A stretch of 64,000 nt of DNA, taken from NCBI RefSeq assembly GCF_018327705.1, contig NZ_BNEM01000002.1:1860001-1924000 (forward strand), read 5' to 3'. A model generated the notes under the pieces. It saw only the letters and a list, made by a program, of their open reading frames with translations, was not told the origin of the DNA and did not search any database. The DNA comes from Catellatospora sp. TT07R-123. GTDB taxonomy: Bacteria > Actinomycetota > Actinomycetes > Mycobacteriales > Micromonosporaceae. Shown here piece after piece: positions 1 to 64,000 of this stretch. A program made the position numbers and the translations under genes. Numbering within the stretch: position 1 is the first letter of the stretch; each line of letters starts with the position of its first letter.

Positions 1-2095
<2,095 letters not shown>

Positions 2096-2170
2096 GGCTG
2101 CTCCTGACAGGACAGGCCGAGGCGCGTCACGTGGGGAGCGGACGTGCCACGGCGGTGGAGAATCATGTCA

Positions 2171-2183
2171 GAGAGCGCTCTCC
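2171..2183. promoter_or_regulatory. LacI/CebR-type operator
   Basis: GAGAGCGCTCTCC, the core of the palindrome repeated in this island, lies upstream of the leftward GH3 gene. Confidence 0.8.
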
Positions 2184-2251
2184 AATGACGTACTTTCATC
2201 GACGTACGGGGATAAGTCAACCCCCGCCGCGTGCCGTCCCGGACGCGGAGA

Positions 2252-2285
2252 GGCGGTCGGCCCCACCATGCCGGGGCCGACCGCC
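2252..2285 (-). terminator. Stem-loop terminator of the DUF1996 gene
   Basis: A perfect 13-bp stem (2252-2264 with 2273-2285, GGCGGTCGGCCCC arm) has an 8-nt loop and starts 11 bp beyond the stop codon of the leftward gene. No clear U-run is present. Confidence 0.65.
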
Positions 2286-2295
2286 GTGTTCCGTA

Positions 2296-3687
2296 CTACG
2301 CCGGCAGGCGGTAGTTCGTGCCGAGCGCCGCACCCCGACCGGGCTGGGTCTCGTCGTAGCCGCGGGCGTTGCACTGAAGACCGCCGTTGATGCAGTGGGT
2401 GATCAGTGCGGCCTGCGTGGCCGGGTCCCAGGCGTTGAAGAAGTCGTAGTGGAACGAGTAGCCTCGCCCACTCGACAGCCGCACCTGCGACATGTCCCCG
2501 TTGACCGGGAACGCCATCTTGAACTCGATCATCGGCAGGGCGATCGGGTGGCTGGCCGGGCAGACCAGGTTCACCGGGTACGCCATGTGGCTCTTGTGGT
2601 CCGGCGTGTCCAGGTACAGACCGTTCCAGCAGCTCGGCGCCTGGTAGCGGACGTTGAGCTGCGAGTAGCCGGGGCAGGTGGCCGGGAAGTCGGCGTTGTG
2701 GAAGCTCTCGCCGCACTCCCAGCCCTCGACCGAGCCGTAGAGGAACTGGTCGGCCGTGGCCGACGGGCTGCCGACGACGAACCGCAGGCCGACCGGGAAC
2801 GGCCGGACCGAGGTGTAGTCGTTGACACCCGTCTTGTAGTAGATGACCTGCGGACCGACCGGCGTGATCACCGTGTTGCCGTTGTACATCGTCGGCATCC
2901 AGTAGCCCGACTTGTCGTCCGGCGCGGTGCAGGTCGAGGTGCCGGCCTGCAACGAGGCGATGGTGCTGGCCGCGTTCGTGGTGCGGTTGCCCATGAACGT
3001 GTGCATGTGCGACGCGCCGGGCAGGCCCGCGAACACGATCGGGTCGTCGGGCTTGTCGTGGCTGAACGCGCAGTTGGCCTGGAACTCGTGGAAGTAGGCG
3101 TGCGGCGGGTTGTAGGTCGACGGGGTGACGCCCGTGACCTGCGGGTTGGCGAGCACGTACCCGGAGGTCGGGGGCGTGGTGCCGTTGTCGCCGTACACCT
3201 GGAACTCGAACAGCGAGTAGCCGTAGCCGTTGGCGCGCTGCGTGCCGTACATGCGCACGTAGCGGCCGGTGCCCGAGACGTTGAGCGTCTGGGTGCCGCC
3301 GGGGCCGGTCGTGGTGGAGTAGATCGAGGTCCAGGCGTTGCCGTCAGCCGACACCTGGATCTGGAACGACTTCGCGTACGCCGACTCCCACTGGAGCACC
3401 ACCTGGCTGATGGCGGCAGAGGTGCCGAGGTCGACGCGCAGCCACTGCGGGTCGGCCCACGCGCTGGACCAGCGGGTCGTGGGGTTGCCGTCGACGGCGG
3501 CGGTCGCGACGGTGCCGCCGTTCTCGACCGACGAAGCCGTCGCGGGCTTGCCCTGCGACAGCAGCTGCGTGGCGGCGTGCGCGGCGGGGGCCGGAGCCAC
3601 CAGCAGCGAGGCGGCCAGTGCGGCGGTGGCGAGGACGCCCCGTCGCACCAGCTTGCGGCTCGGCCGGAGTTGGCCGGAGGTTGTCAT
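2296..3687 (-). CDS. Secreted F5/8C module plus DUF1996 domain protein
   Basis: 463 residues. A signal peptide (RRGVLATAALAASLLVAPA, cleaved near AHA) is followed by one F5/8-type C module (about 32-170) and a DUF1996 domain (about 180-455). The DUF1996 hallmarks are SHDKPDDPIV and SHMHTFMGN. DUF1996 has no settled biochemical role; it is often found in secreted carbohydrate-active proteins of fungi and actinomycetes. The ATG at 3687 was chosen because GGGAG lies upstream and the signal peptide starts there; a longer in-frame reading would run into the operator region. A CebR-type operator at 3805-3818 puts it in the same regulon as its glycosidase neighbours, which suggests a role in polysaccharide binding or attack. 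Confidence 0.88.
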   Translation of the reverse strand: MTTSGQLRPSRKLVRRGVLATAALAASLLVAPAPAAHAATQLLSQGKPATASSVENGGTVATAAVDGNPTTRWSSAWADPQWLRVDLGTSAAISQVVLQWESAYAKSFQIQVSADGNAWTSIYSTTTGPGGTQTLNVSGTGRYVRMYGTQRANGYGYSLFEFQVYGDNGTTPPTSGYVLANPQVTGVTPSTYNPPHAYFHEFQANCAFSHDKPDDPIVFAGLPGASHMHTFMGNRTTNAASTIASLQAGTSTCTAPDDKSGYWMPTMYNGNTVITPVGPQVIYYKTGVNDYTSVRPFPVGLRFVVGSPSATADQFLYGSVEGWECGESFHNADFPATCPGYSQLNVRYQAPSCWNGLYLDTPDHKSHMAYPVNLVCPASHPIALPMIEFKMAFPVNGDMSQVRLSSGRGYSFHYDFFNAWDPATQAALITHCINGGLQCNARGYDETQPGRGAALGTNYRLPA

Positions 3688-3804
3688 GCGATCTCCCGGG
3701 AGGTGGGGGCACGCCCACGCCCTGGGCAGGCGGAGGCGGCCGAACTGGGACGGGCCGTACCGCGAGCTGCTGGCGGGCATGGCCGCCTCACACCGCAGTA
3801 CGAT

Positions 3805-3818
3805 GGAGAGCGCTCTCC
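3805..3818. promoter_or_regulatory. LacI/CebR-type operator
   Basis: Perfect palindrome GGAGAGCGCTCTCC, about 118 bp upstream of the DUF1996 gene start. It lies just past the stop of the DUF305 gene. Confidence 0.85.
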
Positions 3819-3825
3819 AAGAGTT

Positions 3826-4506
3826 TTACGCCCCGGTTGCCGCTACGTCAATACGTCCCTTCGCGACCTGGTCGAACTCGGCACGCTGAGCTGCGCGTTC
3901 CCGTTCGACGGCAGCGGCGGCGTCCCGGACCGCCGGTTCCGTGCCGGCCTGCTGCTCCGACTTGGCCAGTGACACGCACTGGTCCAGGTGCTCGCGCACC
4001 CGGGTCAGGAACAGCGCGTCGAACCCGGACGCGGCCGCCGCGTCCACTTCGGCCAGGTCGGCGTCGGTCACCATGCCCGGCATGTCGTGACCCTTGTGGA
4101 TGTCTTCGGTCGGCAGCCCGGCTCTGGTCCGCAGGTCGACCAGCCGCGACAGCTCCGGGGTGTGCTCGCGGCGCAGCGCGGCGGCCAGGTCGCGGACGGC
4201 GGCGTCGGAGCCGCGCCGCTCGGCACGCTCCAGCAGGGCGAGCAGCTGCCCGTCCATCGAGATCATGATCTGGAGCCAGGCGACGTCGGCGCCCTGGAGC
4301 AGCAGCGGTGAGGCCACCGGGCGGGGCGGGACCGGCGCCGGAGCGGGGCCGGCGCAGGCCGAACCGGCTAGCAGCACCGCCAGTAGCGCGGCCGCCGCGG
4401 GCCACGCCGGGCGGCGCCTGCCGGACGGCTCGACCCGCTCGTCGCGATAGGGCTGGCCAGGGCTGGAGCCTGGCCGGGAGAGGGTGGGGGCGAGGGTGGG
4501 GTTCAT
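3826..4506 (-). CDS. DUF305-family lipoprotein with altered motif
   Basis: 226 residues. A lipoprotein signal (hydrophobic run ending LLAGSAC) predicts anchoring on the outer face of the membrane. The rest is helical and resembles DUF305: a first helix around GADVAWLQIMISMDGQ and a second repeat with DMPGMVTDADLAEV. In typical DUF305 proteins the first motif reads MMIPHHQQA; here the His-His pair is replaced by Met-Asp, so any metal binding through those histidines would be lost. The ATG at 4506 is set by AGGAGG 7 nt upstream. A near-match to the CebR-type operator lies about 40 bp upstream, so this gene may be co-regulated with the sugar genes. Function unknown. Confidence 0.82.
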   Translation of the reverse strand: MNPTLAPTLSRPGSSPGQPYRDERVEPSGRRRPAWPAAAALLAVLLAGSACAGPAPAPVPPRPVASPLLLQGADVAWLQIMISMDGQLLALLERAERRGSDAAVRDLAAALRREHTPELSRLVDLRTRAGLPTEDIHKGHDMPGMVTDADLAEVDAAAASGFDALFLTRVREHLDQCVSLAKSEQQAGTEPAVRDAAAAVERERAAQRAEFDQVAKGRIDVAATGA

Positions 4507-4545
4507 GACCGACCTCCTGGGCGGGCGCAACACGTCATGATCGTG

Positions 4546-4559
4546 GGAGAGCGTTATCC
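4546..4559. promoter_or_regulatory. Degenerate LacI/CebR-type operator
   Basis: GGAGAGCGTTATCC matches 12 of 14 positions of the local operator. It lies about 40 bp upstream of the DUF305 lipoprotein start. Confidence 0.45.
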
Positions 4560-4693
4560 GCCCATCGAGTCTCCGGGCGGTCCCATCTACTGTCAATGCA
4601 AGGCTTCGCGAACCGTCATCTTGATGAGCAATATGGACACCATTCAGCCCGGGTATTGACGACCGGCAACAACCGCGTAACACTCCTCGGCGT

Positions 4694-4707
4694 GGAGAGC
4701 GCTCTCC
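4694..4707. promoter_or_regulatory. LacI/CebR-type operator
   Basis: Perfect GGAGAGCGCTCTCC inside a longer palindrome GTGGAGAGCGCTCTCCAC (4692-4709). It lies in the 371-bp divergent gap, about 170 bp upstream of the rightward beta-helix gene. The rest of this gap shows no other clear element. Confidence 0.85.
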
Positions 4708-4877
4708 ACCGCCGGCACCGCTCTTCTCCTCCGGGGCGGGCGGTGCCGGTGCACACCCGCTCCGTCCGAACCATCCGCACGCGGGCCGCCCTGCCCGGCG
4801 CGACCCGCGTGCGACCATCGACGGCGCACCGCGGCGCCCGCCCGGGGCACCGGCACCTCACCCGGTCTGGAGTCACC

Positions 4878-6536
4878 GTGGACCAAGGCCCGCCCACCGC
4901 GCCCGTCGACCTCGGCCCGAACACGTACGTGTTCGACCCGTCCATGCCGGCCGAGCGGATCCAGGCCGTGCTCGACGAGGTGTTCGCCCGGCAGGAGACC
5001 GCCCAGTTCGGACCCGGCCGGGTCGCGCTGCTGTTCAAACCGGGCCGGTACGCCGTAGACGCCAACATCGGGTTCTTCACCTCCATCGCCGGGCTCGTCC
5101 TGTCCCCCGACGACACCGTCATCGACGGGCGGGTGCGGGTCGAGGCGGACTGGTTCGACGGTAACGCCACCCACAACTTCTGGCGCGGCGCCGAGAACCT
5201 CGCCGTGCAGCCGCCCGACGGCTGGGACCGCTGGGCGGTGTCCCAGGCCGCGCCGTACCGGCGGATGCACCTGCGCGGCAGCGTGCGGCTGTGGGACGGC
5301 AGGGACGGCTGGGCCAGTGGCGGCTTCTTCGCCGACACCGTGATCGACGGCGAGGTGCTGTCCGGCACCCAGCAGCAGTGGCTCTCGCGCAACTGCGAGT
5401 TCGGGCAGTGGACCGGGGCCAACTGGAACATGGTCTTCGTCGGCGTGCACGGCGCCCCGGCGCCGGGGTTCCCCGACCCCGCCCACACCGTCATCGAGCG
5501 CACTCCGGTCGTCCGGGAGAAGCCGTTCCTGTACGTGGACGCCGACGGCGCGTTCGCGGTGCTCGTGCCCGACCCACGCACCGACAGCACCGGTACGAGC
5601 TGGGCACACGGCCCGACCCCGGGCCGGTCGCTGCCGCTGGCCGACTTCTACGTCGCCACCCCCGGCACCACCGCCGCCGACCTGAACGCTGCCCTGGCGC
5701 AGGGCCGCCACCTGCTGCTCACCCCCGGCGTGTACGAGATCGACACCACCGTCGAGGTCACCCGGCCCGGCACCGTCGTGCTCGGCATCGGCCTGCCGAC
5801 GCTGGTGCCCGTCGGTGGCGCCGTCCCGCTGCGGCTGGCCGACGCCGACGGGATCATCGTGGCCGGAGTCATGTTCGACGCCGGGCCCGAGCAGTCCCCG
5901 CTGCTCATGGAGGTCGGACCGCCCGGCAGCCGGCGCAGCCACGCCGCCGATCCGATCTCGCTGCACGACGTGTTCTTCCGCATCGGCGGCACCGGCCCCG
6001 GCCGCGCCGAGACCAGCCTCGCGATCAACAGCAGCGACGTCATCTGCGACCACACCTGGATCTGGCGCGCCGACCACGGCGACGGCTGCGGCTGGGACGT
6101 CAACCCGGCCGCCACCGGCCTGGTCGTCGACGGCGCCGACGTCACCTGCTACGGGCTGTTCGTCGAGCATTTCCAGGCCACCGAGGTGCTGTGGCGCGGC
6201 GAGCGCGGGCGCACCTACTTCTTCCAGAACGAGAAGCCGTACGACCCACCGCACCAGCAGGCCTGGCTCGACGGCGACGTGCGCGGCTTCCCGGCGTACC
6301 GGGTGGCCGACGGGGTCGCCGAGCACGAGGCATGGGGCCTGGGCAGTTATTGCTTCTTCCAGGCCGATCCGGGTGTGGTCAACGAGCGGTCGTTCCAGGT
6401 GCCCGAGGTGCCCGGGGTGCGGCTGCGGCACGTCGTCATCGTGTCCCTGGGCGGCGTCGGGACCATCGCCAACGCCGTCAACGACCGGGGCGGCCCAGCG
6501 GACAGGGACACGTGGGTGCGGCACCTGGTGGCGTGA
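4878..6536 (+). CDS. Right-handed beta-helix carbohydrate-active-like protein, no signal peptide
   Basis: 552 residues from GTG 4878, chosen because CTGGAG lies 7 nt upstream and because upstream codons would run across the operator. The protein has the conserved opening NTYVFDPSMPAERIQ and the RYAVD/LSPDDTVIDG pattern of a Streptomyces family usually labelled coagulation factor 5/8 type or adenylyl cyclase, although it shows neither a catalytic cyclase motif nor an F5/8 module. Repeated short beta segments fit a pectate-lyase/GH55-like beta-helix. Relatives I know are usually secreted; here neither this start nor the longer frame shows a signal peptide. The operator and neighbours suggest a role in glucan metabolism. 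Enzyme activity is inferred only. Confidence 0.75.
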   Translation: MDQGPPTAPVDLGPNTYVFDPSMPAERIQAVLDEVFARQETAQFGPGRVALLFKPGRYAVDANIGFFTSIAGLVLSPDDTVIDGRVRVEADWFDGNATHNFWRGAENLAVQPPDGWDRWAVSQAAPYRRMHLRGSVRLWDGRDGWASGGFFADTVIDGEVLSGTQQQWLSRNCEFGQWTGANWNMVFVGVHGAPAPGFPDPAHTVIERTPVVREKPFLYVDADGAFAVLVPDPRTDSTGTSWAHGPTPGRSLPLADFYVATPGTTAADLNAALAQGRHLLLTPGVYEIDTTVEVTRPGTVVLGIGLPTLVPVGGAVPLRLADADGIIVAGVMFDAGPEQSPLLMEVGPPGSRRSHAADPISLHDVFFRIGGTGPGRAETSLAINSSDVICDHTWIWRADHGDGCGWDVNPAATGLVVDGADVTCYGLFVEHFQATEVLWRGERGRTYFFQNEKPYDPPHQQAWLDGDVRGFPAYRVADGVAEHEAWGLGSYCFFQADPGVVNERSFQVPEVPGVRLRHVVIVSLGGVGTIANAVNDRGGPADRDTWVRHLVA

Positions 6537-6580
6537 GCGGCGGCACGCTGGCCATACCACCGGCGCTCTGATCTGATCTC

Positions 6581-7288
6581 GTGATGGACCTCCAGGGACT
6601 CCGCGTCGCCGTCACCGGCGCCGGACGTGACACCGGACGCCGCCTCGCCCTGGCCTTCGCCGAGCGCGGGGCCCACGTGTACGCCGCCGCGCGCCGCCAG
6701 GCCGACGCCGCCCGCACCGCCGAGCTGATCGCGCTGGCGGGCGGCAGTGCCGAGGCGTTCGGCTGCGACCTCGCCCGGCCCGACGACGTACGCGCCCTCG
6801 CCGCCGCGCTGGCCGAGCGGACCGGCCGGCTCGACGTGCTCGTCCACAACGGGGCCGCGTACCTGGACGGGCCTGACCTGCTCGACGCCGCCGACGACGC
6901 CATCGAGAACACCATCGCCGGGGCGGGCACCGGCACGGTGCTGCTCACCAAGCACCTGCTGCCGCTGCTGCGCGCCTCGGACCGGGCCGACGTCGTCACG
7001 CTGGTGTCCGGCTGCGGCGAGACCGGCAACCACCGCTCCCAGGCGCACCCGGCGTTCTACGCCGCCAAGCACGCCCAGGCCGGGCTGGCCGACATCCTGT
7101 CGCACCGGCTGCGGCCCGAGGGCATCCGCGTGATCGCGCTGTACCCGCCGGACTTCGTGCAGGACGGGCCGCGCACCGCCGACCACGACCTGACCGCGCA
7201 GTCGGTCGTGGACTGCGTGCTGTTCGCGGTCGGCCAGCCCCGCGACTGCTTCATCCGCGAGTTCCGCTTCGAACAGCTCGCGGCCTGA
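6581..7288 (+). CDS. Short-chain dehydrogenase/reductase
   Basis: 235 residues from GTG 6581 (ATG 6584 is equally possible; no good ribosome site is visible). Classical SDR layout: cofactor motif TGAGRDTG near residue 12, NNAG-like VHNGAAY near 90, catalytic serine in LVSGCGE, and YAAKH providing the Tyr-Lys pair. It should be an NAD(P)-dependent oxidoreductase in the cytoplasm. It lies 44 bp after the beta-helix gene in the same direction and may be cotranscribed with it. The substrate cannot be read from the sequence. Confidence 0.88.
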   Translation: MMDLQGLRVAVTGAGRDTGRRLALAFAERGAHVYAAARRQADAARTAELIALAGGSAEAFGCDLARPDDVRALAAALAERTGRLDVLVHNGAAYLDGPDLLDAADDAIENTIAGAGTGTVLLTKHLLPLLRASDRADVVTLVSGCGETGNHRSQAHPAFYAAKHAQAGLADILSHRLRPEGIRVIALYPPDFVQDGPRTADHDLTAQSVVDCVLFAVGQPRDCFIREFRFEQLAA

Positions 7289-7348
7289 TGATCGCGAGTT
7301 GCGGTCGCGTGGTGGCCTCGGCGGTCAGGATGTGACCGCTGACGGCGA

Positions 7349-7831
7349 TCAGCGCCCGGCCGGCTCCAGGACCGGTTCGGCGGCGGCGGCGGTCGGCGGG
7401 GCGGGGGCAGGGGCGGGGGCCGTGCGGGCCGCTTCCAGGATGGCGCGGATCTCGCGGAGCTGGTGCTTGATCTCTTCCTGCTCCTCGTGCACGAACGCGT
7501 CGTTGTTCACGATCAGCTTGCTGGCGAAGTGCGCCGTGATCAGCGGGATCACGAACAGGACCATGATGGAGATCAGCAGCCCCGCCAGGATGCGGCCGGC
7601 GGTGGTGGTCGGGTACGTGTCGCCGTAGCCGACCGTCGAGGCGGTCACCACGGCCCACCACAGCGCGTCGCCGAGCGACTTGCCGCGCTCGAAGATGCGG
7701 TACAGGCCGCCCGAGACGACGATCAGGATCAGGTAGCTGACCAGCAGTGCCTGGGGCGAGTTGGTCAGCCGTCGCAGCAGATACACGACGGAGATTCTGG
7801 CAACCGCGCCCGCCCGGGTACACCCGCCCAT
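7349..7831 (-). CDS. Two-TM potassium channel family protein
   Basis: 160 residues: a first membrane helix (about 29-45), a pore helix with selectivity filter TVGYGD (about 66-72), a second helix (about 82-102), then a short charged helix (HEEQEEIKHQLREIRAIL) and an Ala/Pro-rich tail. This is the KcsA-like two-TM plan without a large RCK domain. It should form a tetrameric K+ channel, the charged helix perhaps aiding assembly. The start is uncertain: ATG 7831 has no clear ribosome site, and a GTG a few codons in is possible. It lies divergent to the gene at 8086. Confidence 0.85.
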   Translation of the reverse strand: MGGCTRAGAVARISVVYLLRRLTNSPQALLVSYLILIVVSGGLYRIFERGKSLGDALWWAVVTASTVGYGDTYPTTTAGRILAGLLISIMVLFVIPLITAHFASKLIVNNDAFVHEEQEEIKHQLREIRAILEAARTAPAPAPAPPTAAAAEPVLEPAGR

Positions 7832-7881
7832 CCGGACAGATACACGTCACACCTCGGGCCGCCCCGCGCCCCGAAGTGGTT

Positions 7882-7940
7882 GCAGTTTCCGGGAAAGTGC
7901 TCGAATCCCGGCCGGCTTTCCAGCAGTTCCCCGAAACTGC
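7882..7940. repeat. Inverted repeat in divergent intergenic region
   Basis: GCAGTTTCCGGGAA (7882-7895) pairs with TTCCCCGAAACTGC (7927-7940) with one mismatch, across a 31-nt spacer. It lies between the divergent K+ channel gene and the gene at 8086. It could be a regulator site or an mRNA hairpin; the role is unknown. Confidence 0.5.
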
Positions 7941-8039
7941 CCGAACCCCCTGCGCGCGGTCGGCGTGATCGGTCAGTGTCGATGTGCTGGAGTGCGGTCC
8001 GCGGTGGGAGGGCATGGGAAAAGTCGGCCCGGCGTATTA

Positions 8040-8053
8040 GAATGTGTGTTCGA
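8040..8053. promoter_or_regulatory. Possible LexA (SOS) box
   Basis: GAATGTGTGTTCGA resembles the actinobacterial SOS box (GAAC-N4-GTTC core) with one mismatch. It lies 33 bp upstream of the gene at 8086. Tentative. Confidence 0.35.
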
Positions 8054-8085
8054 ATCAAGGCCGCTGACCTGCGAATGGAGCCGCC

Positions 8086-8760
8086 ATGACCACCCATGCC
8101 GCTGCCCTGGATACATCGACCGACACCCGCGCCGCGCTGCCCTACGCGACGCTGCTCGCGTTCACCCGCTACGTCGACCGGACCGGACCGGCCAAGGCCG
8201 TGTTCGTCGGGAAGCTGCGCCGCCAGCGCGAGACCGGCGGCGGGTTCAACCCGCACAGCCAGCTGGTCAAGGCCCTGAAGAACGACATCGAGTTCGGCAT
8301 GGACGGCACCCATCTGGCGGCGGTGCGCAAGGCGGTCAACCCCCGCTGGAGCAGGCTCTACGACGCGCTGACCGCGGGCGCGACGCGCTACCTGCGGTCG
8401 CTGGGCGAGCCGCACACCGCCCACCTGACCCAGGTCAACGACGCGCTGGCGGTCATCGCCGACCTGCCCGTGCGGGTGAGCGCCCACTTCGGACTGCGCT
8501 ACGACGACGGCCGAGTCGAGGCGGTCCGGCTGCACTTCGACGAGGAGCCGCCGACCACCGAGCTGGTCACGGCCACGCTGCACCTGATGCGGGCCAACAT
8601 GGACCAGATCCTTCCGCACGGCACGCCGGTGCTGGTCGACGTGCGGCGCGGGGTGACCCACCGGGTCGAGCCGGGCCGGGTCGGCGAGATCTCCCGCTGG
8701 CTGTTCGGCGAGGCCGCCGGGTTCGCGGCGATGTGGAAGACGCCGGCCGTCACGCAGTGA
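8086..8760 (+). CDS. Hypothetical protein
   Basis: 224 residues, not recognised. No signal peptide or membrane helix. It is mixed alpha/beta with a basic N-terminal half (FVGKLRRQRETGGGFNPHSQLVKALKND is broken by polar turns) and a C-terminal half rich in beta strands. The start is well supported by GGAG 5 nt before ATG 8086. Transcribed alone, with a strong hairpin after the stop. A possible SOS box upstream is the only hint of regulation. Confidence 0.75.
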   Translation: MTTHAAALDTSTDTRAALPYATLLAFTRYVDRTGPAKAVFVGKLRRQRETGGGFNPHSQLVKALKNDIEFGMDGTHLAAVRKAVNPRWSRLYDALTAGATRYLRSLGEPHTAHLTQVNDALAVIADLPVRVSAHFGLRYDDGRVEAVRLHFDEEPPTTELVTATLHLMRANMDQILPHGTPVLVDVRRGVTHRVEPGRVGEISRWLFGEAAGFAAMWKTPAVTQ

Positions 8761-8789
8761 CCGCCCCGCGGCAGCCTTGACCGCAGACA

Positions 8790-8831
8790 CCGAGTGCCCT
8801 GAGCCGCAGCCGCCGCGGCCGGGGCACTCGG
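8790..8831 (+). terminator. Stem-loop terminator
   Basis: A 10-bp stem CCGAGTGCCC (8790-8799) / GGGCACTCGG (8822-8831), 30 bp past the stop of the gene at 8086. The loop is GC-rich and can pair further. Confidence 0.6.
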
Positions 8832-8872
8832 CATTCCGGTGCGTCCGGCGGGCAGGGTGGTGGTCGGCGCGG

Positions 8873-8914
8873 GTCACACCACATGTGGTGTGACCACAAC
8901 TCATGTGGTGTGAC
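8873..8914. repeat. Perfect 22-bp palindrome plus a half copy
   Basis: GTCACACCACATGTGGTGT with AC completes a self-complementary 22-mer at 8873-8894. A second partial copy, CATGTGGTGTGAC, follows at 8902-8914. It lies between two converging gene ends. It has no loop, so it looks more like a protein-binding site than a terminator. Confidence 0.6.
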
Positions 8915-8963
8915 CCGCAGTCCGGTGTGGCCGGAGCCGGGCTTCTGGGCGGACGTGGGCGGC

Positions 8964-10136
8964 TCAGCGGATGTTGGAGGTGTGGCCGAGGCTGTAGCGG
9001 CCGGGCTGGGGCCATACCGCCAGGCCGTGCGGGCCGTCGCCGACCGGGATGCGGGCCAGCAGCTTGCCGGTCTCGGTGCTGAGCGCGTACACCTCGCCGT
9101 GGTAGCGGCCGGCCAGCCACAGGGTCCTGCCGTCGGCCGAGACGCCGCCCATGTCGGGGCTGCCGCCGCCGGGGATCTGCCAGGTGGTGCGCGGCTTCAT
9201 CGTCGCCAGGTCCAGCACGGTGACGGTGCCCTCGCCCCGGTTGGAGACGTACGCGACCGAGCCGTCGCGGCTGAAGTAGATGCCGTGCGCGCCGTCGCCG
9301 GTCTTGACGAAGCCGGTCCGCCTGGTGGCCGTGCCGTCGAAGATGTGGACGCCGCCCGCATGCATGTCGGCGACGAGGAACGCGGTGCCGTCCGGGACCA
9401 GCCGGGTGTCCTGCGGCATGGTGTGCTCGGGCGGGCCGAGGTCGAACAGGCGCAGCTGCCGGCCGGTGACGGCGTCGAGTGCCAGCATCCGCCCGGCGAA
9501 CTCGCAGCTGAACAGCATGACCCTGCCGTCGCGGGTGTAGTCCATGTGGTTGATGCCGGCGCACTTGGGATAGCGCAGCGACTTCACCGGGGTCCAGCCC
9601 GGCAGGGCGTAGTAGTCCAAGCGCCGGTACTCCTCGGCGACGACGATGGCCTGCCTGCCGTCGGGGGTGAAGTACAGGTTGTAGACGTCCTGGATGGGGA
9701 GCATGGTGCCGGGCTTGCCGGTGCGCGGGTCGACGGGCAGGATCGAGCCGCCCGGGACCCGGCTCCCGGTGACGTACAGGGTGCGCAGGTCGTACGACGG
9801 CACGACGTGCTGCGGCTCGGCCCCGCCCGGATACGTCGCGATCACGCGGTAGGTCTTCGGGTCGATGACGAACAGCTGGTCGTCGATGGTGGTGGGCACG
9901 TAGACCAGCTCGCGGTCCTTGGCCACCTCGGGCAGCAGCATGCCGGGCCCCGCGGCGGCGTACACGTCGCCGGTCGGCGGGTACTGCGGCATCCCCGGAT
10001 ACAGCGCCGCCTCGGCGTGCGGAGCGGACGGCTCCTCGGCTCGGGCCGCCGAGGTCGCCGGTGCCGACGGCCGTGCCGCGCACCCGGCCACGAGCGCCCA
10101 GCACACCGCGAGCGAGACCATACCCGCCCTGATCAT
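8964..10136 (-). CDS. YVTN-type beta-propeller lipoprotein
   Basis: 390 residues. A lipoprotein signal (LAVCWALVAGC) is followed by an Ala/Pro-rich spacer and a series of repeats of the form LYVTGS, QLFVIDPKTYRVIATYPGG, AYVSNRGEGTVTVLDLATM and TLWLAGRYHGEVYALSTETG, typical of a seven-bladed YVTN/PQQ-like propeller. It should face the outside of the membrane. Propellers of this type bind proteins, ligands or metals; none is indicated here. ATG 10136 lacks a clear ribosome site; ATG 10121, five codons later, has GGCGGG upstream and may be the true start. It is separated by 111 bp from the ABC permease genes upstream. Confidence 0.82.
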   Translation of the reverse strand: MIRAGMVSLAVCWALVAGCAARPSAPATSAARAEEPSAPHAEAALYPGMPQYPPTGDVYAAAGPGMLLPEVAKDRELVYVPTTIDDQLFVIDPKTYRVIATYPGGAEPQHVVPSYDLRTLYVTGSRVPGGSILPVDPRTGKPGTMLPIQDVYNLYFTPDGRQAIVVAEEYRRLDYYALPGWTPVKSLRYPKCAGINHMDYTRDGRVMLFSCEFAGRMLALDAVTGRQLRLFDLGPPEHTMPQDTRLVPDGTAFLVADMHAGGVHIFDGTATRRTGFVKTGDGAHGIYFSRDGSVAYVSNRGEGTVTVLDLATMKPRTTWQIPGGGSPDMGGVSADGRTLWLAGRYHGEVYALSTETGKLLARIPVGDGPHGLAVWPQPGRYSLGHTSNIR

Positions 10137-10247
10137 GAAAGAAGTTTACAAAAGGGATCAACGCCGCCGCCGGGAATCGGTCGAACGGCGGGCACGGCTG
10201 AGCGGCCGCGGTCGAGTGCCCGACCACGGCCGCCCGGCCCGGCAGGG

Positions 10248-11150
10248 TCAGCCCTTGACCGCGCCCTGCATGATGCCGCCGATGATCTGGCGTCCCAGCA
10301 CGACGAACACCACCAGCAGCGGGACGGTCGCGATGAAGGCGCCCGTCAGCGTCAGGGAGAAGTCCGCCACGTACCCGCTGGCCAGGGTCGACAGTGCGGT
10401 CTGCACCGTCGGGTCCTCGGGGGTGAGCACGACCAGGGGCCAGAAGAAGTCGTTCCAGGCCGTCATGAAGGTCAGCATGCCCAGCACCGCGGCGGCGGGC
10501 TTCGCCGCCGGGAGCACCACGTGCCAGAAGATCCGGATGGTGGTGCAGCCGTCGGCGCGCGCCGCCTCCAGCAGCTCGGTCGGAACCGCTTCCGACAGGT
10601 ACTGCGTCATGAAGAACACGCCGAACGCGTTGACCATCGCGGGCACGATGACCGCGTAGATCTGGCCCGTCCACTCGATCTTCGCCATCAGCATGTACAG
10701 CGGGATGACACCCAGCTGGTTCGGGATCATCATCGTGGCGATGATGATGAGCAGCATCGCGTTGCGGCCCTTGAAGGTCAGCTTGGCGAACGCGAACCCG
10801 GCCAGGGTCGAGAACAGCACCACGCTGATCGTGATCGCACCGGAGACCATGAACGAGTTGGCCAGCGCCTTGAAGAACGGGACCGTGCCGAACGCCCGCT
10901 CGACGTTGGCCCACAGGTTGCCGCCGAGGCCGAGCGGCGGCGGAACCTGGCCGAGGACGCCGTTGTCGTGCGAACCGACCACCAGCATCCAGTACAGCGG
11001 GAACGCCGCGAAGAAGGCCAGGGCCAGCAGCGACAGGTAGGTGAGCTTGCCGGGGCGGCGTTCGGCGTTGAACACCCGGCGGCGGCGCGGCGCCTCGGGC
11101 GCCCGGACCGCGGCCGGCTCGGTCGAGTGGCGGCTCAGGGTCGTGGTCAT
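10248..11150 (-). CDS. cebG: Sugar ABC transporter permease, CebG-like
   Basis: 300 residues with six predicted membrane helices (MalG type). The EAA loop reads ELLEAARADGCTTIRIFWHVVLPAAKPA, the site that contacts the ATPase. It overlaps the upstream permease by 4 bp (ATGA), so translation is coupled. With the CebF-like permease and CebE-like binding protein it forms an importer for cello-oligosaccharides or a related beta-glucan product. The ATPase (an MsiK-like shared one, by analogy with Streptomyces) is not in the window. The symbol rests on operon layout and regulator context. Confidence 0.85.
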   Translation of the reverse strand: MTTTLSRHSTEPAAVRAPEAPRRRRVFNAERRPGKLTYLSLLALAFFAAFPLYWMLVVGSHDNGVLGQVPPPLGLGGNLWANVERAFGTVPFFKALANSFMVSGAITISVVLFSTLAGFAFAKLTFKGRNAMLLIIIATMMIPNQLGVIPLYMLMAKIEWTGQIYAVIVPAMVNAFGVFFMTQYLSEAVPTELLEAARADGCTTIRIFWHVVLPAAKPAAAVLGMLTFMTAWNDFFWPLVVLTPEDPTVQTALSTLASGYVADFSLTLTGAFIATVPLLVVFVVLGRQIIGGIMQGAVKG

Positions 11151-12046
11151 CGCGAACTCCGCACACGGCTGGTCAGCAGGTAGTTGATCGCGGCGACGAT
11201 GACGATGATGAAGAACATCACCCAGGCCGCGGTCGAGGCGTAGCCGAAGTCGAAACGGGAGAAGCCGACCTCGTACAGGTACAGCGACAGCGTCTGGAAC
11301 TGCCGGTCCGAACCGCCGGTCACCGACGCCCCGCCGAACAGCAGCGGTTCGGCCAGGACCTGCATGCCGCCGATCGTGGAGATGATGACCGTGAAGATGA
11401 TCGTCGGGCGGATCGCCGGGACCGTGATCCGGGTGAGCTGCTGGAAGCTGCTCGCACCGTCCAGCGACGCCGCGTCGTAGAGGTCCTTCGACACCGCCTG
11501 CATCGCGGCCAGGTAGATCAGGGCGTTGTAGCCCGTCCACCGCCAGATGATCATGACCGAGATCGCGATCTGCGACGACGCCGTGCCGGCCTGCCAATCG
11601 ATGCGGCCGAGGCCGAGCGAGTCCAGCAGCCAGTTGATCAGGCCGTAGTCCTTGCCGAAGATCTGGCCGAAGATGATGGCGACGGCCGCGACGGACGTGA
11701 TGTTGGGCAGCAGCGCGGACATGCGCCAGAACGTGGGCGCCCGCAGGCGCTGGTTGAGCACGTGCGCCAGCACGAGGGCCATGATCAGCTGGGGAACGGT
11801 GGACATCACCCAGATCTGGGCGGTGTTGCGCAGCGCGTTCCAGAAGTACTCGTCGGCGAACAGGTCCTTGTAGTTCTGGATGCCCACGAACGGGTGCGTA
11901 TCCGCGAGCAGGCTCCAGTCGTGCAGCGACACCCACGCCGTGTAGATGAGCGGGAACACCCCGAACGCGGCGAACAGCACGAAGAACGGCAGCACGTACA
12001 GGTAGGGCGATGCCTTGAGGTCAAGGCGGTAGAACGCGTTTCTCAT
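11147..12046 (-). CDS. cebF: Sugar ABC transporter permease, CebF-like
   Basis: 299 residues from ATG 12046, preceded by GAAGGGA. MalF-type inner-membrane permease with six helices and an EAA loop (LYDAASLDGASSFQQLTRITVPAIRP). A longer frame exists, but its extra residues come from the GC-rich hairpin before the gene and look non-coding. It is second in the binding protein - permease - permease operon and overlaps the next gene by 4 bp. Confidence 0.87.
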   Translation of the reverse strand: MRNAFYRLDLKASPYLYVLPFFVLFAAFGVFPLIYTAWVSLHDWSLLADTHPFVGIQNYKDLFADEYFWNALRNTAQIWVMSTVPQLIMALVLAHVLNQRLRAPTFWRMSALLPNITSVAAVAIIFGQIFGKDYGLINWLLDSLGLGRIDWQAGTASSQIAISVMIIWRWTGYNALIYLAAMQAVSKDLYDAASLDGASSFQQLTRITVPAIRPTIIFTVIISTIGGMQVLAEPLLFGGASVTGGSDRQFQTLSLYLYEVGFSRFDFGYASTAAWVMFFIIVIVAAINYLLTSRVRSSR

Positions 12047-12078
12047 GGTCGAGCGGTCCCTTCGACTACCGGGAATGT

Positions 12079-12124
12079 GGCCGGGGCCCGGCCGCCGCGT
12101 CCTCGCGGCGGCCGGGCCCCGGCC
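12079..12124 (-). terminator. 21-bp intercistronic stem-loop between cebE and cebF
   Basis: Perfect 21-bp arms (12079-12099 and 12104-12124) with a 4-nt loop TCCT lie in the 83-bp gap. This is likely an attenuating or mRNA-stabilising hairpin that makes binding protein more abundant than permeases, as is common in ABC operons. It could also stop part of the transcription. Confidence 0.75.
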
Positions 12125-12129
12125 GTGGT

Positions 12130-13416
12130 TCACAGGAGAGCCTTGACGTCCTTGACAGCCTGGGTCCAGGCCTCGTCCGGCTTCTGCTTGCCCTGCTCGA
12201 CCCGGGTCAGGCCGTTCTGGATCGCGGTGTTGATGTCACCGGACTTCGGGCCCATGTACTGCGGCACCATGGTGCTGACAGACTTCGAGAAGATCTGGCC
12301 GACCGGCGCGTTGTTGAAGAACGGGTTCTTGAAGTCCTTGATCACCGGCTGCTCGTACAGCGACACCGTCGACGGGAAGTTGCCCAGGGCCCGGAACACC
12401 TTCGCCTGCTGCTCCGGCGCCACCAGCCACTTGGCCAGCTTCGACGCCTCAGCAACGTTCTTGCCCTGCTTGGGCAGCGTCAGGAACGAACCACCCCAGT
12501 TACCGCCACCACCGGGGATACCGGCGATGTCCCACTTACCCGAGGAGTCCTTGGCCTGCGACTGGATGTAGGCCATCATCCACGACGGGCAGGCGAGCGT
12601 GACGAACGAACCGTTGGCCATACCCGCGTTCCAGTCCGCCGACCAGGCGGCGATCTTCGCCGACAGGCCCTTGTTGATCGCGTCGATCGTCAGGTCCCAG
12701 GCCTTCTTCACACCGGGGTTGGTCTCCACGACGACGTTGGCGCCGTCGTAGATGCCGACCGGCTGCTGGCCGAGGACGGAGCGGTACATGACCGTCGGGC
12801 CGTCCATCCACGAGGAGCCCTTGACGTTGGCGGCCTTGAAGCGCTCGCCGGCCTTGATGTAGTCCTCCCACGTCGGCCACAGCTTGGTGACCTCTTCGCG
12901 GTCGGTCGGCAGGCCGGCCTTCTCGAAGATGTCGCGGCGGTAGCACATCGCCATGCCGCCGACGTCGGTGCCCAGGCCGATGACCTCACCGGAGGCGGCC
13001 GAACCCTGCTGCCACTTCCACGCCGGCCACTGCGCCTTGATCTCCGCCGCGCCGTAGTCGGCCCAGTTGTAGAACTTGCCGGGGTTCGCGGTGAACTGGC
13101 CCGCCCAGCCCTCCTCGATCGCCTCGATGTCAGCCGCACCCGTGTTCGTCGCCAGGTGAGCCGCCAGGTTCTTGTGGTGGTCCTCAGCCTTCGTGATCCG
13201 CTCAGTGATCTCGACGTTCGGGTTGAGCTGCATGTACTCCTTGTACAGATCCTTGTAACCGAACTCGCCGAACGTGGCGATGGTCAGCTTGACCTTGCCA
13301 CCCGGCTTCGCCGGGTCGTCGCTACCGCCGCAAGCGGCGGTGGTCAGCGCGAGCGCGGCCGCGAGCAGCGGCGCCGCGACGGCGGTCAACCGCCGGCGGG
13401 AAAACGCGGAATGCAT
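12130..13416 (-). CDS. cebE: Sugar ABC transporter substrate-binding lipoprotein, CebE-like
   Basis: 428 residues. The lipobox TTAACGG gives a lipid-anchored cysteine. The mature part is a type 1 extracellular solute-binding protein (MalE/CebE type), with aromatic residues common in sugar sites (GNWGGSFLTLP, NWADYGAAEI, WMDGPTVMYRS). It captures oligosaccharide outside the membrane for the two permeases downstream. GGAGGA lies about 6 nt before ATG 13416. A perfect CebR-type operator is 74 bp upstream. The combination with a CebR-like gene and a GH1 beta-glucosidase mirrors cebR-cebEFG-bglC of Streptomyces; the ligand (cellobiose, laminari-oligosaccharide or similar) is inferred. Confidence 0.88.
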   Translation of the reverse strand: MHSAFSRRRLTAVAAPLLAAALALTTAACGGSDDPAKPGGKVKLTIATFGEFGYKDLYKEYMQLNPNVEITERITKAEDHHKNLAAHLATNTGAADIEAIEEGWAGQFTANPGKFYNWADYGAAEIKAQWPAWKWQQGSAASGEVIGLGTDVGGMAMCYRRDIFEKAGLPTDREEVTKLWPTWEDYIKAGERFKAANVKGSSWMDGPTVMYRSVLGQQPVGIYDGANVVVETNPGVKKAWDLTIDAINKGLSAKIAAWSADWNAGMANGSFVTLACPSWMMAYIQSQAKDSSGKWDIAGIPGGGGNWGGSFLTLPKQGKNVAEASKLAKWLVAPEQQAKVFRALGNFPSTVSLYEQPVIKDFKNPFFNNAPVGQIFSKSVSTMVPQYMGPKSGDINTAIQNGLTRVEQGKQKPDEAWTQAVKDVKALL

Positions 13417-13489
13417 GGAGTGTCCTCCAGACAGGAAGGTTTAGGGGGTGTTTCAAGCAGTTGCGCGGAGGTGGTGCGGTAGTGCGATT

Positions 13490-13503
13490 GGAGAGCGCTC
13501 TCC
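13490..13503. promoter_or_regulatory. LacI/CebR-type operator
   Basis: Perfect GGAGAGCGCTCTCC, 74 bp upstream of cebE, in the gap between cebE and the regulator stop. Confidence 0.88.
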
Positions 13504-13626
13504 CACAGAGGAGCATGTTCTCCTGCCCCGCCCGTGTCAAGGGGCCATTACCGTTCCGTTACGCGCCTCGGGCGCGCACGCCGAAAAGACCTGGAACGAC
13601 CAGGCCTTAGGCTGTTTCGTCGATGC

Positions 13627-14679
13627 TCAGGCGGACTGGCGGACCACGAGTTCGGGCTCGAAAATCACCGACGTGGTGCGGTGCCCGCGCTGGTCGATCC
13701 GGGCCAGCAGCAGCCGCGCCATCTCGGCCGCCATGTCCTCGACCGGCTGGCGCACGGTCGTCAGCGGCGGCCTGCCCGTGGTCGCGGCACTGGAGTCATC
13801 GAAGCCGATCACCGCAACGTCCTCGGGAACACGTCTCCCATGATCGCGAAGGACCATCAGCGCGCCCTGGGCCATCACGTCGCTGGCCACGAAGATGCCG
13901 TCGACCTCGGGATACTCCCGCAGCAGCTGTTCCACGGCCTGCTCGGCGCCATCCTGGGTGAAGCCCCCGTCGTAGGACGGGACGTAGGCGAAGCCGTGCT
14001 TGGCCATCGCCTCCCGGAAACCGTTGAGGCGGTCCGCACCGGCGGGCATGTCCACCGAGCCGGAGATCGTCGCCACGTGCTGGCAACCGCGCGAGGCCAG
14101 GTGGTCGGCGGCCTGCCGGGTGCCGTTGTACGTCGCCACGTCGACATAGCTGATCGGCATGGGCGAGGCGGGGCGGCCGTACAGCACCGCGGGCACCGCG
14201 GCCTCGGCCAGCAGCCCCGGCAGCGGGTCGTGCGGGTGCAGCGAGATGACCACGACCCCGTCGACCTGGCCCTGGCGCACGTCGGCGACGATCTTCTGGC
14301 AGGCGTCCTCGTCCCCGGCCAAAGTCAGCGCCAGGTGCACCCCGACCGGGCGCAGCACGCTGAGCACGCCGCCCACCACGCGGCCGAAGAACGGGTCGGA
14401 GAAGAACCGGCCCATGAACGGGTCGTCCGCGGTGCGGCTCTCCGCCTCGGAGACCACCAGCGCGATGGCACCGGTGCGGCCGGTGACCAGCGAGCGGGCC
14501 GCCCGGTTGGGCACGTAGCCGGTGGCGGTGACCGCGTCCCAGACCGTCTTGTGCAGCGCCGGATCCACGTTGCGGATGTTGTTGATCACGCGGGAGACGG
14601 TCGCCCGGGACACGCCCGCGACCTGCGCGACGTCCTCTAGGGTGGGCAGCCGCGGCGCTGGGGGTCGGTCACTGCTCAT
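13627..14679 (-). CDS. cebR: LacI-family repressor, CebR-like
   Basis: 350 residues. An N-terminal LacI helix-turn-helix (TLEDVAQVAGVSRATVSRVIN, about 12-33) and hinge (YVPNRAARSL) are followed by a periplasmic-binding-protein-like effector domain (about 70-345). It should bind the palindrome GGAGAGCGCTCTCC and release it when a sugar effector is present; by analogy with Streptomyces CebR the effector is cellobiose or cellotriose. Its own operator at 14701-14714 is 22 bp upstream, which predicts autorepression. The same site precedes the neighbouring hydrolases, importer and beta-glucosidase. Confidence 0.88.
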   Translation of the reverse strand: MSSDRPPAPRLPTLEDVAQVAGVSRATVSRVINNIRNVDPALHKTVWDAVTATGYVPNRAARSLVTGRTGAIALVVSEAESRTADDPFMGRFFSDPFFGRVVGGVLSVLRPVGVHLALTLAGDEDACQKIVADVRQGQVDGVVVISLHPHDPLPGLLAEAAVPAVLYGRPASPMPISYVDVATYNGTRQAADHLASRGCQHVATISGSVDMPAGADRLNGFREAMAKHGFAYVPSYDGGFTQDGAEQAVEQLLREYPEVDGIFVASDVMAQGALMVLRDHGRRVPEDVAVIGFDDSSAATTGRPPLTTVRQPVEDMAAEMARLLLARIDQRGHRTTSVIFEPELVVRQSA

Positions 14680-14700
14680 GAGCGAATTTATAGCACAGGC

Positions 14701-14714
14701 GGAGAGCGCTCTCC
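14701..14714. promoter_or_regulatory. LacI/CebR-type operator, autoregulatory
   Basis: Perfect GGAGAGCGCTCTCC, 22 bp upstream of the regulator start. Confidence 0.87.
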
Positions 14715-14785
14715 CTCCCCCACCTGCGCAGAATGGTGCGGCGGGGGCCCTCGCGGACCGCCCGCCGCACTCTACGCCGACCAGG

Positions 14786-17700
14786 TCAGCCCTGGTAGAC
14801 CCCGAACTCCCACAGCGAGTAGCCGTAGGCGGTGTTGCGCGTGAGACCGTTCATCCGTACGTACCGGCCGCTGGCATTGACCGGGATCACGTCGAACCCG
14901 CCGTTGCCGTTGGTGGTCGAGTAGACCGTCGTCCAGTTCGTGCCGTCGTTGGAGACCTGGACCTGGTACGACTTGGCCGAGGCCGTCTCCCACGCCAGCA
15001 GCACGTTGTTGAACGACTTCACCGAGCCCAGGTCGCACTGGAGCCACGCCGTGTCCACCCACTCGCTCGCCCAGCGGGTGCCGTAGTTGTTGTCGGTGGC
15101 GTACGACGGCAGCTGCGGGCCGTTGGTGCCGGTCGGCTGGTAGGTCGACGCGGTGCACGGCTTGTTCAGCGCGATATTGGTGCCCGGCACCGTCGGCGGC
15201 ACGACCTTGAACGACTTCTGCTCGATGCCGACGTTGCCGTAGCCGTCGAAGGCGTACACGTACACCTTCCACACGCCCAGCTGCTCCGGCGCGGTCACCT
15301 GGAACTCGTTGCTGCCGAGCTGGGTGAACCGGACGTTGGAGAAGCCGGTGTTGCCGTTGATGTGCTTGTTGCTGAACATCAGGTTGTACCGGATCGCGTC
15401 ACCGTTGGGGTCCGACGCCCCGGCGTACACGGTGAACGTGCCGCCCGCGGGCACCGTGGTCTGGTTCGACAGCGTCAGGCTGGAGAACTCCGGCGGGGTG
15501 TTGGCGTAGGCCGTGCCGGAGTACGCCTGCTTGAGCGCGTGGTAGCCGAGCCGGCGCCAGCCGCCGGTCAGCGTGTTGAGCCAGACGCCGCCGAAATCGT
15601 TCTCCAGGCCGTAGTGGAACTCGGTGGCCCCGAGCGCCACGCCTGGGTGGCTGAGGATGGCGTTCCAGCTGGCCGTGTAACCGGCCTTCTTCTGCACGTC
15701 GGTGGGCTCGGTCGGCACCCCGTTGAGGTCGTTGGGCACCTCCCACTCGCCGTCGGGGCCGCCCTCGGTCACCACGTACGGCTTGTTGTAGCCGCCGTTG
15801 ATCCAGGCCTGCTTCACTCCGCCGATGGCGCCGTAGGAGTTGATCGCCCACAGGTCCAGGTTCGGAGCGTTGTTCTTGTAGTACGGCCAGGCGCCCACCC
15901 AGGCGTCGGTCGAGGTGACCGGGTGGTTCGGATCGGCGGCGTGGATCGCGATCGCGACCTCGTTGACGAAGGCCGCGTACGCGTTGCGCCGCGCCTCGAC
16001 CTCGGCGGCCGGCAGGCCGTGGTCCTGCATCGTGAGCAGCACCTCGTTGCCGACGTCCCACATCAGCACGCCCTGGCGGTTCTTGAGCGTGTTGACCCGG
16101 GCCACGATCTCGGCCTTCACCGAGGTCTTGTACGCGGTGTCGTTGACGTAGTCGGCGCCCTGGTTGAGCCAGTGGCCGACGATCACCTTGATGCCCTGGC
16201 GGGCGGCGGTGTCCAGCAGCACCGGGGTCTGCGTGTCGTCCACGCCCCAGGTGCGGATGGTGTTGACGCCCATGTTCTTCAGGTCGCGCATGTAGCCGTC
16301 GGCAGCACCCTGCGGCGGACCGTAGGTCAGGCCCTTCACCAGGTACGCCGCGCCGTTGACCTGGAGCTGCCAGTTGCCCTGGGTGCCGGTGACCTTGACG
16401 ACGCTCGGACCGGCCGGGACGGCCGGGTCGGTCATCGCCGGGGCGGTGGCGCCCACCTGCCGCGACACGGTCACCTTGTCCACGGCGAGGACGCCGCCGG
16501 AGCTGGTGTCCGGGGTCGGCACGGTCTCGCCCGCGATCGCGTTCGGGTAGAGGCCGCCGATGGCCAGGTCGAGCCGCAGGTAGAAGCCGTGGTGCACGGC
16601 CGCGTCCCAGGCGGCGACGCCGACCTGGCTCTCGCGCACGACGTAGGTCTGCACCCCGTCGAGGTAGAAGCGGATCTCCTCGTCGGTCTTGGTGCGGTCG
16701 ATGACCTGCGCGTACTCGTGGAACGCGGTCTGGCAGCCCATGCAGCTGGCCAGGCCCGAGGTGCGGCCGTTGTACTCACCGCAGGGCCCGTCCGGGGCGG
16801 TGCCGCAGTGCAGCGTGTTCGACAGCTGGCTGCGCCCGTTGACGCCGCTCATGATGTCGGTCTCGCCGACGCCGGGCCAGTTGTTGTAGTTGCCCCGGTA
16901 CGCCGCGCCGGTGGACCGGAACGCGGGCCAGTAGCCCAGGCCGTTGGCCGGGTTGGGCTGCTGGATCACCGCGGAGAAGCGGGTCAGCTCGCCCGCGGCC
17001 GGGGTGAAGTCGGTGCGCTGGGTCTCCAGCCGGCCCGAGGTCCAGTTGCCCGCGCCGTCGCGGATCGCCTTGATGTTGAGCTTGCCGTCACCGGACAGGT
17101 AGACGTTGGCGGTCGACGCGCTGGCGGTCTCGATCTCGCTGGTGCCCCAGTTCGCCGCACCGCCCGGGTACTGCGTACCGGTGCGCAGCAGCCAGTTGGC
17201 CGCGCTCGGCGAGGTGTTGGCCGCACCGTCGAAGCTGTCCTCCCACACCGTCGTCCAGTTGCCGGACGGGCTGGGCGAGGTGCTCGGCGAGGTGCTCGGC
17301 GACGCGCTCGGGCTCGGCGGGGTGCCGCCCGCGAAGACGCGCATCTCCCACAGCGAGTAGCCGTAGCCGCCGACGCGGGCGGTGCCGTTCATGCGCACGT
17401 AGCGGCCGGTGCCGTTGACGGTCAGGCTCTGCGTGCCGCCGGTGCCGGCGGTCGTGGAGTAGACCGACGTCCAGTTGCTGCCGTCGGGCGAGGTCTGGAT
17501 CTGGAACGCGGTCGCGTACGCCGCCTCCCACACCAGCTCGACCTTGCAGATCGCGTACGACTGCCCGAGGTCCACCCGCAGCCACTGCGGGTCGGCGAAC
17601 AGGCTGCCCCAGCGGGTGGCGGTGTTGCCGTCGAACGCCTCAGCGGGCGTGCCGACCTCGACCGAGGACGCGGTGGCGGTCTTGCCCTGGGCCACGTTCG

Positions 17701-18262
17701 TGGTGCCGCAGGCACCGGCCGACGGCGACGGGTTGGTCCCGCCGATGCTGCCGATGACCTTGAACTCGTACAGCGAGTAGCCGTAGCCGCTGTTGCGGGC
17801 GGTGCCGTACATGCGCACGTAGCGGCCCGAGCCCGTGACGTTCAGGGTCTGGGTGCCGCCGGTGCCGGTGGTGGTGTTGTAGATCGAGGTCCAGTTGGTG
17901 GCGTCGTTGGACGTCTGGATCTGGAACGCGGTCCCGTAGGCGCCTTCCCACTGGAGCACGACCTGGCTGATGGTGGCGTTGCCCTGCAGGTCGACCTGCA
18001 GCCACTGCGGGTCGCTCCACTGGCTGCCCCAGCGGGTGCCGGCGTTGCCGTCGACCGCGTTGGCCGCGGTCAGGTCGGCGCCCTGGACGGAGGAGGCCGT
18101 GGCGGGCTTGCCCTGCGAGATGAGGGTGTCGGCCGCGTTGGCCGTGGCGAAGGGGACGATCAGGACCAGGGACGAGACGATGGTGGAGATCGCGACGGGG
18201 ATCGCGATCCGCCACCGGCGGGGCAGTCGCCTCGCGCCCGGGCTGGTGAGGGCGGGTGTCAT
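14786..18262 (-). CDS. Giant secreted glucanase-like protein: F5/8C x2, GH16-like, GH-A barrel, F5/8C
   Basis: 1158 residues. Domain order: signal peptide (to about 44), two F5/8-type C modules (about 44-180 and 188-320), a Ser/Pro/Thr linker, a GH16-like jelly roll (about 330-610), a GH2/GH5-like TIM barrel of clan GH-A (about 630-930), an Ig/cadherin-like module, and a C-terminal F5/8C module (about 1020-1155). The barrel has candidate acid/base E in WDVGNE (near 740) and nucleophile in VVTEGG (near 832). The GH16 motif reads GETDIMSG near 465: the first Glu and Asp are kept, but the second catalytic Glu is Ser. So the GH16 part may bind rather than cleave. The operator at 18328-18341 places it in the CebR-type regulon. 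Confidence 0.88.
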   Translation of the reverse strand: MTPALTSPGARRLPRRWRIAIPVAISTIVSSLVLIVPFATANAADTLISQGKPATASSVQGADLTAANAVDGNAGTRWGSQWSDPQWLQVDLQGNATISQVVLQWEGAYGTAFQIQTSNDATNWTSIYNTTTGTGGTQTLNVTGSGRYVRMYGTARNSGYGYSLYEFKVIGSIGGTNPSPSAGACGTTNVAQGKTATASSVEVGTPAEAFDGNTATRWGSLFADPQWLRVDLGQSYAICKVELVWEAAYATAFQIQTSPDGSNWTSVYSTTAGTGGTQSLTVNGTGRYVRMNGTARVGGYGYSLWEMRVFAGGTPPSPSASPSTSPSTSPSPSGNWTTVWEDSFDGAANTSPSAANWLLRTGTQYPGGAANWGTSEIETASASTANVYLSGDGKLNIKAIRDGAGNWTSGRLETQRTDFTPAAGELTRFSAVIQQPNPANGLGYWPAFRSTGAAYRGNYNNWPGVGETDIMSGVNGRSQLSNTLHCGTAPDGPCGEYNGRTSGLASCMGCQTAFHEYAQVIDRTKTDEEIRFYLDGVQTYVVRESQVGVAAWDAAVHHGFYLRLDLAIGGLYPNAIAGETVPTPDTSSGGVLAVDKVTVSRQVGATAPAMTDPAVPAGPSVVKVTGTQGNWQLQVNGAAYLVKGLTYGPPQGAADGYMRDLKNMGVNTIRTWGVDDTQTPVLLDTAARQGIKVIVGHWLNQGADYVNDTAYKTSVKAEIVARVNTLKNRQGVLMWDVGNEVLLTMQDHGLPAAEVEARRNAYAAFVNEVAIAIHAADPNHPVTSTDAWVGAWPYYKNNAPNLDLWAINSYGAIGGVKQAWINGGYNKPYVVTEGGPDGEWEVPNDLNGVPTEPTDVQKKAGYTASWNAILSHPGVALGATEFHYGLENDFGGVWLNTLTGGWRRLGYHALKQAYSGTAYANTPPEFSSLTLSNQTTVPAGGTFTVYAGASDPNGDAIRYNLMFSNKHINGNTGFSNVRFTQLGSNEFQVTAPEQLGVWKVYVYAFDGYGNVGIEQKSFKVVPPTVPGTNIALNKPCTASTYQPTGTNGPQLPSYATDNNYGTRWASEWVDTAWLQCDLGSVKSFNNVLLAWETASAKSYQVQVSNDGTNWTTVYSTTNGNGGFDVIPVNASGRYVRMNGLTRNTAYGYSLWEFGVYQG

Positions 18263-18327
18263 GGAGCTCCTACCTGTTCATCGGGGCGTTCGGAGGAGTC
18301 GGTTTCCGGGCCCGTTCGGGCCACGAT

Positions 18328-18341
18328 GGAGAGCGCTCTCC
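18328..18341. promoter_or_regulatory. LacI/CebR-type operator for the giant glucanase-like gene
   Basis: Perfect GGAGAGCGCTCTCC, 66 bp from the leftward start, in the 300-bp divergent gap shared with the GH1 gene. Confidence 0.87.
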
Positions 18342-18504
18342 GAGTGTTACGCCCAAATTTCCTCAGTGTCAAGACGGCGACGATCATCGGTGCCGACTCG
18401 CCCGGATCAATCCGTTTTGACCGATGGATTTGGCAAGACCGTTACGAGAAGAGCCGTTGGGCTCTTGACATCCGAGCCGTCCAACCGGGAGCCTTGGCCA
18501 AGTG

Positions 18505-18518
18505 GGAGAGCGCTCTCC
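18505..18518. promoter_or_regulatory. LacI/CebR-type operator for the GH1 gene
   Basis: Perfect GGAGAGCGCTCTCC, 45 bp upstream of the rightward GH1 start. The divergent gap therefore carries one operator per promoter. Confidence 0.88.
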
Positions 18519-18562
18519 ATTGCGTTTCCCGCATCGCTGCCCGGCACATCGAGAGGTAATCC

Positions 18563-19969
18563 ATGCCCACGCAGACCGAGGAACCCGCCGCCGCCACGCG
18601 GCAGACGCTGCAGTTCCCCCAGAACTTCTGGTGGGGCGCGGCGACGGCGGCGTACCAGATCGAAGGCGCCGTGGCGGAGGACGGCCGCACCGCGTCGATC
18701 TGGGACACCTTCTGCGCCACGCCCGGCCGCGTCGCCGACGGGCACACCGGCGCCGTCGCCGCCGACCACTACCACCGCTACCGCGACGATGTGGCGCTGA
18801 TGCGCGAGATCGGACTGTCGGCGTACCGGTTCAGCATCTCCTGGCCGCGGATCAAGCCTGGCGGCGGACCGGCCGTCAACGCGGCCGGCGTCGCGTTCTA
18901 CGACCGGCTCGTCGACGAGCTGCTCGACGCGGGCATCCGCCCCACCGCCACCCTCTACCACTGGGACCTGCCCCAGGAGCTGGAGGACCGCGGCGGCTGG
19001 CTCGACCGCGACACCGCCTACCGCTTCGCCGAGTACGCCGCGGTCATGGCCGAGAAGCTCGGCGACCGGGTCAAGCTGTGGTGCACCCTCAACGAGCCCT
19101 GGTGCTCGGCGTTCCTCGGGTACGGCTCCGGGCACCACGCTCCGGCCCGTACCAGCGCTGATGGTGGCCTGAAAGCCACCCACCACCTGCTGCTCGCCCA
19201 CGGCCTGGCCACCCGCGCCCTGCGCGCCGCGGTGCCCGGCGCCCAGGTCTCCATCGCGCTCAACCAGGGCGCGGTCCGGCCGCTGACCGGCGCCGACGGC
19301 GACCTCGCCGCCGCGCGCCGCATCGACGGCCTGCTCAACCGGATCTTCCTGGACCCGATCACCACCGGGCAGTACCCGGCCGACGTCGTCGCCGACACCG
19401 CAGCGGTCAGCGACTGGTCGTTCGTGCACGACGGCGACCTGGCGACCATCGCCGCCCCGATCGACGCCCTCGGCGTCAACTACTACGCCCCCGACCTGGT
19501 CAGCGCGGGCGTTCAGCCGCCGGACGAGAACTCGCCCTACCCGGCGACCACCGACATCGCGTTCCACCAGACCCCGGGGCCGCGCACCGAGATGGGCTGG
19601 ACGGTCGACCCGACCGGCCTGCGCGACGTGCTGCTGCGCCTGCACCGCGACCACCCCGGCCTGCCGCTGTACGTCACCGAGAACGGCGCAGCCTACGTCG
19701 ACGAGGTCGACGCCGACGGCCGGGTCCGCGACAGCGACCGCACCGAGTACCTGCGGCTGCACCTGTCCGCCGCGCACGAGGCGCTGGCGGCCGGAGTCGA
19801 TCTGCGCGGCTACTTCGTCTGGTCGCTGCTGGACAACTTCGAATGGGCTTTCGGCTACGGCAAACGCTTCGGCATCGTCCGGGTCGACTACGACACGCAG
19901 CAGCGCATCCTCAAGGACAGCGCGCTGTGGTACCGCGAGGTCATTAGGGCTGGTGGCATCGCGGGCTGA
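18563..19969 (+). CDS. bglC: GH1 beta-glucosidase, BglC-like
   Basis: 468 residues, no signal peptide, so cytoplasmic. GH1 hallmarks: [15 protein letters not shown] at the start, acid/base E178 in TLNEP, nucleophile E373 in YVTENG, and the C-terminal [19 protein letters not shown]. It should hydrolyse imported cello- or other beta-gluco-oligosaccharides to glucose. GAGAGG lies 8 nt upstream of ATG 18563. With the importer and LacI regulator it completes the uptake route, matching bglC in the Streptomyces ceb system. Confidence 0.93.
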
Positions 19970-20042
19970 CTCCCCACCACCGCGGGGAGTCCCACGGGGC
20001 GGGTCGGGCGTCACCTCTCATGGCGCCGGGCCCGCCCCGATC

Positions 20043-20048
20043 TACGCT
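20043..20048 (+). promoter_or_regulatory. -10 element of a leaderless promoter
   Basis: TACGCT ends 6 nt before GTG 20055, and no ribosome site is present. Confidence 0.5.
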
Positions 20049-20054
20049 GCTCAG

Positions 20055-21296
20055 GTGACTGTCACCAACTGGGCCCGCAACGTCGTCTTCCAGGCCGGAC
20101 AGGTGCGCCGGCCGTCGTCCGTGGACGAGCTGCGGGCGCTGGTCGCCGGATCCGACCGGGTCCGGGCACTGGGCACCGGGCACTCGTTCAACGAGCTCGC
20201 CGACACGACCGGCGAGCTGGTCAGCGTCGCCGGGCTGCCGCCCGTCGCCGAGATCGACCGAGAAGCCGCCACGGTACGGGTCTCGGCCGGCACCCGCTAC
20301 GGCGAGCTGGCCACGATCCTGCACGCGGCCGGGTTCGGCCTGCGCAACCTCGGCTCGCTGCCGCACATCTCCGTCGGCGGGGCCTGCGCGACCGGCACCC
20401 ACGGCTCCGGCCGCCGCAACGGCAACCTGGCCACCGCGGTCTCCGGCCTGGAGCTGGTCACCGGCACCGGCGACCAGCTGGCCCTGGACCCCGCCGACGA
20501 CCGGTTCGCCGGGGCGGTGGTGCACCTGGGCGCGCTCGGAGTGGTCACCCACCTGACCCTGGACCTGGTGCCGACGTTCGAGGTGCGCCAGTTCGTGTAC
20601 GACGGCCTGCCCGCCGCCGCCGTCGCGGACTGCTTCGACGAGGTGCTGGACGCGGCGTACAGCGTGAGCCTGTTCACCTCGTGGTCGGGGCGCGGGATCG
20701 ACCAGGTGTGGGTCAAGAGCGCCGGGGACGGGTTCGCCGCCCCGGGCCGCTGGCACGGCGCGGTTGCGGCCGACGGCGCGCGCCATCCGATCGCGAGCAT
20801 GTCTCCGGTCAACTGCACCGACCAGCAGGGGCTGGCCGGGCCGTGGCATGAGCGGCTGCCGCACTTCCGGCTCGACTTCACCCCGAGCAGCGGGGACGAG
20901 CTCCAGTCGGAGTTCTTCGTGCCGCGCGGGCGGGCGGTGGAGGCGTACGCGGCTCTGTCGTCGATCGCGCCGTTGATCGCGCCGGTGCTGCAGATCAGCG
21001 AGATCCGTACGGTGGCCGCCGACGAGCTGTGGCTGAGTCCGGCGTATGGCCGGGACAGTGTCGCCTTCCACTTCACCTGGATCGCGGACGCGGCCGCTGT
21101 CGCCCCGGTCCTGGCCGCGGTCGAGGCGGCCCTCTCCCCCTTCTCCCCCCGCCCCCACTGGGGCAAGGTCTTCACCCTCGACCCGGCCCAGGTTCGCGCG
21201 TCCTACCCGCGCCTACCCGACTTCCTGGCCCTGCGCACCGCCCTCGACCCCCACGGCCGCTTCCGCAACTCCTTCACCGACCGCTACCTTCTCTGA
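20055..21296 (+). CDS. FAD-dependent alditol oxidase-like enzyme
   Basis: 413 residues from GTG 20055. N-terminal FAD-binding type 4 fold: GTGHSFN at 40-46, where H43 aligns with the histidine that covalently holds FAD in Streptomyces AldO (H46), and SLPHISVGGACATGTHGSG, nearly identical to the AldO signature. The C-terminal half is the ALO-type substrate domain, and the length matches AldO (about 418). It should oxidise sugar alcohols (xylitol, sorbitol or similar) with O2, giving H2O2, in the cytoplasm. The upstream in-frame extension lacks a ribosome site; a -10 element 6 nt before GTG suggests a leaderless message. It follows the GH1 gene by 85 bp, with no CebR-type operator of its own. 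Confidence 0.85.
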   Translation: MTVTNWARNVVFQAGQVRRPSSVDELRALVAGSDRVRALGTGHSFNELADTTGELVSVAGLPPVAEIDREAATVRVSAGTRYGELATILHAAGFGLRNLGSLPHISVGGACATGTHGSGRRNGNLATAVSGLELVTGTGDQLALDPADDRFAGAVVHLGALGVVTHLTLDLVPTFEVRQFVYDGLPAAAVADCFDEVLDAAYSVSLFTSWSGRGIDQVWVKSAGDGFAAPGRWHGAVAADGARHPIASMSPVNCTDQQGLAGPWHERLPHFRLDFTPSSGDELQSEFFVPRGRAVEAYAALSSIAPLIAPVLQISEIRTVAADELWLSPAYGRDSVAFHFTWIADAAAVAPVLAAVEAALSPFSPRPHWGKVFTLDPAQVRASYPRLPDFLALRTALDPHGRFRNSFTDRYLL

Positions 21297-21370
21297 CCGC
21301 AGCGACCCGCCGGGCTGCCCGGCTGCCCCGCTGCCCCGCTGCCCGGCCGCCCGGCTGCCCACCCCGCTTT

Positions 21371-21439
21371 ACATAGACGTTGGCCTATCACATCGAGTCC
21401 GATCTCGTCTCAGTCGATGTGATAGGCCAACGTCTATGT
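21371..21439. repeat. Palindromic repeat family A, copy 1
   Basis: Perfect 26-bp inverted arms (21371-21396 and 21414-21439, core GACGTTGGCCTATC) around a 17-nt loop, between two converging genes. The second copy is at 25641-25699. A GC-rich stretch of CTGCCCCG-like units (about 21310-21362) lies just before it. Confidence 0.85.
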
Positions 21440-21501
21440 CGGACCCGGGGGTGTGCCGGTGGGCGCCGCGTTGCCGGGACCGGAGCGCCCCGAGATCCGC
21501 C

Positions 21502-21561
21502 GAGTTGCCGGCGAGTCGGGCGGATCACGTCCCCACTTTCGCCCGACTGCCCGGCAACTTG
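21502..21561. repeat. Palindromic repeat family B, copy 1 (degenerate)
   Basis: Imperfect arms around GTTGCCGGCGAGTCGGGCG and CGCCCGACTGCCCGGCAAC, in the same intergenic gap as family A copy 1. Better copies lie at 44480-44540 and 48611-48659. Confidence 0.7.
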
Positions 21562-21583
21562 GCCGGTGTTGGGGCGTACGGGC

Positions 21584-22429
21584 TCACACGGGGGTGGTGG
21601 AGGGGCGGGGTAGGTGGGTCAGGAGGGTGGGGAGGACGGTGCCGAGGGGGGCGTCGAGGCGGAGCGTGGCGGTGTCGTCGGAGCGGGTGGCGCCGCGGTT
21701 GACGATGGCGACCGGGATGCCGTGCTTGGCCGCGCGGATGACGAAGCGGCGGCCGGACATGACCGTCAGCGAGCTGCCCAGCACCAGCAGCAGCCGGGAG
21801 CGCTCGACCAGGTCGAAGCAGTGCTGCACGCGCACGGCCGGGACCGTCTCGCCGAAGAACACGACGTCGGGCTTGAGCATGCCGCCGCAGCCCTCGCAGT
21901 CGACCGTGGCGAAGCCCGCGACCTCATCGTCGGTGAGCTCGACGTCGCCGTCGGGGTGGATCGCGGTGATCTGCGCGGTGTAGCCGGGGTTGGCCGTGTC
22001 GAGGCGGCGGTGCAGCCGCTGGCGGGTGCTCAGCTCGCCGCAGCCCAGGCAGACGACCCGGTCGAGGCTGCCGTGCAGTTCGACCACCTCGTCGGCACCG
22101 GCGGCCCGGTGCAGGCCGTCGACGTTCTGGGTGACGATGCCGGCGAGCAGTCCCCGTTCCTGGAGCGCGGCGACGGCGCGGTGGCCGTCGTTCGGGCTGG
22201 CGCGGGCGATGCTGCGCCAGCCCAGATGGCTGCGCGCCCAGTAGCGGCGGCGGGCGAAGGCCTCGCGGGTGAACGTCTGGTACGTCATCGGGGCGCCGCG
22301 GCGCTGCACGCCGTCGGGGCCCCGGTAGTCGGGGATACCTGATTCGGTGGACAGCCCCGCGCCGCTGAGCACCGTCACGTCGCCGCCGCCGACGAGGTCG
22401 GCCAGCCGATCTATCGCCACTTCCCGCAC
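21584..22429 (-). CDS. NAD-dependent protein deacylase, Sir2 family
   Basis: 281 residues from GTG 22429. Sirtuin motifs in order: SGAGLSTESGIPDYRG (NAD site, about 22-37), TQNVDGLH (near 100) and VVELHGS with the catalytic His (near 117). Zinc cysteines are in VCLGCG and DCEGCG, followed by GSSLTVMSG. It should remove acyl groups from lysines using NAD in the cytoplasm. The spacing between the two Cys pairs is long (about 45 residues), as in several actinobacterial sirtuins. The gene stands alone, converging on the oxidase gene. Confidence 0.9.
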   Translation of the reverse strand: MREVAIDRLADLVGGGDVTVLSGAGLSTESGIPDYRGPDGVQRRGAPMTYQTFTREAFARRRYWARSHLGWRSIARASPNDGHRAVAALQERGLLAGIVTQNVDGLHRAAGADEVVELHGSLDRVVCLGCGELSTRQRLHRRLDTANPGYTAQITAIHPDGDVELTDDEVAGFATVDCEGCGGMLKPDVVFFGETVPAVRVQHCFDLVERSRLLLVLGSSLTVMSGRRFVIRAAKHGIPVAIVNRGATRSDDTATLRLDAPLGTVLPTLLTHLPRPSTTPV

Positions 22430-22508
22430 CTCACCATGTTGCCACCGGGAGCGCCGGGCGCCGTCTCGGGCACCGCTCCGGCGGGCGTAGAACGTTAACG
22501 ATCATTGA

Positions 22509-22536
22509 TAGGAGTCTTTACTATTAGGTTTCTTTA
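22509..22536 (+). promoter_or_regulatory. Direct repeats upstream of the chitinase gene
   Basis: TAGGAGTCTTTA (22509-22520) and TAGGTTTCTTTA (22525-22536) share 10 of 12 bases with a 16-bp period, in an unusually AT-rich stretch 55-82 bp before the start. Likely promoter or regulator site; it does not resemble the DasR box. Confidence 0.5.
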
Positions 22537-22590
22537 ATTTACGTTGACGAGTACATGAAAGCCTGCGAACTCCAAGGTAGGTGGAACCTC

Positions 22591-24351
<1,761 letters not shown>

Positions 24352-24372
24352 TCCACCCGGCTGTTGCCGCGC

Positions 24373-24406
24373 AACGGCGGGCGTCCACTCCAGGACGCCC
24401 GCCGTT
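24373..24406 (+). terminator. Stem-loop terminator of the chitinase gene
   Basis: A perfect 14-bp stem AACGGCGGGCGTCC / GGACGCCCGCCGTT with a 6-nt loop, 22 bp after the stop, followed by a short T-rich tract. Confidence 0.75.
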
Positions 24407-24496
24407 CCGCTTTCTGAGCCACCGCCCGCTCACGGTCGGCGACGGTCGGCTGGCTACGATTCCGGCAACCGCCCCCGGCCGTAGGAGCACCCCCGC

Positions 24497-24907
24497 ATGT
24501 CCACCGAGGAATCGTCGGGCCTGAGCAAGACCGCGACCATCGTCACCATCGCGGGCACCCTGCTCGGCACGCTGCTGGCGTACCTGTCGCTGGCCGCCGC
24601 GGTGAAGTGGCCGCCGTTCACGCCCAAGCCGGCCGTCACGGTGTTCCAGGGCGGCGACCCGCACGACAACCGCTGTCCCGGCAGCGCCTGCCACAAGATC
24701 GGCGTATCGCTGTCCGATTTCGACGCTGACACGACCGTACGCTGCACCCTCGACAGCACCGAGGGGCCGGACGTGTTCGGGACGGTGACGGTGCGCGTCG
24801 ACGGCGACGGCCAGGGCCAGGTCGAGAGCACCAACTTCTACGGCACGCCGGGCGGCTGGGTCAGCGCCACCTGCGACGGGCACACCGGGCGGCTCGACGG
24901 CTGGTGA
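24497..24907 (+). CDS. Small membrane-anchored hypothetical protein
   Basis: 136 residues. One N-terminal membrane helix (about 12-36) is followed by an outside domain of about 95 residues, mostly beta strand, with four cysteines (RCPGSAC, VRCTL, ATCDG) that could form two disulphides. AGGAG lies 9 nt before ATG 24497. Family not recognised. No link to its neighbours is evident. Confidence 0.72.
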   Translation: MSTEESSGLSKTATIVTIAGTLLGTLLAYLSLAAAVKWPPFTPKPAVTVFQGGDPHDNRCPGSACHKIGVSLSDFDADTTVRCTLDSTEGPDVFGTVTVRVDGDGQGQVESTNFYGTPGGWVSATCDGHTGRLDGW

Positions 24908-25013
24908 CCCGCACCGGCGCGGGGCTGCCTGCGCCGCGTCGCGGGACGCCGGTTGGGCCGTCCGGGCGGCGAATCCGGGGCCGGCGGGTCGGGGACCGTG
25001 CGACCATGCCCCG

Positions 25014-25589
25014 GTGGAGATCTACCTGCGTACCGAGCGGCTGGAACTGCGGCCGTTCACCGGGTCGGCAGCCGACGTCGACGACCTGTACGGCCTGGAC
25101 CTCGACCCGGCGGTGATGGAGTTCCTCACCGGCGGCCGGGCCACGGCGCGCGAGGAGATCCGTGACCGGCGGCTGCCGGAGCTGCTGGCGGCGTACCGGC
25201 GGTTCCCCGGGTTCGGGTGGTGGGCCGCGGTGGAGCGGGCGAGTGAAGCGTTCCTGGGGTGGTTCGCGCTGACGCGTACCGAGCAGACGCCGGCCGGGGA
25301 GGCGGAGCTGGGGTACCGGCTGCGGCGGGAGGCCTGGGGGCGGGGGTACGCAACGGAGGGGTCGCTGGCGCTGATCGGCAAGGGGTTCGGCGAGCTGGGG
25401 CTGGAGCGGGTCACCGCGAACACGATGACGGTGAACATCAGGTCGCGGCGGGTGATGGAGAAGTGCGGGCTGCGGTATGTGCGGACGTACTTCCTGGAGT
25501 GGCCGGACCAGATCGCGGGCGGGGAGCAGGGGGACGTGGAGTACGAGCTGCTGCGCTCCGACTGGGAGCGAGCCCGGACTCCCGCCTGA
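25014..25589 (+). CDS. GNAT-family N-acetyltransferase, RimJ/RimL type
   Basis: 191 residues from GTG 25014. It opens with LRTERLELRPF, typical of RimJ/RimL-like acetyltransferases. The acetyl-CoA motif is RREAWGRGYATEGSLALI, followed by RVTANTMTVNIRSRRVMEKCGL. It should transfer an acetyl group from acetyl-CoA to a protein N-terminus or small amine; the substrate is unknown. It stands alone and converges on the hydrolase gene. Confidence 0.85.
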   Translation: MEIYLRTERLELRPFTGSAADVDDLYGLDLDPAVMEFLTGGRATAREEIRDRRLPELLAAYRRFPGFGWWAAVERASEAFLGWFALTRTEQTPAGEAELGYRLRREAWGRGYATEGSLALIGKGFGELGLERVTANTMTVNIRSRRVMEKCGLRYVRTYFLEWPDQIAGGEQGDVEYELLRSDWERARTPA

Positions 25590-25640
25590 CCGCACCACGC
25601 CCTCACTCTGGCGCGCTCCGTCCCGCCCCCTTTTTTGATC

Positions 25641-25699
25641 GACGTTGGCCTATCCCATCGAGTTCGATCTACTCGTATTCGCTGAGATAGGCCAACGTC
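25641..25699. repeat. Palindromic repeat family A, copy 2
   Basis: Perfect 14-bp arms GACGTTGGCCTATC (25641-25654) / GATAGGCCAACGTC (25686-25699). Part of the spacer (CATCGAGTTCGATCT) is also shared with copy 1. It is flanked by a T-run on the left and an A-run on the right, again between converging genes. Confidence 0.85.
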
Positions 25700-25709
25700 T
25701 ATGAAAAAC

Positions 25710-25775
25710 GGGACGGGGCGACGGCGGGGCGGGACGACGGCGGGACGGGGCGGGACGGGGCGACGGCGGGGCGGG
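25710..25775. repeat. GC-rich direct repeat
   Basis: An identical 24-bp unit starting GGGACGGGGCGACGGCGGGG occurs at 25710-25733 and 25752-25775, with similar sequence between. Low-complexity DNA right after family A copy 2. Confidence 0.7.
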
Positions 25776-25808
25776 GCTGACGGGGTGGGTGCAGTGCTGA
25801 TCAGGCGG

Positions 25809-26582
25809 TCAGCGGGTCGCCGTTGCGGGGTCGGTCAGGAAGGACAGGAGCAGGGCGTCCAGGTCGCCGCCGAGCAGGGCCACGCCGTGGTCCGCCCCGG
25901 GGCGCATGACGAGCTTCTTGTGCTGGGACACCGACAAGCCGTACAGCTCCTTGGCCTGGTCGGTGAACCCGCCCTCCAGCTCCCCCGCCGCGAAGATCGT
26001 CGGCACGGCCAGCGACTTCACCGCGGTACGGGCGTCGGCGTCGTACACCGTGGGAGCCGACAGGCTGACCACCCCATCCACGGGCGGGACCGTGCCCGCC
26101 GACGCGGCCAGGGCGATGGTGCCGCCCCGCGACGCCCCGAACACGAACACCCGCTTGACCCCCTCGGCGCGCAGGTGCGCGATCCCGGCCTGGGCCACCT
26201 CGACCGCGTCGCGCGAGCTGATGTCCAGCGACAGGGCCCGGTATCCCTGCTGCCGCAGCGTGAGCGCGAACGGGTACCACTGGCAGGCGCTGCTCTCGGC
26301 CTGGTGCAGCAGCACCACCCCGGTGTCGCCGGTGCCGACCTCGATCGCGGCGGTCATGTTCTGCTTGACGTCGGTGATCACGACGAGCGGGCTGCGGTCG
26401 GCCAGGCAGGCGACGTTGGCCTCGTCCAGCACCCGCTGGCGGGCGGCGGCGGTCGGGTCGAGCGGGGACGGCGAGGCCGTGCCGGTCGCGCCGCCGCTGC
26501 CGCAGCCCGCGGTGAGCGCGACGGCGATCAGGGCGGTGGCGGCGAGCGTACGGCGCAGCAGGGCGGTGGTGATTGTCCTCAT
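25809..26582 (-). CDS. Alpha/beta-hydrolase lipoprotein
   Basis: 257 residues. A lipoprotein signal (ALTAGCGSGG) is followed by an alpha/beta-hydrolase fold resembling dienelactone hydrolase-like proteins. The nucleophile elbow is FGASRGG (Ser near 150), the acidic residue is probably in FAAGELEGG, and the histidine in PGADHGVALL. It should be an outward-facing esterase or related hydrolase; the substrate is unknown. It lies 58 bp downstream of the GlxA-type regulator on the same strand. No clear ribosome site before ATG 26582. Confidence 0.8.
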   Translation of the reverse strand: MRTITTALLRRTLAATALIAVALTAGCGSGGATGTASPSPLDPTAAARQRVLDEANVACLADRSPLVVITDVKQNMTAAIEVGTGDTGVVLLHQAESSACQWYPFALTLRQQGYRALSLDISSRDAVEVAQAGIAHLRAEGVKRVFVFGASRGGTIALAASAGTVPPVDGVVSLSAPTVYDADARTAVKSLAVPTIFAAGELEGGFTDQAKELYGLSVSQHKKLVMRPGADHGVALLGGDLDALLLSFLTDPATATR

Positions 26583-26640
26583 GCGAGCCTGAACGCCCGA
26601 GATCGCGGGGCCGGTTGTCGCAACTCTAAAGGTTCTTTAC

Positions 26641-27639
26641 TTATCTTGCGGCGACGGGTGGGACGGTCGTGCCGCGCCGGAACACCTGCCGGTATGTCTG
26701 CGGCGGCACCGAGGTGAACCGGCGGAAGTGGGCGCGCATGTTGACCGCGGTGCCGAACCCGACCCGCGCCGCGATCCGCTCGACCGGCTCGTCGGTGGTC
26801 TCCAGCAGCTCCTGCGCACGCCGGATGCGCTGCTCCAGCAGCCACTGCAACGGGCTGACGCCTAGGCTGTCGCGGAAGCGCCGGGCGAACGTACGCGGGC
26901 TCAGATGCGCCTGGCGGGCCAGGTCGGCCACGCTCAGCGGCTGGTCGAGCCGCTCGCGGGCCCAGCCGAGCACCGGGGCGATGTCCGAGCGGGCCTCGCC
27001 GCGGGCCAGCGGCTGGGCGAACTGCGCCTGCCCGCCCTCGCGGTGCGGCGGCACCACCATCCGGCGGGCCACCTCGTTGGCGACGGCGGCGCCGAGGTCC
27101 TGGCGCACCAGGTGCAGGCACAGGTCGATGGCCGAGCCGGTGCCCGCCGAGGTGAGCACGTCGCCCTCGTCGACGTAGAGCACCTCGGGGTCGACGCGGA
27201 CCTGCGGGTAGCGGTGGGCGAAGTCGAGCGCGTTCATCCAGTGCGTGGTGGCGCGGCGGCCGTCGAGCAGCCCCGCCTCGGCCAGCACGTACGCCCCGCT
27301 GCAGATGGAGGCGATGCGGGCGCCCCGGGCGTGGGCGGCGCGGACCGCCTCGATCAGGGCCGGGGGCGGGCCGCACTGCACGGCACGGTTGCACGCCGGG
27401 ATCAGCACGGTGTCGGCCGCGACGAGGTCATCCAGGGTGTACTGCGTCTGCACGAGCAGGCCGGAGCGCACCCGCAGCGGGCCGGGTTCGGCGGCGCACA
27501 GGCGCAGCTCGTACCACGGGTCGGCGAGGTCGGCGCGGTCGATGCCGAACACCTCGCACGGCACGGCGAGCTCGAACACGGGCAGATCGTCGGTGATCGC
27601 GACGGCGACCGCGTGCCGCCGGGCGGTGCTGGACGCCAT
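26641..27639 (-). CDS. GlxA-type regulator: DJ-1/PfpI domain plus AraC helix-turn-helix
   Basis: 332 residues. The N-terminal DJ-1/PfpI-like domain (about 8-190) has the usual nucleophile region IASICSGAYVLAEAG. The C-terminal AraC-type DNA-binding part has two HTH motifs (LSVADLARQAHLSPRTFARRF and PVERIAARVGFGTAVNMRAHF, about 230-315). Proteins of this build are cytoplasmic transcription regulators. It diverges from an APC permease with only 70 bp between, so it may control that permease. A TAGGAT element 6 nt before ATG suggests a leaderless message. Confidence 0.88.
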   Translation of the reverse strand: MASSTARRHAVAVAITDDLPVFELAVPCEVFGIDRADLADPWYELRLCAAEPGPLRVRSGLLVQTQYTLDDLVAADTVLIPACNRAVQCGPPPALIEAVRAAHARGARIASICSGAYVLAEAGLLDGRRATTHWMNALDFAHRYPQVRVDPEVLYVDEGDVLTSAGTGSAIDLCLHLVRQDLGAAVANEVARRMVVPPHREGGQAQFAQPLARGEARSDIAPVLGWARERLDQPLSVADLARQAHLSPRTFARRFRDSLGVSPLQWLLEQRIRRAQELLETTDEPVERIAARVGFGTAVNMRAHFRRFTSVPPQTYRQVFRRGTTVPPVAAR

Positions 27640-27645
27640 GGCAGG

Positions 27646-27651
27646 ATCCTA
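27646..27651 (-). promoter_or_regulatory. -10 element of a leaderless promoter
   Basis: TAGGAT on the minus strand, 6 nt before ATG 27639 of the GlxA-type regulator. Confidence 0.5.
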
Positions 27652-27709
27652 TCGCACTGCGGCATTCCTGCCACTGGTGCGCCGAGCTGCCGTACCCGAG
27701 AGTGACGTA

Positions 27710-28999
27710 ATGACCGAAACCCTGCAGCGACCTGACACCGCCGCTGCCGACCGCTCCCCCGCCGCGCACGGCCGCCTCACCCTCCCCCAGGGCGCCGCCC
27801 TCTACGTCGGTGCCGTCCTGGGCACCGGCGTCATCGCCCTGCCCGCCCTGGCCGTGCAGGCCGCCGGACCGGCGTCGCTGCTGGCCTGGCTCGGCCTGGT
27901 GCTGCTGTCCGCCCCGCTCGCGCTGACCTTCGCCGCGCTGGGCGCCCGCTTCCCCGACGCGGGCGGGGTCTCCACGTACGCCCGCAACGCGTTCGGGCCC
28001 CGCTGGGCCGCGGCCGTGGGCTGGTGCTTCTACTTCGCGGTCCCGGCCGGGGCACCGGCCGCGGCGGTCTTCGCGGGCGCGTACGTCGAGGCGGCCGTCG
28101 GCGGCGGGCAGCGCACCGTGCTGCTCACCGCCGCCGCGCTGATGCTGGCCGTCACGGTCACCAACCTGTTCGGCGTCACCGTCTCCGGCCGGGTGCAGCT
28201 CGTGCTCGCGGTGCTGCTGGTGACGCTGCTGGTGGCGGCCGTGGTCACCGCGGCACCGCACGGCGACCCGGCCAACCTGCACCCGTTCGCCCCGCACGGC
28301 TGGCTGGCCGTCGCCCCGGCCGCCGCACTGCTGGTGTGGAGCTTCGCGGGCTGGGAGGCGATCACGCACCTGGCCGCCGACTTCCGCCGCCCGCAGCGCG
28401 ACCTGCCCCGCGCCGCCGGGATCGCCGTGGTGGTGGTCGGGGTGCTGTACCTGGCCGTGGCAGGGGTCGGCATCCTGGTGCTCGGCCCGCAGGCGGGCAC
28501 GGGCGCGCCGCTGGCGCGGCTGCTGGAGATCGGCCTCGGCGGCCCGGCCGGGGCGCTGGCGGCCGCGGCCGCGCTGCTGCTCACCTTCGGCACCATGAAC
28601 GCGTACTACGCCAGCGCCGCCAAACTCGGCGCGGCGCTGGGACGCGACGGGGCCCTGCCGGGGTGGCTGGCCCGGGGCGCGCGCGCCGGGGACGTGCCGC
28701 GGCGCAGCCTGGCCGTCACCGCGAGCCTGTCCGCGCTGGCGATGGTGGCCGTCGCGGTGACCGGCACCGGGGCCAAGCCGCTGGTGCTGCTGGCCACGGG
28801 GGCCTTCGTCGCCGTGTACGCCCTGGGCACCGCCTCGGCGCTGAAGCTGCTGCCGCGCGGCACCGCCGCGCACCGCAGCGCGATGGTGGCGCTGGTCGCG
28901 GTGACCGCCCTGGCGCTGACCACCGGCTGGTACCTGCTGTGGCCGCTGGCCATGGGCGCGGGCGCGCTGCTCTACCAGCGTCGCGGCACCCGCGCCTGA
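27710..28999 (+). CDS. APC-family amino acid permease
   Basis: 429 residues from ATG 27710. About 12 membrane helices. The first carries GAVLGTGVIALPAL, the unwound substrate-binding helix typical of the amino acid-polyamine-organocation superfamily. SFAGWEAITHLAADFRRPQRDLPRA is the conserved cytoplasmic loop after helix 6. It should be a proton-linked importer or exchanger of an amino acid or amine. The longer upstream frame lies inside the divergent regulator gene and is not credible. Its promoter must sit in the 70-bp gap. Confidence 0.87.
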   Translation: MTETLQRPDTAAADRSPAAHGRLTLPQGAALYVGAVLGTGVIALPALAVQAAGPASLLAWLGLVLLSAPLALTFAALGARFPDAGGVSTYARNAFGPRWAAAVGWCFYFAVPAGAPAAAVFAGAYVEAAVGGGQRTVLLTAAALMLAVTVTNLFGVTVSGRVQLVLAVLLVTLLVAAVVTAAPHGDPANLHPFAPHGWLAVAPAAALLVWSFAGWEAITHLAADFRRPQRDLPRAAGIAVVVVGVLYLAVAGVGILVLGPQAGTGAPLARLLEIGLGGPAGALAAAAALLLTFGTMNAYYASAAKLGAALGRDGALPGWLARGARAGDVPRRSLAVTASLSALAMVAVAVTGTGAKPLVLLATGAFVAVYALGTASALKLLPRGTAAHRSAMVALVAVTALALTTGWYLLWPLAMGAGALLYQRRGTRA

Positions 29000-29006
29000 C
29001 ACGTCC

Positions 29007-29050
29007 GGCCCGCGCGCTCCCCATGGCAGAAGGAGGGGAGCGCGCGGGCC
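29007..29050. terminator. Bidirectional terminator
   Basis: A perfect 16-bp stem GGCCCGCGCGCTCCCC / GGGGAGCGCGCGGGCC with a 12-nt loop, between the converging permease and lipoprotein genes. Confidence 0.8.
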
Positions 29051-29072
29051 AGCGTGCGTCAGCGGCCGGGGG

Positions 29073-29945
29073 TCACCAGGCCAGCGCGGCGCAGTCCGCC
29101 TCGTCGGGCAGCAGTGGCCGGATCGCCACCGAGTACGTCTTGCCGCCGGAGGTCCACGGGGTCAGCTGGTTCGCCTTCGCGGCGGCCGCCAGCACCGCCG
29201 TGGCCTGGTCGCCGGTCGCGGCGACGCAGCCCAGGTCCAGGCCCTCGGAGAACGCCTTGCCGGGCAGCGCCGGGCCGGGCCAGGCGACCTCGGCCTGCTT
29301 GCCCGCGTCCGGGTTGGCCTGGTAGGTGCTGGCCAGACCGGCGACGGTCTTCGCCTGGTACGGCTCCGACTGGCCGACCGCGCCCTTGCCGAGCGTGGTG
29401 TCCAGATCGGTCAGCGCCTTGACGAGGTCCAGCAGCTTGCGGCGGGCCGCCACCTGATCGGCCGACAGGCCGTCGGTGCGGATCTCCTCGTTCAGCGCGT
29501 ACGCCGTGGTCTTCTTGTCGCCGTCGGCGGTGTGCACCGTGATCACGGTGTCGGGCATGTCGGTGACGCCCGGCTGGCCCAGGTCCTGCTTCGTGCCGAT
29601 CCCGGCCTTGACGGCCTGGTCGACCAGCTTCTGCACGTCGCCGCTGGAGATGCGGCGCACCTGGATGTTGGGCAGCGCGGGACCGGGGTAGATCATCGTG
29701 ACGGGGCCCTCGGTGATGACCCGGCCGTCGGCGTACACGGTCAGCATCGGGATGCGGCTGGCCAGGTAAGCCGGGGGCACGAACCCGCCGACCTGCTCGA
29801 CGCGCAGCGCGACGGTGTCTCCGCCGGGGAACGCGAACTGGTCGTCGGAGCCTTTACCGGCACCGTCGGCGGCCTGTGCGCAGCCCGCGGCGCCGAGCAC
29901 GAGCAGCGACGCGAGCGCCGCTCGGACTGCAAGAGTTGCCTTCAT
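29073..29945 (-). CDS. Hypothetical lipoprotein
   Basis: 290 residues. A lipoprotein signal (LLVLGAAGC) is followed by a mature domain without recognised family. Features include FVPPAYLASRIPMLTVYADGR, a stretch seen in some actinobacterial lipoproteins of unknown role, and two cysteines near the C-terminus (LGCVAATG, ADCAAL) that may pair. It faces the outside of the membrane. It stands alone; the terminator downstream is shared with the permease. Confidence 0.75.
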   Translation of the reverse strand: MKATLAVRAALASLLVLGAAGCAQAADGAGKGSDDQFAFPGGDTVALRVEQVGGFVPPAYLASRIPMLTVYADGRVITEGPVTMIYPGPALPNIQVRRISSGDVQKLVDQAVKAGIGTKQDLGQPGVTDMPDTVITVHTADGDKKTTAYALNEEIRTDGLSADQVAARRKLLDLVKALTDLDTTLGKGAVGQSEPYQAKTVAGLASTYQANPDAGKQAEVAWPGPALPGKAFSEGLDLGCVAATGDQATAVLAAAAKANQLTPWTSGGKTYSVAIRPLLPDEADCAALAW

Positions 29946-30009
29946 GCCTGCTGTGACCGTCCGCGGGCCGCCCCGGTTCCCGCCGCACGGGAAAAGTTGC
30001 CGACGCCGC

Positions 30010-30495
30010 CTATCCGAGCCCGGCGAAGCCGTCGCCGGACAGCTCGACCAGCTCCTCCAGCGCCAGCCTGGCCTGCGCGGCCGCCTCGGGGTCGCGCTGC
30101 TCGATGCCGCTGGCGACGAACTCGTCCTCGTCCAGGCGCAGCACCAGGGCGCGGTCAGCCGACACCCACAGGTCCAGGTCCAGGTCCTCCACGACGAGCC
30201 CGGCGGTGCCGGTCTCGGCCGGGCGGGTCACGTCGCAGTACCAGCCCTTGGGCCCGTCCGGGCCGCTGACCTCCTTGACCGAGTACCAGCGGTCGCGCCA
30301 GTAGTGCTCGGTGAACAGGTCGCCGGGGTCGAAGCTGACGAACCCGAAGTCACGCGGCCCGTCCCCGGCGAACGGCGCCTGCACCACCAGGTGCACGCCG
30401 TCGTCGTGCAGCACCCGCGCCGCGTAGCTGATCTTCTCCCGGCCCTGCTTGACCAGCCGGACCAGGACCTCGTCCCCGACCACCAGCACGCCCAT
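30010..30495 (-). CDS. DUF402-family protein
   Basis: 161 residues. The middle (YWRDRWYSVKEV, KGWYCDVTRPAE, DLDLDLWVSADRALVLRLDEDEF) fits the DUF402/FomD-like beta-barrel, which in characterised members is a metal-dependent hydrolase of nucleotide esters or diphosphates. GGGAGGG precedes ATG 30495. Cytoplasmic. The substrate cannot be told; DUF402 members range from FomD to tRNA- or nucleotide-linked enzymes. Confidence 0.78.
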   Translation of the reverse strand: MGVLVVGDEVLVRLVKQGREKISYAARVLHDDGVHLVVQAPFAGDGPRDFGFVSFDPGDLFTEHYWRDRWYSVKEVSGPDGPKGWYCDVTRPAETGTAGLVVEDLDLDLWVSADRALVLRLDEDEFVASGIEQRDPEAAAQARLALEELVELSGDGFAGLG

Positions 30496-30555
30496 GAACC
30501 CTCCCCCGTTCGGCGAACGGCTCCCATGCTCGCATCCGCAGTGCGGGCCACCGGG

Positions 30556-30600
30556 GGAAGGGCACCTTTACCTCGCAAAGCGATCAGAAGGTGCCCTTCC
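30556..30600. repeat. Palindromic repeat family C, copy 1
   Basis: Arms GGAAGGGCACCTT (30556-30568) / AAGGTGCCCTTCC (30588-30600) with a 19-nt spacer. It sits immediately upstream of the -10 element of the next gene. Related copies at 54041-54084 and 56066-56112. Confidence 0.8.
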
Positions 30601-30606
30601 TTCCCC

Positions 30607-30612
30607 TAACCT
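30607..30612 (+). promoter_or_regulatory. -10 element of a leaderless promoter
   Basis: TAACCT, 6 nt before ATG 30619. The family C repeat occupies the -35 region. Confidence 0.55.
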
Positions 30613-30618
30613 CAGGGC

Positions 30619-31218
30619 ATGAGCCCGTTGCCGCGCGCCCTGCTGTGGGACCGGATGGTCGAGGTCGGAGCCGACATCGCCCTGGTCGACCTGCGACCCG
30701 ACCGACTGTTCGCGCACGGGCAGGCGGTGGCCGCCGAACCGGTCGCCCACTCCTGCCGCTACCAGCTCACCACCGGCGAGGGCTTCGTCACCGACGCCGT
30801 GACGGTGGAGACCGAGGGCGCCGGCTGGCAGCGCGAGGTCAAACTCGAACGCTCCGACCGCGGCTGGCGCGTGGTCACCAGCGAGCAGGGGCGCTTCGGC
30901 TCGGCGTCGCTGCCCGGCATCGTCGACTCGGACCGGCTCGCCGACGCGTACGACGTGGACCTGGAGTGCACGGCGCTGACCAACACGCTGCCGATCCGGC
31001 GGCTGAACCTGCTCGGGGCGGCGCCGGGCACCACGCACACCGTTGCGGTGGCCTGGGTGCGGGTGCCGTCGTTGCAGGTCATCCCGGTGGAGCACACGTA
31101 CAGCGTGGTGTCGCCGGACACGATCCGGTTCACCTCGGGGACGTTCACCGCGGAGCTGACCGTGGACGGCGACGGGTTCGTCGTCACGTACCCCGGCTAC
31201 GCCGCCCGCGTGGGCTAG
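30619..31218 (+). CDS. Putative glycolipid-binding family protein
   Basis: 199 residues, mainly beta strand, no signal peptide. The pattern [57 protein letters not shown] (broken by turns) and [18 protein letters not shown] matches the putative glycolipid-binding domain family (PF06475-like). The family name rests on weak evidence, so the ligand is uncertain. Leaderless-looking start. Its last 4 bp overlap the stop of the convergent RNase H gene. Confidence 0.75.
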
Positions 31219-31673
31219 CGGCCCCGGGCCTGGACCATACCCTGGTTGGCCAGGGCGTCGGCGCGCTCGTTGCCCGGGTCGCCCGCGTGGCCCTTCACCC
31301 AGCGCCACTCGATCGTGTGCCGGGCGGCGGCCTCGGACAGGCGCTGCCACAGGTCGGCGTTCTTGACCGGCTTGCGGTCGCTGGTCAGCCATCCGTTGCG
31401 CCGCCACCCGGCCAGCCACGACGTGATCCCGTTGCGCACGTAGCTGCTGTCGGTGTGCAGCCGCACCGCCACCGGGCGCTTGAGCGCCTCCAGGGCCTGG
31501 ATGGCGGCCATCAGCTCCATCCGGTTGTTGGTGGTCTGCTCCGCCTCGCCGCCGCACAGCTCGCGCTCGTGGCCGCGGTAGCGCAGCACCGCACCCCAGC
31601 CGCCGGGGCCGGGGTTGCCGCTGCACGCGCCGTCGGTGTAGATCTCCACCAGGTTGTCGGCCGGGTCTGCCAT
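31215..31673 (-). CDS. rnhA: Ribonuclease HI
   Basis: 152 residues, usual length. All active-site elements are present: first Asp in [12 protein letters not shown], Glu in NNRMELMAA, Asp in HTDSSYV, and the last Asp in NERADALA after [10 protein letters not shown]. It removes RNA from RNA-DNA hybrids in the cytoplasm. The minus-strand TAGGTT element 6 nt before ATG suggests a leaderless message. Confidence 0.94.
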
Positions 31674-31679
31674 ACCGGC

Positions 31680-31685
31680 AACCTA
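31680..31685 (-). promoter_or_regulatory. -10 element of a leaderless promoter
   Basis: TAGGTT on the minus strand, 6 nt before the RNase HI ATG. Confidence 0.45.
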
Positions 31686-31700
31686 CCGGGTGGGGCCGGA

Positions 31701-32150
31701 TCAGTAACGCTGCATCGGCCCGTCGGCGTCGCGGACGCGGCCGCGGGCCAGGACGTGGTCGAGGCTGTACCGGCCCGCGCCGACCGCCGCGAGCAGCAGC
31801 GCGCCCAGGCCCAGGGAGATGACGAGCTCGGCGCCGCCCTCGCTGACGAACAGGCCGTGCCCGATGTGCACGGTCAGGTACGCCCCGAGCATGTCGACCG
31901 CCAGCAGCAGGCCGACGATCGGGGTGAACAGGCCCAGCACCAGCAGGGCTCCACCGACCAGCTCCACGAACGTGGCGAACCAGGCCGACAGCCCCGGCAG
32001 CGGGACGCCCATGGCCCGGAACCCGGCGGTGACCTTCGGGATGCCGAGGTCGAAGAGCTTCTGCCAGCCGTGGGCGAAGAAGATGACGCCAATTCCGAGT
32101 CGCGCGAGCAGTTTGACCAGGTCACGTACTGATTCCGGCACTGTGATCAT
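31701..32150 (-). CDS. DoxX-family membrane protein
   Basis: 149 residues from ATG 32150, which has GGGGGCGGC upstream; a GTG at 32195 would add 15 residues. Four membrane helices with the DoxX pattern RLGIGVIFFAHGWQKLFDLG in helix 1 and FVELVGGALLVLGLFTPIVGLLLA in helices 2-3. DoxX proteins are small inner-membrane proteins linked to redox balance in some bacteria; the role here is unknown. It lies 27 bp from the RNase H start, same strand. The 242-bp gap upstream, to the gene at 32393, holds no clear element. Confidence 0.83.
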   Translation of the reverse strand: MITVPESVRDLVKLLARLGIGVIFFAHGWQKLFDLGIPKVTAGFRAMGVPLPGLSAWFATFVELVGGALLVLGLFTPIVGLLLAVDMLGAYLTVHIGHGLFVSEGGAELVISLGLGALLLAAVGAGRYSLDHVLARGRVRDADGPMQRY

Positions 32151-32392
32151 CGAAGCCGCCCCCAACGGATCGTCTGTTGTCACCCAGCTTTTCACAGTAA
32201 CCGCCTATTAACCCGGTATAGCTCGGTAAACCCGACAGGGCGGTACACACCGACACGCGAGCCGAACTCGTACTTGCCGCCCCGTCGTGCAGAAAACGCG
32301 CGGACATGGTGGGATGCACTCGCAAGGTCGCCACCGCGCCCGGCGGACGGCCCTGCCCGCACCGAGCAGCACCGGAAGGAACGGAGGATCAG

Positions 32393-32671
32393 ATGCCCTC
32401 AGACGGCCTGATTAACCGGCGTTTCGTGTACAACGGCCACGCCAGCACCGTCGCCGACTACGACGGCCACAAGCGGCTGGCGATCGTCATGGACGACCAG
32501 CCCCACCAGTGCTTCTCCGTCAGCATCGACCTGCCCGACGACCCCTCCGCCGGCCTGCAGCTCGACCTGTACCTCGCCGACGGCCAGTTCTACGCGTGGC
32601 CCGCCAGCGGGCGCGGCGAGCCGCCGGCCCTGCGCCGCGGCAGCGTCGTGGAGCCCTCCGCCGACGCCTGA
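32393..32671 (+). CDS. Small hypothetical protein
   Basis: 92 residues from ATG 32393, set by GGAGG 5 nt upstream. It is acidic and mostly beta strand (RRFVYNGHASTVADYDGHKRLAIVMDD is its opening, broken by turns), with no membrane part. Family not recognised. It lies 64 bp upstream of the EspC-like gene in the same direction; a separate promoter for that gene makes a shared role uncertain. Confidence 0.7.
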   Translation: MPSDGLINRRFVYNGHASTVADYDGHKRLAIVMDDQPHQCFSVSIDLPDDPSAGLQLDLYLADGQFYAWPASGRGEPPALRRGSVVEPSADA

Positions 32672-32723
32672 ACCGCAACACAACCGCAGTCCGAACAGGA
32701 CTGTCTCGATCATCGATCGCTGT

Positions 32724-32729
32724 TAGCCT
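32724..32729 (+). promoter_or_regulatory. -10 element of a leaderless promoter
   Basis: TAGCCT, 6 nt before ATG 32736 of the EspC-like gene, which heads the three-gene effector set. Confidence 0.5.
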
Positions 32730-32735
32730 GCCCGC

Positions 32736-33026
32736 ATGCATGCCGACACCACCGCCATGCGGCAGGTCGCGGACGGTTTCCGCGACGTCGCCACCGCACT
32801 GCGCGACGAGGCCGTGCACCTCGGGCGCGAGGAGTTGCCGGTGGTGACCGACGACTACGTCTACGCCGTGGCGAAGGTGCCCGAGGCCTTCACCGAGTTC
32901 CTGCGGATCTGGTCGACCGAGCTGACCTGCACCGCCGACGCCTGCGGCGACATCGTGTACGGGCTGGTCACCGCCGCCCAGGCATACGACGACGCCGACC
33001 GGGCCGCCACCGTCGGGACGCGCTGA
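32736..33026 (+). CDS. EspC/WXG100-like small secreted-type protein
   Basis: 96 residues, all helical, without signal peptide. Two helices are separated by a turn, with a C-terminal stretch YGLVTAAQAYDDADRAA that resembles the YxxxD/E export signal of type VII (ESX) substrates. The length fits EspC/WXG100-like proteins, although the central WXG is not present as such (IWSTEL is in its place). Its last base is the first base of the next gene, so the two are likely made together and may act as partner or chaperone and effector. Confidence 0.72.
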   Translation: MHADTTAMRQVADGFRDVATALRDEAVHLGREELPVVTDDYVYAVAKVPEAFTEFLRIWSTELTCTADACGDIVYGLVTAAQAYDDADRAATVGTR

Positions 33027-34558
33027 TGGGCGCCTACCACCTGCGCAGACTCGTCGAGGCCAAGGAGCACATCGACGGGTCGTACGGCTACTGGGGCACC
33101 GGCGGCCTGCTCGACGGCATCGACGACGGCCTGGGCGCCCCGCACCTCACCGAGTTCTACGGCATCGCCGCCACCATCGCCGACCGGCTGCGCGAATACG
33201 CCAAGCGCGTCGACGCCCAGGCCGTGCAGACCCACACGCTGGCCGCCCGCAAGCTCGACGCCGCCGTCGTGGGCCAGATGTCGGTGCCCGCCGCCGACGG
33301 CATGAAGGCCCTGGAGTCCGAGCTCAAACGGATCGTCGACGTGCTCGGCGACGCCGCCGACGTGCTGACCGCCCACGCCGCCACCATGACCGACGCCGCC
33401 CGCGAGGACGGCCGCGGCGTCGAGCAGCTGCGCGACGCCCGCGCCCGCGTCGACGGCATCGACGGCTTCTTCGACTACGACGGCGACGTCATGCGCGCCG
33501 CCCACCGCACCGCGATGGACGGCATCAACGCCCGCGTGCACGCCCACACCGCCGCCCGCGACAGCTCCGACAGGGTCGCCCGCGCCCTCAACGACCTGAC
33601 CGGCCAGGCCCGCCTGGCGCGGCTGGGCAACTCGCCGCTGCGCGCCCTGGACGAGCTGATGATCGCCAACGCGGGCGCCGACGAATACCACGGCGTCATC
33701 CTCACCGCGGCCGCCGCCGACCGGGCCCAGCAGCGGCTCAACGGGCTCAGCGAGGCCGACCGGGCGGCCCTGCTGGCGCTGCTGGCCGGGGCCAGGTCGC
33801 CCTACGAGCGGGCGTACCTGCTCAAGGCCCTGGCCGCCGGATACGGCGTCGGCGAGATCACCACGTTCGACCAGCAGATCCACGCCCACGGCGACGACCC
33901 GAACTGGCTCGACCAGCACCTCGCCCCGCTGGACACCAGCGCCAACCCGGTCCAGGGCCCGCACACCCCCACCATGTACGACGGCAGGGAGTGGACCCAG
34001 GGCCAGTACCCGACCTGCGTCGCGTCCTCCACCGTCACCGCCCGCGCCCAGGTCGACCCGCTGTACGCGCTCCAGCTCACCACCGGCGGCCACCCCGGCG
34101 ACCCCGCGTTCGACAGCCCCGACGCGTTCGCCGCCCGCCTGCGCGAGGAGCAGGAACGCGTCTACGACGGCGGGCGCAACCCCTTCCAGAAGGTCTTCGG
34201 CATCGACGGCATGGCCGACTGGCAGTCCACCACCGTCGCCGACGAGGAGATCGGCGCCCACACCGGCATCGACTACCACGATGTGAAGCTCGGCGACGGC
34301 GACGCCCGCCGCGACGCGCTCACCGAGGTCGAGCAGGCCGTCGACAGCGGCCTGCCCGTGCCGGTGTCGGTCAGCGACGACTGGCTGCCCGACCACCAGA
34401 TGATGATCGTCGGCCACGACGGCGGCATGCTCCAGATCTACAACCCGTGGGGCTACACCGTCTGGGTCAGCGAGGAGGACTTCATCAACGGGCACCTGGA
34501 CACCGCCGTGGAGAAGGACGTCCCGCCGACCCCGATCAGCATCCGGGTGCCCCGATGA
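33026..34558 (+). CDS. Probable type VII-secreted effector with C-terminal papain-like domain
   Basis: 510 residues. The first 300 are helical and rich in Ala and Asp (LREYAKRVDAQAVQTHTLAA, LESELKRIVDVLGDAADVLTAHAATM), like the long helical leaders of ESX effectors. The C-terminal 190 residues contain a papain-like layout: Q325-x5-C331 in QGQYPTCVASS, H457 in PDHQMMIVGHDGG and N473 in IYNPWG, in the order Gln, Cys, His, Asn. It would be a cysteine peptidase or related enzyme. No signal peptide. It overlaps the following small gene by 4 bp, typical of toxin-immunity pairs. The toxin role is inferred from layout. Confidence 0.75.
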   Translation: MGAYHLRRLVEAKEHIDGSYGYWGTGGLLDGIDDGLGAPHLTEFYGIAATIADRLREYAKRVDAQAVQTHTLAARKLDAAVVGQMSVPAADGMKALESELKRIVDVLGDAADVLTAHAATMTDAAREDGRGVEQLRDARARVDGIDGFFDYDGDVMRAAHRTAMDGINARVHAHTAARDSSDRVARALNDLTGQARLARLGNSPLRALDELMIANAGADEYHGVILTAAAADRAQQRLNGLSEADRAALLALLAGARSPYERAYLLKALAAGYGVGEITTFDQQIHAHGDDPNWLDQHLAPLDTSANPVQGPHTPTMYDGREWTQGQYPTCVASSTVTARAQVDPLYALQLTTGGHPGDPAFDSPDAFAARLREEQERVYDGGRNPFQKVFGIDGMADWQSTTVADEEIGAHTGIDYHDVKLGDGDARRDALTEVEQAVDSGLPVPVSVSDDWLPDHQMMIVGHDGGMLQIYNPWGYTVWVSEEDFINGHLDTAVEKDVPPTPISIRVPR

Positions 34559-34959
34559 GCGCCCCCGGCATCGGCCGCCGCGTCACCGAGGCCGAACTCG
34601 CCGCGATGGACCCGGCACCGCTGCTCGCGCAGTGGCCGTACGGCCCGCACCACTTCGCCGAGGCCGCCATCGCCGCCGCGATCGCGCTGCACCACCTGCA
34701 CACCCGGCCGCGCTCGCTGACGTTCCTGGCCGAGATCGTGCGCCGCGGCGGCCTCGCGTTCACCCTCGACCTGCCCGAACCGATGCCGGTGCCCGCCCAG
34801 GGCGCGCTGGTGCGCGAATGGCTGACCGCCGCCGCCTCCGTCAAGGACGGGACCCCGTTCGACGTCGAGACGGCGCTGGCGCGCTGGTTCGACGCGGTCG
34901 CCGCGATCCTCGGCATGCGCATGTCGCTGGTCCGGCCGCCGACCCCGCGTGGCGAGTAG
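34555..34959 (+). CDS. Candidate immunity protein of the papain-like effector
   Basis: 134 residues, start ATG 34555 overlapping the effector stop (ATGA). No signal peptide or membrane helix; helical and Ala-rich, with a hydrophobic C-terminal helix (FDAVAAILGMRMSLV). No family recognised. Its position and coupling suggest it neutralises the effector in the producer cell; this is inference. Two hairpins follow its stop. Confidence 0.65.
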   Translation: MSAPGIGRRVTEAELAAMDPAPLLAQWPYGPHHFAEAAIAAAIALHHLHTRPRSLTFLAEIVRRGGLAFTLDLPEPMPVPAQGALVREWLTAAASVKDGTPFDVETALARWFDAVAAILGMRMSLVRPPTPRGE

Positions 34960-34961
34960 GC

Positions 34962-34990
34962 GACGGGGGCGCCTGAACGGCACCCCCGTC
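34962..34990 (+). terminator. Stem-loop terminator of the effector set
   Basis: GACGGGGG (34962-34969) pairs with CCCCCGTC (34983-34990), just after the stop of the last gene, extended inward by GCC/GGC after one mismatch. Confidence 0.6.
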
Positions 34991-35010
34991 GAGCCGAGCC
35001 ACCGGCAAAA

Positions 35011-35047
35011 GGCCGCGCCGCCCCGGCCCTGGTGGCGTGGCGCGGCC
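35011..35047 (-). terminator. Stem-loop terminator of the WS/DGAT gene
   Basis: GGCCGCGCC / GGCGCGGCC 9-bp stem with an imperfect inner extension, directly beyond the stop of the leftward gene. Confidence 0.55.
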
Positions 35048-35055
35048 GCCGAAGC

Positions 35056-36426
35056 TCAGTTACCGGCCGCCTCGGCCAGCTCGGCGACCGCCCGCGGCAG
35101 CGCCTCGCTGATCTTCTCCAGGTCGGGCAGGGCCACGCCGTCGGCGTACAGGCCGATGTGGACGGTGTCGCGGTAGCGCGACATGCCCACGGCCAGGGTG
35201 TGCCCGCTGGCCAGCGGCGCGATCGGGTACAGCTCCTCCAGCGCCGCCCCGCCCAGCCGCAGGGGCAGCGGCGGCAGCGGCACGCTGGTCACCACGATGT
35301 CGAACAGCAGCGGCGCCGCGTGCGCCGCCAGCGGCGCGGCCAGCCGGTGCAGCGCCGGCGGGACCAGCCCGGCCAGCACCGGCAGCGCCCCGGCGCCGCG
35401 CAGCGGCCCGCGCGCCTTGTTCGCCTCCATCTGCGCCCGCACCCGCTGCGCCCGCGCCACCGGGTCGGCCTCGCCCACCGGCAGCTCGCACAGGTACGCC
35501 GACAGCTGGTTGCCGTCCTCGCTGCCGCCGGAGCGCGCCCGCTGGCTGGCCGGGATCAGCGCCCGCAGCCCCGGCAGCGACCGGCCGTGCGTGTCCAGCC
35601 AGTGCCGCAGCGCCCCGGTCACCACCGCCAGCAGCACGTCGTTGACGGTGCCGCCGACGGCCCGGCGCGCCCGCTGCAACTCGCGCATCTCCAGCCCCAC
35701 GAACGCCGCCCGCCGGGTGCCCGACGGCGGCGCCAGCAGCGGCGACGGCGCCGGGGCCCGCATCGTGCCCAGCACCGCCGAGGCGATGTCCAGCATCGTG
35801 GTGGCCTGGCCCAGCAGGCCCGACGCGGTGCCGTACGCCCCCGCGGCCGCGCCGATCGCGCCGCCGAGCAGCTGCCCGGACCGGCCCACCAGCCCCGACG
35901 GGGCCGCTGCGGTGCGGCGGCCCGCCGCGGCCCGCGCCGACGGCAGCGACAGCTCACCGTCCAGCAGCGACAGACCGATCCCGATCGCGCCCTGGCCGTC
36001 GCACATCGCGTGGTGCATCTTGGCCAGCAGCGCGAACCGGCCGCCGTCGAGGCCGCCGACCACGTGCAGCTCCCACAGCGGGCGGTCGCGGTCCAGCGGC
36101 GCGGCCATCACCTCGGCGACCAGCGCGGCCAGGTCCTCCCGGCCGCCACCGGGCAGCTCGTGCCGGCGTACGTGCCGGCGCGGGTCGAACTCCGGGTCCT
36201 CGGCCCAGGCCGCGGCGCCCGGCGGGAACGAGGCCGCCACGACGCGGCGGCGCATCCGGGGCACCTGCCCGGCCCGTTCGGTGAGCAGGCTCACCACCTC
36301 GGGCACAGACAGGTCAGCATCCGGCCCGAACACCGCCACCGCGCCCAGGTGCATGGGCGAGGCGTCGTTCTCCAGGCACAGGAAAGACAGATCCAGAGCG
36401 CTGAGCCGCGCGTCTTCCATCGGCAT
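35056..36426 (-). CDS. Wax ester synthase/diacylglycerol acyltransferase (WS/DGAT)
   Basis: 456 residues, usual length. The catalytic HHxxxDG motif is HHAMCDG near residue 137. Typical N-terminus (LSALDLSFLCLENDASPMHLG), DPEFDPRRHVRRHELP, and the C-terminal NQLSAYLCELPVGEADP and FDIVVTSVPLP blocks all match the bacterial family. It makes storage wax esters or triacylglycerol from acyl-CoA, normally at the inner membrane. The start could be either of two nearby ATGs (36426 or 36420). The 151-bp gap upstream shows no clear element. Confidence 0.92.
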   Translation of the reverse strand: MPMEDARLSALDLSFLCLENDASPMHLGAVAVFGPDADLSVPEVVSLLTERAGQVPRMRRRVVAASFPPGAAAWAEDPEFDPRRHVRRHELPGGGREDLAALVAEVMAAPLDRDRPLWELHVVGGLDGGRFALLAKMHHAMCDGQGAIGIGLSLLDGELSLPSARAAAGRRTAAAPSGLVGRSGQLLGGAIGAAAGAYGTASGLLGQATTMLDIASAVLGTMRAPAPSPLLAPPSGTRRAAFVGLEMRELQRARRAVGGTVNDVLLAVVTGALRHWLDTHGRSLPGLRALIPASQRARSGGSEDGNQLSAYLCELPVGEADPVARAQRVRAQMEANKARGPLRGAGALPVLAGLVPPALHRLAAPLAAHAAPLLFDIVVTSVPLPPLPLRLGGAALEELYPIAPLASGHTLAVGMSRYRDTVHIGLYADGVALPDLEKISEALPRAVAELAEAAGN

Positions 36427-36577
36427 CCCTCAAGTCTCAAGACGGCAGGGCCACCGCCCCCGAGCCGGCAGCGCTGGCGTCCAGGGAGCTGACCTTGCGT
36501 ACAACGTCTTAGACCACGTTAAGGGCGCGCGATGACACCCGCGTTACAGGCCCCGCCGAGCGTGTCGGGCGACACGC

Positions 36578-36868
36578 TCACAGTCGCCGATCCGGCGCAT
36601 CGACCGCCGTGGGCGGTCCTCCCGCCGGGGCGGGCGCCGTCCCGTCGCGTTCCAGGCGCAACCGCTCGTCACGGCTGATCACGCCCATCGCCTCCTGCGC
36701 CTTCGCCACGTCCTTGGCCTTCTGCCGGATCTCGTCCTCCCGCGCGTGCTCGCGGCGGGCGCGGCCGTCAGCCTGCCAGTGGTCGTTGTGCGTGATCCGG
36801 CCGGCCACCTCCTCGGCCTTGCCCACCAGCCGCTGCGACACGTTGCTGAGCTTCGACTCGATACCCAT
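36578..36868 (-). CDS. CsbD-family small protein
   Basis: 96 residues from ATG 36868 (GGGGGAG upstream). The first half, KLSNVSQRLVGKAEEVAGRITHND, matches the CsbD-like stress protein signature; the second half is charged and helical with a Pro-rich end. CsbD proteins accumulate under stress; their biochemical role is unknown. A longer frame starting near 36946 lacks a ribosome site. Confidence 0.75.
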   Translation of the reverse strand: MGIESKLSNVSQRLVGKAEEVAGRITHNDHWQADGRARREHAREDEIRQKAKDVAKAQEAMGVISRDERLRLERDGTAPAPAGGPPTAVDAPDRRL

Positions 36869-36994
36869 CGCCGCACACTCCCCCGTACCCGGGTCCGCGT
36901 GCACCCGGACACCTCGATTGTGCCGCGCCGGGCAGGGGCGCGTCACCGTTCGGCCGAGCGCCGGGTGCGCCGGGCTTCACGAAGACCCCTTCCA

Positions 36995-37058
36995 CGGCGT
37001 ACGGCCCGGGGCGCCTGGCCCTGCTCAGCAGGAACAGTGCACCCCGGGCCGTACGCCG
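36995..37058 (-). terminator. Stem-loop terminator
   Basis: A 17-bp perfect stem (CGGCGTACGGCCCGGGG / CCCCGGGCCGTACGCCG) with a 30-nt loop that can itself pair, just after the stop of the gene at 37064. Confidence 0.7.
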
Positions 37059-37063
37059 CGAGG

Positions 37064-37447
37064 TCACGCGGACCGGTCGGCCAGACTGGCCGCCGACTCG
37101 CGCACCCGCCCGCCCGCGTGGCCGAGCTGCCTGCGCAGCGCGACCACCGCCTCGTCGACCGGGTGCCCGCGCAGGGCCTCGGCGGCGGCGAAGCCGACCA
37201 GCGCCCCGACGGCACCGGCCGCCAGCACCCACGACCAGCGCACCGGCGCGGGACGGCCGGCGAGCACGTCGAAGGCTGCCGACGCGCGGCGGCGCGCCTC
37301 GGTGCCGGTGTCGGACAGGGTGTCCCTGATGGCCTCGGCCCGCTCGGCACCGCGCTCGGCGGCGACGTCGCGGGTCGAACCGAGCCCCCGCAGGAACTCG
37401 TGCCAGGTGGCAGCCGCGACGCCCTCGTGGTTCCGGGTTCCGAACAT
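37064..37447 (-). CDS. Small membrane protein, YtxH-like layout
   Basis: 127 residues. The N-terminal half is soluble and charged, a single membrane helix (WSWVLAAGAVGALVGFAAAEAL) is at about 71-92, and a C-terminal helix follows. AGGAG precedes ATG 37447. No catalytic motif. The layout resembles YtxH-type stress-associated envelope proteins, but the family assignment is weak. It is near a CsbD-like gene, which hints at a stress context. Confidence 0.65.
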   Translation of the reverse strand: MFGTRNHEGVAAATWHEFLRGLGSTRDVAAERGAERAEAIRDTLSDTGTEARRRASAAFDVLAGRPAPVRWSWVLAAGAVGALVGFAAAEALRGHPVDEAVVALRRQLGHAGGRVRESAASLADRSA

Positions 37448-37494
37448 GGTCTGTCTCCTGCCTACTCAGCGAACGGCGACGACGCTCGTATGCC

Positions 37495-38250
37495 CTACGC
37501 CGCGGCCTGCGAAACCGCCGCCCGCGCCGCATCATCGTCGGAGTGGAGCTGGTAGACGCTGTACGCCTGCCGGATCACCGGGTGGGCCACGTTGCGCACC
37601 GGCACCCCGCCCGGCGTCATGCCCCGCTCGGTGCCGGCATGGGCGTGCCCGTGCAGCGCCAGCGCCGTCGGGGCCGCGTCGATCGCCTGCGCCAGCAGGT
37701 ACGACCCCAGGAACGGGTAGATCTCCAGCGGCTCGCCGTGCAGCGTCTCCGGCACCGGGGCGTAGTGGGTCAGCGCCACCAGCACGTCGCAGTCCAGCCC
37801 CAGCAGGGCCGCCTGGAGCGCGTCGGCGCTGCGTTCGGACGTACCCACGAAGTCCTTCATCTCGCGCTCGCCGAACATGCTGGCGCACCGGCCCGCGAAC
37901 CCGCCGCCGAAGCCCTTCACCCCGGCCACGCCCAGCCGCCCGGCCGGGCGGTCCAGCACCACGCCGTCGCCCTCCAGGACCGTGATCCCGGCCTGACGCA
38001 GCACGTCGGCGACCTCCTCCTGCTGGTCGCTGTGGTGGTCGTGGTTGCCCAGCACCGCCACCACCGGCACGCCCAGGTCGCCGAACTCCTGCGCCACGCA
38101 CTTGGCCTCCTCCGGCGTGCCGTGGCGGGTCAGGTCCCCGGCCAGCAGCAGCGCCTCGGCGTGCTCCGGCAGCGTCAGCAGCCTGGGCCGGTAGCGGCCC
38201 AGCACGTCGCTGTCCATGTGCACGTCGCCGACCGCGGCCACCCGCATCAT
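37495..38250 (-). CDS. Calcineurin-like metallophosphoesterase
   Basis: 251 residues. Metal-binding motifs in order: GDVHMD near residue 8, GDLTRHG near 42, GNHDHH near 68, LTHYAP near 160 and GHAHAG near 200, the complete set of a two-metal phosphoesterase. It should be a cytoplasmic phosphodiesterase or phosphatase of unknown substrate. Its start overlaps the stop of the BON-domain gene by 4 bp, so they are cotranscribed. Confidence 0.88.
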   Translation of the reverse strand: MMRVAAVGDVHMDSDVLGRYRPRLLTLPEHAEALLLAGDLTRHGTPEEAKCVAQEFGDLGVPVVAVLGNHDHHSDQQEEVADVLRQAGITVLEGDGVVLDRPAGRLGVAGVKGFGGGFAGRCASMFGEREMKDFVGTSERSADALQAALLGLDCDVLVALTHYAPVPETLHGEPLEIYPFLGSYLLAQAIDAAPTALALHGHAHAGTERGMTPGGVPVRNVAHPVIRQAYSVYQLHSDDDAARAAVSQAAA

Positions 38251-38507
38251 GAGAGCACCTCCGGCTCGGCGGGCTCGCGGACCGCCGTCACCGAGATGTC
38301 GTTGCACACCTTGCGGTCCGGAAAGTGCGCCACCACCCGCGCCTCGATGGCCTCGCGCCGGGAGGCGCACTCGACCTGCCCGCGCAGCACCACCGTGGCG
38401 CCGTGCCGGACGACCTCGATGCCCTGCTCGGAGATCTCGTCGTCCTCGGTCAGCATCCGCTGCACCGCCGCGTCGATGTACTCGTCGCTGATGTCGTGCT
38501 CGTTCAC
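38247..38507 (-). CDS. BON-domain protein
   Basis: 86 residues from GTG 38507, with GAGGGGAG upstream. A single BON domain (about 10-78: IDAAVQRMLTEDDEI, VVLRGQVECASRREAIEARV). BON domains bind membranes or phospholipid, but this copy has no signal peptide, so it acts inside the cell. It is coupled to the metallophosphoesterase (4-bp overlap) and follows the nucleotidyltransferase gene by 21 bp. Confidence 0.8.
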   Translation of the reverse strand: MNEHDISDEYIDAAVQRMLTEDDEISEQGIEVVRHGATVVLRGQVECASRREAIEARVVAHFPDRKVCNDISVTAVREPAEPEVLS

Positions 38508-38528
38508 GCCGCTCCCCTCCTCTGACCC

Positions 38529-39086
38529 CTACTGCGGCGGGATGACCTCCAACAGGCTGAGCAGGTACAGGCAGGCCTGGGCGTACACCGACTCCTTGGT
38601 GTTGCCGCGCACCCGGTCCCAGTCGATCTGCTCGCGCAGCGAGCGGGCCAGCGGCAGCGCCCGGGCGAAGTCGCAGTGGTGCTGCGAGAACGTCAGCAGC
38701 TTGTGCTCCATCAGCGCGGTCGCCGACAGCACCGGGATGTGCAGCGCGCTGACCGGCATGATGTCGCTGTCGGCCAGCACCTCGTCGGTGACCGGATGCT
38801 GCACCGGGCGGAAGATGAGATCGACCAGCCGGTCGTCGTCGAACACCTTGACCAGCCAGTCCTCCGGCGGGCGCACCACCCGGAACCCGGCCTGCGCCAG
38901 CGCCGCCAGCGCGGGCTCCACGTCCTGCTCGCGGATCAGGTAGTCCACGTCGTGGTCGCTGGAGGTGCCACCGCGCGCGTACGCGGCAAAGCCTCCGGCC
39001 AGCACGAACGGGATCTCCGTCCGCTTGAGCACGCTGGCGGACCGCTTCATGGTCTCCAGCAGCTCGGCACTGATCTCGCTCAGCAT
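38529..39086 (-). CDS. Nucleotidyltransferase-fold protein
   Basis: 185 residues from ATG 39086. The hallmark of the fold, GG plus S-x-x-D-x-D, is read in AGGFAAYARGGTSSDHDVDYLI (residues about 28-50); a third acidic residue is likely D in RLVDLIF. This is like AbiEii/MNT-type or lincosamide-type nucleotidyltransferases. It could modify a small molecule, or a tRNA or protein as in type IV toxin systems. It heads a three-gene operon with a BON protein and a phosphoesterase. The target is unknown. Confidence 0.8.
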   Translation of the reverse strand: MLSEISAELLETMKRSASVLKRTEIPFVLAGGFAAYARGGTSSDHDVDYLIREQDVEPALAALAQAGFRVVRPPEDWLVKVFDDDRLVDLIFRPVQHPVTDEVLADSDIMPVSALHIPVLSATALMEHKLLTFSQHHCDFARALPLARSLREQIDWDRVRGNTKESVYAQACLYLLSLLEVIPPQ

Positions 39087-39198
39087 GCGGTGCCCATACC
39101 CCCGATGTGCAGCTTCCACACCTTCCCCACCCGCCTCCATCCTGCCCCAACCGGCGGTCGGATACCCTCACCTCGGCCGATGTCGAATGGAGCGCGCC

Positions 39199-39861
39199 GT
39201 GCGGGTTGTGATCTTCGGGGCGACCGGGATGGTCGGCCAGGGTGTGCTGCGGGAATGCCTGCTCGACGACGGCGTCGAGGCGGTGCTGGTCGTCGGGCGT
39301 ACGCCGACCGGCCGGACCCATCCGAAGCTGACCGAGATCGTGCACGCCGACCTGTACGACCTGTCCCCGCTCGCCGACCGGCTGACCGGCCTCGACGCCT
39401 GCCTGTTCTGCCTCGGGGTGTCCTCGACCGGGATGGCCGAGGCGGCCTATACCCGGGTCACCTACGACCTGACCATGGCGGTGGCCGCGACGCTGGCGCA
39501 GACCAGCCCCGGGATGCGGTTCCTGTACGTCTCCGGCACCGGCACCGACAGCACCGAGCGCGGGCGCAGCATGTGGGCGCGGGTCAAGGGCCGCACCGAG
39601 AACGCGCTGCTGGCGATGCCGTTCGACACGTACCTGTTCCGGCCCGGGTTCATCCAGCCGATGCACGGGATCGTCTCCAAGACCGGACTGTACCGGGCCG
39701 GGTACGCGGTCAGCCGCCCGCTCTACCCGGTGCTGCGGCGGCTGTTCCCGAGCGTGATCACCACGACCGAGAAGGTCGGCCGGGCCATGGTCCGGGTGGC
39801 CCGCGACGGCGCCCGCGAGCGGGTCCTGGGCAATCGCGAGATCAACATCATCGCCGCCTGA
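39199..39861 (+). CDS. NAD(P)-binding Rossmann-fold epimerase-like protein
   Basis: 220 residues from GTG 39199, which has GGAG 6 nt upstream and brings the VVIFGATGMVGQGV cofactor motif to the usual place; ATG 39187 is the alternative. The fold is an NmrA/oxidoreductase-like extended SDR (LDACLFCLGVSSTGM, FLYVSGTGTDS). No classic YxxxK is seen. It is similar to HTATIP2/semialdehyde-type NAD(P)H-binding proteins. Substrate unknown. Confidence 0.8.
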   Translation: MRVVIFGATGMVGQGVLRECLLDDGVEAVLVVGRTPTGRTHPKLTEIVHADLYDLSPLADRLTGLDACLFCLGVSSTGMAEAAYTRVTYDLTMAVAATLAQTSPGMRFLYVSGTGTDSTERGRSMWARVKGRTENALLAMPFDTYLFRPGFIQPMHGIVSKTGLYRAGYAVSRPLYPVLRRLFPSVITTTEKVGRAMVRVARDGARERVLGNREINIIAA

Positions 39862-39910
39862 CCCGCAGCGGCGGCCCGGCGGCGGCCCGTGCCGGCCGTC
39901 CGGCCCGTGG

Positions 39911-39916
39911 CATGAT
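39911..39916 (+). promoter_or_regulatory. -10 element of a leaderless promoter
   Basis: CATGAT, 7 nt before GTG 39924. Confidence 0.4.
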
Positions 39917-39923
39917 CAGCGTC

Positions 39924-40403
39924 GTGACCACCCCTCACGTTCCGGTGATCCGCCCCCGCGAGGTCGCCGACCTGCCCGGCTGCGTCGACGCGCTGGCCGC
40001 CGTACACGCCTCCGGCGTGCCCTACCCGAGCCGGTGGCCCGCCGATCCCATCGCCTGGCTGACCCCGGCCGACGTGGCGCAGGGGTGGGTCGCGGTCATC
40101 GGGGACACGGTGGTCGGGCAGGTGCTGCTGCGCGACACCCCGGGCCACGGGCACAACATCAGCCGCCTGTACGTCTCCCCCGCCGCGCAGGGCGCCGGGA
40201 TCGCCTCGGGGCTGCTCGGCGCGGCCGTCGGCTGGGCCCGCGAGCGGTCGCTGCCGCTGACGCTGGAGGTGCGGACCGACGCGGCCGCCGCGATCGCACT
40301 CTACGAGCGCACCGGCTGGCGCCGCACCGCCACCACGGAAGCATCCTGGACCACCCCCGGCAACACCTCCATCCAGGTCCACCACTACACCCTGGACGCC
40401 TGA
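39924..40403 (+). CDS. GNAT-family N-acetyltransferase
   Basis: 159 residues from GTG 39924; an ATG at 39912 is in frame, but CATGAT there looks like the promoter -10. The acetyl-CoA motif is ISRLYVSPAAQGAGIASGLLGAAVGWA, followed by LEVRTDAAAAIALYERTGWRR, complete for GNAT. Cytoplasmic acetyl transfer to an unknown substrate. Confidence 0.86.
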   Translation: MTTPHVPVIRPREVADLPGCVDALAAVHASGVPYPSRWPADPIAWLTPADVAQGWVAVIGDTVVGQVLLRDTPGHGHNISRLYVSPAAQGAGIASGLLGAAVGWARERSLPLTLEVRTDAAAAIALYERTGWRRTATTEASWTTPGNTSIQVHHYTLDA

Positions 40404-40440
40404 CCCCGGCGGTGGGTCCGGGGATGTCGGCGGGCGGTGC

Positions 40441-41019
40441 TTGACTGTGCGGGTGGCTGACGATCCGGAGATCATCGAGTTCCCCTCGGCGGAGGCGTTC
40501 GAGCAGTGGGTGGTGACCCACGGAGACGTCCAGGGGTTATGGCTGAAGCTGGCCAAGGGCGTGCCCGGGGCGCTGAACTACGCGCAGGCGCTGGACGTGG
40601 CGCTGTGCCACGGGTGGATCGACGGGCAGAAGCGGGCGCTGGACGAGGCGTACTGGTTGCAGAAGTTCACCCCGCGCCGGGCCCGCAGCCCCTGGTCGAA
40701 GGTCAACCGGGCCAAGGTCGAGGCCCTGATCGCGGCGGGCCGGATGCGTCCGGGCGGGCAGGCCGAGGTGGACCGGGCCAAGGGCGACGGGCGATGGGAC
40801 GCCGCCTACGACAGCCCGCGCACCGCCGAGGTGCCCGCCGACCTGGCCGAGGCGCTGGCCGCCGACCCGGCCGCGGCGGCGTTCTTCGCCACGCTGAACA
40901 GCACCAACCGGTTCTCGATCCTGTACCGGGTCCAGGAGGCGAAACGGCCCGAGACCCGGGCCCGCCGGATCGCCCAGTACGTCGCCATGTGCGCCGAGGG
41001 GCGCAAGATCTACCCGTGA
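40441..41019 (+). CDS. YdeI/OmpD-associated family protein
   Basis: 192 residues from TTG 40441; GTGs at 40447 and 40453 are equally possible. Conserved blocks LWLKLAKGVPGALNYAQALDVALCHGWIDGQKR, FTPRRARSPWSKVN and RFSILYRVQEAKRPETRARRI (shown as separate motifs) match the YdeI family, called bacteriocin-protection proteins in some annotations. The biochemical role is not known. Cytoplasmic. Confidence 0.83.
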   Translation: MTVRVADDPEIIEFPSAEAFEQWVVTHGDVQGLWLKLAKGVPGALNYAQALDVALCHGWIDGQKRALDEAYWLQKFTPRRARSPWSKVNRAKVEALIAAGRMRPGGQAEVDRAKGDGRWDAAYDSPRTAEVPADLAEALAADPAAAAFFATLNSTNRFSILYRVQEAKRPETRARRIAQYVAMCAEGRKIYP

Positions 41020-41055
41020 CCTGCCCGCTTGCGGGCGGGTCGCGGCGGGCGTGGC

Positions 41056-41061
41056 TAACAT
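41056..41061 (+). promoter_or_regulatory. -10 element of a leaderless promoter
   Basis: TAACAT, 7 nt before ATG 41069. Confidence 0.5.
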
Positions 41062-41068
41062 GGCGATC

Positions 41069-41476
41069 ATGGCTGAGGTGAGGGTCGAGCGGACCGATGA
41101 CGGCGGCTTCTTCGCGACCAACGCGCGGGGCGCGCGGGTGGAGATCGGCAGCTCCGATCAGGACGGCGTGTTCAGCCCGGTGGAGCTGCTGCTGGTGGCC
41201 CTGGGCGGCTGCGAGATCGTGACCGTGGAACCGCTGACGGCCAAGCGCGGACACCGGCTGGTCAAGCTCGCGGTGCGCGTCGACGCGGAGAAGGTCGAGA
41301 CCAGCAAGATCGGGCCGGTGACCGCGACGTACGAGATCGAGCTGCCGCCCGGCGACGACAAGGCCGCCGAGGTGTTCGAGGCGGTCGCGCACCGGGTGCA
41401 CGAGGGCTACTGCACCGTCGGCCGCGCCCTGCGCGAACCCACCGACACGATCCAGATCCTCCCGCCCCGACCGTGA
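41069..41476 (+). CDS. OsmC-family peroxidase-like protein
   Basis: 135 residues from ATG 41069. OsmC/Ohr fold: FSPVELLLVALGGCEIVTV holds the first redox cysteine, and EGYCTVGRAL holds the second. OsmC proteins reduce organic hydroperoxides using a Cys pair. The second Cys sits in the usual place, so activity is plausible. The leaderless-type -10 picks this ATG over one 18 bp upstream. Confidence 0.86.
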   Translation: MAEVRVERTDDGGFFATNARGARVEIGSSDQDGVFSPVELLLVALGGCEIVTVEPLTAKRGHRLVKLAVRVDAEKVETSKIGPVTATYEIELPPGDDKAAEVFEAVAHRVHEGYCTVGRALREPTDTIQILPPRP

Positions 41477-41518
41477 GTGAGCTGGGGCACCCTCCCTGCG
41501 GAGGGTGCCCCAGCTCAC
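41477..41518. terminator. Bidirectional terminator
   Basis: A perfect 19-bp stem GTGAGCTGGGGCACCCTCC / GGAGGGTGCCCCAGCTCAC with a 4-nt loop, exactly filling the gap between the converging OsmC and GH3 genes. Confidence 0.88.
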
Positions 41519-41519
41519 G

Positions 41520-44273
<2,754 letters not shown>

Positions 44274-44382
44274 GGGGTTTCCCGAGTGACAGGGGCGGGA
44301 CGGGTCCCGCGACAGTGAACCCTCAGCCCGGCGGTGCCGACCAGCCGACCGAGGGACGTCATCCCCACCGAGCCCGGTTGGT

Positions 44383-44394
44383 GGGAGCGCTCCC
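44383..44394. promoter_or_regulatory. CebR-box-like operator
   Basis: GGGAGCGCTCCC inside GTGGGAGCGCTCCCGC. This matches the Streptomyces CebR box (TGGGAGCGCTCCCA) more closely than the sites of the first island. 110 bp upstream of GH3. Confidence 0.8.
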
Positions 44395-44479
44395 GCAATC
44401 GCCAGCTTACGTGACATCCACACCCATGAAAACCCCCGGCCCCACTCCCGCCCCGCCCACCTCCCCGCGGCCCCTTTCG

Positions 44480-44540
44480 CAAGTTGCCGGGCAATCGGGC
44501 GAATCATGGACCCGCATTCCCCCGATTGCCCGGCAACTTG
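44480..44540. repeat. Palindromic repeat family B, copy 2
   Basis: Perfect 20-bp arms CAAGTTGCCGGGCAATCGGG (44480-44499) / CCCGATTGCCCGGCAACTTG (44521-44540), 21-nt loop. It lies in the 438-bp divergent gap between GH3 and the SDR gene, where nothing else was seen apart from the operator and GC-rich spacer. Confidence 0.85.
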
Positions 44541-44711
44541 GCGGGGTTGTCCCGCGGCCCGGCGGGTTGTCCCTCGGCCCGGCGGGGGCCGGGGTTCGAC
44601 CGGAGCGGGCGAGTGGCGGACGGGGGGCGGGTGCGGGTGGGACGATGCCGGTGGGGACTGCCCAGTGGCTGAGCTGGGCGGATGCTGTGTGCGACGGGTG
44701 AGGGGATACCG

Positions 44712-45485
44712 ATGATGCTGTCCGGCAAGCGGGTGCTGGTGTTCGCCGCCGACGAGCGGCTGGGCGGGTCGGTCGCCCGCCATCTGGCCCGCAACGGCGC
44801 CGCGGTCTGGGTCAGCGGCCGCGACGAGGACGCGGTGCAGACCCTCGCCGAGAAGATCCGGGCCGACGGCGGCGAGGCCACCGCGGCGTCGGTCGATCCG
44901 GGCGACCGCGACGAGGTACGCGGTCACCTGGCCGAGGTCGCCGCGACCGGCCCGATCGACACGGTGGTCAACGTGCTCTGCCTGGCCGGGACCGCGGTCG
45001 GCGACGGGGTCCCGTACCACGATCTGGACCCGGCGGCGTTGACCGGCGCACTCGGGCACGTGGTCGGCGCCCAGTTCCTCACCGGCGCCGAGGCGGCGCG
45101 CGTGATGCTGCCCGCCCGGCGCGGCTCGATCATCACGGTCGCCACGACCGACGGCCGCAGCGGCCGCCCGCACACCGGCGCGCTGGGGGCGATCGCGGGC
45201 GCGCTGGAGGCGCTGACCCGCAGCATGGCCAGCGAATACGGCTCCAGCGGCATCCGCGTCAACCACGTGCGCACCAGCCACAGCAGCGGGCCGCGCATGT
45301 ACGCCGACAACGCGCTGGGCCGCGCGGTCACCGCCGACGAGGTCGCCGCGGCGATCACCTGGCTGGCCTGCGACGAGGCGGCCGGGGTGACCGGCCAGGT
45401 GCTGGAGGTCAGCGGCGGCGAGCACGGGACCACCGACAGCGTCGCCCGAGGAAGGGATCACCATGTCGAACTCGATCTACCATGA
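44712..45485 (+). CDS. SDR-fold protein lacking the catalytic Tyr-Lys pair
   Basis: 257 residues from ATG 44712 (GAGGGG upstream). Overall SDR order is visible (RVLVFAADERLGGSVARHL, GSIITVATTDGRSG, SEYGSSGIRVNHV, GQVLEVSGGE), but the place of YxxxK reads GALGAIA, and the Gly-rich cofactor loop is altered. So it may bind a ligand without being a normal dehydrogenase, like atypical SDRs. It overlaps the next gene by 23 bp, so the two are coupled. Confidence 0.8.
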   Translation: MMLSGKRVLVFAADERLGGSVARHLARNGAAVWVSGRDEDAVQTLAEKIRADGGEATAASVDPGDRDEVRGHLAEVAATGPIDTVVNVLCLAGTAVGDGVPYHDLDPAALTGALGHVVGAQFLTGAEAARVMLPARRGSIITVATTDGRSGRPHTGALGAIAGALEALTRSMASEYGSSGIRVNHVRTSHSSGPRMYADNALGRAVTADEVAAAITWLACDEAAGVTGQVLEVSGGEHGTTDSVARGRDHHVELDLP

Positions 45486-45861
45486 CGAATACGGCGCGAT
45501 CAGCCACGACGACGCCAAGCACGTCCTGGAGCTGACCTGGTCTCCGGCGACCGACCACATCACCGACGCCGACTTCCGGGCGCTGATGAGCCGGTTCGCG
45601 CAGACCGCCGAGCAGCTGCCCACCGAGTACGTGGTGGTCGACGCCCGCCAACTGCACCACCGGCCGGACGCCGGCTTCGACTCCTGGTGCGACACCAACC
45701 TGATCCCGGCCTGGAACCGGGCCGGTGTGACCAAAATGGCCTATCTGATGCCGCCCGCGTACGCGGCCGAGGCCGAACCGGCCCCCGAAGGGCCCGCCAC
45801 CTTCCCGACCTGCCATTTCGACTCGATGCAGTCGGTCCGCGACTGGTTCGCCACCGCCTGA
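45463..45861 (+). CDS. Hypothetical protein, STAS/SpoIIAA-like layout
   Basis: 132 residues; GGAAGGGA before ATG 45463. It alternates strands and helices, including YVVVDARQLHHRPDAGFDSW and AGVTKMAYLMPPAYAAEAE, which recalls SpoIIAA/STAS-like proteins, but this is a weak resemblance. No signal peptide. It is translated from within the 3' end of the atypical SDR gene, implying a joint function. Confidence 0.65.
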   Translation: MSNSIYHDEYGAISHDDAKHVLELTWSPATDHITDADFRALMSRFAQTAEQLPTEYVVVDARQLHHRPDAGFDSWCDTNLIPAWNRAGVTKMAYLMPPAYAAEAEPAPEGPATFPTCHFDSMQSVRDWFATA

Positions 45862-46105
45862 CCACACGGCACACATCGCACTGCACGCCACCCCACAGGG
45901 GTGAGGGCGGCGCGTCGTGGACGGTCGCACCTTAGCAGAGGCCGTAGCATATTAAAAGCGGATATTTTCCAGCGATCGGGACTTCCACAACCGCCTCCCG
46001 ACCCCTAAGAATTAGTACGAACCGGACGCAAGGTAATCAAAACCGCGTCGCGGTACACACCGGCGGCTTCCCCCCGCCGGTTCCTCCTATCCAGGGGTGG
46101 TGATC

Positions 46106-47509
46106 GTGGTGTCCGTGGACGCCCGCACAGAGGTCGACAATGGACAGCGGCAGCAGTCACTCGCGACAGCCGCAGCCCGCAACCTCGCGACGACGACCAA
46201 GTCCGCGCCGCAGATGCAGGAGATCTCCTCCCGGTGGCTGCTGCGCATGCTCCCGTGGACGCAGGTCAAGGGCGGTACGTACCGGGTCAACCGGCGGCTG
46301 AGCTACGCCGTCGGCGACGGCCGGCTCAGCTTCACGACCGCCGGCGGCCAGGTCCGCGTGGTGCCGCCGGAGCTGTGCGAGCTGCCGCTGCTGCGCGACT
46401 TCGACGACCCGATGGTCCTGGAGGCCCTGGCCGACCGGTTCCGCCAGCACGAGTTCTCCCCCGGCGACGTCATCGTCTCCAGCGGCGAGCCCGCCGACCA
46501 GGTGTTCCTCCTCGCCCACGGCAAGGTCAACCGGATCGGCACCGGCAAGTACGGCGACAAGATCGTGCTCGGGGTGCTGGCCGACGGCGAGTACTTCGGC
46601 GAGCAGTCGCTGACCCAGACCGGCGCCACCTGGGAGGCCACCGTCAAGGCGGTCACCTCCTGCATCGTGCTGTCGCTGCCGCGCAGCGCGTTCGAGGAGG
46701 TCGCGGCCCTGTCGGAGAGCCTGCGCGAGCACGTACGGCGCCGCCGGGACAGCCCGATCCCGGCGCAGAACAAGCACGGCGAGGCCGCGATCGACATCTC
46801 GGCCGGCCACTTCGGCGAGGCGCAGCTGCCCGGCACCTTCGTCGACTACGAGCTGACGCCGAGGGAGTACGAGCTCAGCGTCGCCCAGACCGTGCTCCAG
46901 GTGCACACCCGCGTCGCGGACCTCTACAACGAGCCGATGAACCAGATCGAGCAGCAGTTGCGGCTCACGATCGAGGCGCTCAAGGAGCGCCAGGAGTTCG
47001 AGCTGATCAACAACCGCGAGTTCGGCCTGCTCAGCAACGCCGACCTCAAGCAGCGCATCCACACCCGAACCGGCCCGCCCACGCCCGACGACCTCGACGA
47101 GCTGCTCAGCCGGCGGCGCAGCTCGCACGCCTTCCTCGCCCACCCGAAGGCCATCGCCGCGTTCGGCCGCGAGTGCACCCGCCGCGGCATCTACCCGCAG
47201 GGCGTCGAGCTGCACGGCTCGGGGGTGCCCGCCTGGCGCGGCGTGCCGCTGCTGCCCTGCAACAAGATCCCGGTCAGCGAGAACGGGACGACCTCGATCC
47301 TGGTCATGCGCCTGGGCGAGGCCGAGCAGGGCGTCATCGGCCTGCACCAGCCCGGCATCCCGGACGAGTACCAGCCGAGCCTGTCGGTGCGGTTCATGGG
47401 CATCAACGACAAGGCGATCATGTCGTACCTGGTCAGCGCCTACTACTCGGCGGCGATCCTGGTGCCCGACGCCCTGGGCGTGCTCGAGAACGTCGAGCTC
47501 GGCCACTGA
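46106..47509 (+). CDS. Family 2B encapsulin shell protein with cyclic-nucleotide-binding domain
   Basis: 467 residues. Four GTG codons lie between 46097 and 46109; AGGGGTGG favours 46106 or 46109. An N-terminal arm ([41 protein letters not shown]) is followed by a cNMP-binding domain (about 100-210: [31 protein letters not shown]). Then come HK97-type segments ([51 protein letters not shown]). It is often misannotated as a Crp-type regulator; no HTH is present. Family 2B shells enclose a partner enzyme, here most likely the polyprenyl synthase that follows by 29 bp. The 244-bp gap before it is AT-rich and probably holds the promoter. Confidence 0.85.
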
Positions 47510-47538
47510 CCGCCGCACCAGACGAAGAGGTGATCTCT

Positions 47539-48579
47539 GTGAGTACGGTCGACCTGCTGGCCCGCGGCCAGTCCGCCCGCGAGGTGCTCGCCTGGAGCCG
47601 AGCGATCGTCGACTCCGCGCTGCGTGAGGCGGTGGACCGCCTGCCGTCGTCGATGCGGCGCATCGCGGGATACCACTTCGGCTGGTACGACGCCGACGGC
47701 GCGCCCGCCGGCGCGGACGCGGGCAAGGCCATGCGGCCCGCGTTCACGCTGGCGGCCGCCGAGGCGGTCGGGGGTTCCGCCGCCGACGCCGTGCCCGCGG
47801 CGGTGGCGGTGGAGCTGGTGCACAACTTCTCCCTGCTGCACGACGACGTCATGGACGGCGACGTGACCCGCCGCCACCGGCCGACCGCGTGGAGCGTGTT
47901 CGGGCAGGCCTCGGCGATCCTGGCCGGGGACGCGCTGCTGTCGCTGGCGTACGACGTGCTGACCGGGTGCGGCCATCCGGCCGCACCGCAGGCCGGCCGG
48001 ATGCTGCACGCGGCGGTGCTGGAACTGATCGACGGGCAGGCCACCGATGTGGCGTTCGAGGAACGCGACGACGTGACCCTGGCCGAGTGCCGGATCATGG
48101 CCGAGGGCAAGACCGCGGCCCTGCTCGGCGGGGCGTGCGCGCTGGGCGGGCTGCTCGGCGGGGCCGACCCGGACCGGGTGGCGGGGCTGCGTGCCTTCGG
48201 CACCCGGCTCGGCCTGGCCTTCCAGTACGTCGACGACCTGCTCGGCATCTGGGGCGACCCGGCGGTCACCGGCAAACCGGTCCATTCGGACCTACACAGC
48301 CGCAAGAAGTCGCTGGTCGTGGTCACGGCGCTGACCTCGGGCACCCCGGCCGGGCGCGAACTGGACCGGCTCTACCGGCTCGACCGGGCGCTGAGCGAGG
48401 CGGAGGCGGTCCAGGCCGCCGACCTGATCGAGGCGGCGGGGGCGCGCACCGCCGGGCGCAGCGCGGCCAACGAGCTGCTGGCCGACGCGATGAGCGCCCT
48501 GCACACCGCGCGGCCCCAACCGCACGGCGCGGCCGCCCTGCACGCCCTGGCCCGGATGGCCACCCACCGCCAGCGCTGA
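47539..48579 (+). CDS. Polyprenyl (isoprenyl diphosphate) synthase, likely encapsulin cargo
   Basis: 346 residues from GTG 47539 (AGAGG 8 nt upstream). First Asp-rich motif HDDVMDGD (D102, D103, D106) and second motif YVDDLLGIWGD (D232, D233) with the KTAALLGGA and GRMLHAAVLELIDGQATD blocks. It should join isopentenyl diphosphate to an allylic diphosphate. The second motif is DDLLGIWGD rather than DDxxD, as in encapsulin-associated and some C10-C20 synthases. The N-terminal tail is short. It lies 29 bp after the encapsulin gene, in the same operon. Confidence 0.88.
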   Translation: MSTVDLLARGQSAREVLAWSRAIVDSALREAVDRLPSSMRRIAGYHFGWYDADGAPAGADAGKAMRPAFTLAAAEAVGGSAADAVPAAVAVELVHNFSLLHDDVMDGDVTRRHRPTAWSVFGQASAILAGDALLSLAYDVLTGCGHPAAPQAGRMLHAAVLELIDGQATDVAFEERDDVTLAECRIMAEGKTAALLGGACALGGLLGGADPDRVAGLRAFGTRLGLAFQYVDDLLGIWGDPAVTGKPVHSDLHSRKKSLVVVTALTSGTPAGRELDRLYRLDRALSEAEAVQAADLIEAAGARTAGRSAANELLADAMSALHTARPQPHGAAALHALARMATHRQR

Positions 48580-48610
48580 GCGGTCAACCTCGGCACAACC
48601 AGCACAAGTC

Positions 48611-48659
48611 GCCGGGCAATCGGGCGTATCAACGGTCAAGATACGCCCGATTGCCCGGC
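48611..48659. repeat. Palindromic repeat family B, copy 3
   Basis: Perfect 19-bp arms GCCGGGCAATCGGGCGTAT (48611-48629) / ATACGCCCGATTGCCCGGC (48641-48659), 11-nt loop, between the converging synthase and DUF1697 genes. Confidence 0.85.
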
Positions 48660-48684
48660 AATTCGGCTGGGGTGGGGGTGATCG

Positions 48685-49221
48685 TCAGGGCAGGGTGGTC
48701 AGTTTGGTTACGGTGTTCCAGTTGCGGGCGGTGGCGGTGTCTACCGAGAGGCGCTTCTGGAAGAAGGCCTGGGTGAGTTTGCTGTCGGCGATGCCGTCGG
48801 GCAGCCAGACGTACACCTCGCGGCGGCCGGCGACCATGACCTCGGTGCCGTACGCGGCGCGGTCGATGCCGTCGACGACCGCCTGGGTGACCGGGGCGGA
48901 CAGGAACACCACCAGGTAGCGGGCCGGGTCGGTGACCCGGTCGGCCAGCGGGTCGGCCGCCGTGATCGCGGCCAGCTCGTCGCGGCCGCGCACCAGCACG
49001 CCGACCTGCGCGCCGAACCGGGCGGCGATCGCGGCCGAGATCTGCTCGGCCAGCGCCTCCTCGTCGGTGCCGTCGCTGGTGAACAGGGCGTTGCCGCTGC
49101 GCAGGTAGGTCGACACGTCGGTGTGGCCGAGCCCGGCCAGCAGGTCCTTGAGGTCGGCCATCGGGATCTGCTTGTTGCGGCCGACGTTGATCCCGCGCAG
49201 CAGCGCGACGTAGCGGTTCAT
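48685..49221 (-). CDS. DUF1697-family protein
   Basis: 178 residues. It opens YVALLRGINVGRNKQIPMADLK and continues YLRSGNALFTSD, the hallmark of DUF1697. It ends TARNWNTVTKL, also conserved. The family is cytoplasmic and of unknown role. GGGGAGGG is just before ATG 49221. Confidence 0.88.
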   Translation of the reverse strand: MNRYVALLRGINVGRNKQIPMADLKDLLAGLGHTDVSTYLRSGNALFTSDGTDEEALAEQISAAIAARFGAQVGVLVRGRDELAAITAADPLADRVTDPARYLVVFLSAPVTQAVVDGIDRAAYGTEVMVAGRREVYVWLPDGIADSKLTQAFFQKRLSVDTATARNWNTVTKLTTLP

Positions 49222-49234
49222 CGACCCTCCCCGG

Positions 49235-50407
49235 TCAGCGCGCGGCGCGCATCTGGCCCAGGGCGGCGGTCAGGCGGCGCTTCATCCAGCGCGAGACCGG
49301 CCGCTCGACCAGCCGGTGGATCAGCCACGCGGCCGCCAGCAGGCCGGCCAGCACCCCGAGCAGCAGCGGCCACGCGGGTACGTACGCCTGGGCCTTCTTG
49401 ATCACGGCGAGGCCGACGGTCTGGTGGATCAGGTACAGCGGGTAGGTCAGCGCGCCCGCGGTGGCCATCCACCCGGCCCTCACCCAGGAGAACCAGCCCA
49501 GCGCCACCGCCGCCATGACGACGAAGAACGCGGTGACGATCGCGGCGGTGGGCGTGAACGCGACGTGGCGGGCGTCGGCCAGGCCGGGCAGCCGCACGAT
49601 CGCCAGCAGCCAGGACAGCCCGACGATGCCCCACAGCAGCAGGTTCTGCCCGAAGCGGTGGATCAGGTACAGGGCGATGCCGGCGATGAAGTAGCAGGCG
49701 GTGCCCGCCCCGGTGACCGTGGACAGCCAGGTGCTGCCGAACCGGGGTGCCAGCACCGACACCACGGTCCACACCGAGCAGAACACCACGACCCGGCGGT
49801 AGGTCAGCCCGCGCGCCACGACGACGGCGAACAGCAGGTAGAACATCATCTCGACGGCGAGGGTCCAGTACGACTGGTCCAGGTTCTTGATGCCGAGGAA
49901 GTCCTGCATCATCGTCAGGTTCGCCAGCAGATCGCGGCCGGACGGCCGGTATCCGGTGATCGGCACCAGGTACAGCAGCGCCGCCGTCACCGGCACCGCC
50001 AGCCAGTACGCCGGGTAGAGGCGCACGGCGCGGGAGACGAAGAAGTCGCCCAGCGGGCGGCCCCACGCGCTCATGCAGATCACGAAGCCGCTGATGATGA
50101 AGAACAGCTGCACGCCGAGGAAGCCGTACATGGCCGGGCCGTGCGCGGGCCCGAACAGGTTCTCGGCCTTCGGCTGCCAGACGCCGATCCGGTCGCCGAT
50201 CAGGTGGTAGCAGACCACCATCAGCGCCGCGGCCAGGCGCAGCCCGTCGAGCACGAGCAGGCGCGGGGCGTGCGCCTTTGCCGGGGCCGCCACGCCGGGC
50301 GCGGGCGCCTCGGCGAGGGCAGGCTGCTCGGCGTGGTCCCGCTCGGGCTCGCGCTGCGCGGGCAGGGTCACCGTCGCGGGCTCGCTCTGCTGGATCGCCT
50401 GGCTCAC
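49235..50407 (-). CDS. Acyltransferase 3 family membrane protein (OafA/YrhL-type)
   Basis: 390 residues from GTG 50407, preceded by GAGGAGG. A long acidic cytoplasmic leader (about 1-48) is followed by about ten membrane helices. The conserved LDGLRLAAALMVVCYH holds the catalytic His region of acyltransferase 3 proteins. FFIISGFVIC and SYWTLAVEMMFYLLF are the other signatures. It transfers acyl groups to sugars of the envelope or to exopolysaccharide. It lies 52 bp downstream of the GT87 gene, so it may act on the same glycan. Confidence 0.88.
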   Translation of the reverse strand: MSQAIQQSEPATVTLPAQREPERDHAEQPALAEAPAPGVAAPAKAHAPRLLVLDGLRLAAALMVVCYHLIGDRIGVWQPKAENLFGPAHGPAMYGFLGVQLFFIISGFVICMSAWGRPLGDFFVSRAVRLYPAYWLAVPVTAALLYLVPITGYRPSGRDLLANLTMMQDFLGIKNLDQSYWTLAVEMMFYLLFAVVVARGLTYRRVVVFCSVWTVVSVLAPRFGSTWLSTVTGAGTACYFIAGIALYLIHRFGQNLLLWGIVGLSWLLAIVRLPGLADARHVAFTPTAAIVTAFFVVMAAVALGWFSWVRAGWMATAGALTYPLYLIHQTVGLAVIKKAQAYVPAWPLLLGVLAGLLAAAWLIHRLVERPVSRWMKRRLTAALGQMRAAR

Positions 50408-50459
50408 CGGCGCCTCCTCGTATTCTTCGCGCAGCCGGGGGCCGGCGGCGTGGGATGGT

Positions 50460-51788
50460 TCATCGGTCGGCGGTCACGGGCACGGCGGTCGGGACGGCCG
50501 GGGCCGGCAGGGGCGGGTCGTCCTGGCGGCGGCGCAGCCACAGGGCGGCGATCGCGAACAGGATCAGCACCGTCGGCACGTACGGGTCGACGGCCAGGTG
50601 CCGGGCGAGCCCGTCGAAGCGGCCCGCGAGCCAGATCAGGCCACGGGGCACGAAGTCGCCGCTGCCGTTGCGCAGCGGCCACATCAGGAACGGCAGCGTC
50701 GCCGCGACCGCGACCAGGGCGGCGACCGCCCGCGCCCGGCCCCGGCTGCGCAGCACCGCGTCGACCAGGACCGCGCCCAGCGGGCCGATCCACAGCCAGT
50801 AGTGCGACCAGCTGACCGGCGAGATCAGCAGGGTGAGGAAGCCGACCACGACCATGGCCATGGCCTCCTGGCCGCGCCGCTGCGCGTACACGGCCAGCGC
50901 CAGCCCGGCGACCGCGACGACCACGACCGACAGCATCCACCAGACGGTGTTGTGCTCGTCGGTGTTCAGCAGCCGCGAGGTCAGGCCCTGTAGCGACTGG
51001 TTGCCGCCGTAGCGGGGACCGAACGCCATCAGCACCCGGTGCGAGTCGAACGCCCGCCCGGCCAGCCAGTAGTCGTGCGAGCCGCCCGGCTGGATCAGCC
51101 AGCCGAGCAGGGTGAGGCCGACGAAGGCCCCGGCGGCGGTGAACGCGGCCCGGATGCGGCGGGTCAGCAGCAGGTACACCACGAACAGGCCCGGCAGCAG
51201 CTTGGCCGCGGTGGCGGCGCCGATGCCGATGCCCTTGAACCGGCTGCGGTCCGACAGCGACAGGTCGGCGACGACCAGCAGCATCACGAAGATGTTGATC
51301 TGGCCGAGGTTCAGGTTGCGCTGGAGCGGCTCGGTCCACAGCAGCACCGCGCCGATCCCGGCGACGACGCCCAGCCGGCCGCGCCAGCCCCGGTGGCCCA
51401 GCATGCCGCCGGTCAGCCACACGGCGGCGAGGATGGCCACGAAGCCCAGCGCGTTGACCAGGTACAGCGCGGTGCGCGGCTCCAGCCAGGTCAGCGGCAC
51501 CAGCACCGGCAGCGTGATCGGCGGATACGTGTACGGCAGGTTCAGCGCGGTGTAGCCGAACTGGTAGACGGCCTTGCCGTCGGCGAAGGCATGCGCCGCG
51601 CCCAGGTACATGCTGAAGTCGGTGCCGCTGTACGGATGGTGGCGCAGGTACGCGACGTACACCGCCAGCGACACGGCCAGCGCGACCAAACCGGGCAGCA
51701 GCAGCCAGTTGGGGATGGCTGTCCGGGGACGGGCGGCGTGGTCGGGGGCGGCGCCTGCGGCGAACCGGCGGATACGCTCGATGACCAT
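50460..51788 (-). CDS. GT87-family polyprenyl-phosphate mannosyltransferase-like protein
   Basis: 442 residues with about 10-12 membrane helices. The first outside loop carries YSGTDFSMYLGAAHAF with the Asp conserved in GT-C mannosyltransferases such as PimE. NLNLGQINIFVMLLVVADL and YTYPPITLPVLVPL are typical of GT87/DUF2029. It should add a sugar, probably mannose, from a polyprenyl carrier to a lipid or glycan at the outer face. The TAGGAT element 9 nt before ATG suggests a leaderless message. The acyltransferase gene follows on the same strand. Confidence 0.86.
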   Translation of the reverse strand: MVIERIRRFAAGAAPDHAARPRTAIPNWLLLPGLVALAVSLAVYVAYLRHHPYSGTDFSMYLGAAHAFADGKAVYQFGYTALNLPYTYPPITLPVLVPLTWLEPRTALYLVNALGFVAILAAVWLTGGMLGHRGWRGRLGVVAGIGAVLLWTEPLQRNLNLGQINIFVMLLVVADLSLSDRSRFKGIGIGAATAAKLLPGLFVVYLLLTRRIRAAFTAAGAFVGLTLLGWLIQPGGSHDYWLAGRAFDSHRVLMAFGPRYGGNQSLQGLTSRLLNTDEHNTVWWMLSVVVVAVAGLALAVYAQRRGQEAMAMVVVGFLTLLISPVSWSHYWLWIGPLGAVLVDAVLRSRGRARAVAALVAVAATLPFLMWPLRNGSGDFVPRGLIWLAGRFDGLARHLAVDPYVPTVLILFAIAALWLRRRQDDPPLPAPAVPTAVPVTADR

Positions 51789-51797
51789 AGGGCCCGA

Positions 51798-51803
51798 ATC
51801 CTA
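51798..51803 (-). promoter_or_regulatory. -10 element of a leaderless promoter
   Basis: TAGGAT on the minus strand, 9 nt before ATG 51788 (GT87). Confidence 0.45.
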
Positions 51804-51842
51804 GCCCGAAAAACCCTCACCTGTGCGGCCGGGTCGGCCGGG

Positions 51843-52649
51843 TCAGCGCTGGCAGACCCCGCACCAGTACGAGTTGCGTCCGGCCAGCTCACCCCGGCTG
51901 ACCGGGGTCCCGCAGACCAGGCACGGCTGCCCCGGGCGGCGGTAGACGTACACCTCGCCGCCGTGGCGGTCCACCCGCGGCGGCCGCCCCATCGCCTCGG
52001 GCGTGTGCTCGGGGCGCACCGTGTCGATGCGGCCGGTGCCGACCGCCTGGGCCATCAGCTGCCGCAGGTCGTCCCAGATCGCCTGCCAGGCCGCCTCGGT
52101 CAGCTCCCGGCCGGGCCGGGTCGGGGCGATGCCCGCGCGGTACAGCGACTCCAGCACGAAGATCAGGCCGGTGCCGGCCACCACCGACTGGTCCAGCAGC
52201 AGCGCGGCCAGGGCGTTGCCGCTGCGGCGGATGCGCGCGTACGCCTGCTCGGGCTTGGCGTCGGCGCGCAGCGGGTCGGCGCCCAGCCGGGCGCGCAGCT
52301 CGTCGACCTGCGGCGGGTCCAGCAGCTCGCACGCGGTCGGGCCGCGCAGGTCGAGCCAGTGGGCCGGGTTGGCCAGCCGCAGCCGGACCTGCCCGACCGG
52401 GTCCGGGGCGGGCAGCTCGCCGTCGGCGAACTTGCCGTAGAGCCCCAGGTGCACGTGCAGGGTCAGGCCGCCCTCATAGTGGTGCAGCAGGTGCTTGCCG
52501 TACGCCTCGGTGTCCTGGAGCACCGCCCCGGACAGCCGCGCTGCGCCCGCCGCGAAGCGCCCCTGCGGGCTGGCCGCCGCGACCGGCCGCCCGCCGAACA
52601 GCTCGCGGTGGCGGTCGGCGAGCCTGCGTACGGTGTGTCCCTCTGGCAC
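51843..52649 (-). CDS. Fpg/Nei-family DNA glycosylase
   Basis: 268 residues from GTG 52649. The mature N-terminus PEGHTV carries catalytic Pro2 and Glu3. The H2TH region (VAGTGLIFVLESLYRAGIAPTRPG) and a C-terminal zinc finger with two Cys pairs (CLVCGTP, YWCGVCQR) are present. It is closest in style to actinobacterial Nei (endonuclease VIII-like) proteins. It removes oxidised bases and nicks DNA. A TAGGGT element 6 nt upstream suggests a leaderless message, and the gene directly follows a MarR gene. Confidence 0.9.
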   Translation of the reverse strand: MPEGHTVRRLADRHRELFGGRPVAAASPQGRFAAGAARLSGAVLQDTEAYGKHLLHHYEGGLTLHVHLGLYGKFADGELPAPDPVGQVRLRLANPAHWLDLRGPTACELLDPPQVDELRARLGADPLRADAKPEQAYARIRRSGNALAALLLDQSVVAGTGLIFVLESLYRAGIAPTRPGRELTEAAWQAIWDDLRQLMAQAVGTGRIDTVRPEHTPEAMGRPPRVDRHGGEVYVYRRPGQPCLVCGTPVSRGELAGRNSYWCGVCQR

Positions 52650-52655
52650 CCGGCC

Positions 52656-52661
52656 ACCCTA
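52656..52661 (-). promoter_or_regulatory. -10 element of a leaderless promoter
   Basis: TAGGGT on the minus strand, 6 nt before GTG 52649; it overlaps the stop of the MarR gene. Confidence 0.4.
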
Positions 52662-53165
52662 CTCGGCGCCCGGGCCGTCACCGGCCGGAGCCGCCGCCCC
52701 GGCCGCCGCTCCGGGGCGCAGCCGTCCGCGCATCCGGCTGTAGGCGTCGCGGATGCGGCCGCGCTCGTCGGCGGTGAGCAGATCGATCATGTGGCGGCGC
52801 ACCGCCGCGACGTGGCCGGGCGCGGTCTCGGCGAGCTTGCGCGCGCCCGTGGCGGTCAGCTCGGCGTGCATGCCGCGCCGGTCGTCGTCGCACTCGACCC
52901 GGCGCACCCAGCCCGCGGCCTCCAGCCGGGTGACGGCCCGGGTGACGCCGCTGCGGGAGGAGAAGGTAGCGTCGGCCAGATCGCGCATGCGCATGCGCCG
53001 CCCGGGGGCCTCCGACAGGTGGACCAGCAGCTCGTAGTCGGTGAACGAGACCCCGGAGTCGTTCTCCAGCTGGCGGTCGAGCGCCTGGATGAGCAGGCGG
53101 GTGCCCTCGAGGTACGCCCGCCAGGTCTCCTGCTCGTCGGCGTCGAGCCAGCGCGTTTCTGCCAT
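52659..53165 (-). CDS. MarR-family transcriptional regulator
   Basis: 168 residues. A central winged helix (FTDYELLVHLSEAPGRRMRMRDLADATFSSRSGVTRAVTRLEAAGWVRR, about 40-90, in separate motifs) is followed by the wing (CDDDRRGMHAELT) and a C-terminal Ala/Pro-rich tail. It should repress the divergent pirin gene and itself through the paired repeats in the 89-bp gap. MarR-pirin pairs are common and often answer oxidative or phenolic stress. Leaderless-looking start. Confidence 0.9.
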   Translation of the reverse strand: MAETRWLDADEQETWRAYLEGTRLLIQALDRQLENDSGVSFTDYELLVHLSEAPGRRMRMRDLADATFSSRSGVTRAVTRLEAAGWVRRVECDDDRRGMHAELTATGARKLAETAPGHVAAVRRHMIDLLTADERGRIRDAYSRMRGRLRPGAAAGAAAPAGDGPGAE

Positions 53166-53172
53166 GCGTCAC

Positions 53173-53178
53173 AGTCTA
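53173..53178 (-). promoter_or_regulatory. -10 element of a leaderless promoter
   Basis: TAGACT on the minus strand, 7 nt before ATG 53165 (MarR). Confidence 0.45.
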
Positions 53179-53187
53179 CCGGGAATA

Positions 53188-53238
53188 GTTGACGGCGCAA
53201 CGATGTCCTGTATGGTGAATTCGTTGACACCGCAACGA
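53188..53238. promoter_or_regulatory. Paired MarR operator candidates
   Basis: GTTGACGGCGCAACGA (53188-53203) and GTTGACACCGCAACGA (53223-53238) differ at two positions and each contains an inverted GTTG/CAAC. They sit in the divergent marR-pirin promoter gap, at the two promoters. Confidence 0.6.
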
Positions 53239-53254
53239 CACGGAGGTTGCGACC

Positions 53255-54031
53255 ATGAGGCTGTCCACCGCCACCCCGCGCCGGGAGCTCATCGACGTGC
53301 GCTCGGCCGCCGAGCGCGCCAAGACCCGCATCTCCTGGCTCGACTCCAAGCACTCGTTCTCGTTCGGCCAGCACTGGGACCCACGCAACACCCACCACGG
53401 CCTGCTGCTGGTCAACAACGACGACATCGTCACGCCGGGCGCCGGGTTCGAGACCCACCCGCACCGCGACATGGAGATCGTCACCTGGGTGCTGCGCGGC
53501 TCGCTCGTGCACCAGGACTCCACCGGACATTCGGGCGTCATCTACCCGGGCCTGGCCCAGCGGATGAGCGCCGGCACCGGCATCATGCACTCGGAGAAGA
53601 ACGACTCCTGGCGCCTGGAAGGCGCCCGCCACGCCGACCCCGTGCACTTCGTCCAGATGTGGGTGGTCCCGGACAGCGACGGCGTCACCCCCGGCTACGA
53701 GCAGCTGGAGATCGAGGACGAGCTGCTGCGCGGCGGCCTGGTCACCGTCGCCTCCGGGATGAAGGAGCACCGCGGCGCCGCCGCGATCCGCATCCGCAAC
53801 CGCCACGCCGCACTCCAGGTGGCGCGGATGCAGCCCGGCGACAGCGTCGAGCTGCCGCACGCGCCGTACCTGCACGTGTTCGTCGCCCGCGGCAAGGTGG
53901 CGCTGGAGCAGGCCGGGCCGCTGGGCGCCGGTGACGCGGTGCGCCTGACGGCCAGCGGCGGCCAGCGCCTCACCGCGACGACCGACGCCGAGGTCCTGGT
54001 CTGGCAGATGAACGCCACCATCGCCGGCTGA
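53255..54031 (+). CDS. Pirin-family protein
   Basis: 258 residues; GGAGG 7 nt before ATG 53255. The metal-binding cupin motif is FETHPHRDMEIVTWVL (His-x-His), plus HSEKN with the third His, and the usual GLAQRMSAGTGIMHSE block. Pirins can oxidise quercetin-like compounds or sense redox state in the cytoplasm. It is divergent from a MarR gene that probably controls it. Confidence 0.9.
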   Translation: MRLSTATPRRELIDVRSAAERAKTRISWLDSKHSFSFGQHWDPRNTHHGLLLVNNDDIVTPGAGFETHPHRDMEIVTWVLRGSLVHQDSTGHSGVIYPGLAQRMSAGTGIMHSEKNDSWRLEGARHADPVHFVQMWVVPDSDGVTPGYEQLEIEDELLRGGLVTVASGMKEHRGAAAIRIRNRHAALQVARMQPGDSVELPHAPYLHVFVARGKVALEQAGPLGAGDAVRLTASGGQRLTATTDAEVLVWQMNATIAG

Positions 54032-54040
54032 CCCGCAAAG

Positions 54041-54084
54041 GAAGGGCACCTTCTCATCGCACGGCGAGGTGGAAGGTGCCCTTC
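54041..54084. repeat. Palindromic repeat family C, copy 2
   Basis: Arms GAAGGGCACCTTC (54041-54053) / GAAGGTGCCCTTC (54072-54084), 18-nt loop, between converging pirin and symporter-partner genes. Confidence 0.8.
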
Positions 54085-54113
54085 TCCATTCCGTCAGCGG
54101 TGGCCGGGGCGGG

Positions 54114-54497
54114 TCAGGGACGGCGCTGGGGGGACTCCGGCGGGCGGCCGACCAGGGCCGCGAAGTCGGCCTCGTTGCGCTCGGCCAGCCGCGTGTACAC
54201 CCAGCCCGCCACCGCCAGGAACGGGAACGCCGCCACCCCGAGCAGCAGCCACGGCAGCCCGATCCCGGCCACGCTCACCCGGGTCACGGCAGGCCACAGC
54301 GTGAACACCAGCGGCAGCCCGCCCAGCGTCACCGCGACCACCCCGGCCAGCCGCAGCGCCAGCCCCAGCTGCACCCGCATCAGCTCGCGCACCAGCACGT
54401 CGCCGACCGGGGTCTGCTCCACCAGCTCGGCGTGCGCGCCCGCGACGGGCCGGGTCCGGCGGTGGGCGGCCAGGTCGACCCGCACCCGTTCGCTCAT
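54114..54497 (-). CDS. Small membrane partner of the symporter (DUF485-like layout)
   Basis: 127 residues from ATG 54497 (an upstream ATG adds three codons). Two membrane helices (about 46-66 and 78-102) and charged ends, like the DUF485 proteins that accompany acetate/pyruvate symporters, although the sequence match is weak. It begins 10 bp after the stop of the symporter gene in the same operon. Confidence 0.65.
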   Translation of the reverse strand: MSERVRVDLAAHRRTRPVAGAHAELVEQTPVGDVLVRELMRVQLGLALRLAGVVAVTLGGLPLVFTLWPAVTRVSVAGIGLPWLLLGVAAFPFLAVAGWVYTRLAERNEADFAALVGRPPESPQRRP

Positions 54498-54507
54498 GAC
54501 CGCCAAC

Positions 54508-55989
54508 CTACAGCCGCAGTGTTTCGGGTGCGTGCAGCCGCAGCAGCATCGCCCCGACCCCGGCCGGGACCCGGCGCCGGGTCACCACCGACACCGACGT
54601 CATCACCGCGAACGCCAGCGGCACCGTCCACGCCGCGGGCTGCGCCAGCAGGTCGGCGGCCAGACCCGGCGCGGGCGGGGCGAACACCGTCCACAGCACC
54701 GCCACCACCGCGCTGCCGCCCCCGGCCAGGATGCCCGCCGCCGCCCCGCTCGCGGTCAGGCCCCGCCACCAGATGCCCAGCACCAGCAGCGGGCAGAAAC
54801 TCGACGCCGCCACCGCGAACGCCAGCCCCACCACCTGCGACACGTTCAGCCCGTGCACGGCCAGGGCCAGCGCCGTCGGCACGGCGCCCGCGACCAGGGC
54901 CGCCAGCCGGAACGACGTCAGCGGCCCGCTGGTGCGCCGCGCCAGCCAGCCCGGCAGCCGTACGTCGTTGGCCAGCACCCCGGCGACGCTGGTCAGCAGC
55001 CCGTTCGAGGTCGACAGGAACGCCGCGAACGCCCCGGCGGCCACCAGCGCCCCCAGGCAGTCGGCGGCCACGCCCGGCCCCAGCGCCGCCCCGGGCAGCA
55101 GCAGCACCACGGTGTCGTTGCGCCCGCCCGCCAGCTGCGGGGTGTAGACCCGGCCCAGCACCCCGTACACGGCCGGGAACAGGTAGAACACCCCGACCAG
55201 GGCCAGCACGATCGCGGTGGTGCGCCGCGCCGACGCCCCATCGGGGTTGGTGTAGAACCGGGCCAGCACGTGCGGCAGCCCCATCGTGCCCAGGAACGTC
55301 GCCAGGATCAGCGAGTACGTCCCGACCAGCCCGCCCGTCGGCGCCGCCCATGCCACGTCCGCAGGCACCGGCGGGCTGCCGTCGCCGCGCCACCGCGCGA
55401 GCAGGAAGAACGCGGGCACCGCGATCGCGGTCAGCTTCAGCCAGTACTGGAACGCCTGTACGTACGTCGCCGAGCGCATCCCGCCGAACGCGACGTTGCC
55501 GGTCACCACCGCGCCGACCAGCACCACCCCGAGCCAGTGCGGCCCACCGGTGACGATCCCGAACGTCAGGCCCGCCCCCTGCAACTGCGGCAGCAGGTAG
55601 AACCAGCCGATGAACAGCACGAACCCCGTCGCCAGCGCCCGCAGCCGGGGCGAACCCAGCCGGACCTCGCAGAAGTCCGGCAGCGTGAACGCCCCCGACC
55701 GGCGCAGCGGCGCCGCCACGAACAGCAGCAGCGCCAGGTAGCCCGCGGCGAAGCCGACCGGATACCAGAGCATGCGGGCGCCGTACGCCAGGATCAGCCC
55801 GGCCACGCCCAGGAAGCTCGCCGCCGACAGGTACTCCCCGCCGATCGCGGCCGCGTTCTGCGTCGGACTGACCATCCGCGACGCGACCAGCAGATCCGAG
55901 GTGCCCCGCACCAGGCGCACCCCCCACGCTCCGATCACGACCGTCGCCACCGTGACGGCCGTGACAGCGAGCAGGGCATAGGTGTTCAC
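54508..55989 (-). CDS. Sodium:solute symporter, ActP/MctP-like
   Basis: 493 residues from GTG 55989. About 13 membrane helices with SSS signatures: GGEYLSAASFLGVAGLI, GFVLFIGWFYLLPQLQGAG, ATFLGTMGLPHVLARFYT and AVAASSFCPLLVLGIWWRG. It resembles monocarboxylate (acetate, pyruvate) symporters. The longer N-terminus is unlikely because a TACGAT -10 lies 9 nt before this GTG, giving a leaderless message. A similar pair lies at 59160-61144, with the LytS/LytTR genes between. Confidence 0.87.
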   Translation of the reverse strand: MNTYALLAVTAVTVATVVIGAWGVRLVRGTSDLLVASRMVSPTQNAAAIGGEYLSAASFLGVAGLILAYGARMLWYPVGFAAGYLALLLFVAAPLRRSGAFTLPDFCEVRLGSPRLRALATGFVLFIGWFYLLPQLQGAGLTFGIVTGGPHWLGVVLVGAVVTGNVAFGGMRSATYVQAFQYWLKLTAIAVPAFFLLARWRGDGSPPVPADVAWAAPTGGLVGTYSLILATFLGTMGLPHVLARFYTNPDGASARRTTAIVLALVGVFYLFPAVYGVLGRVYTPQLAGGRNDTVVLLLPGAALGPGVAADCLGALVAAGAFAAFLSTSNGLLTSVAGVLANDVRLPGWLARRTSGPLTSFRLAALVAGAVPTALALAVHGLNVSQVVGLAFAVAASSFCPLLVLGIWWRGLTASGAAAGILAGGGSAVVAVLWTVFAPPAPGLAADLLAQPAAWTVPLAFAVMTSVSVVTRRRVPAGVGAMLLRLHAPETLRL

Positions 55990-55998
55990 AGGCGTCGG

Positions 55999-56004
55999 AT
56001 CGTA
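55999..56004 (-). promoter_or_regulatory. -10 element of a leaderless promoter
   Basis: TACGAT on the minus strand, 9 nt before GTG 55989. Confidence 0.45.
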
Positions 56005-56065
56005 ACCGCCCCGGCGCCCGCGCGCCACGCCTACGCGCCAGCCTCCGGCGGTGGGGATGCGTGAA

Positions 56066-56112
56066 GCGATGAGAAGGTGCCCTTCCTTCTCGCGGGGCGG
56101 GAGGGCACCATC
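56066..56112. repeat. Palindromic repeat family C, copy 3 (degenerate)
   Basis: GCGATGAGAAGGTGCCCTTC followed by CTTC matches the right half of copy 1 at nearly every base; the partner arm is reduced to GGGAGGGCACC. It sits just upstream of the sensor kinase start. Confidence 0.65.
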
Positions 56113-56117
56113 GGGGG

Positions 56118-57305
56118 ATGCTTCCAGCGCTGGGGGTCGCCGCCGTGGTCGGCGTCATCGTGGCCGCCGCCGTGGTGATGCTGCGCGGGCGGCGGCGGGT
56201 CATCACGCCGACGGAGCGGGCGACGTACCAGGTGCTGCACTCGGCGGCGCTGGCCAGCGGGCCGCTGCGGCAGGGGCTGCGCGACGACACCGCCGCGGCG
56301 GCCCTCAAGCACCTGCGCACCCTCGTCGGCACCGCCGGGCTCGCCCTGGCCGACCGCACCGGGATCGTCGCCCACGACGGCGGCGGCGCCGACCACCGCG
56401 ACGCGGTGCTCGGCGCGGCCCGCCGCGCCCTGGCCACCGAGCGGCCCGTGCTGCTGCACGCCGACGAGCTGTCCTGCGTACGGCTGGACTGCCCGGTCCG
56501 CGGCGTCGTGGCGGCCCCGGTCGGCGCCCGCTCCCGCACCGGCGGCCCGGCCGCCGCGCTGATCGCCGTCACCGACGCCCGCCCGTCACCCGGGCTGCTG
56601 CGCGTCGTGCTGGAGACCGCCAACTGGATGGCGCTGCAACTGGAACTGGCCGAACTCCAGGAGGAACGCGCCCGCTCCGCCCGCGCCGAGGTGCGCGCCC
56701 TGCGCGCCCAGATCAGCCCGCACTTCGTCTACAACGCCCTCACCGCGATCGCCTCGTTCGTGCGCACCGACCCCGAACGCGCCCGCGAACTGATCCTGGA
56801 GTTCGCCGAGTTCACCCGCTACTCCTTCCGCGCCCACGGCGACTTCACCACCCTGGCCGAGGAGCTGCGCTCCATCGACCGCTACCTGACCATCGAACGG
56901 GCCCGCTTCGGCGAGAAACTCCAGGTGCGGCTGCGGGTCGCGCCCGAGGTGCTGCCGGTCGAGGTGCCGTTCCTGTGCCTCCAGCCGCTGGTCGAGAACG
57001 CCGTCCGGCACGGCCTGCACCCCAAGCCCGGCATGGGCACCATCCGCATCAGCGCCGCCGACGCCGGCGCCGACTGCGAGATCATCGTCGAGGACGACGG
57101 CGTCGGCATGGATCCCGCGATCCTGCTGCACCCGGCCCCGGTCGGCGACGGCGAACCCGGCCGCCACGTGGGCCTGGGCAACGTCGACGACCGGCTGCGG
57201 GCGGTCTTCGGCGACTCGTACGGCCTGGTCGTCGAGACCGCCCCCGACGCGGGCACCCGAGTCAGCCTGCGCATCCCCAAATTCCACCGGAGCAGCCGCG
57301 CATGA
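56118..57305 (+). CDS. LytS-type sensor histidine kinase
   Basis: 395 residues. A single N-terminal membrane helix (about 3-22) is followed by a GAF-like domain (about 40-175), the His_kinase domain with phospho-acceptor His in QISPHFVYNALTAI (near 199), and an ATPase domain (CLQPLVENAVRHG; DDGVGMD; GLGNVDDRL). It lacks the multi-helix 5TM-Lyt sensor of classical LytS. The stop overlaps the start of the response regulator by 4 bp. By analogy with BtsS/YpdA-type systems it may sense a carboxylate and set symporter expression. Confidence 0.88.
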   Translation: MLPALGVAAVVGVIVAAAVVMLRGRRRVITPTERATYQVLHSAALASGPLRQGLRDDTAAAALKHLRTLVGTAGLALADRTGIVAHDGGGADHRDAVLGAARRALATERPVLLHADELSCVRLDCPVRGVVAAPVGARSRTGGPAAALIAVTDARPSPGLLRVVLETANWMALQLELAELQEERARSARAEVRALRAQISPHFVYNALTAIASFVRTDPERARELILEFAEFTRYSFRAHGDFTTLAEELRSIDRYLTIERARFGEKLQVRLRVAPEVLPVEVPFLCLQPLVENAVRHGLHPKPGMGTIRISAADAGADCEIIVEDDGVGMDPAILLHPAPVGDGEPGRHVGLGNVDDRLRAVFGDSYGLVVETAPDAGTRVSLRIPKFHRSSRA

Positions 57306-58063
57306 CCGCGATGGAGACCTCGCTGCGGGTGCTGGCCGTCGACGACGAGCCCCCCGCCCTGGACGAACTGGCCTACCTGCTGCGCAACGACCCCCGGGTC
57401 GGGCACGTGCACACCGCCCCCGACGCCACCGAGGCGCTGCGCATCCTGCGCGACACCGAGGTCGACGCCGTCTTCCTCGACCTGCGCATGCCCGGCCTGG
57501 ACGGGATGGACCTGGCCCGGCTGCTCCAGCGCTTCGCCCGCTCCCCCGCCGTCGTCTTCGTCACCGCCTACGACGACCGGGCCGCCGACGCGTTCGACCT
57601 CGGCGTCGTCGACTACGTCCGCAAACCGGTCCGGTCCGAGCGGATCGCCGAATCGCTGCGCCGCGTACTGGCCGAACGCGGCCACGGCGGCGAGCGGCCC
57701 GCCCCCGACCACGGCGGCGACGTCACCATCCCGGTCGAGCTCGGCGGCGTCGTCAAGCTGCTGCCCCGTTCTGCGGTGTGCTGGGTCGAGGCCCAGGGCG
57801 ACTACGCCCGGCTGCACACCGCCGACGGGTCGCACCTGGTCCGGGTGTCGCTGACGCAGCTGGAGGAGCGCTGGACCGAGGCCGGGTTCCTGCGCATCCA
57901 CCGCTCCTACCTGGTCCGGCTCGACCTGGTCACCGAGCTGCGGCTGACCGGCTCCGGGTACGTCGTCACCGTCGAGGGCCACCAGCTGCCCGTCGCCCGG
58001 CGGCACACCCGGGCGCTCAAGGACCGCCTCATCCGCCCCGCCAAGCAGCACTGGACCGCCTGA
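57302..58063 (+). CDS. LytTR-family response regulator
   Basis: 253 residues, start ATG 57302 overlapping the kinase stop. A receiver domain (DDEPP, phospho-acceptor Asp in FLDLRMPGLDG, FVTAYDDRA, KPV) at about 8-125 is followed by a LytTR DNA-binding domain (about 145-250: VCWVEAQGDYARLHT, FLRIHRSYLVRLDLVTEL). It should activate nearby symporter promoters through a pair of direct repeats; I could not identify the sites with confidence. Confidence 0.9.
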   Translation: MTAMETSLRVLAVDDEPPALDELAYLLRNDPRVGHVHTAPDATEALRILRDTEVDAVFLDLRMPGLDGMDLARLLQRFARSPAVVFVTAYDDRAADAFDLGVVDYVRKPVRSERIAESLRRVLAERGHGGERPAPDHGGDVTIPVELGGVVKLLPRSAVCWVEAQGDYARLHTADGSHLVRVSLTQLEERWTEAGFLRIHRSYLVRLDLVTELRLTGSGYVVTVEGHQLPVARRHTRALKDRLIRPAKQHWTA

Positions 58064-58199
58064 CCGCAGCGCCCGCGCCCGACGTGTTGCACACTGTTTC
58101 ACCTGGGCTTGCAACCGGTGCCGACGCGCGCATCCCTCCTATATGGTCGCCTCGCCCGTCGCACGGCCGAAGCTGACGGACTCCGGTCAAGGAGCGTCC

Positions 58200-58988
58200 A
58201 TGAGCGTCTGCCCGCACTGCGGCACCCCGACCCACTCGGTCGTCAGCGACCCCGCCACCGGGACCTCGGGCGTCCTCAGCAACACCTCCGGCGTGCACGA
58301 CCCCGGCGGCTGCTTGGTGATCTTCCTGCTGACGTTCGGCACGACGGTCGCGATCACCGCCGCGAACTGGCTCGGCTCGCTGGTGGGACTGCACCTGTGG
58401 CACTGGATGACCAGCCCCTGGCCCAGCATCCCGACCATGGCCCGGACCGTGCTGGTGATCGGGCTGACGATGCTGCTGCTGGTCCTCGCCATGCGCAAGT
58501 GGATCACCAGGCGGTTCCCGGGCCCCCACCTGATCTGCGAGACCTGCCACAAAGCCATTCCCACCGTGGCCAGCAGCGTCGGCCGCGGCGGCAAGCGCGC
58601 CCTCGGCGCGCTTCTCGTCGTCATCTTCGTGTGCCTGGGCTACTGCGGCCTGGCCGTCGACACCGAGGACCCGGCGGCCGAGCCGGTCGCCGCCTGCGGC
58701 TTCGGCGACAGCGACCGGCTGGCCTGCACCAGCCCCAACCCGGTGCTGAGCATCTACCAGAAGGGCAATCCGGGCGGCAAGGCCTGCCGGTTCACCGAGA
58801 CCGTCGACTGGGGCGACGGCTCCAGACCCGCCACGGCGACCGTGGACGGCGCCGCCGCCCAGACCAGGCTCGTCGCCAAGCACACCTACCGCACGGCCGC
58901 CCGCTACGGCGTCCGCATCAGCACGAAGGCGGGCAAGGACGGCTGCGCGGGTCTCGCCGGGTCGTACACGTTCACCTACGCCCCGTAG
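58200..58988 (+). CDS. Zinc-ribbon, two-TM protein with C-terminal beta domain
   Basis: 262 residues from ATG 58200 (AGGAG 7 nt upstream). A Cys pair CPHCG (and CETCHK later) makes a likely zinc ribbon near the N-terminus. Two or three membrane helices (about 38-58, 80-98 and 148-165) precede an outside domain of about 90 residues ending VDWGDGSRPATATVDG, which resembles a PKD-like fold with two cysteines. Family not recognised; perhaps an envelope sensor. It lies between the response regulator and the second symporter operon. Confidence 0.65.
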   Translation: MSVCPHCGTPTHSVVSDPATGTSGVLSNTSGVHDPGGCLVIFLLTFGTTVAITAANWLGSLVGLHLWHWMTSPWPSIPTMARTVLVIGLTMLLLVLAMRKWITRRFPGPHLICETCHKAIPTVASSVGRGGKRALGALLVVIFVCLGYCGLAVDTEDPAAEPVAACGFGDSDRLACTSPNPVLSIYQKGNPGGKACRFTETVDWGDGSRPATATVDGAAAQTRLVAKHTYRTAARYGVRISTKAGKDGCAGLAGSYTFTYAP

Positions 58989-59159
58989 GACGGGGCAGCC
59001 GGTTCGGGGTGCCGTTCGGCGAGGCGGGGTCGCCGCTGGGCGCGCGGCGGCTACCGTTCGGCGCGTGCGGCAACCATGCCCGATTTGCCCGTACCGGCGG
59101 GCGATCACCGGCCCTAGCCTGCGCTGAACCGTTCCCTCCCCACCCGAGGCTGGTGACAC

Positions 59160-59504
59160 ATGAGCACCGACGCTCCCGAGAAGAGCACAGCCACTTCCGA
59201 CCGCTACGAGCAGACGGCGGCGAGCCCCGAGTTCGCCGGACTGCGCTCGGCCCTGCGGCGCTTCGTCTTCCCGATGACCATCGCCTTCTTCACCTGGTAC
59301 GCCCTGTACGTGATCCTGTCCGCGTACGCGCGCGACTTCATGGGCACCAAGGTCGTCGGCAACATCAACGTCGCGCTGATCTTCGGCCTGCTGCAGTTCG
59401 CCTCCACGTTCCTCATCGCGTGGCTCTACGCCCGTTACGCCGGCCGCCGGCTCGACCCCGTCGCCGGGCAGATCAAGGCCGAGCTGGAAGGAGGCGACCA
59501 GTGA
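59160..59504 (+). CDS. DUF485-family small membrane protein, symporter partner
   Basis: 114 residues. Two membrane helices with the DUF485 signature (RFVFPMTIAFFTWYALYVIL, NINVALIFGLLQFASTFLIAW). Overlaps the symporter start by 4 bp (GTGA). DUF485 proteins accompany ActP-type acetate/pyruvate symporters and are thought to be needed for their function or assembly in the inner membrane. Confidence 0.9.
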   Translation: MSTDAPEKSTATSDRYEQTAASPEFAGLRSALRRFVFPMTIAFFTWYALYVILSAYARDFMGTKVVGNINVALIFGLLQFASTFLIAWLYARYAGRRLDPVAGQIKAELEGGDQ

Positions 59505-61144
59505 GCGCCCGTACCCTCACCATCGTCCTGTTCGTCGTCTTCGTACTGATCACGCTGGCCATCACGATCTGGGCCAGCCGCCAGACCCGCACCGCCACCG
59601 ACTTCTACGCCGGCGGCCGCTCCTTCTCCGGCTTCGCCAACGGCCTGGCCATCGGCGGCGACTACATGTCGGCCGCCAGCTTCCTCGGCATCGCCGGCAT
59701 CATCGCCCTGTCCGGCTACGACGGCTTCCTCTACTCCATCGGCTTCCTCGTCGCCTGGCTGGTCGCGCTGCTGCTCGTGGCCGAACTGCTGCGCAACTCC
59801 GGCAAGTACACGATGGCCGACGTGCTGGCGTTCCGGATGCGGCAGACCCCGGTCCGGGTCGCCGCCTCCATCTCCACCATCACCGTGTCGATCTTCTACC
59901 TGCTCGCGCAGATGGTCGGCGCAGGCGCCCTGGTCGCGCTGCTGCTGGGCATCAAGCCCGGCCAGACCTTCCTCGGCATGGACGCCGCCACCGCGAAGAT
60001 CGCCACCATCATCTTCATCGGCATCCTCATGATCGTCTACGTCACCGTCGGCGGCATGAAGGGCACCACCTACGTCCAGATCGTCAAGGCGTTCCTGCTC
60101 ATGGTCGGCGCCGCCCTGATGACCGTGCTCGTGCTCGCGGCCTTCAAGTTCAACCTGTCCGGCCTGCTCGGCGCGGCTGCCGAGAAGTCCGGCAAGGGCG
60201 CGGCCTTCCTCGAACCCGGCCTGCGCTACGGCAAGGAGGTCGCCGGCGACGCCACGCAGACCTTCTACAACAAGATGGACCTGCTCTCGCTCGGCATCGC
60301 CCTGGTCCTGGGCACCGCCGGCCTGCCGCACATCCTGATCCGCTTCTACACCGTGCCCAACTCCAAGGCCGCCCGCAAGAGCGTCCTGTGGGCCATCGGC
60401 ATCATCGGCGTCTTCTACCTGATGACCCTCGCCCTCGGCTTCGGCGCCGCGGCCCTGGTCGGCGGCGCCGCCATCACCGCACAGGACAAGAGCGGCAACA
60501 CCGCCGCCCCGCAGCTGGCCGAGGCGCTCGGCGAGAAGTACCTCGGCGGCGCCACCGGCGGCGCGGCCCTGCTCGCCGTCATCGCCGCCGTCGCCTTCGC
60601 CACCATCCTGGCCGTCGTCGCCGGCCTGACCCTGGCCTCGTCCAGCTCGCTGGCCCACGACCTCTACGCCAACGTATGGCGCAAGGGCCAGGTCACCGAG
60701 GGCGGCGAGGTCCGGGTGGCCCGCATCTCCGCGTTCGCCATCGGCGCGGTCGCGATCGTGCTGGCCATCTTCGCCCAGAGCCTCAACGTGGCGTTCCTCG
60801 TCGCGCTGGCGTTCGCCGTGGCGGCCTCGGGCAACCTGCCCGCCATCCTGTACTCGCTGTTCTGGAAGAGGTTCACCACCGCCGGGGCCACCGCGGCCAT
60901 CTACGGCGGCCTGATCACCGCCGTGGTGCTGGTGTTCTTCTCCCCCGTGGTGTCGGGCACCCCGACCGCGATGTTCCCGGACTCGGACTGGCACTTCTTC
61001 CCGCTGTCCAACCCGGGCATCATCTCGATCCCCGTCGGCTTCCTCTGCGGCTGGATCGGCACCATGCTGTCGCGCGAGCCCGCCGACGCGGCCAAGTACG
61101 CCGAGCTGGAGGTCCGGTCGCTGACCGGCCACGGCGCGCACTGA
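59501..61144 (+). CDS. actP: Cation/acetate symporter, ActP-like
   Basis: 547 residues from GTG 59501 (GGAGG 6 nt upstream). 13 or more membrane helices. SSS signatures: FYAGGRSFSGFANGLAIGGDYMSAASFLGIAG, YLLAQMVGAGALVALLLG, LGTAGLPHILIRFYTVPNSKAARKSV and LASSSSLAHDLYANVWRKG. It should import acetate or similar monocarboxylates with Na+ or H+. It is coupled to the DUF485 gene by a 4-bp overlap and ends at a strong terminator. The exact substrate is not certain. Confidence 0.9.
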   Translation: MSARTLTIVLFVVFVLITLAITIWASRQTRTATDFYAGGRSFSGFANGLAIGGDYMSAASFLGIAGIIALSGYDGFLYSIGFLVAWLVALLLVAELLRNSGKYTMADVLAFRMRQTPVRVAASISTITVSIFYLLAQMVGAGALVALLLGIKPGQTFLGMDAATAKIATIIFIGILMIVYVTVGGMKGTTYVQIVKAFLLMVGAALMTVLVLAAFKFNLSGLLGAAAEKSGKGAAFLEPGLRYGKEVAGDATQTFYNKMDLLSLGIALVLGTAGLPHILIRFYTVPNSKAARKSVLWAIGIIGVFYLMTLALGFGAAALVGGAAITAQDKSGNTAAPQLAEALGEKYLGGATGGAALLAVIAAVAFATILAVVAGLTLASSSSLAHDLYANVWRKGQVTEGGEVRVARISAFAIGAVAIVLAIFAQSLNVAFLVALAFAVAASGNLPAILYSLFWKRFTTAGATAAIYGGLITAVVLVFFSPVVSGTPTAMFPDSDWHFFPLSNPGIISIPVGFLCGWIGTMLSREPADAAKYAELEVRSLTGHGAH

Positions 61145-61152
61145 ACGAGAAC

Positions 61153-61194
61153 ACGCCGGTGGCGCGGGTCTGCCCGGACCCGCGCCACCGGCGT
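61153..61194. terminator. Bidirectional terminator
   Basis: A perfect 18-bp stem ACGCCGGTGGCGCGGGTC / GACCCGCGCCACCGGCGT with a 6-nt loop, between the converging symporter and CBS genes. Confidence 0.88.
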
Positions 61195-61201
61195 CTTCGC
61201 C

Positions 61202-61633
61202 TCACGCCCGGCTGGGCGGGGCCTTGCAGATCGCCTCCACGAAGTGGGCCAGCTTGTCGTGGTCCAGGTGCTGGGCCAGGTCGGCCTCACTGATCATGCC
61301 GACGAGCTGGTGGTCCTCGATCACCGGAATCCGGCGGATCTTGTGCTGCTCCATCAGCTTGAGCACCTCGTCCTCGTCGGCCTTCGCGTCGACCCAGATC
61401 GGCGTTCCCTGCGCGAGCTGGGCCGCGGTCATCTTGGCCGGGTCCTTGCCCGCCGCGATGCACTTGATGACGATGTCGCGGTCGGTGATGATGCCGCGCA
61501 GCTTGTCGTCGTCGCCGCAGATCGGCAGCGAGCCCACCTGCAGGTCGCGCATCAGCTGGGCGGCCCGGTCGAGCGTCTCGTGCTCGGGCACGCACTGCAC
61601 CCCGAAGTGCATCATCTGCTTCGCCGTGGTCAT
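61202..61633 (-). CDS. CBS-domain-pair protein
   Basis: 143 residues from ATG 61633 (GGGGGT upstream). Two CBS motifs fill the protein (about 6-60 and 75-130), with GIITDRDIVIKCIAAG and the IRRIPVIEDHQLVGMISEADL block conserved. It is built like mycobacterial hypoxic response protein 1. It should bind an adenosine nucleotide and act as a small regulator in the cytoplasm; the partner is unknown. Confidence 0.88.
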   Translation of the reverse strand: MTTAKQMMHFGVQCVPEHETLDRAAQLMRDLQVGSLPICGDDDKLRGIITDRDIVIKCIAAGKDPAKMTAAQLAQGTPIWVDAKADEDEVLKLMEQHKIRRIPVIEDHQLVGMISEADLAQHLDHDKLAHFVEAICKAPPSRA

Positions 61634-61737
61634 GACATACCCCCTAGAGCGGTCCCCTGGGGCCATCCTGCGCTGGCCGGAGGCCGCCGCGCACCCGAAT
61701 CGACACACATCACCGCCCACGGGGCGACAGCGCGGGG

Positions 61738-62358
61738 TCAGGTCATCAGGGCCGGGTGGCGGGGGTCGTTGAGGGCCACCGCCACGTCGGCGAAGGTGTG
61801 CGGGGCCACCTCGCCGTCGTAGCGGGCGTACGCGGGCAGCGTCCAGGCCAGCTCCGGCGGGGTGCGGCGGGCCAGCGCCGCCGCCGACATCCGCAGGTGC
61901 ACCGCCAGCTCGAACGGCAGCCCGGCGCCGAGCAGGAACGCCCCGCTGACCAGCACCACCGACCCGGGCGGCAGCGCCTGGTACGGCGCCCGGGTCGCCC
62001 GGTCCCGCCCCGCGTCCCACAGCGTCGGCAGCACCCGGCCGGTGCCGCCGGGCCGGGCCGGGTCCAGCACCTCCCGGCGCAGCCCCGCCTCGTCGACCCA
62101 GCCCTCGTAGAACGAGTCGGGATTGGTCCGCCCGAACTCCAGGCGCAGCGAGGCGGGGCGCAGGAAATCGGCCGTACGCACGTGCAGCACCTCGTGCCCC
62201 AGCGCCCGCAGCGGCGCGACCAGGTCGGCGGCGAGCTCGTCGGGACCGGCGGCCGGTGCCCCGTCGACCGCGACCCGGGTCCAGTCGCGCTCGGCGGCCA
62301 GGGCGGCGATCCGCCCGGTCAGCTCGTCCCGCAGCCGTGATGGAGAGATCGCACGCAC
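61738..62358 (-). CDS. Uridine kinase-like protein with a degenerate P-loop
   Basis: 206 residues from GTG 62358. The order of segments (TRVAVDGAPAAGPDELAADL, HVRTADFLRPASLRLEFGR, GSVVLVSGAFLLGAGLPFELAVHL) matches the actinobacterial uridine kinase-like family. In typical members the P-loop reads DGxxGAGKTTLA; here the Gly-Lys-Thr part is AAGPDE, so the ATP-binding Lys and Thr are absent. It may not be an active kinase. The -10 CATGAT 6 nt before GTG suggests a leaderless message. Divergent to the gene at 62457. Confidence 0.75.
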   Translation of the reverse strand: MRAISPSRLRDELTGRIAALAAERDWTRVAVDGAPAAGPDELAADLVAPLRALGHEVLHVRTADFLRPASLRLEFGRTNPDSFYEGWVDEAGLRREVLDPARPGGTGRVLPTLWDAGRDRATRAPYQALPPGSVVLVSGAFLLGAGLPFELAVHLRMSAAALARRTPPELAWTLPAYARYDGEVAPHTFADVAVALNDPRHPALMT

Positions 62359-62364
62359 CCCGCC

Positions 62365-62370
62365 ATCATG
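62365..62370 (-). promoter_or_regulatory. -10 element of a leaderless promoter
   Basis: CATGAT on the minus strand, 6 nt before GTG 62358. Confidence 0.35.
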
Positions 62371-62443
62371 CCGCAGTGCCGCCTGGCACCACGTCCACGC
62401 CGTCCTAGGAATCTGGGCCGCAGGCGTCGAAACATGAGGCCGC

Positions 62444-62449
62444 TACGCT
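62444..62449 (+). promoter_or_regulatory. -10 element of a leaderless promoter
   Basis: TACGCT, 7 nt before ATG 62457. Confidence 0.55.
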
Positions 62450-62456
62450 GCGGGCC

Positions 62457-63647
62457 ATGTCCACCGTGTCCACCGTGTACGAACCCACCGAGGTCGCCGT
62501 CGTGTACGCCGGGCAGGAGCCGCCGGACTGGTGGGACGCGGCGCTGTTCCTCGCCGGGCCCACCCCGCGCTCCCCCGACGTCGCCTCCTGGCGCCCGGTC
62601 GCGCTGAAGCTGCTGGACGAGCTGTGGCAGGGTCCGGGGCGGCTGGCGGTGTTCGTGCCGGAGACCGAGACCGGCGGCATGCCGCACGGCTGGGACGCCC
62701 AGGTCGGCTGGGAGGACGCCTGCCTGCACCTCAGCGACGCGATCGTGTTCTGGGTGCCGCGCGACCTGGCCACCCTGCCCGGCTTCACCACCAACGTGGA
62801 GTGGGGGCGGTGGGAGGGCAGCGGCCGGGTGGTACTCGGCGCCCCGGCCGACGCCCCCGGCCTGCGCTACCTGCGCCACTACGCCGAGGTGCACGGGGCG
62901 CCGGTGGCCGGCACGCTCGCCGGGACGCTGGCGGCGGCCCTGGCGGCGGTCACGCCCGGCCAGCGCCGCGCGGGCGCGCACCGGCAGCTGCCGCTGCCGC
63001 TGTGGCGCGACGCCGGGGTGCGCACCTGGCTGGCCGCGCAGGAGGCGGCGGGCAACCGGCTGCGCTCGGCCCGGGTCGCCTGGACCTGGCCGGGGCCGGA
63101 CCAGCGGCCGTTCTTCTGGGCCGCGCACGTGGCGGTCGAGGTGACGGCCGAGGGGCGGGTCAAGGACACCGAGGTGGTGCTCGGCCGGCCCGACGTCAGC
63201 GCGGTGGTGGCGTACCTGCCCGCGGCGCGCCCGGCCGACACCCGCGTGGTGCTGGTCCGGGAGTTCCGCAGCAGCGCCGTCACCACCGACGGCTACGTCC
63301 ACGAGCTGCCCGGCGGGTCGACCCGACCGGGTGCGGGACCGCTCGACCCGCTGGCCACCGCCGTGGCCGAACTCGCCGAGGAGACCGGGCTGCGGGTCGA
63401 CCCGGCCCGGCTGCGCGCCCACGGTGCCCGCCAGGTCGCGGCGACCCTGTCCGCGCACCGGCTTCACCTGTTCAGCCTCGAACTCACCGAGGCCGAGCTG
63501 ACCGCCCTGGCCGACGGCCCGCGCGAGCACGGGGTGACCGCCGACGGCGAGCACACCACCGTCGAGATCACGACGTACGGGGCGCTGTTCGACACCGCGG
63601 ACGTCGACTGGAGCACCCTCGCCCTCGTCGCCGCGGCGCTGAGGTGA
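62457..63647 (+). CDS. Deoxyribosyltransferase-like plus Nudix fusion protein
   Basis: 396 residues. The first 150 residues resemble nucleoside 2-deoxyribosyltransferase-like proteins (ALFLAGPTPRSPDVASWRPVAL, CLHLSDAIVFWVPRDLATLPGFTTNVEWGRW). The C-terminal half (about 240-390) is a Nudix domain with the core AELAEETGLRV; the usual Arg of the Nudix box is Ala, and the preceding Glu is also changed. The middle carries a Trp-rich linker. It may cleave or detoxify modified nucleotides or nucleotide sugars; inferred from domain families only. The start has a TACGCT -10 element 7 nt upstream and no ribosome site. Confidence 0.82.
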   Translation: MSTVSTVYEPTEVAVVYAGQEPPDWWDAALFLAGPTPRSPDVASWRPVALKLLDELWQGPGRLAVFVPETETGGMPHGWDAQVGWEDACLHLSDAIVFWVPRDLATLPGFTTNVEWGRWEGSGRVVLGAPADAPGLRYLRHYAEVHGAPVAGTLAGTLAAALAAVTPGQRRAGAHRQLPLPLWRDAGVRTWLAAQEAAGNRLRSARVAWTWPGPDQRPFFWAAHVAVEVTAEGRVKDTEVVLGRPDVSAVVAYLPAARPADTRVVLVREFRSSAVTTDGYVHELPGGSTRPGAGPLDPLATAVAELAEETGLRVDPARLRAHGARQVAATLSAHRLHLFSLELTEAELTALADGPREHGVTADGEHTTVEITTYGALFDTADVDWSTLALVAAALR

Positions 63648-63657
63648 GCAGCAGTCC

Positions 63658-64000
63658 CTATCGCGCTGCGGGCGTGGTGGTGCTGCTGAGGCGGGAGGCG
63701 GGGGACGGGAGGCCGACGGTCAGGCGGGACGGGGTCGGCTCGTCGGCGAAGGCGGCCAGGACGGCGGCGGTGCACTCGGCGTCGGCGCCGGCCACCAGTG
63801 GCAGCGCGTTGCCGCCCGCCAGGCGGAACGGTGTGCCGGACGCGGTGCGGGCCACCCCGCCCGCCTCGGCGACCAGCAGCAGCCCGGCCGCGTGGTCCCA
63901 CGGGTTGTCCCAGGTCACCACGATCGCGCCGCGACCGCCCCGGGCCAGCGCGAGGTAGTCCAGGCCGGTGGTGTCGTAGTACGCCATCGACACGCCGCGC
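63658..64000 (-). CDS. Inositol monophosphatase-family protein, 5' end beyond window
   Basis: Only the C-terminal 113 codons are visible. VTWDNPWDHAAGLLLVAEAGG is the WDxAAG motif of the inositol monophosphatase superfamily, preceded by YYDTTGLDYLALARGG. It should hydrolyse a sugar or inositol phosphate with Mg2+. The tail after the fold is Pro/Ser/Thr-rich. The start lies beyond base 64000; the first Met or Val codons seen here are internal. Confidence 0.82.
   Translation of the reverse strand, partial: RGVSMAYYDTTGLDYLALARGGRGAIVVTWDNPWDHAAGLLLVAEAGGVARTASGTPFRLAGGNALPLVAGADAECTAAVLAAFADEPTPSRLTVGLPSPASRLSSTTTPAAR

Follow-up and report, generated by a model that had tools for sequence, protein, structure and literature searches.

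A family 2B encapsulin shell gene with an adjacent isoprenyl diphosphate synthase gene, its predicted cargo, in Catellatospora sp. TT07R-123

The 2-methylisoborneol synthase encapsulin of Streptomyces griseus (EshA/SgEnc) is said to belong to the same shell family as the protein described here, and its cargo is reportedly a terpene cyclase with a long N-terminal loading domain. Other family 2B operons hold a polyprenyl transferase (PT). A 2021 survey counts 900 such operons, 888 of them in Actinobacteria; it also describes the enzymes as having 50-100 disordered residues at the N-terminus and no common targeting motif, which is a described trait of PT cargo and not a strict criterion (PMC8346489). 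In 2B shells the E-loop is the insertion site of a cNMP-type domain, and an earlier study is reported to have shown that this domain of a 2B shell binds no cyclic nucleotide, another ligand being possible (PMC12407261). Our literature search, which covered titles and abstract openings with most subscription journals beyond reach, turned up no title that deals with how an encapsulated prenyl synthase works biochemically.

We analyzed a stretch of 64,000 nucleotides from Catellatospora sp. TT07R-123 (the window), in which a family 2B encapsulin shell gene (46106..47509, 467 amino acids) is followed by a polyprenyl (isoprenyl) diphosphate synthase gene (47539..48579, 346 amino acids). Both genes, and all features within them given below, lie on the forward strand. 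The synthase frame runs from a GTG at 47539 to a stop at 48579, and 29 bp separate this GTG from the shell stop at 47509; the open reading frame list and the translations place both frames and the gap between them exactly where the original prediction had put them. In-frame GTG codons for the shell gene stand at 46097, 46100, 46106 and 46109, of which 46106 is one candidate start, while any longer start of the synthase would overlap the shell gene. An inverted repeat with a 20-bp stem and no T run lies 31 bp 3' of the synthase stop (48611..48659), and the fold of 48585-48680 reaches -62.8 kcal/mol (z -9.87). This repeat is possibly the operon end; it is absent from the four terminator-like sites found by the terminator scan (0.6 expected), and the promoter scan found none against 0.1 expected. 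Pairwise dN/dS, from four within-genus comparisons per gene, was 0.17-0.36 for the shell gene and 0.20-0.43 for the synthase gene, so that each appears to be under constraint in the genus.

We think that the two genes probably form an operon for a family 2B encapsulin with an icosahedral shell and for the enzyme packed inside it, an isoprenyl diphosphate synthase resembling IdsB. Shell and synthase would be transcribed together, with the transcript possibly ending at the inverted repeat, and the shell would self-assemble. The synthase would be loaded through a short N-terminal segment of approximately the first 20 residues, not through a long disordered domain, and would make a C15-C20 prenyl diphosphate inside, which would leave the shell for use by enzymes encoded elsewhere in the genome. 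The cNMP-type domain of the shell would sense neither cAMP nor cGMP, and could have another ligand or a structural role. At the level of sequence, the analysis establishes to which families the shell, with its inserted domain, and the enzyme, with its catalytic motifs, belong, as well as the conserved adjacency and the constraint on both genes.

The shell protein scored 789.2 bits against the curated model of family 2B encapsulin shells, NF041163 (cut-off 400), and with 387.2 bits also came barely over the 2A cut-off of 380. Its closest relatives in the PDB are the solved 2B shells 9bix (E 2e-211), 9bje and 9bhu, with an almost full-length alignment. Residues 219-466 (46760..47503) form the main HK97-fold shell domain (PF19307, 466.6 bits, cut-off 22.8). 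The alignment with SrpI (6x8m), a 2A shell, falls into two pieces, the first pairing shell residues 15-63, the N-arm or N-helix segment of the HK97 fold (46148..46294), with SrpI 6-54 and the second pairing shell residues 229-465 with SrpI 61-297. Between the two pieces the shell has 165 residues where SrpI has six, so the region that includes the cNMP-binding-type domain (residues 115-200, 46448..46705; PF00027, 69.4 bits, cut-off 27.5) is an insert relative to SrpI, at a site that PMC12407261 describes as the E-loop. Judged by these matches, the gene product is a family 2B encapsulin shell protein; the original prediction had named this family and had described an N-arm, HK97-type segments and a cNMP-binding domain, each of which was recovered. 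The genome-wide search for PF19307 gave one match, so there is a single shell gene and no second one in the operon. That the locus is a remnant of a two-component system that lost Enc1 found no support: in a quick tree the shell falls among PT systems with a single shell (12 rows, support 86). This tree used 103 rows out of 183, after lone shells had been randomly halved, and 28 of its 100 inner branches are open.

The synthase exceeded the cut-off of the curated model for family 2 encapsulin cargo polyprenyl transferases (NF041169, 469.8 bits, cut-off 450) and matched PF00348 with 198.2 bits. Similarity to the IdsB model NF045549 (347.5 bits) and to PDB 3nf2 (E 3.2e-80) was also found. Both Asp-rich motifs are present, the first at D102-D106 (DDVMD, 47842..47856) and the second at D232-G236 (DDLLG, 48232..48246), and D102, D103, D106, D232, D233 and G236 do not vary across 53 aligned sequences, all of them picked from shell loci. 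The AlphaFold2 model built on this alignment has a mean pLDDT of 93.2 and a pTM of 0.91, with a predicted helix at residues 13 to 32. A Phe stands five residues ahead of the first Asp motif, a position that bears on prenyl product length. Together with the IdsB similarity it suggests, though not decisively, that the product is probably a C15-C20 prenyl diphosphate. Possible users of such a product are two terpene-synthase frames or the pathways of five other PF00348 genes in the genome. The genome-wide terpene-synthase search, which covered the PF19086 family, gave three matches in these two frames (755 amino acids with two domains, and 343 amino acids), approximately 410-460 kb off on the same contig, and none inside the window, in agreement with the earlier remark that no terpene synthase lies nearby.

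Among the surrounding genes, a 132-residue protein encoded upstream of the shell gene (45463-45861, forward strand) has no Pfam or NCBIfam match. Its frame is present in all nine of the other genus stretches with the pair, and so is a DUF1697 frame on the opposite strand. A reverse-strand gene at 41520-45464, found in seven of these nine, encodes a 1314-residue member of glycosyl hydrolase family 3 that also has fibronectin III and cellulose-binding (CBM2) domains.

The linkage of shell and synthase was followed in a survey of relatives. Sixty-three of the 150 genomes scanned from the family hold a shell over the cut-off; 79 over-cut-off stretches from these genomes (two or three with partial shells) were combined with the window and with 80 named loci, the best out of at least 585; the named loci were those most closely related to the window shell and not a random draw. 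Once duplicates and loci lacking a scored shell had been taken out, 150 of the resulting 160 loci were left. A shell gene with a PT gene alone (Enc-PT) was the commonest arrangement (44 of 150), followed by shell alone (23), Enc-Enc-PT (16) and Enc-Enc (11), the rest being loci with terpene cyclases, for which two open frames from the genome studied here served as queries, or mixed. The PT gene stands directly 3' of the shell gene in 92 of the 95 loci that hold one. Of the 11 genomes sampled from the genus group (very probably Catellatospora), 10 have the gene pair, and the remaining one (G129) is without a full shell. A lone second 2B shell gene occurs in the same genus group (L067, G016:C23:300000-315000), in a stretch with no PT or cyclase. 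Across the 150 genomes, the NF041169 cut-off was exceeded in 30, 29 of which have a full shell, compared with 63 of 150 overall; the hypergeometric probability of this co-occurrence, 2e-12, makes the link look stronger than it is, because the genomes are related and because the NF041169 cut-off may itself presuppose the association, which makes the test partly circular. The NF041169 score, the adjacency and the co-occurrence agree with the original prediction in making the synthase the predicted encapsulated cargo.

The strongest rival is that the shell assembles around a true cargo encoded elsewhere, while the synthase is merely co-transcribed and stays free in the cytosol. Free paralogues of the same enzyme family are common (39 were examined), and the window synthase has no long loading domain of the kind described in PMC8346489. 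Furthermore, a synthase can persist without a shell: in the exceptional genome G066 (locus L222, G066:C77:60500-67000) an open synthase frame of the shell-associated type stands beside a 194-residue shell remnant whose match to the shell model is confined to positions at its two ends, the first 85 and the last 62, which is either a natural case of enzyme without shell or an assembly fault. However, the synthase gene almost always adjoins the shell gene (92 of 95), and 15 other open frames scanned between 35183 and 57305 include no Pfam family linked to isoprenoid metabolism or to the other known 2B cargo types, cysteine desulfurase, terpene cyclase and xylulose kinase. We therefore regard a cytosolic synthase as improbable.

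In the AlphaFold2 model of the synthase the only segment of at least three residues with pLDDT below 50 is the predicted disordered tail at residues 1-9 (47539..47565), and a disordered N-terminal domain of 50-100 residues is absent. The following residues 10-21 (GQSAREVLAWSR, 47566..47601) hold a short motif that we regard as a candidate loading signal because of its enrichment in shell-associated synthases. The pattern [RQH][STPEVAI][AVG]..[VITL][LI], sought in residues 10-21, was found in 51 of 90 shell-associated synthases and in none of 39 free paralogues, counts that are to be read with the pattern defined post hoc, after the sequences had been viewed, and with related sequences counted many times. 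It occurred in 34 of 41 synthases from single-shell loci without a cyclase, in 10 of 17 from two-shell loci and in 7 of 32 from loci with a cyclase, and was missing from 39 of the 90; one free paralogue, L239, comes near it with another spacing. The 90 were drawn from the 95 shell-associated synthases, leaving out L145 for its low score, L111 for masked bases, and L121, L149 and L173 because inserts broke the alignment, and include L071 and L106, where synthase and shell are on opposite strands; the 39 free paralogues were hand-picked from the listed NF041169 matches.

The length of the N-terminus differs as well. Twenty residues precede R21 in the window synthase, and the median before the aligned position was 20 for the 41 single-shell synthases without a cyclase, 22 for the 17 from two-shell loci and 18 for the 32 with a cyclase, compared with 12 for the 36 of 39 free paralogues with a start call; starts were taken by the best ribosome-binding match, a rough rule, and several free paralogues have alternative starts. 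Some synthases, mostly of Streptomyces, have 25-77 residues before the residue aligned with position 16. Seven synthases from operons with a single shell and a terpene cyclase (group g12: L088, L090, L091, L093, L095, L099 and L102) start about as near the first helix as free paralogues do, and in these operons the terpene cyclase may be the real cargo. A quick synthase tree of 62 shell-associated and 37 free rows, computed without the N-terminal columns, has at least five changes between the shell-associated and free labels. The window synthase falls within a shell-associated clade of nine genus members (support 98), and the Streptomyces synthases fall in another part of the tree, near free ones (support 87-90). 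The short N-terminal segment is the one new lead, a weakly supported candidate for the loading signal. A bolder proposal, which we hold to be rather doubtful, is that a short helical signal of the form Arg/Gln/His-x-Ala-x-x-Val/Ile/Leu-Leu, absent in free paralogues, replaces the long disordered loading domain and was gained or kept in at least two enzyme lineages, the Catellatospora type and the Streptomyces type, and that the shell domain with its conserved Trp binds a ligand other than a cyclic nucleotide, possibly an isoprenoid.

The original prediction also held that the contents of the nanocompartment may respond to a cyclic nucleotide, which would mean an enzyme that the inserted domain switches on binding cAMP or cGMP. 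The PF00027 score is over the cut-off, the Gly-Glu of the phosphate-binding cassette is retained (G165 and E166), and 11 of 197 shells match a loose canonical Arg-cassette pattern. However, the cassette Arg itself is absent from the window shell: in the alignments Trp176 (46631..46633) stands at the Arg of protein-kinase G and of another chain with nucleotide-binding domains. The same position is Trp in 189 of the 197 shells (survey shells of 430-530 residues, window shell included), Phe in four, Tyr in two, Thr in one and a gap in one. Because of this Trp, and because PMC12407261 reports no binding of cyclic nucleotides by the domain of a 2B shell, a response of the window shell to a cyclic nucleotide is unlikely, and the switch by cAMP or cGMP, a part of the original prediction that found no support, is very improbable. 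That the shell gene encodes a Crp/Fnr-type DNA-binding regulator, a frequent annotation of such proteins suggested by the PDB names of its relatives and by the PF00027 match, is refuted at the sequence level by the SrpI alignment and by the Pfam and NF041163 results, with no HTH family in the Pfam scan, as originally predicted, and with PF19307 and NF041163 covering the rest of the protein, and we give it hardly any credence.

Taken together, the operon is a real, well-conserved and ordinary member of the PT family 2B systems, approximately 900 of which are counted in PMC8346489. Its value lies in its simplicity as a test case: a single shell gene and a single putative cargo are conserved across the genus, a possible loading signal is narrowed to approximately 20 residues, and the evidence argues against the cyclic-nucleotide idea suggested by the domain name. 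The pair is suited to asking what purpose a shelled prenyl synthase serves and which ligand the inserted domain might have.

Compared with the systems described so far, the putative cargo is a prenyl synthase, unlike the terpene cyclase that EshA/SgEnc is said to enclose. The window synthase has a long similarity to the IdsB-type geranylgeranyl diphosphate synthases (NF045549) and to PDB 3nf2, but it lies below the IdsB cut-off of 475 and beside a shell gene. With the two-component 2B encapsulin Sl-Enc1/Sl-Enc2 of Streptomyces lydicus (PMC12407261), the window shell shares the family, a near full-length alignment and the cNMP-type insert; 9bix is taken to be Sl-Enc2 and 9bje Sl-Enc1, because the motif-2 strings given there for Sl-Enc2 and Sl-Enc1 stand in these two chains. 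That system has two shell genes, whereas the genome studied here has one, which groups with single-shell PT systems. The PT operons of PMC8346489 are the same kind of gene pair, and the genus is likewise actinobacterial; the enzymes described there have a disordered N-terminal domain of 50-100 residues, whereas the window synthase has nine low-confidence residues.
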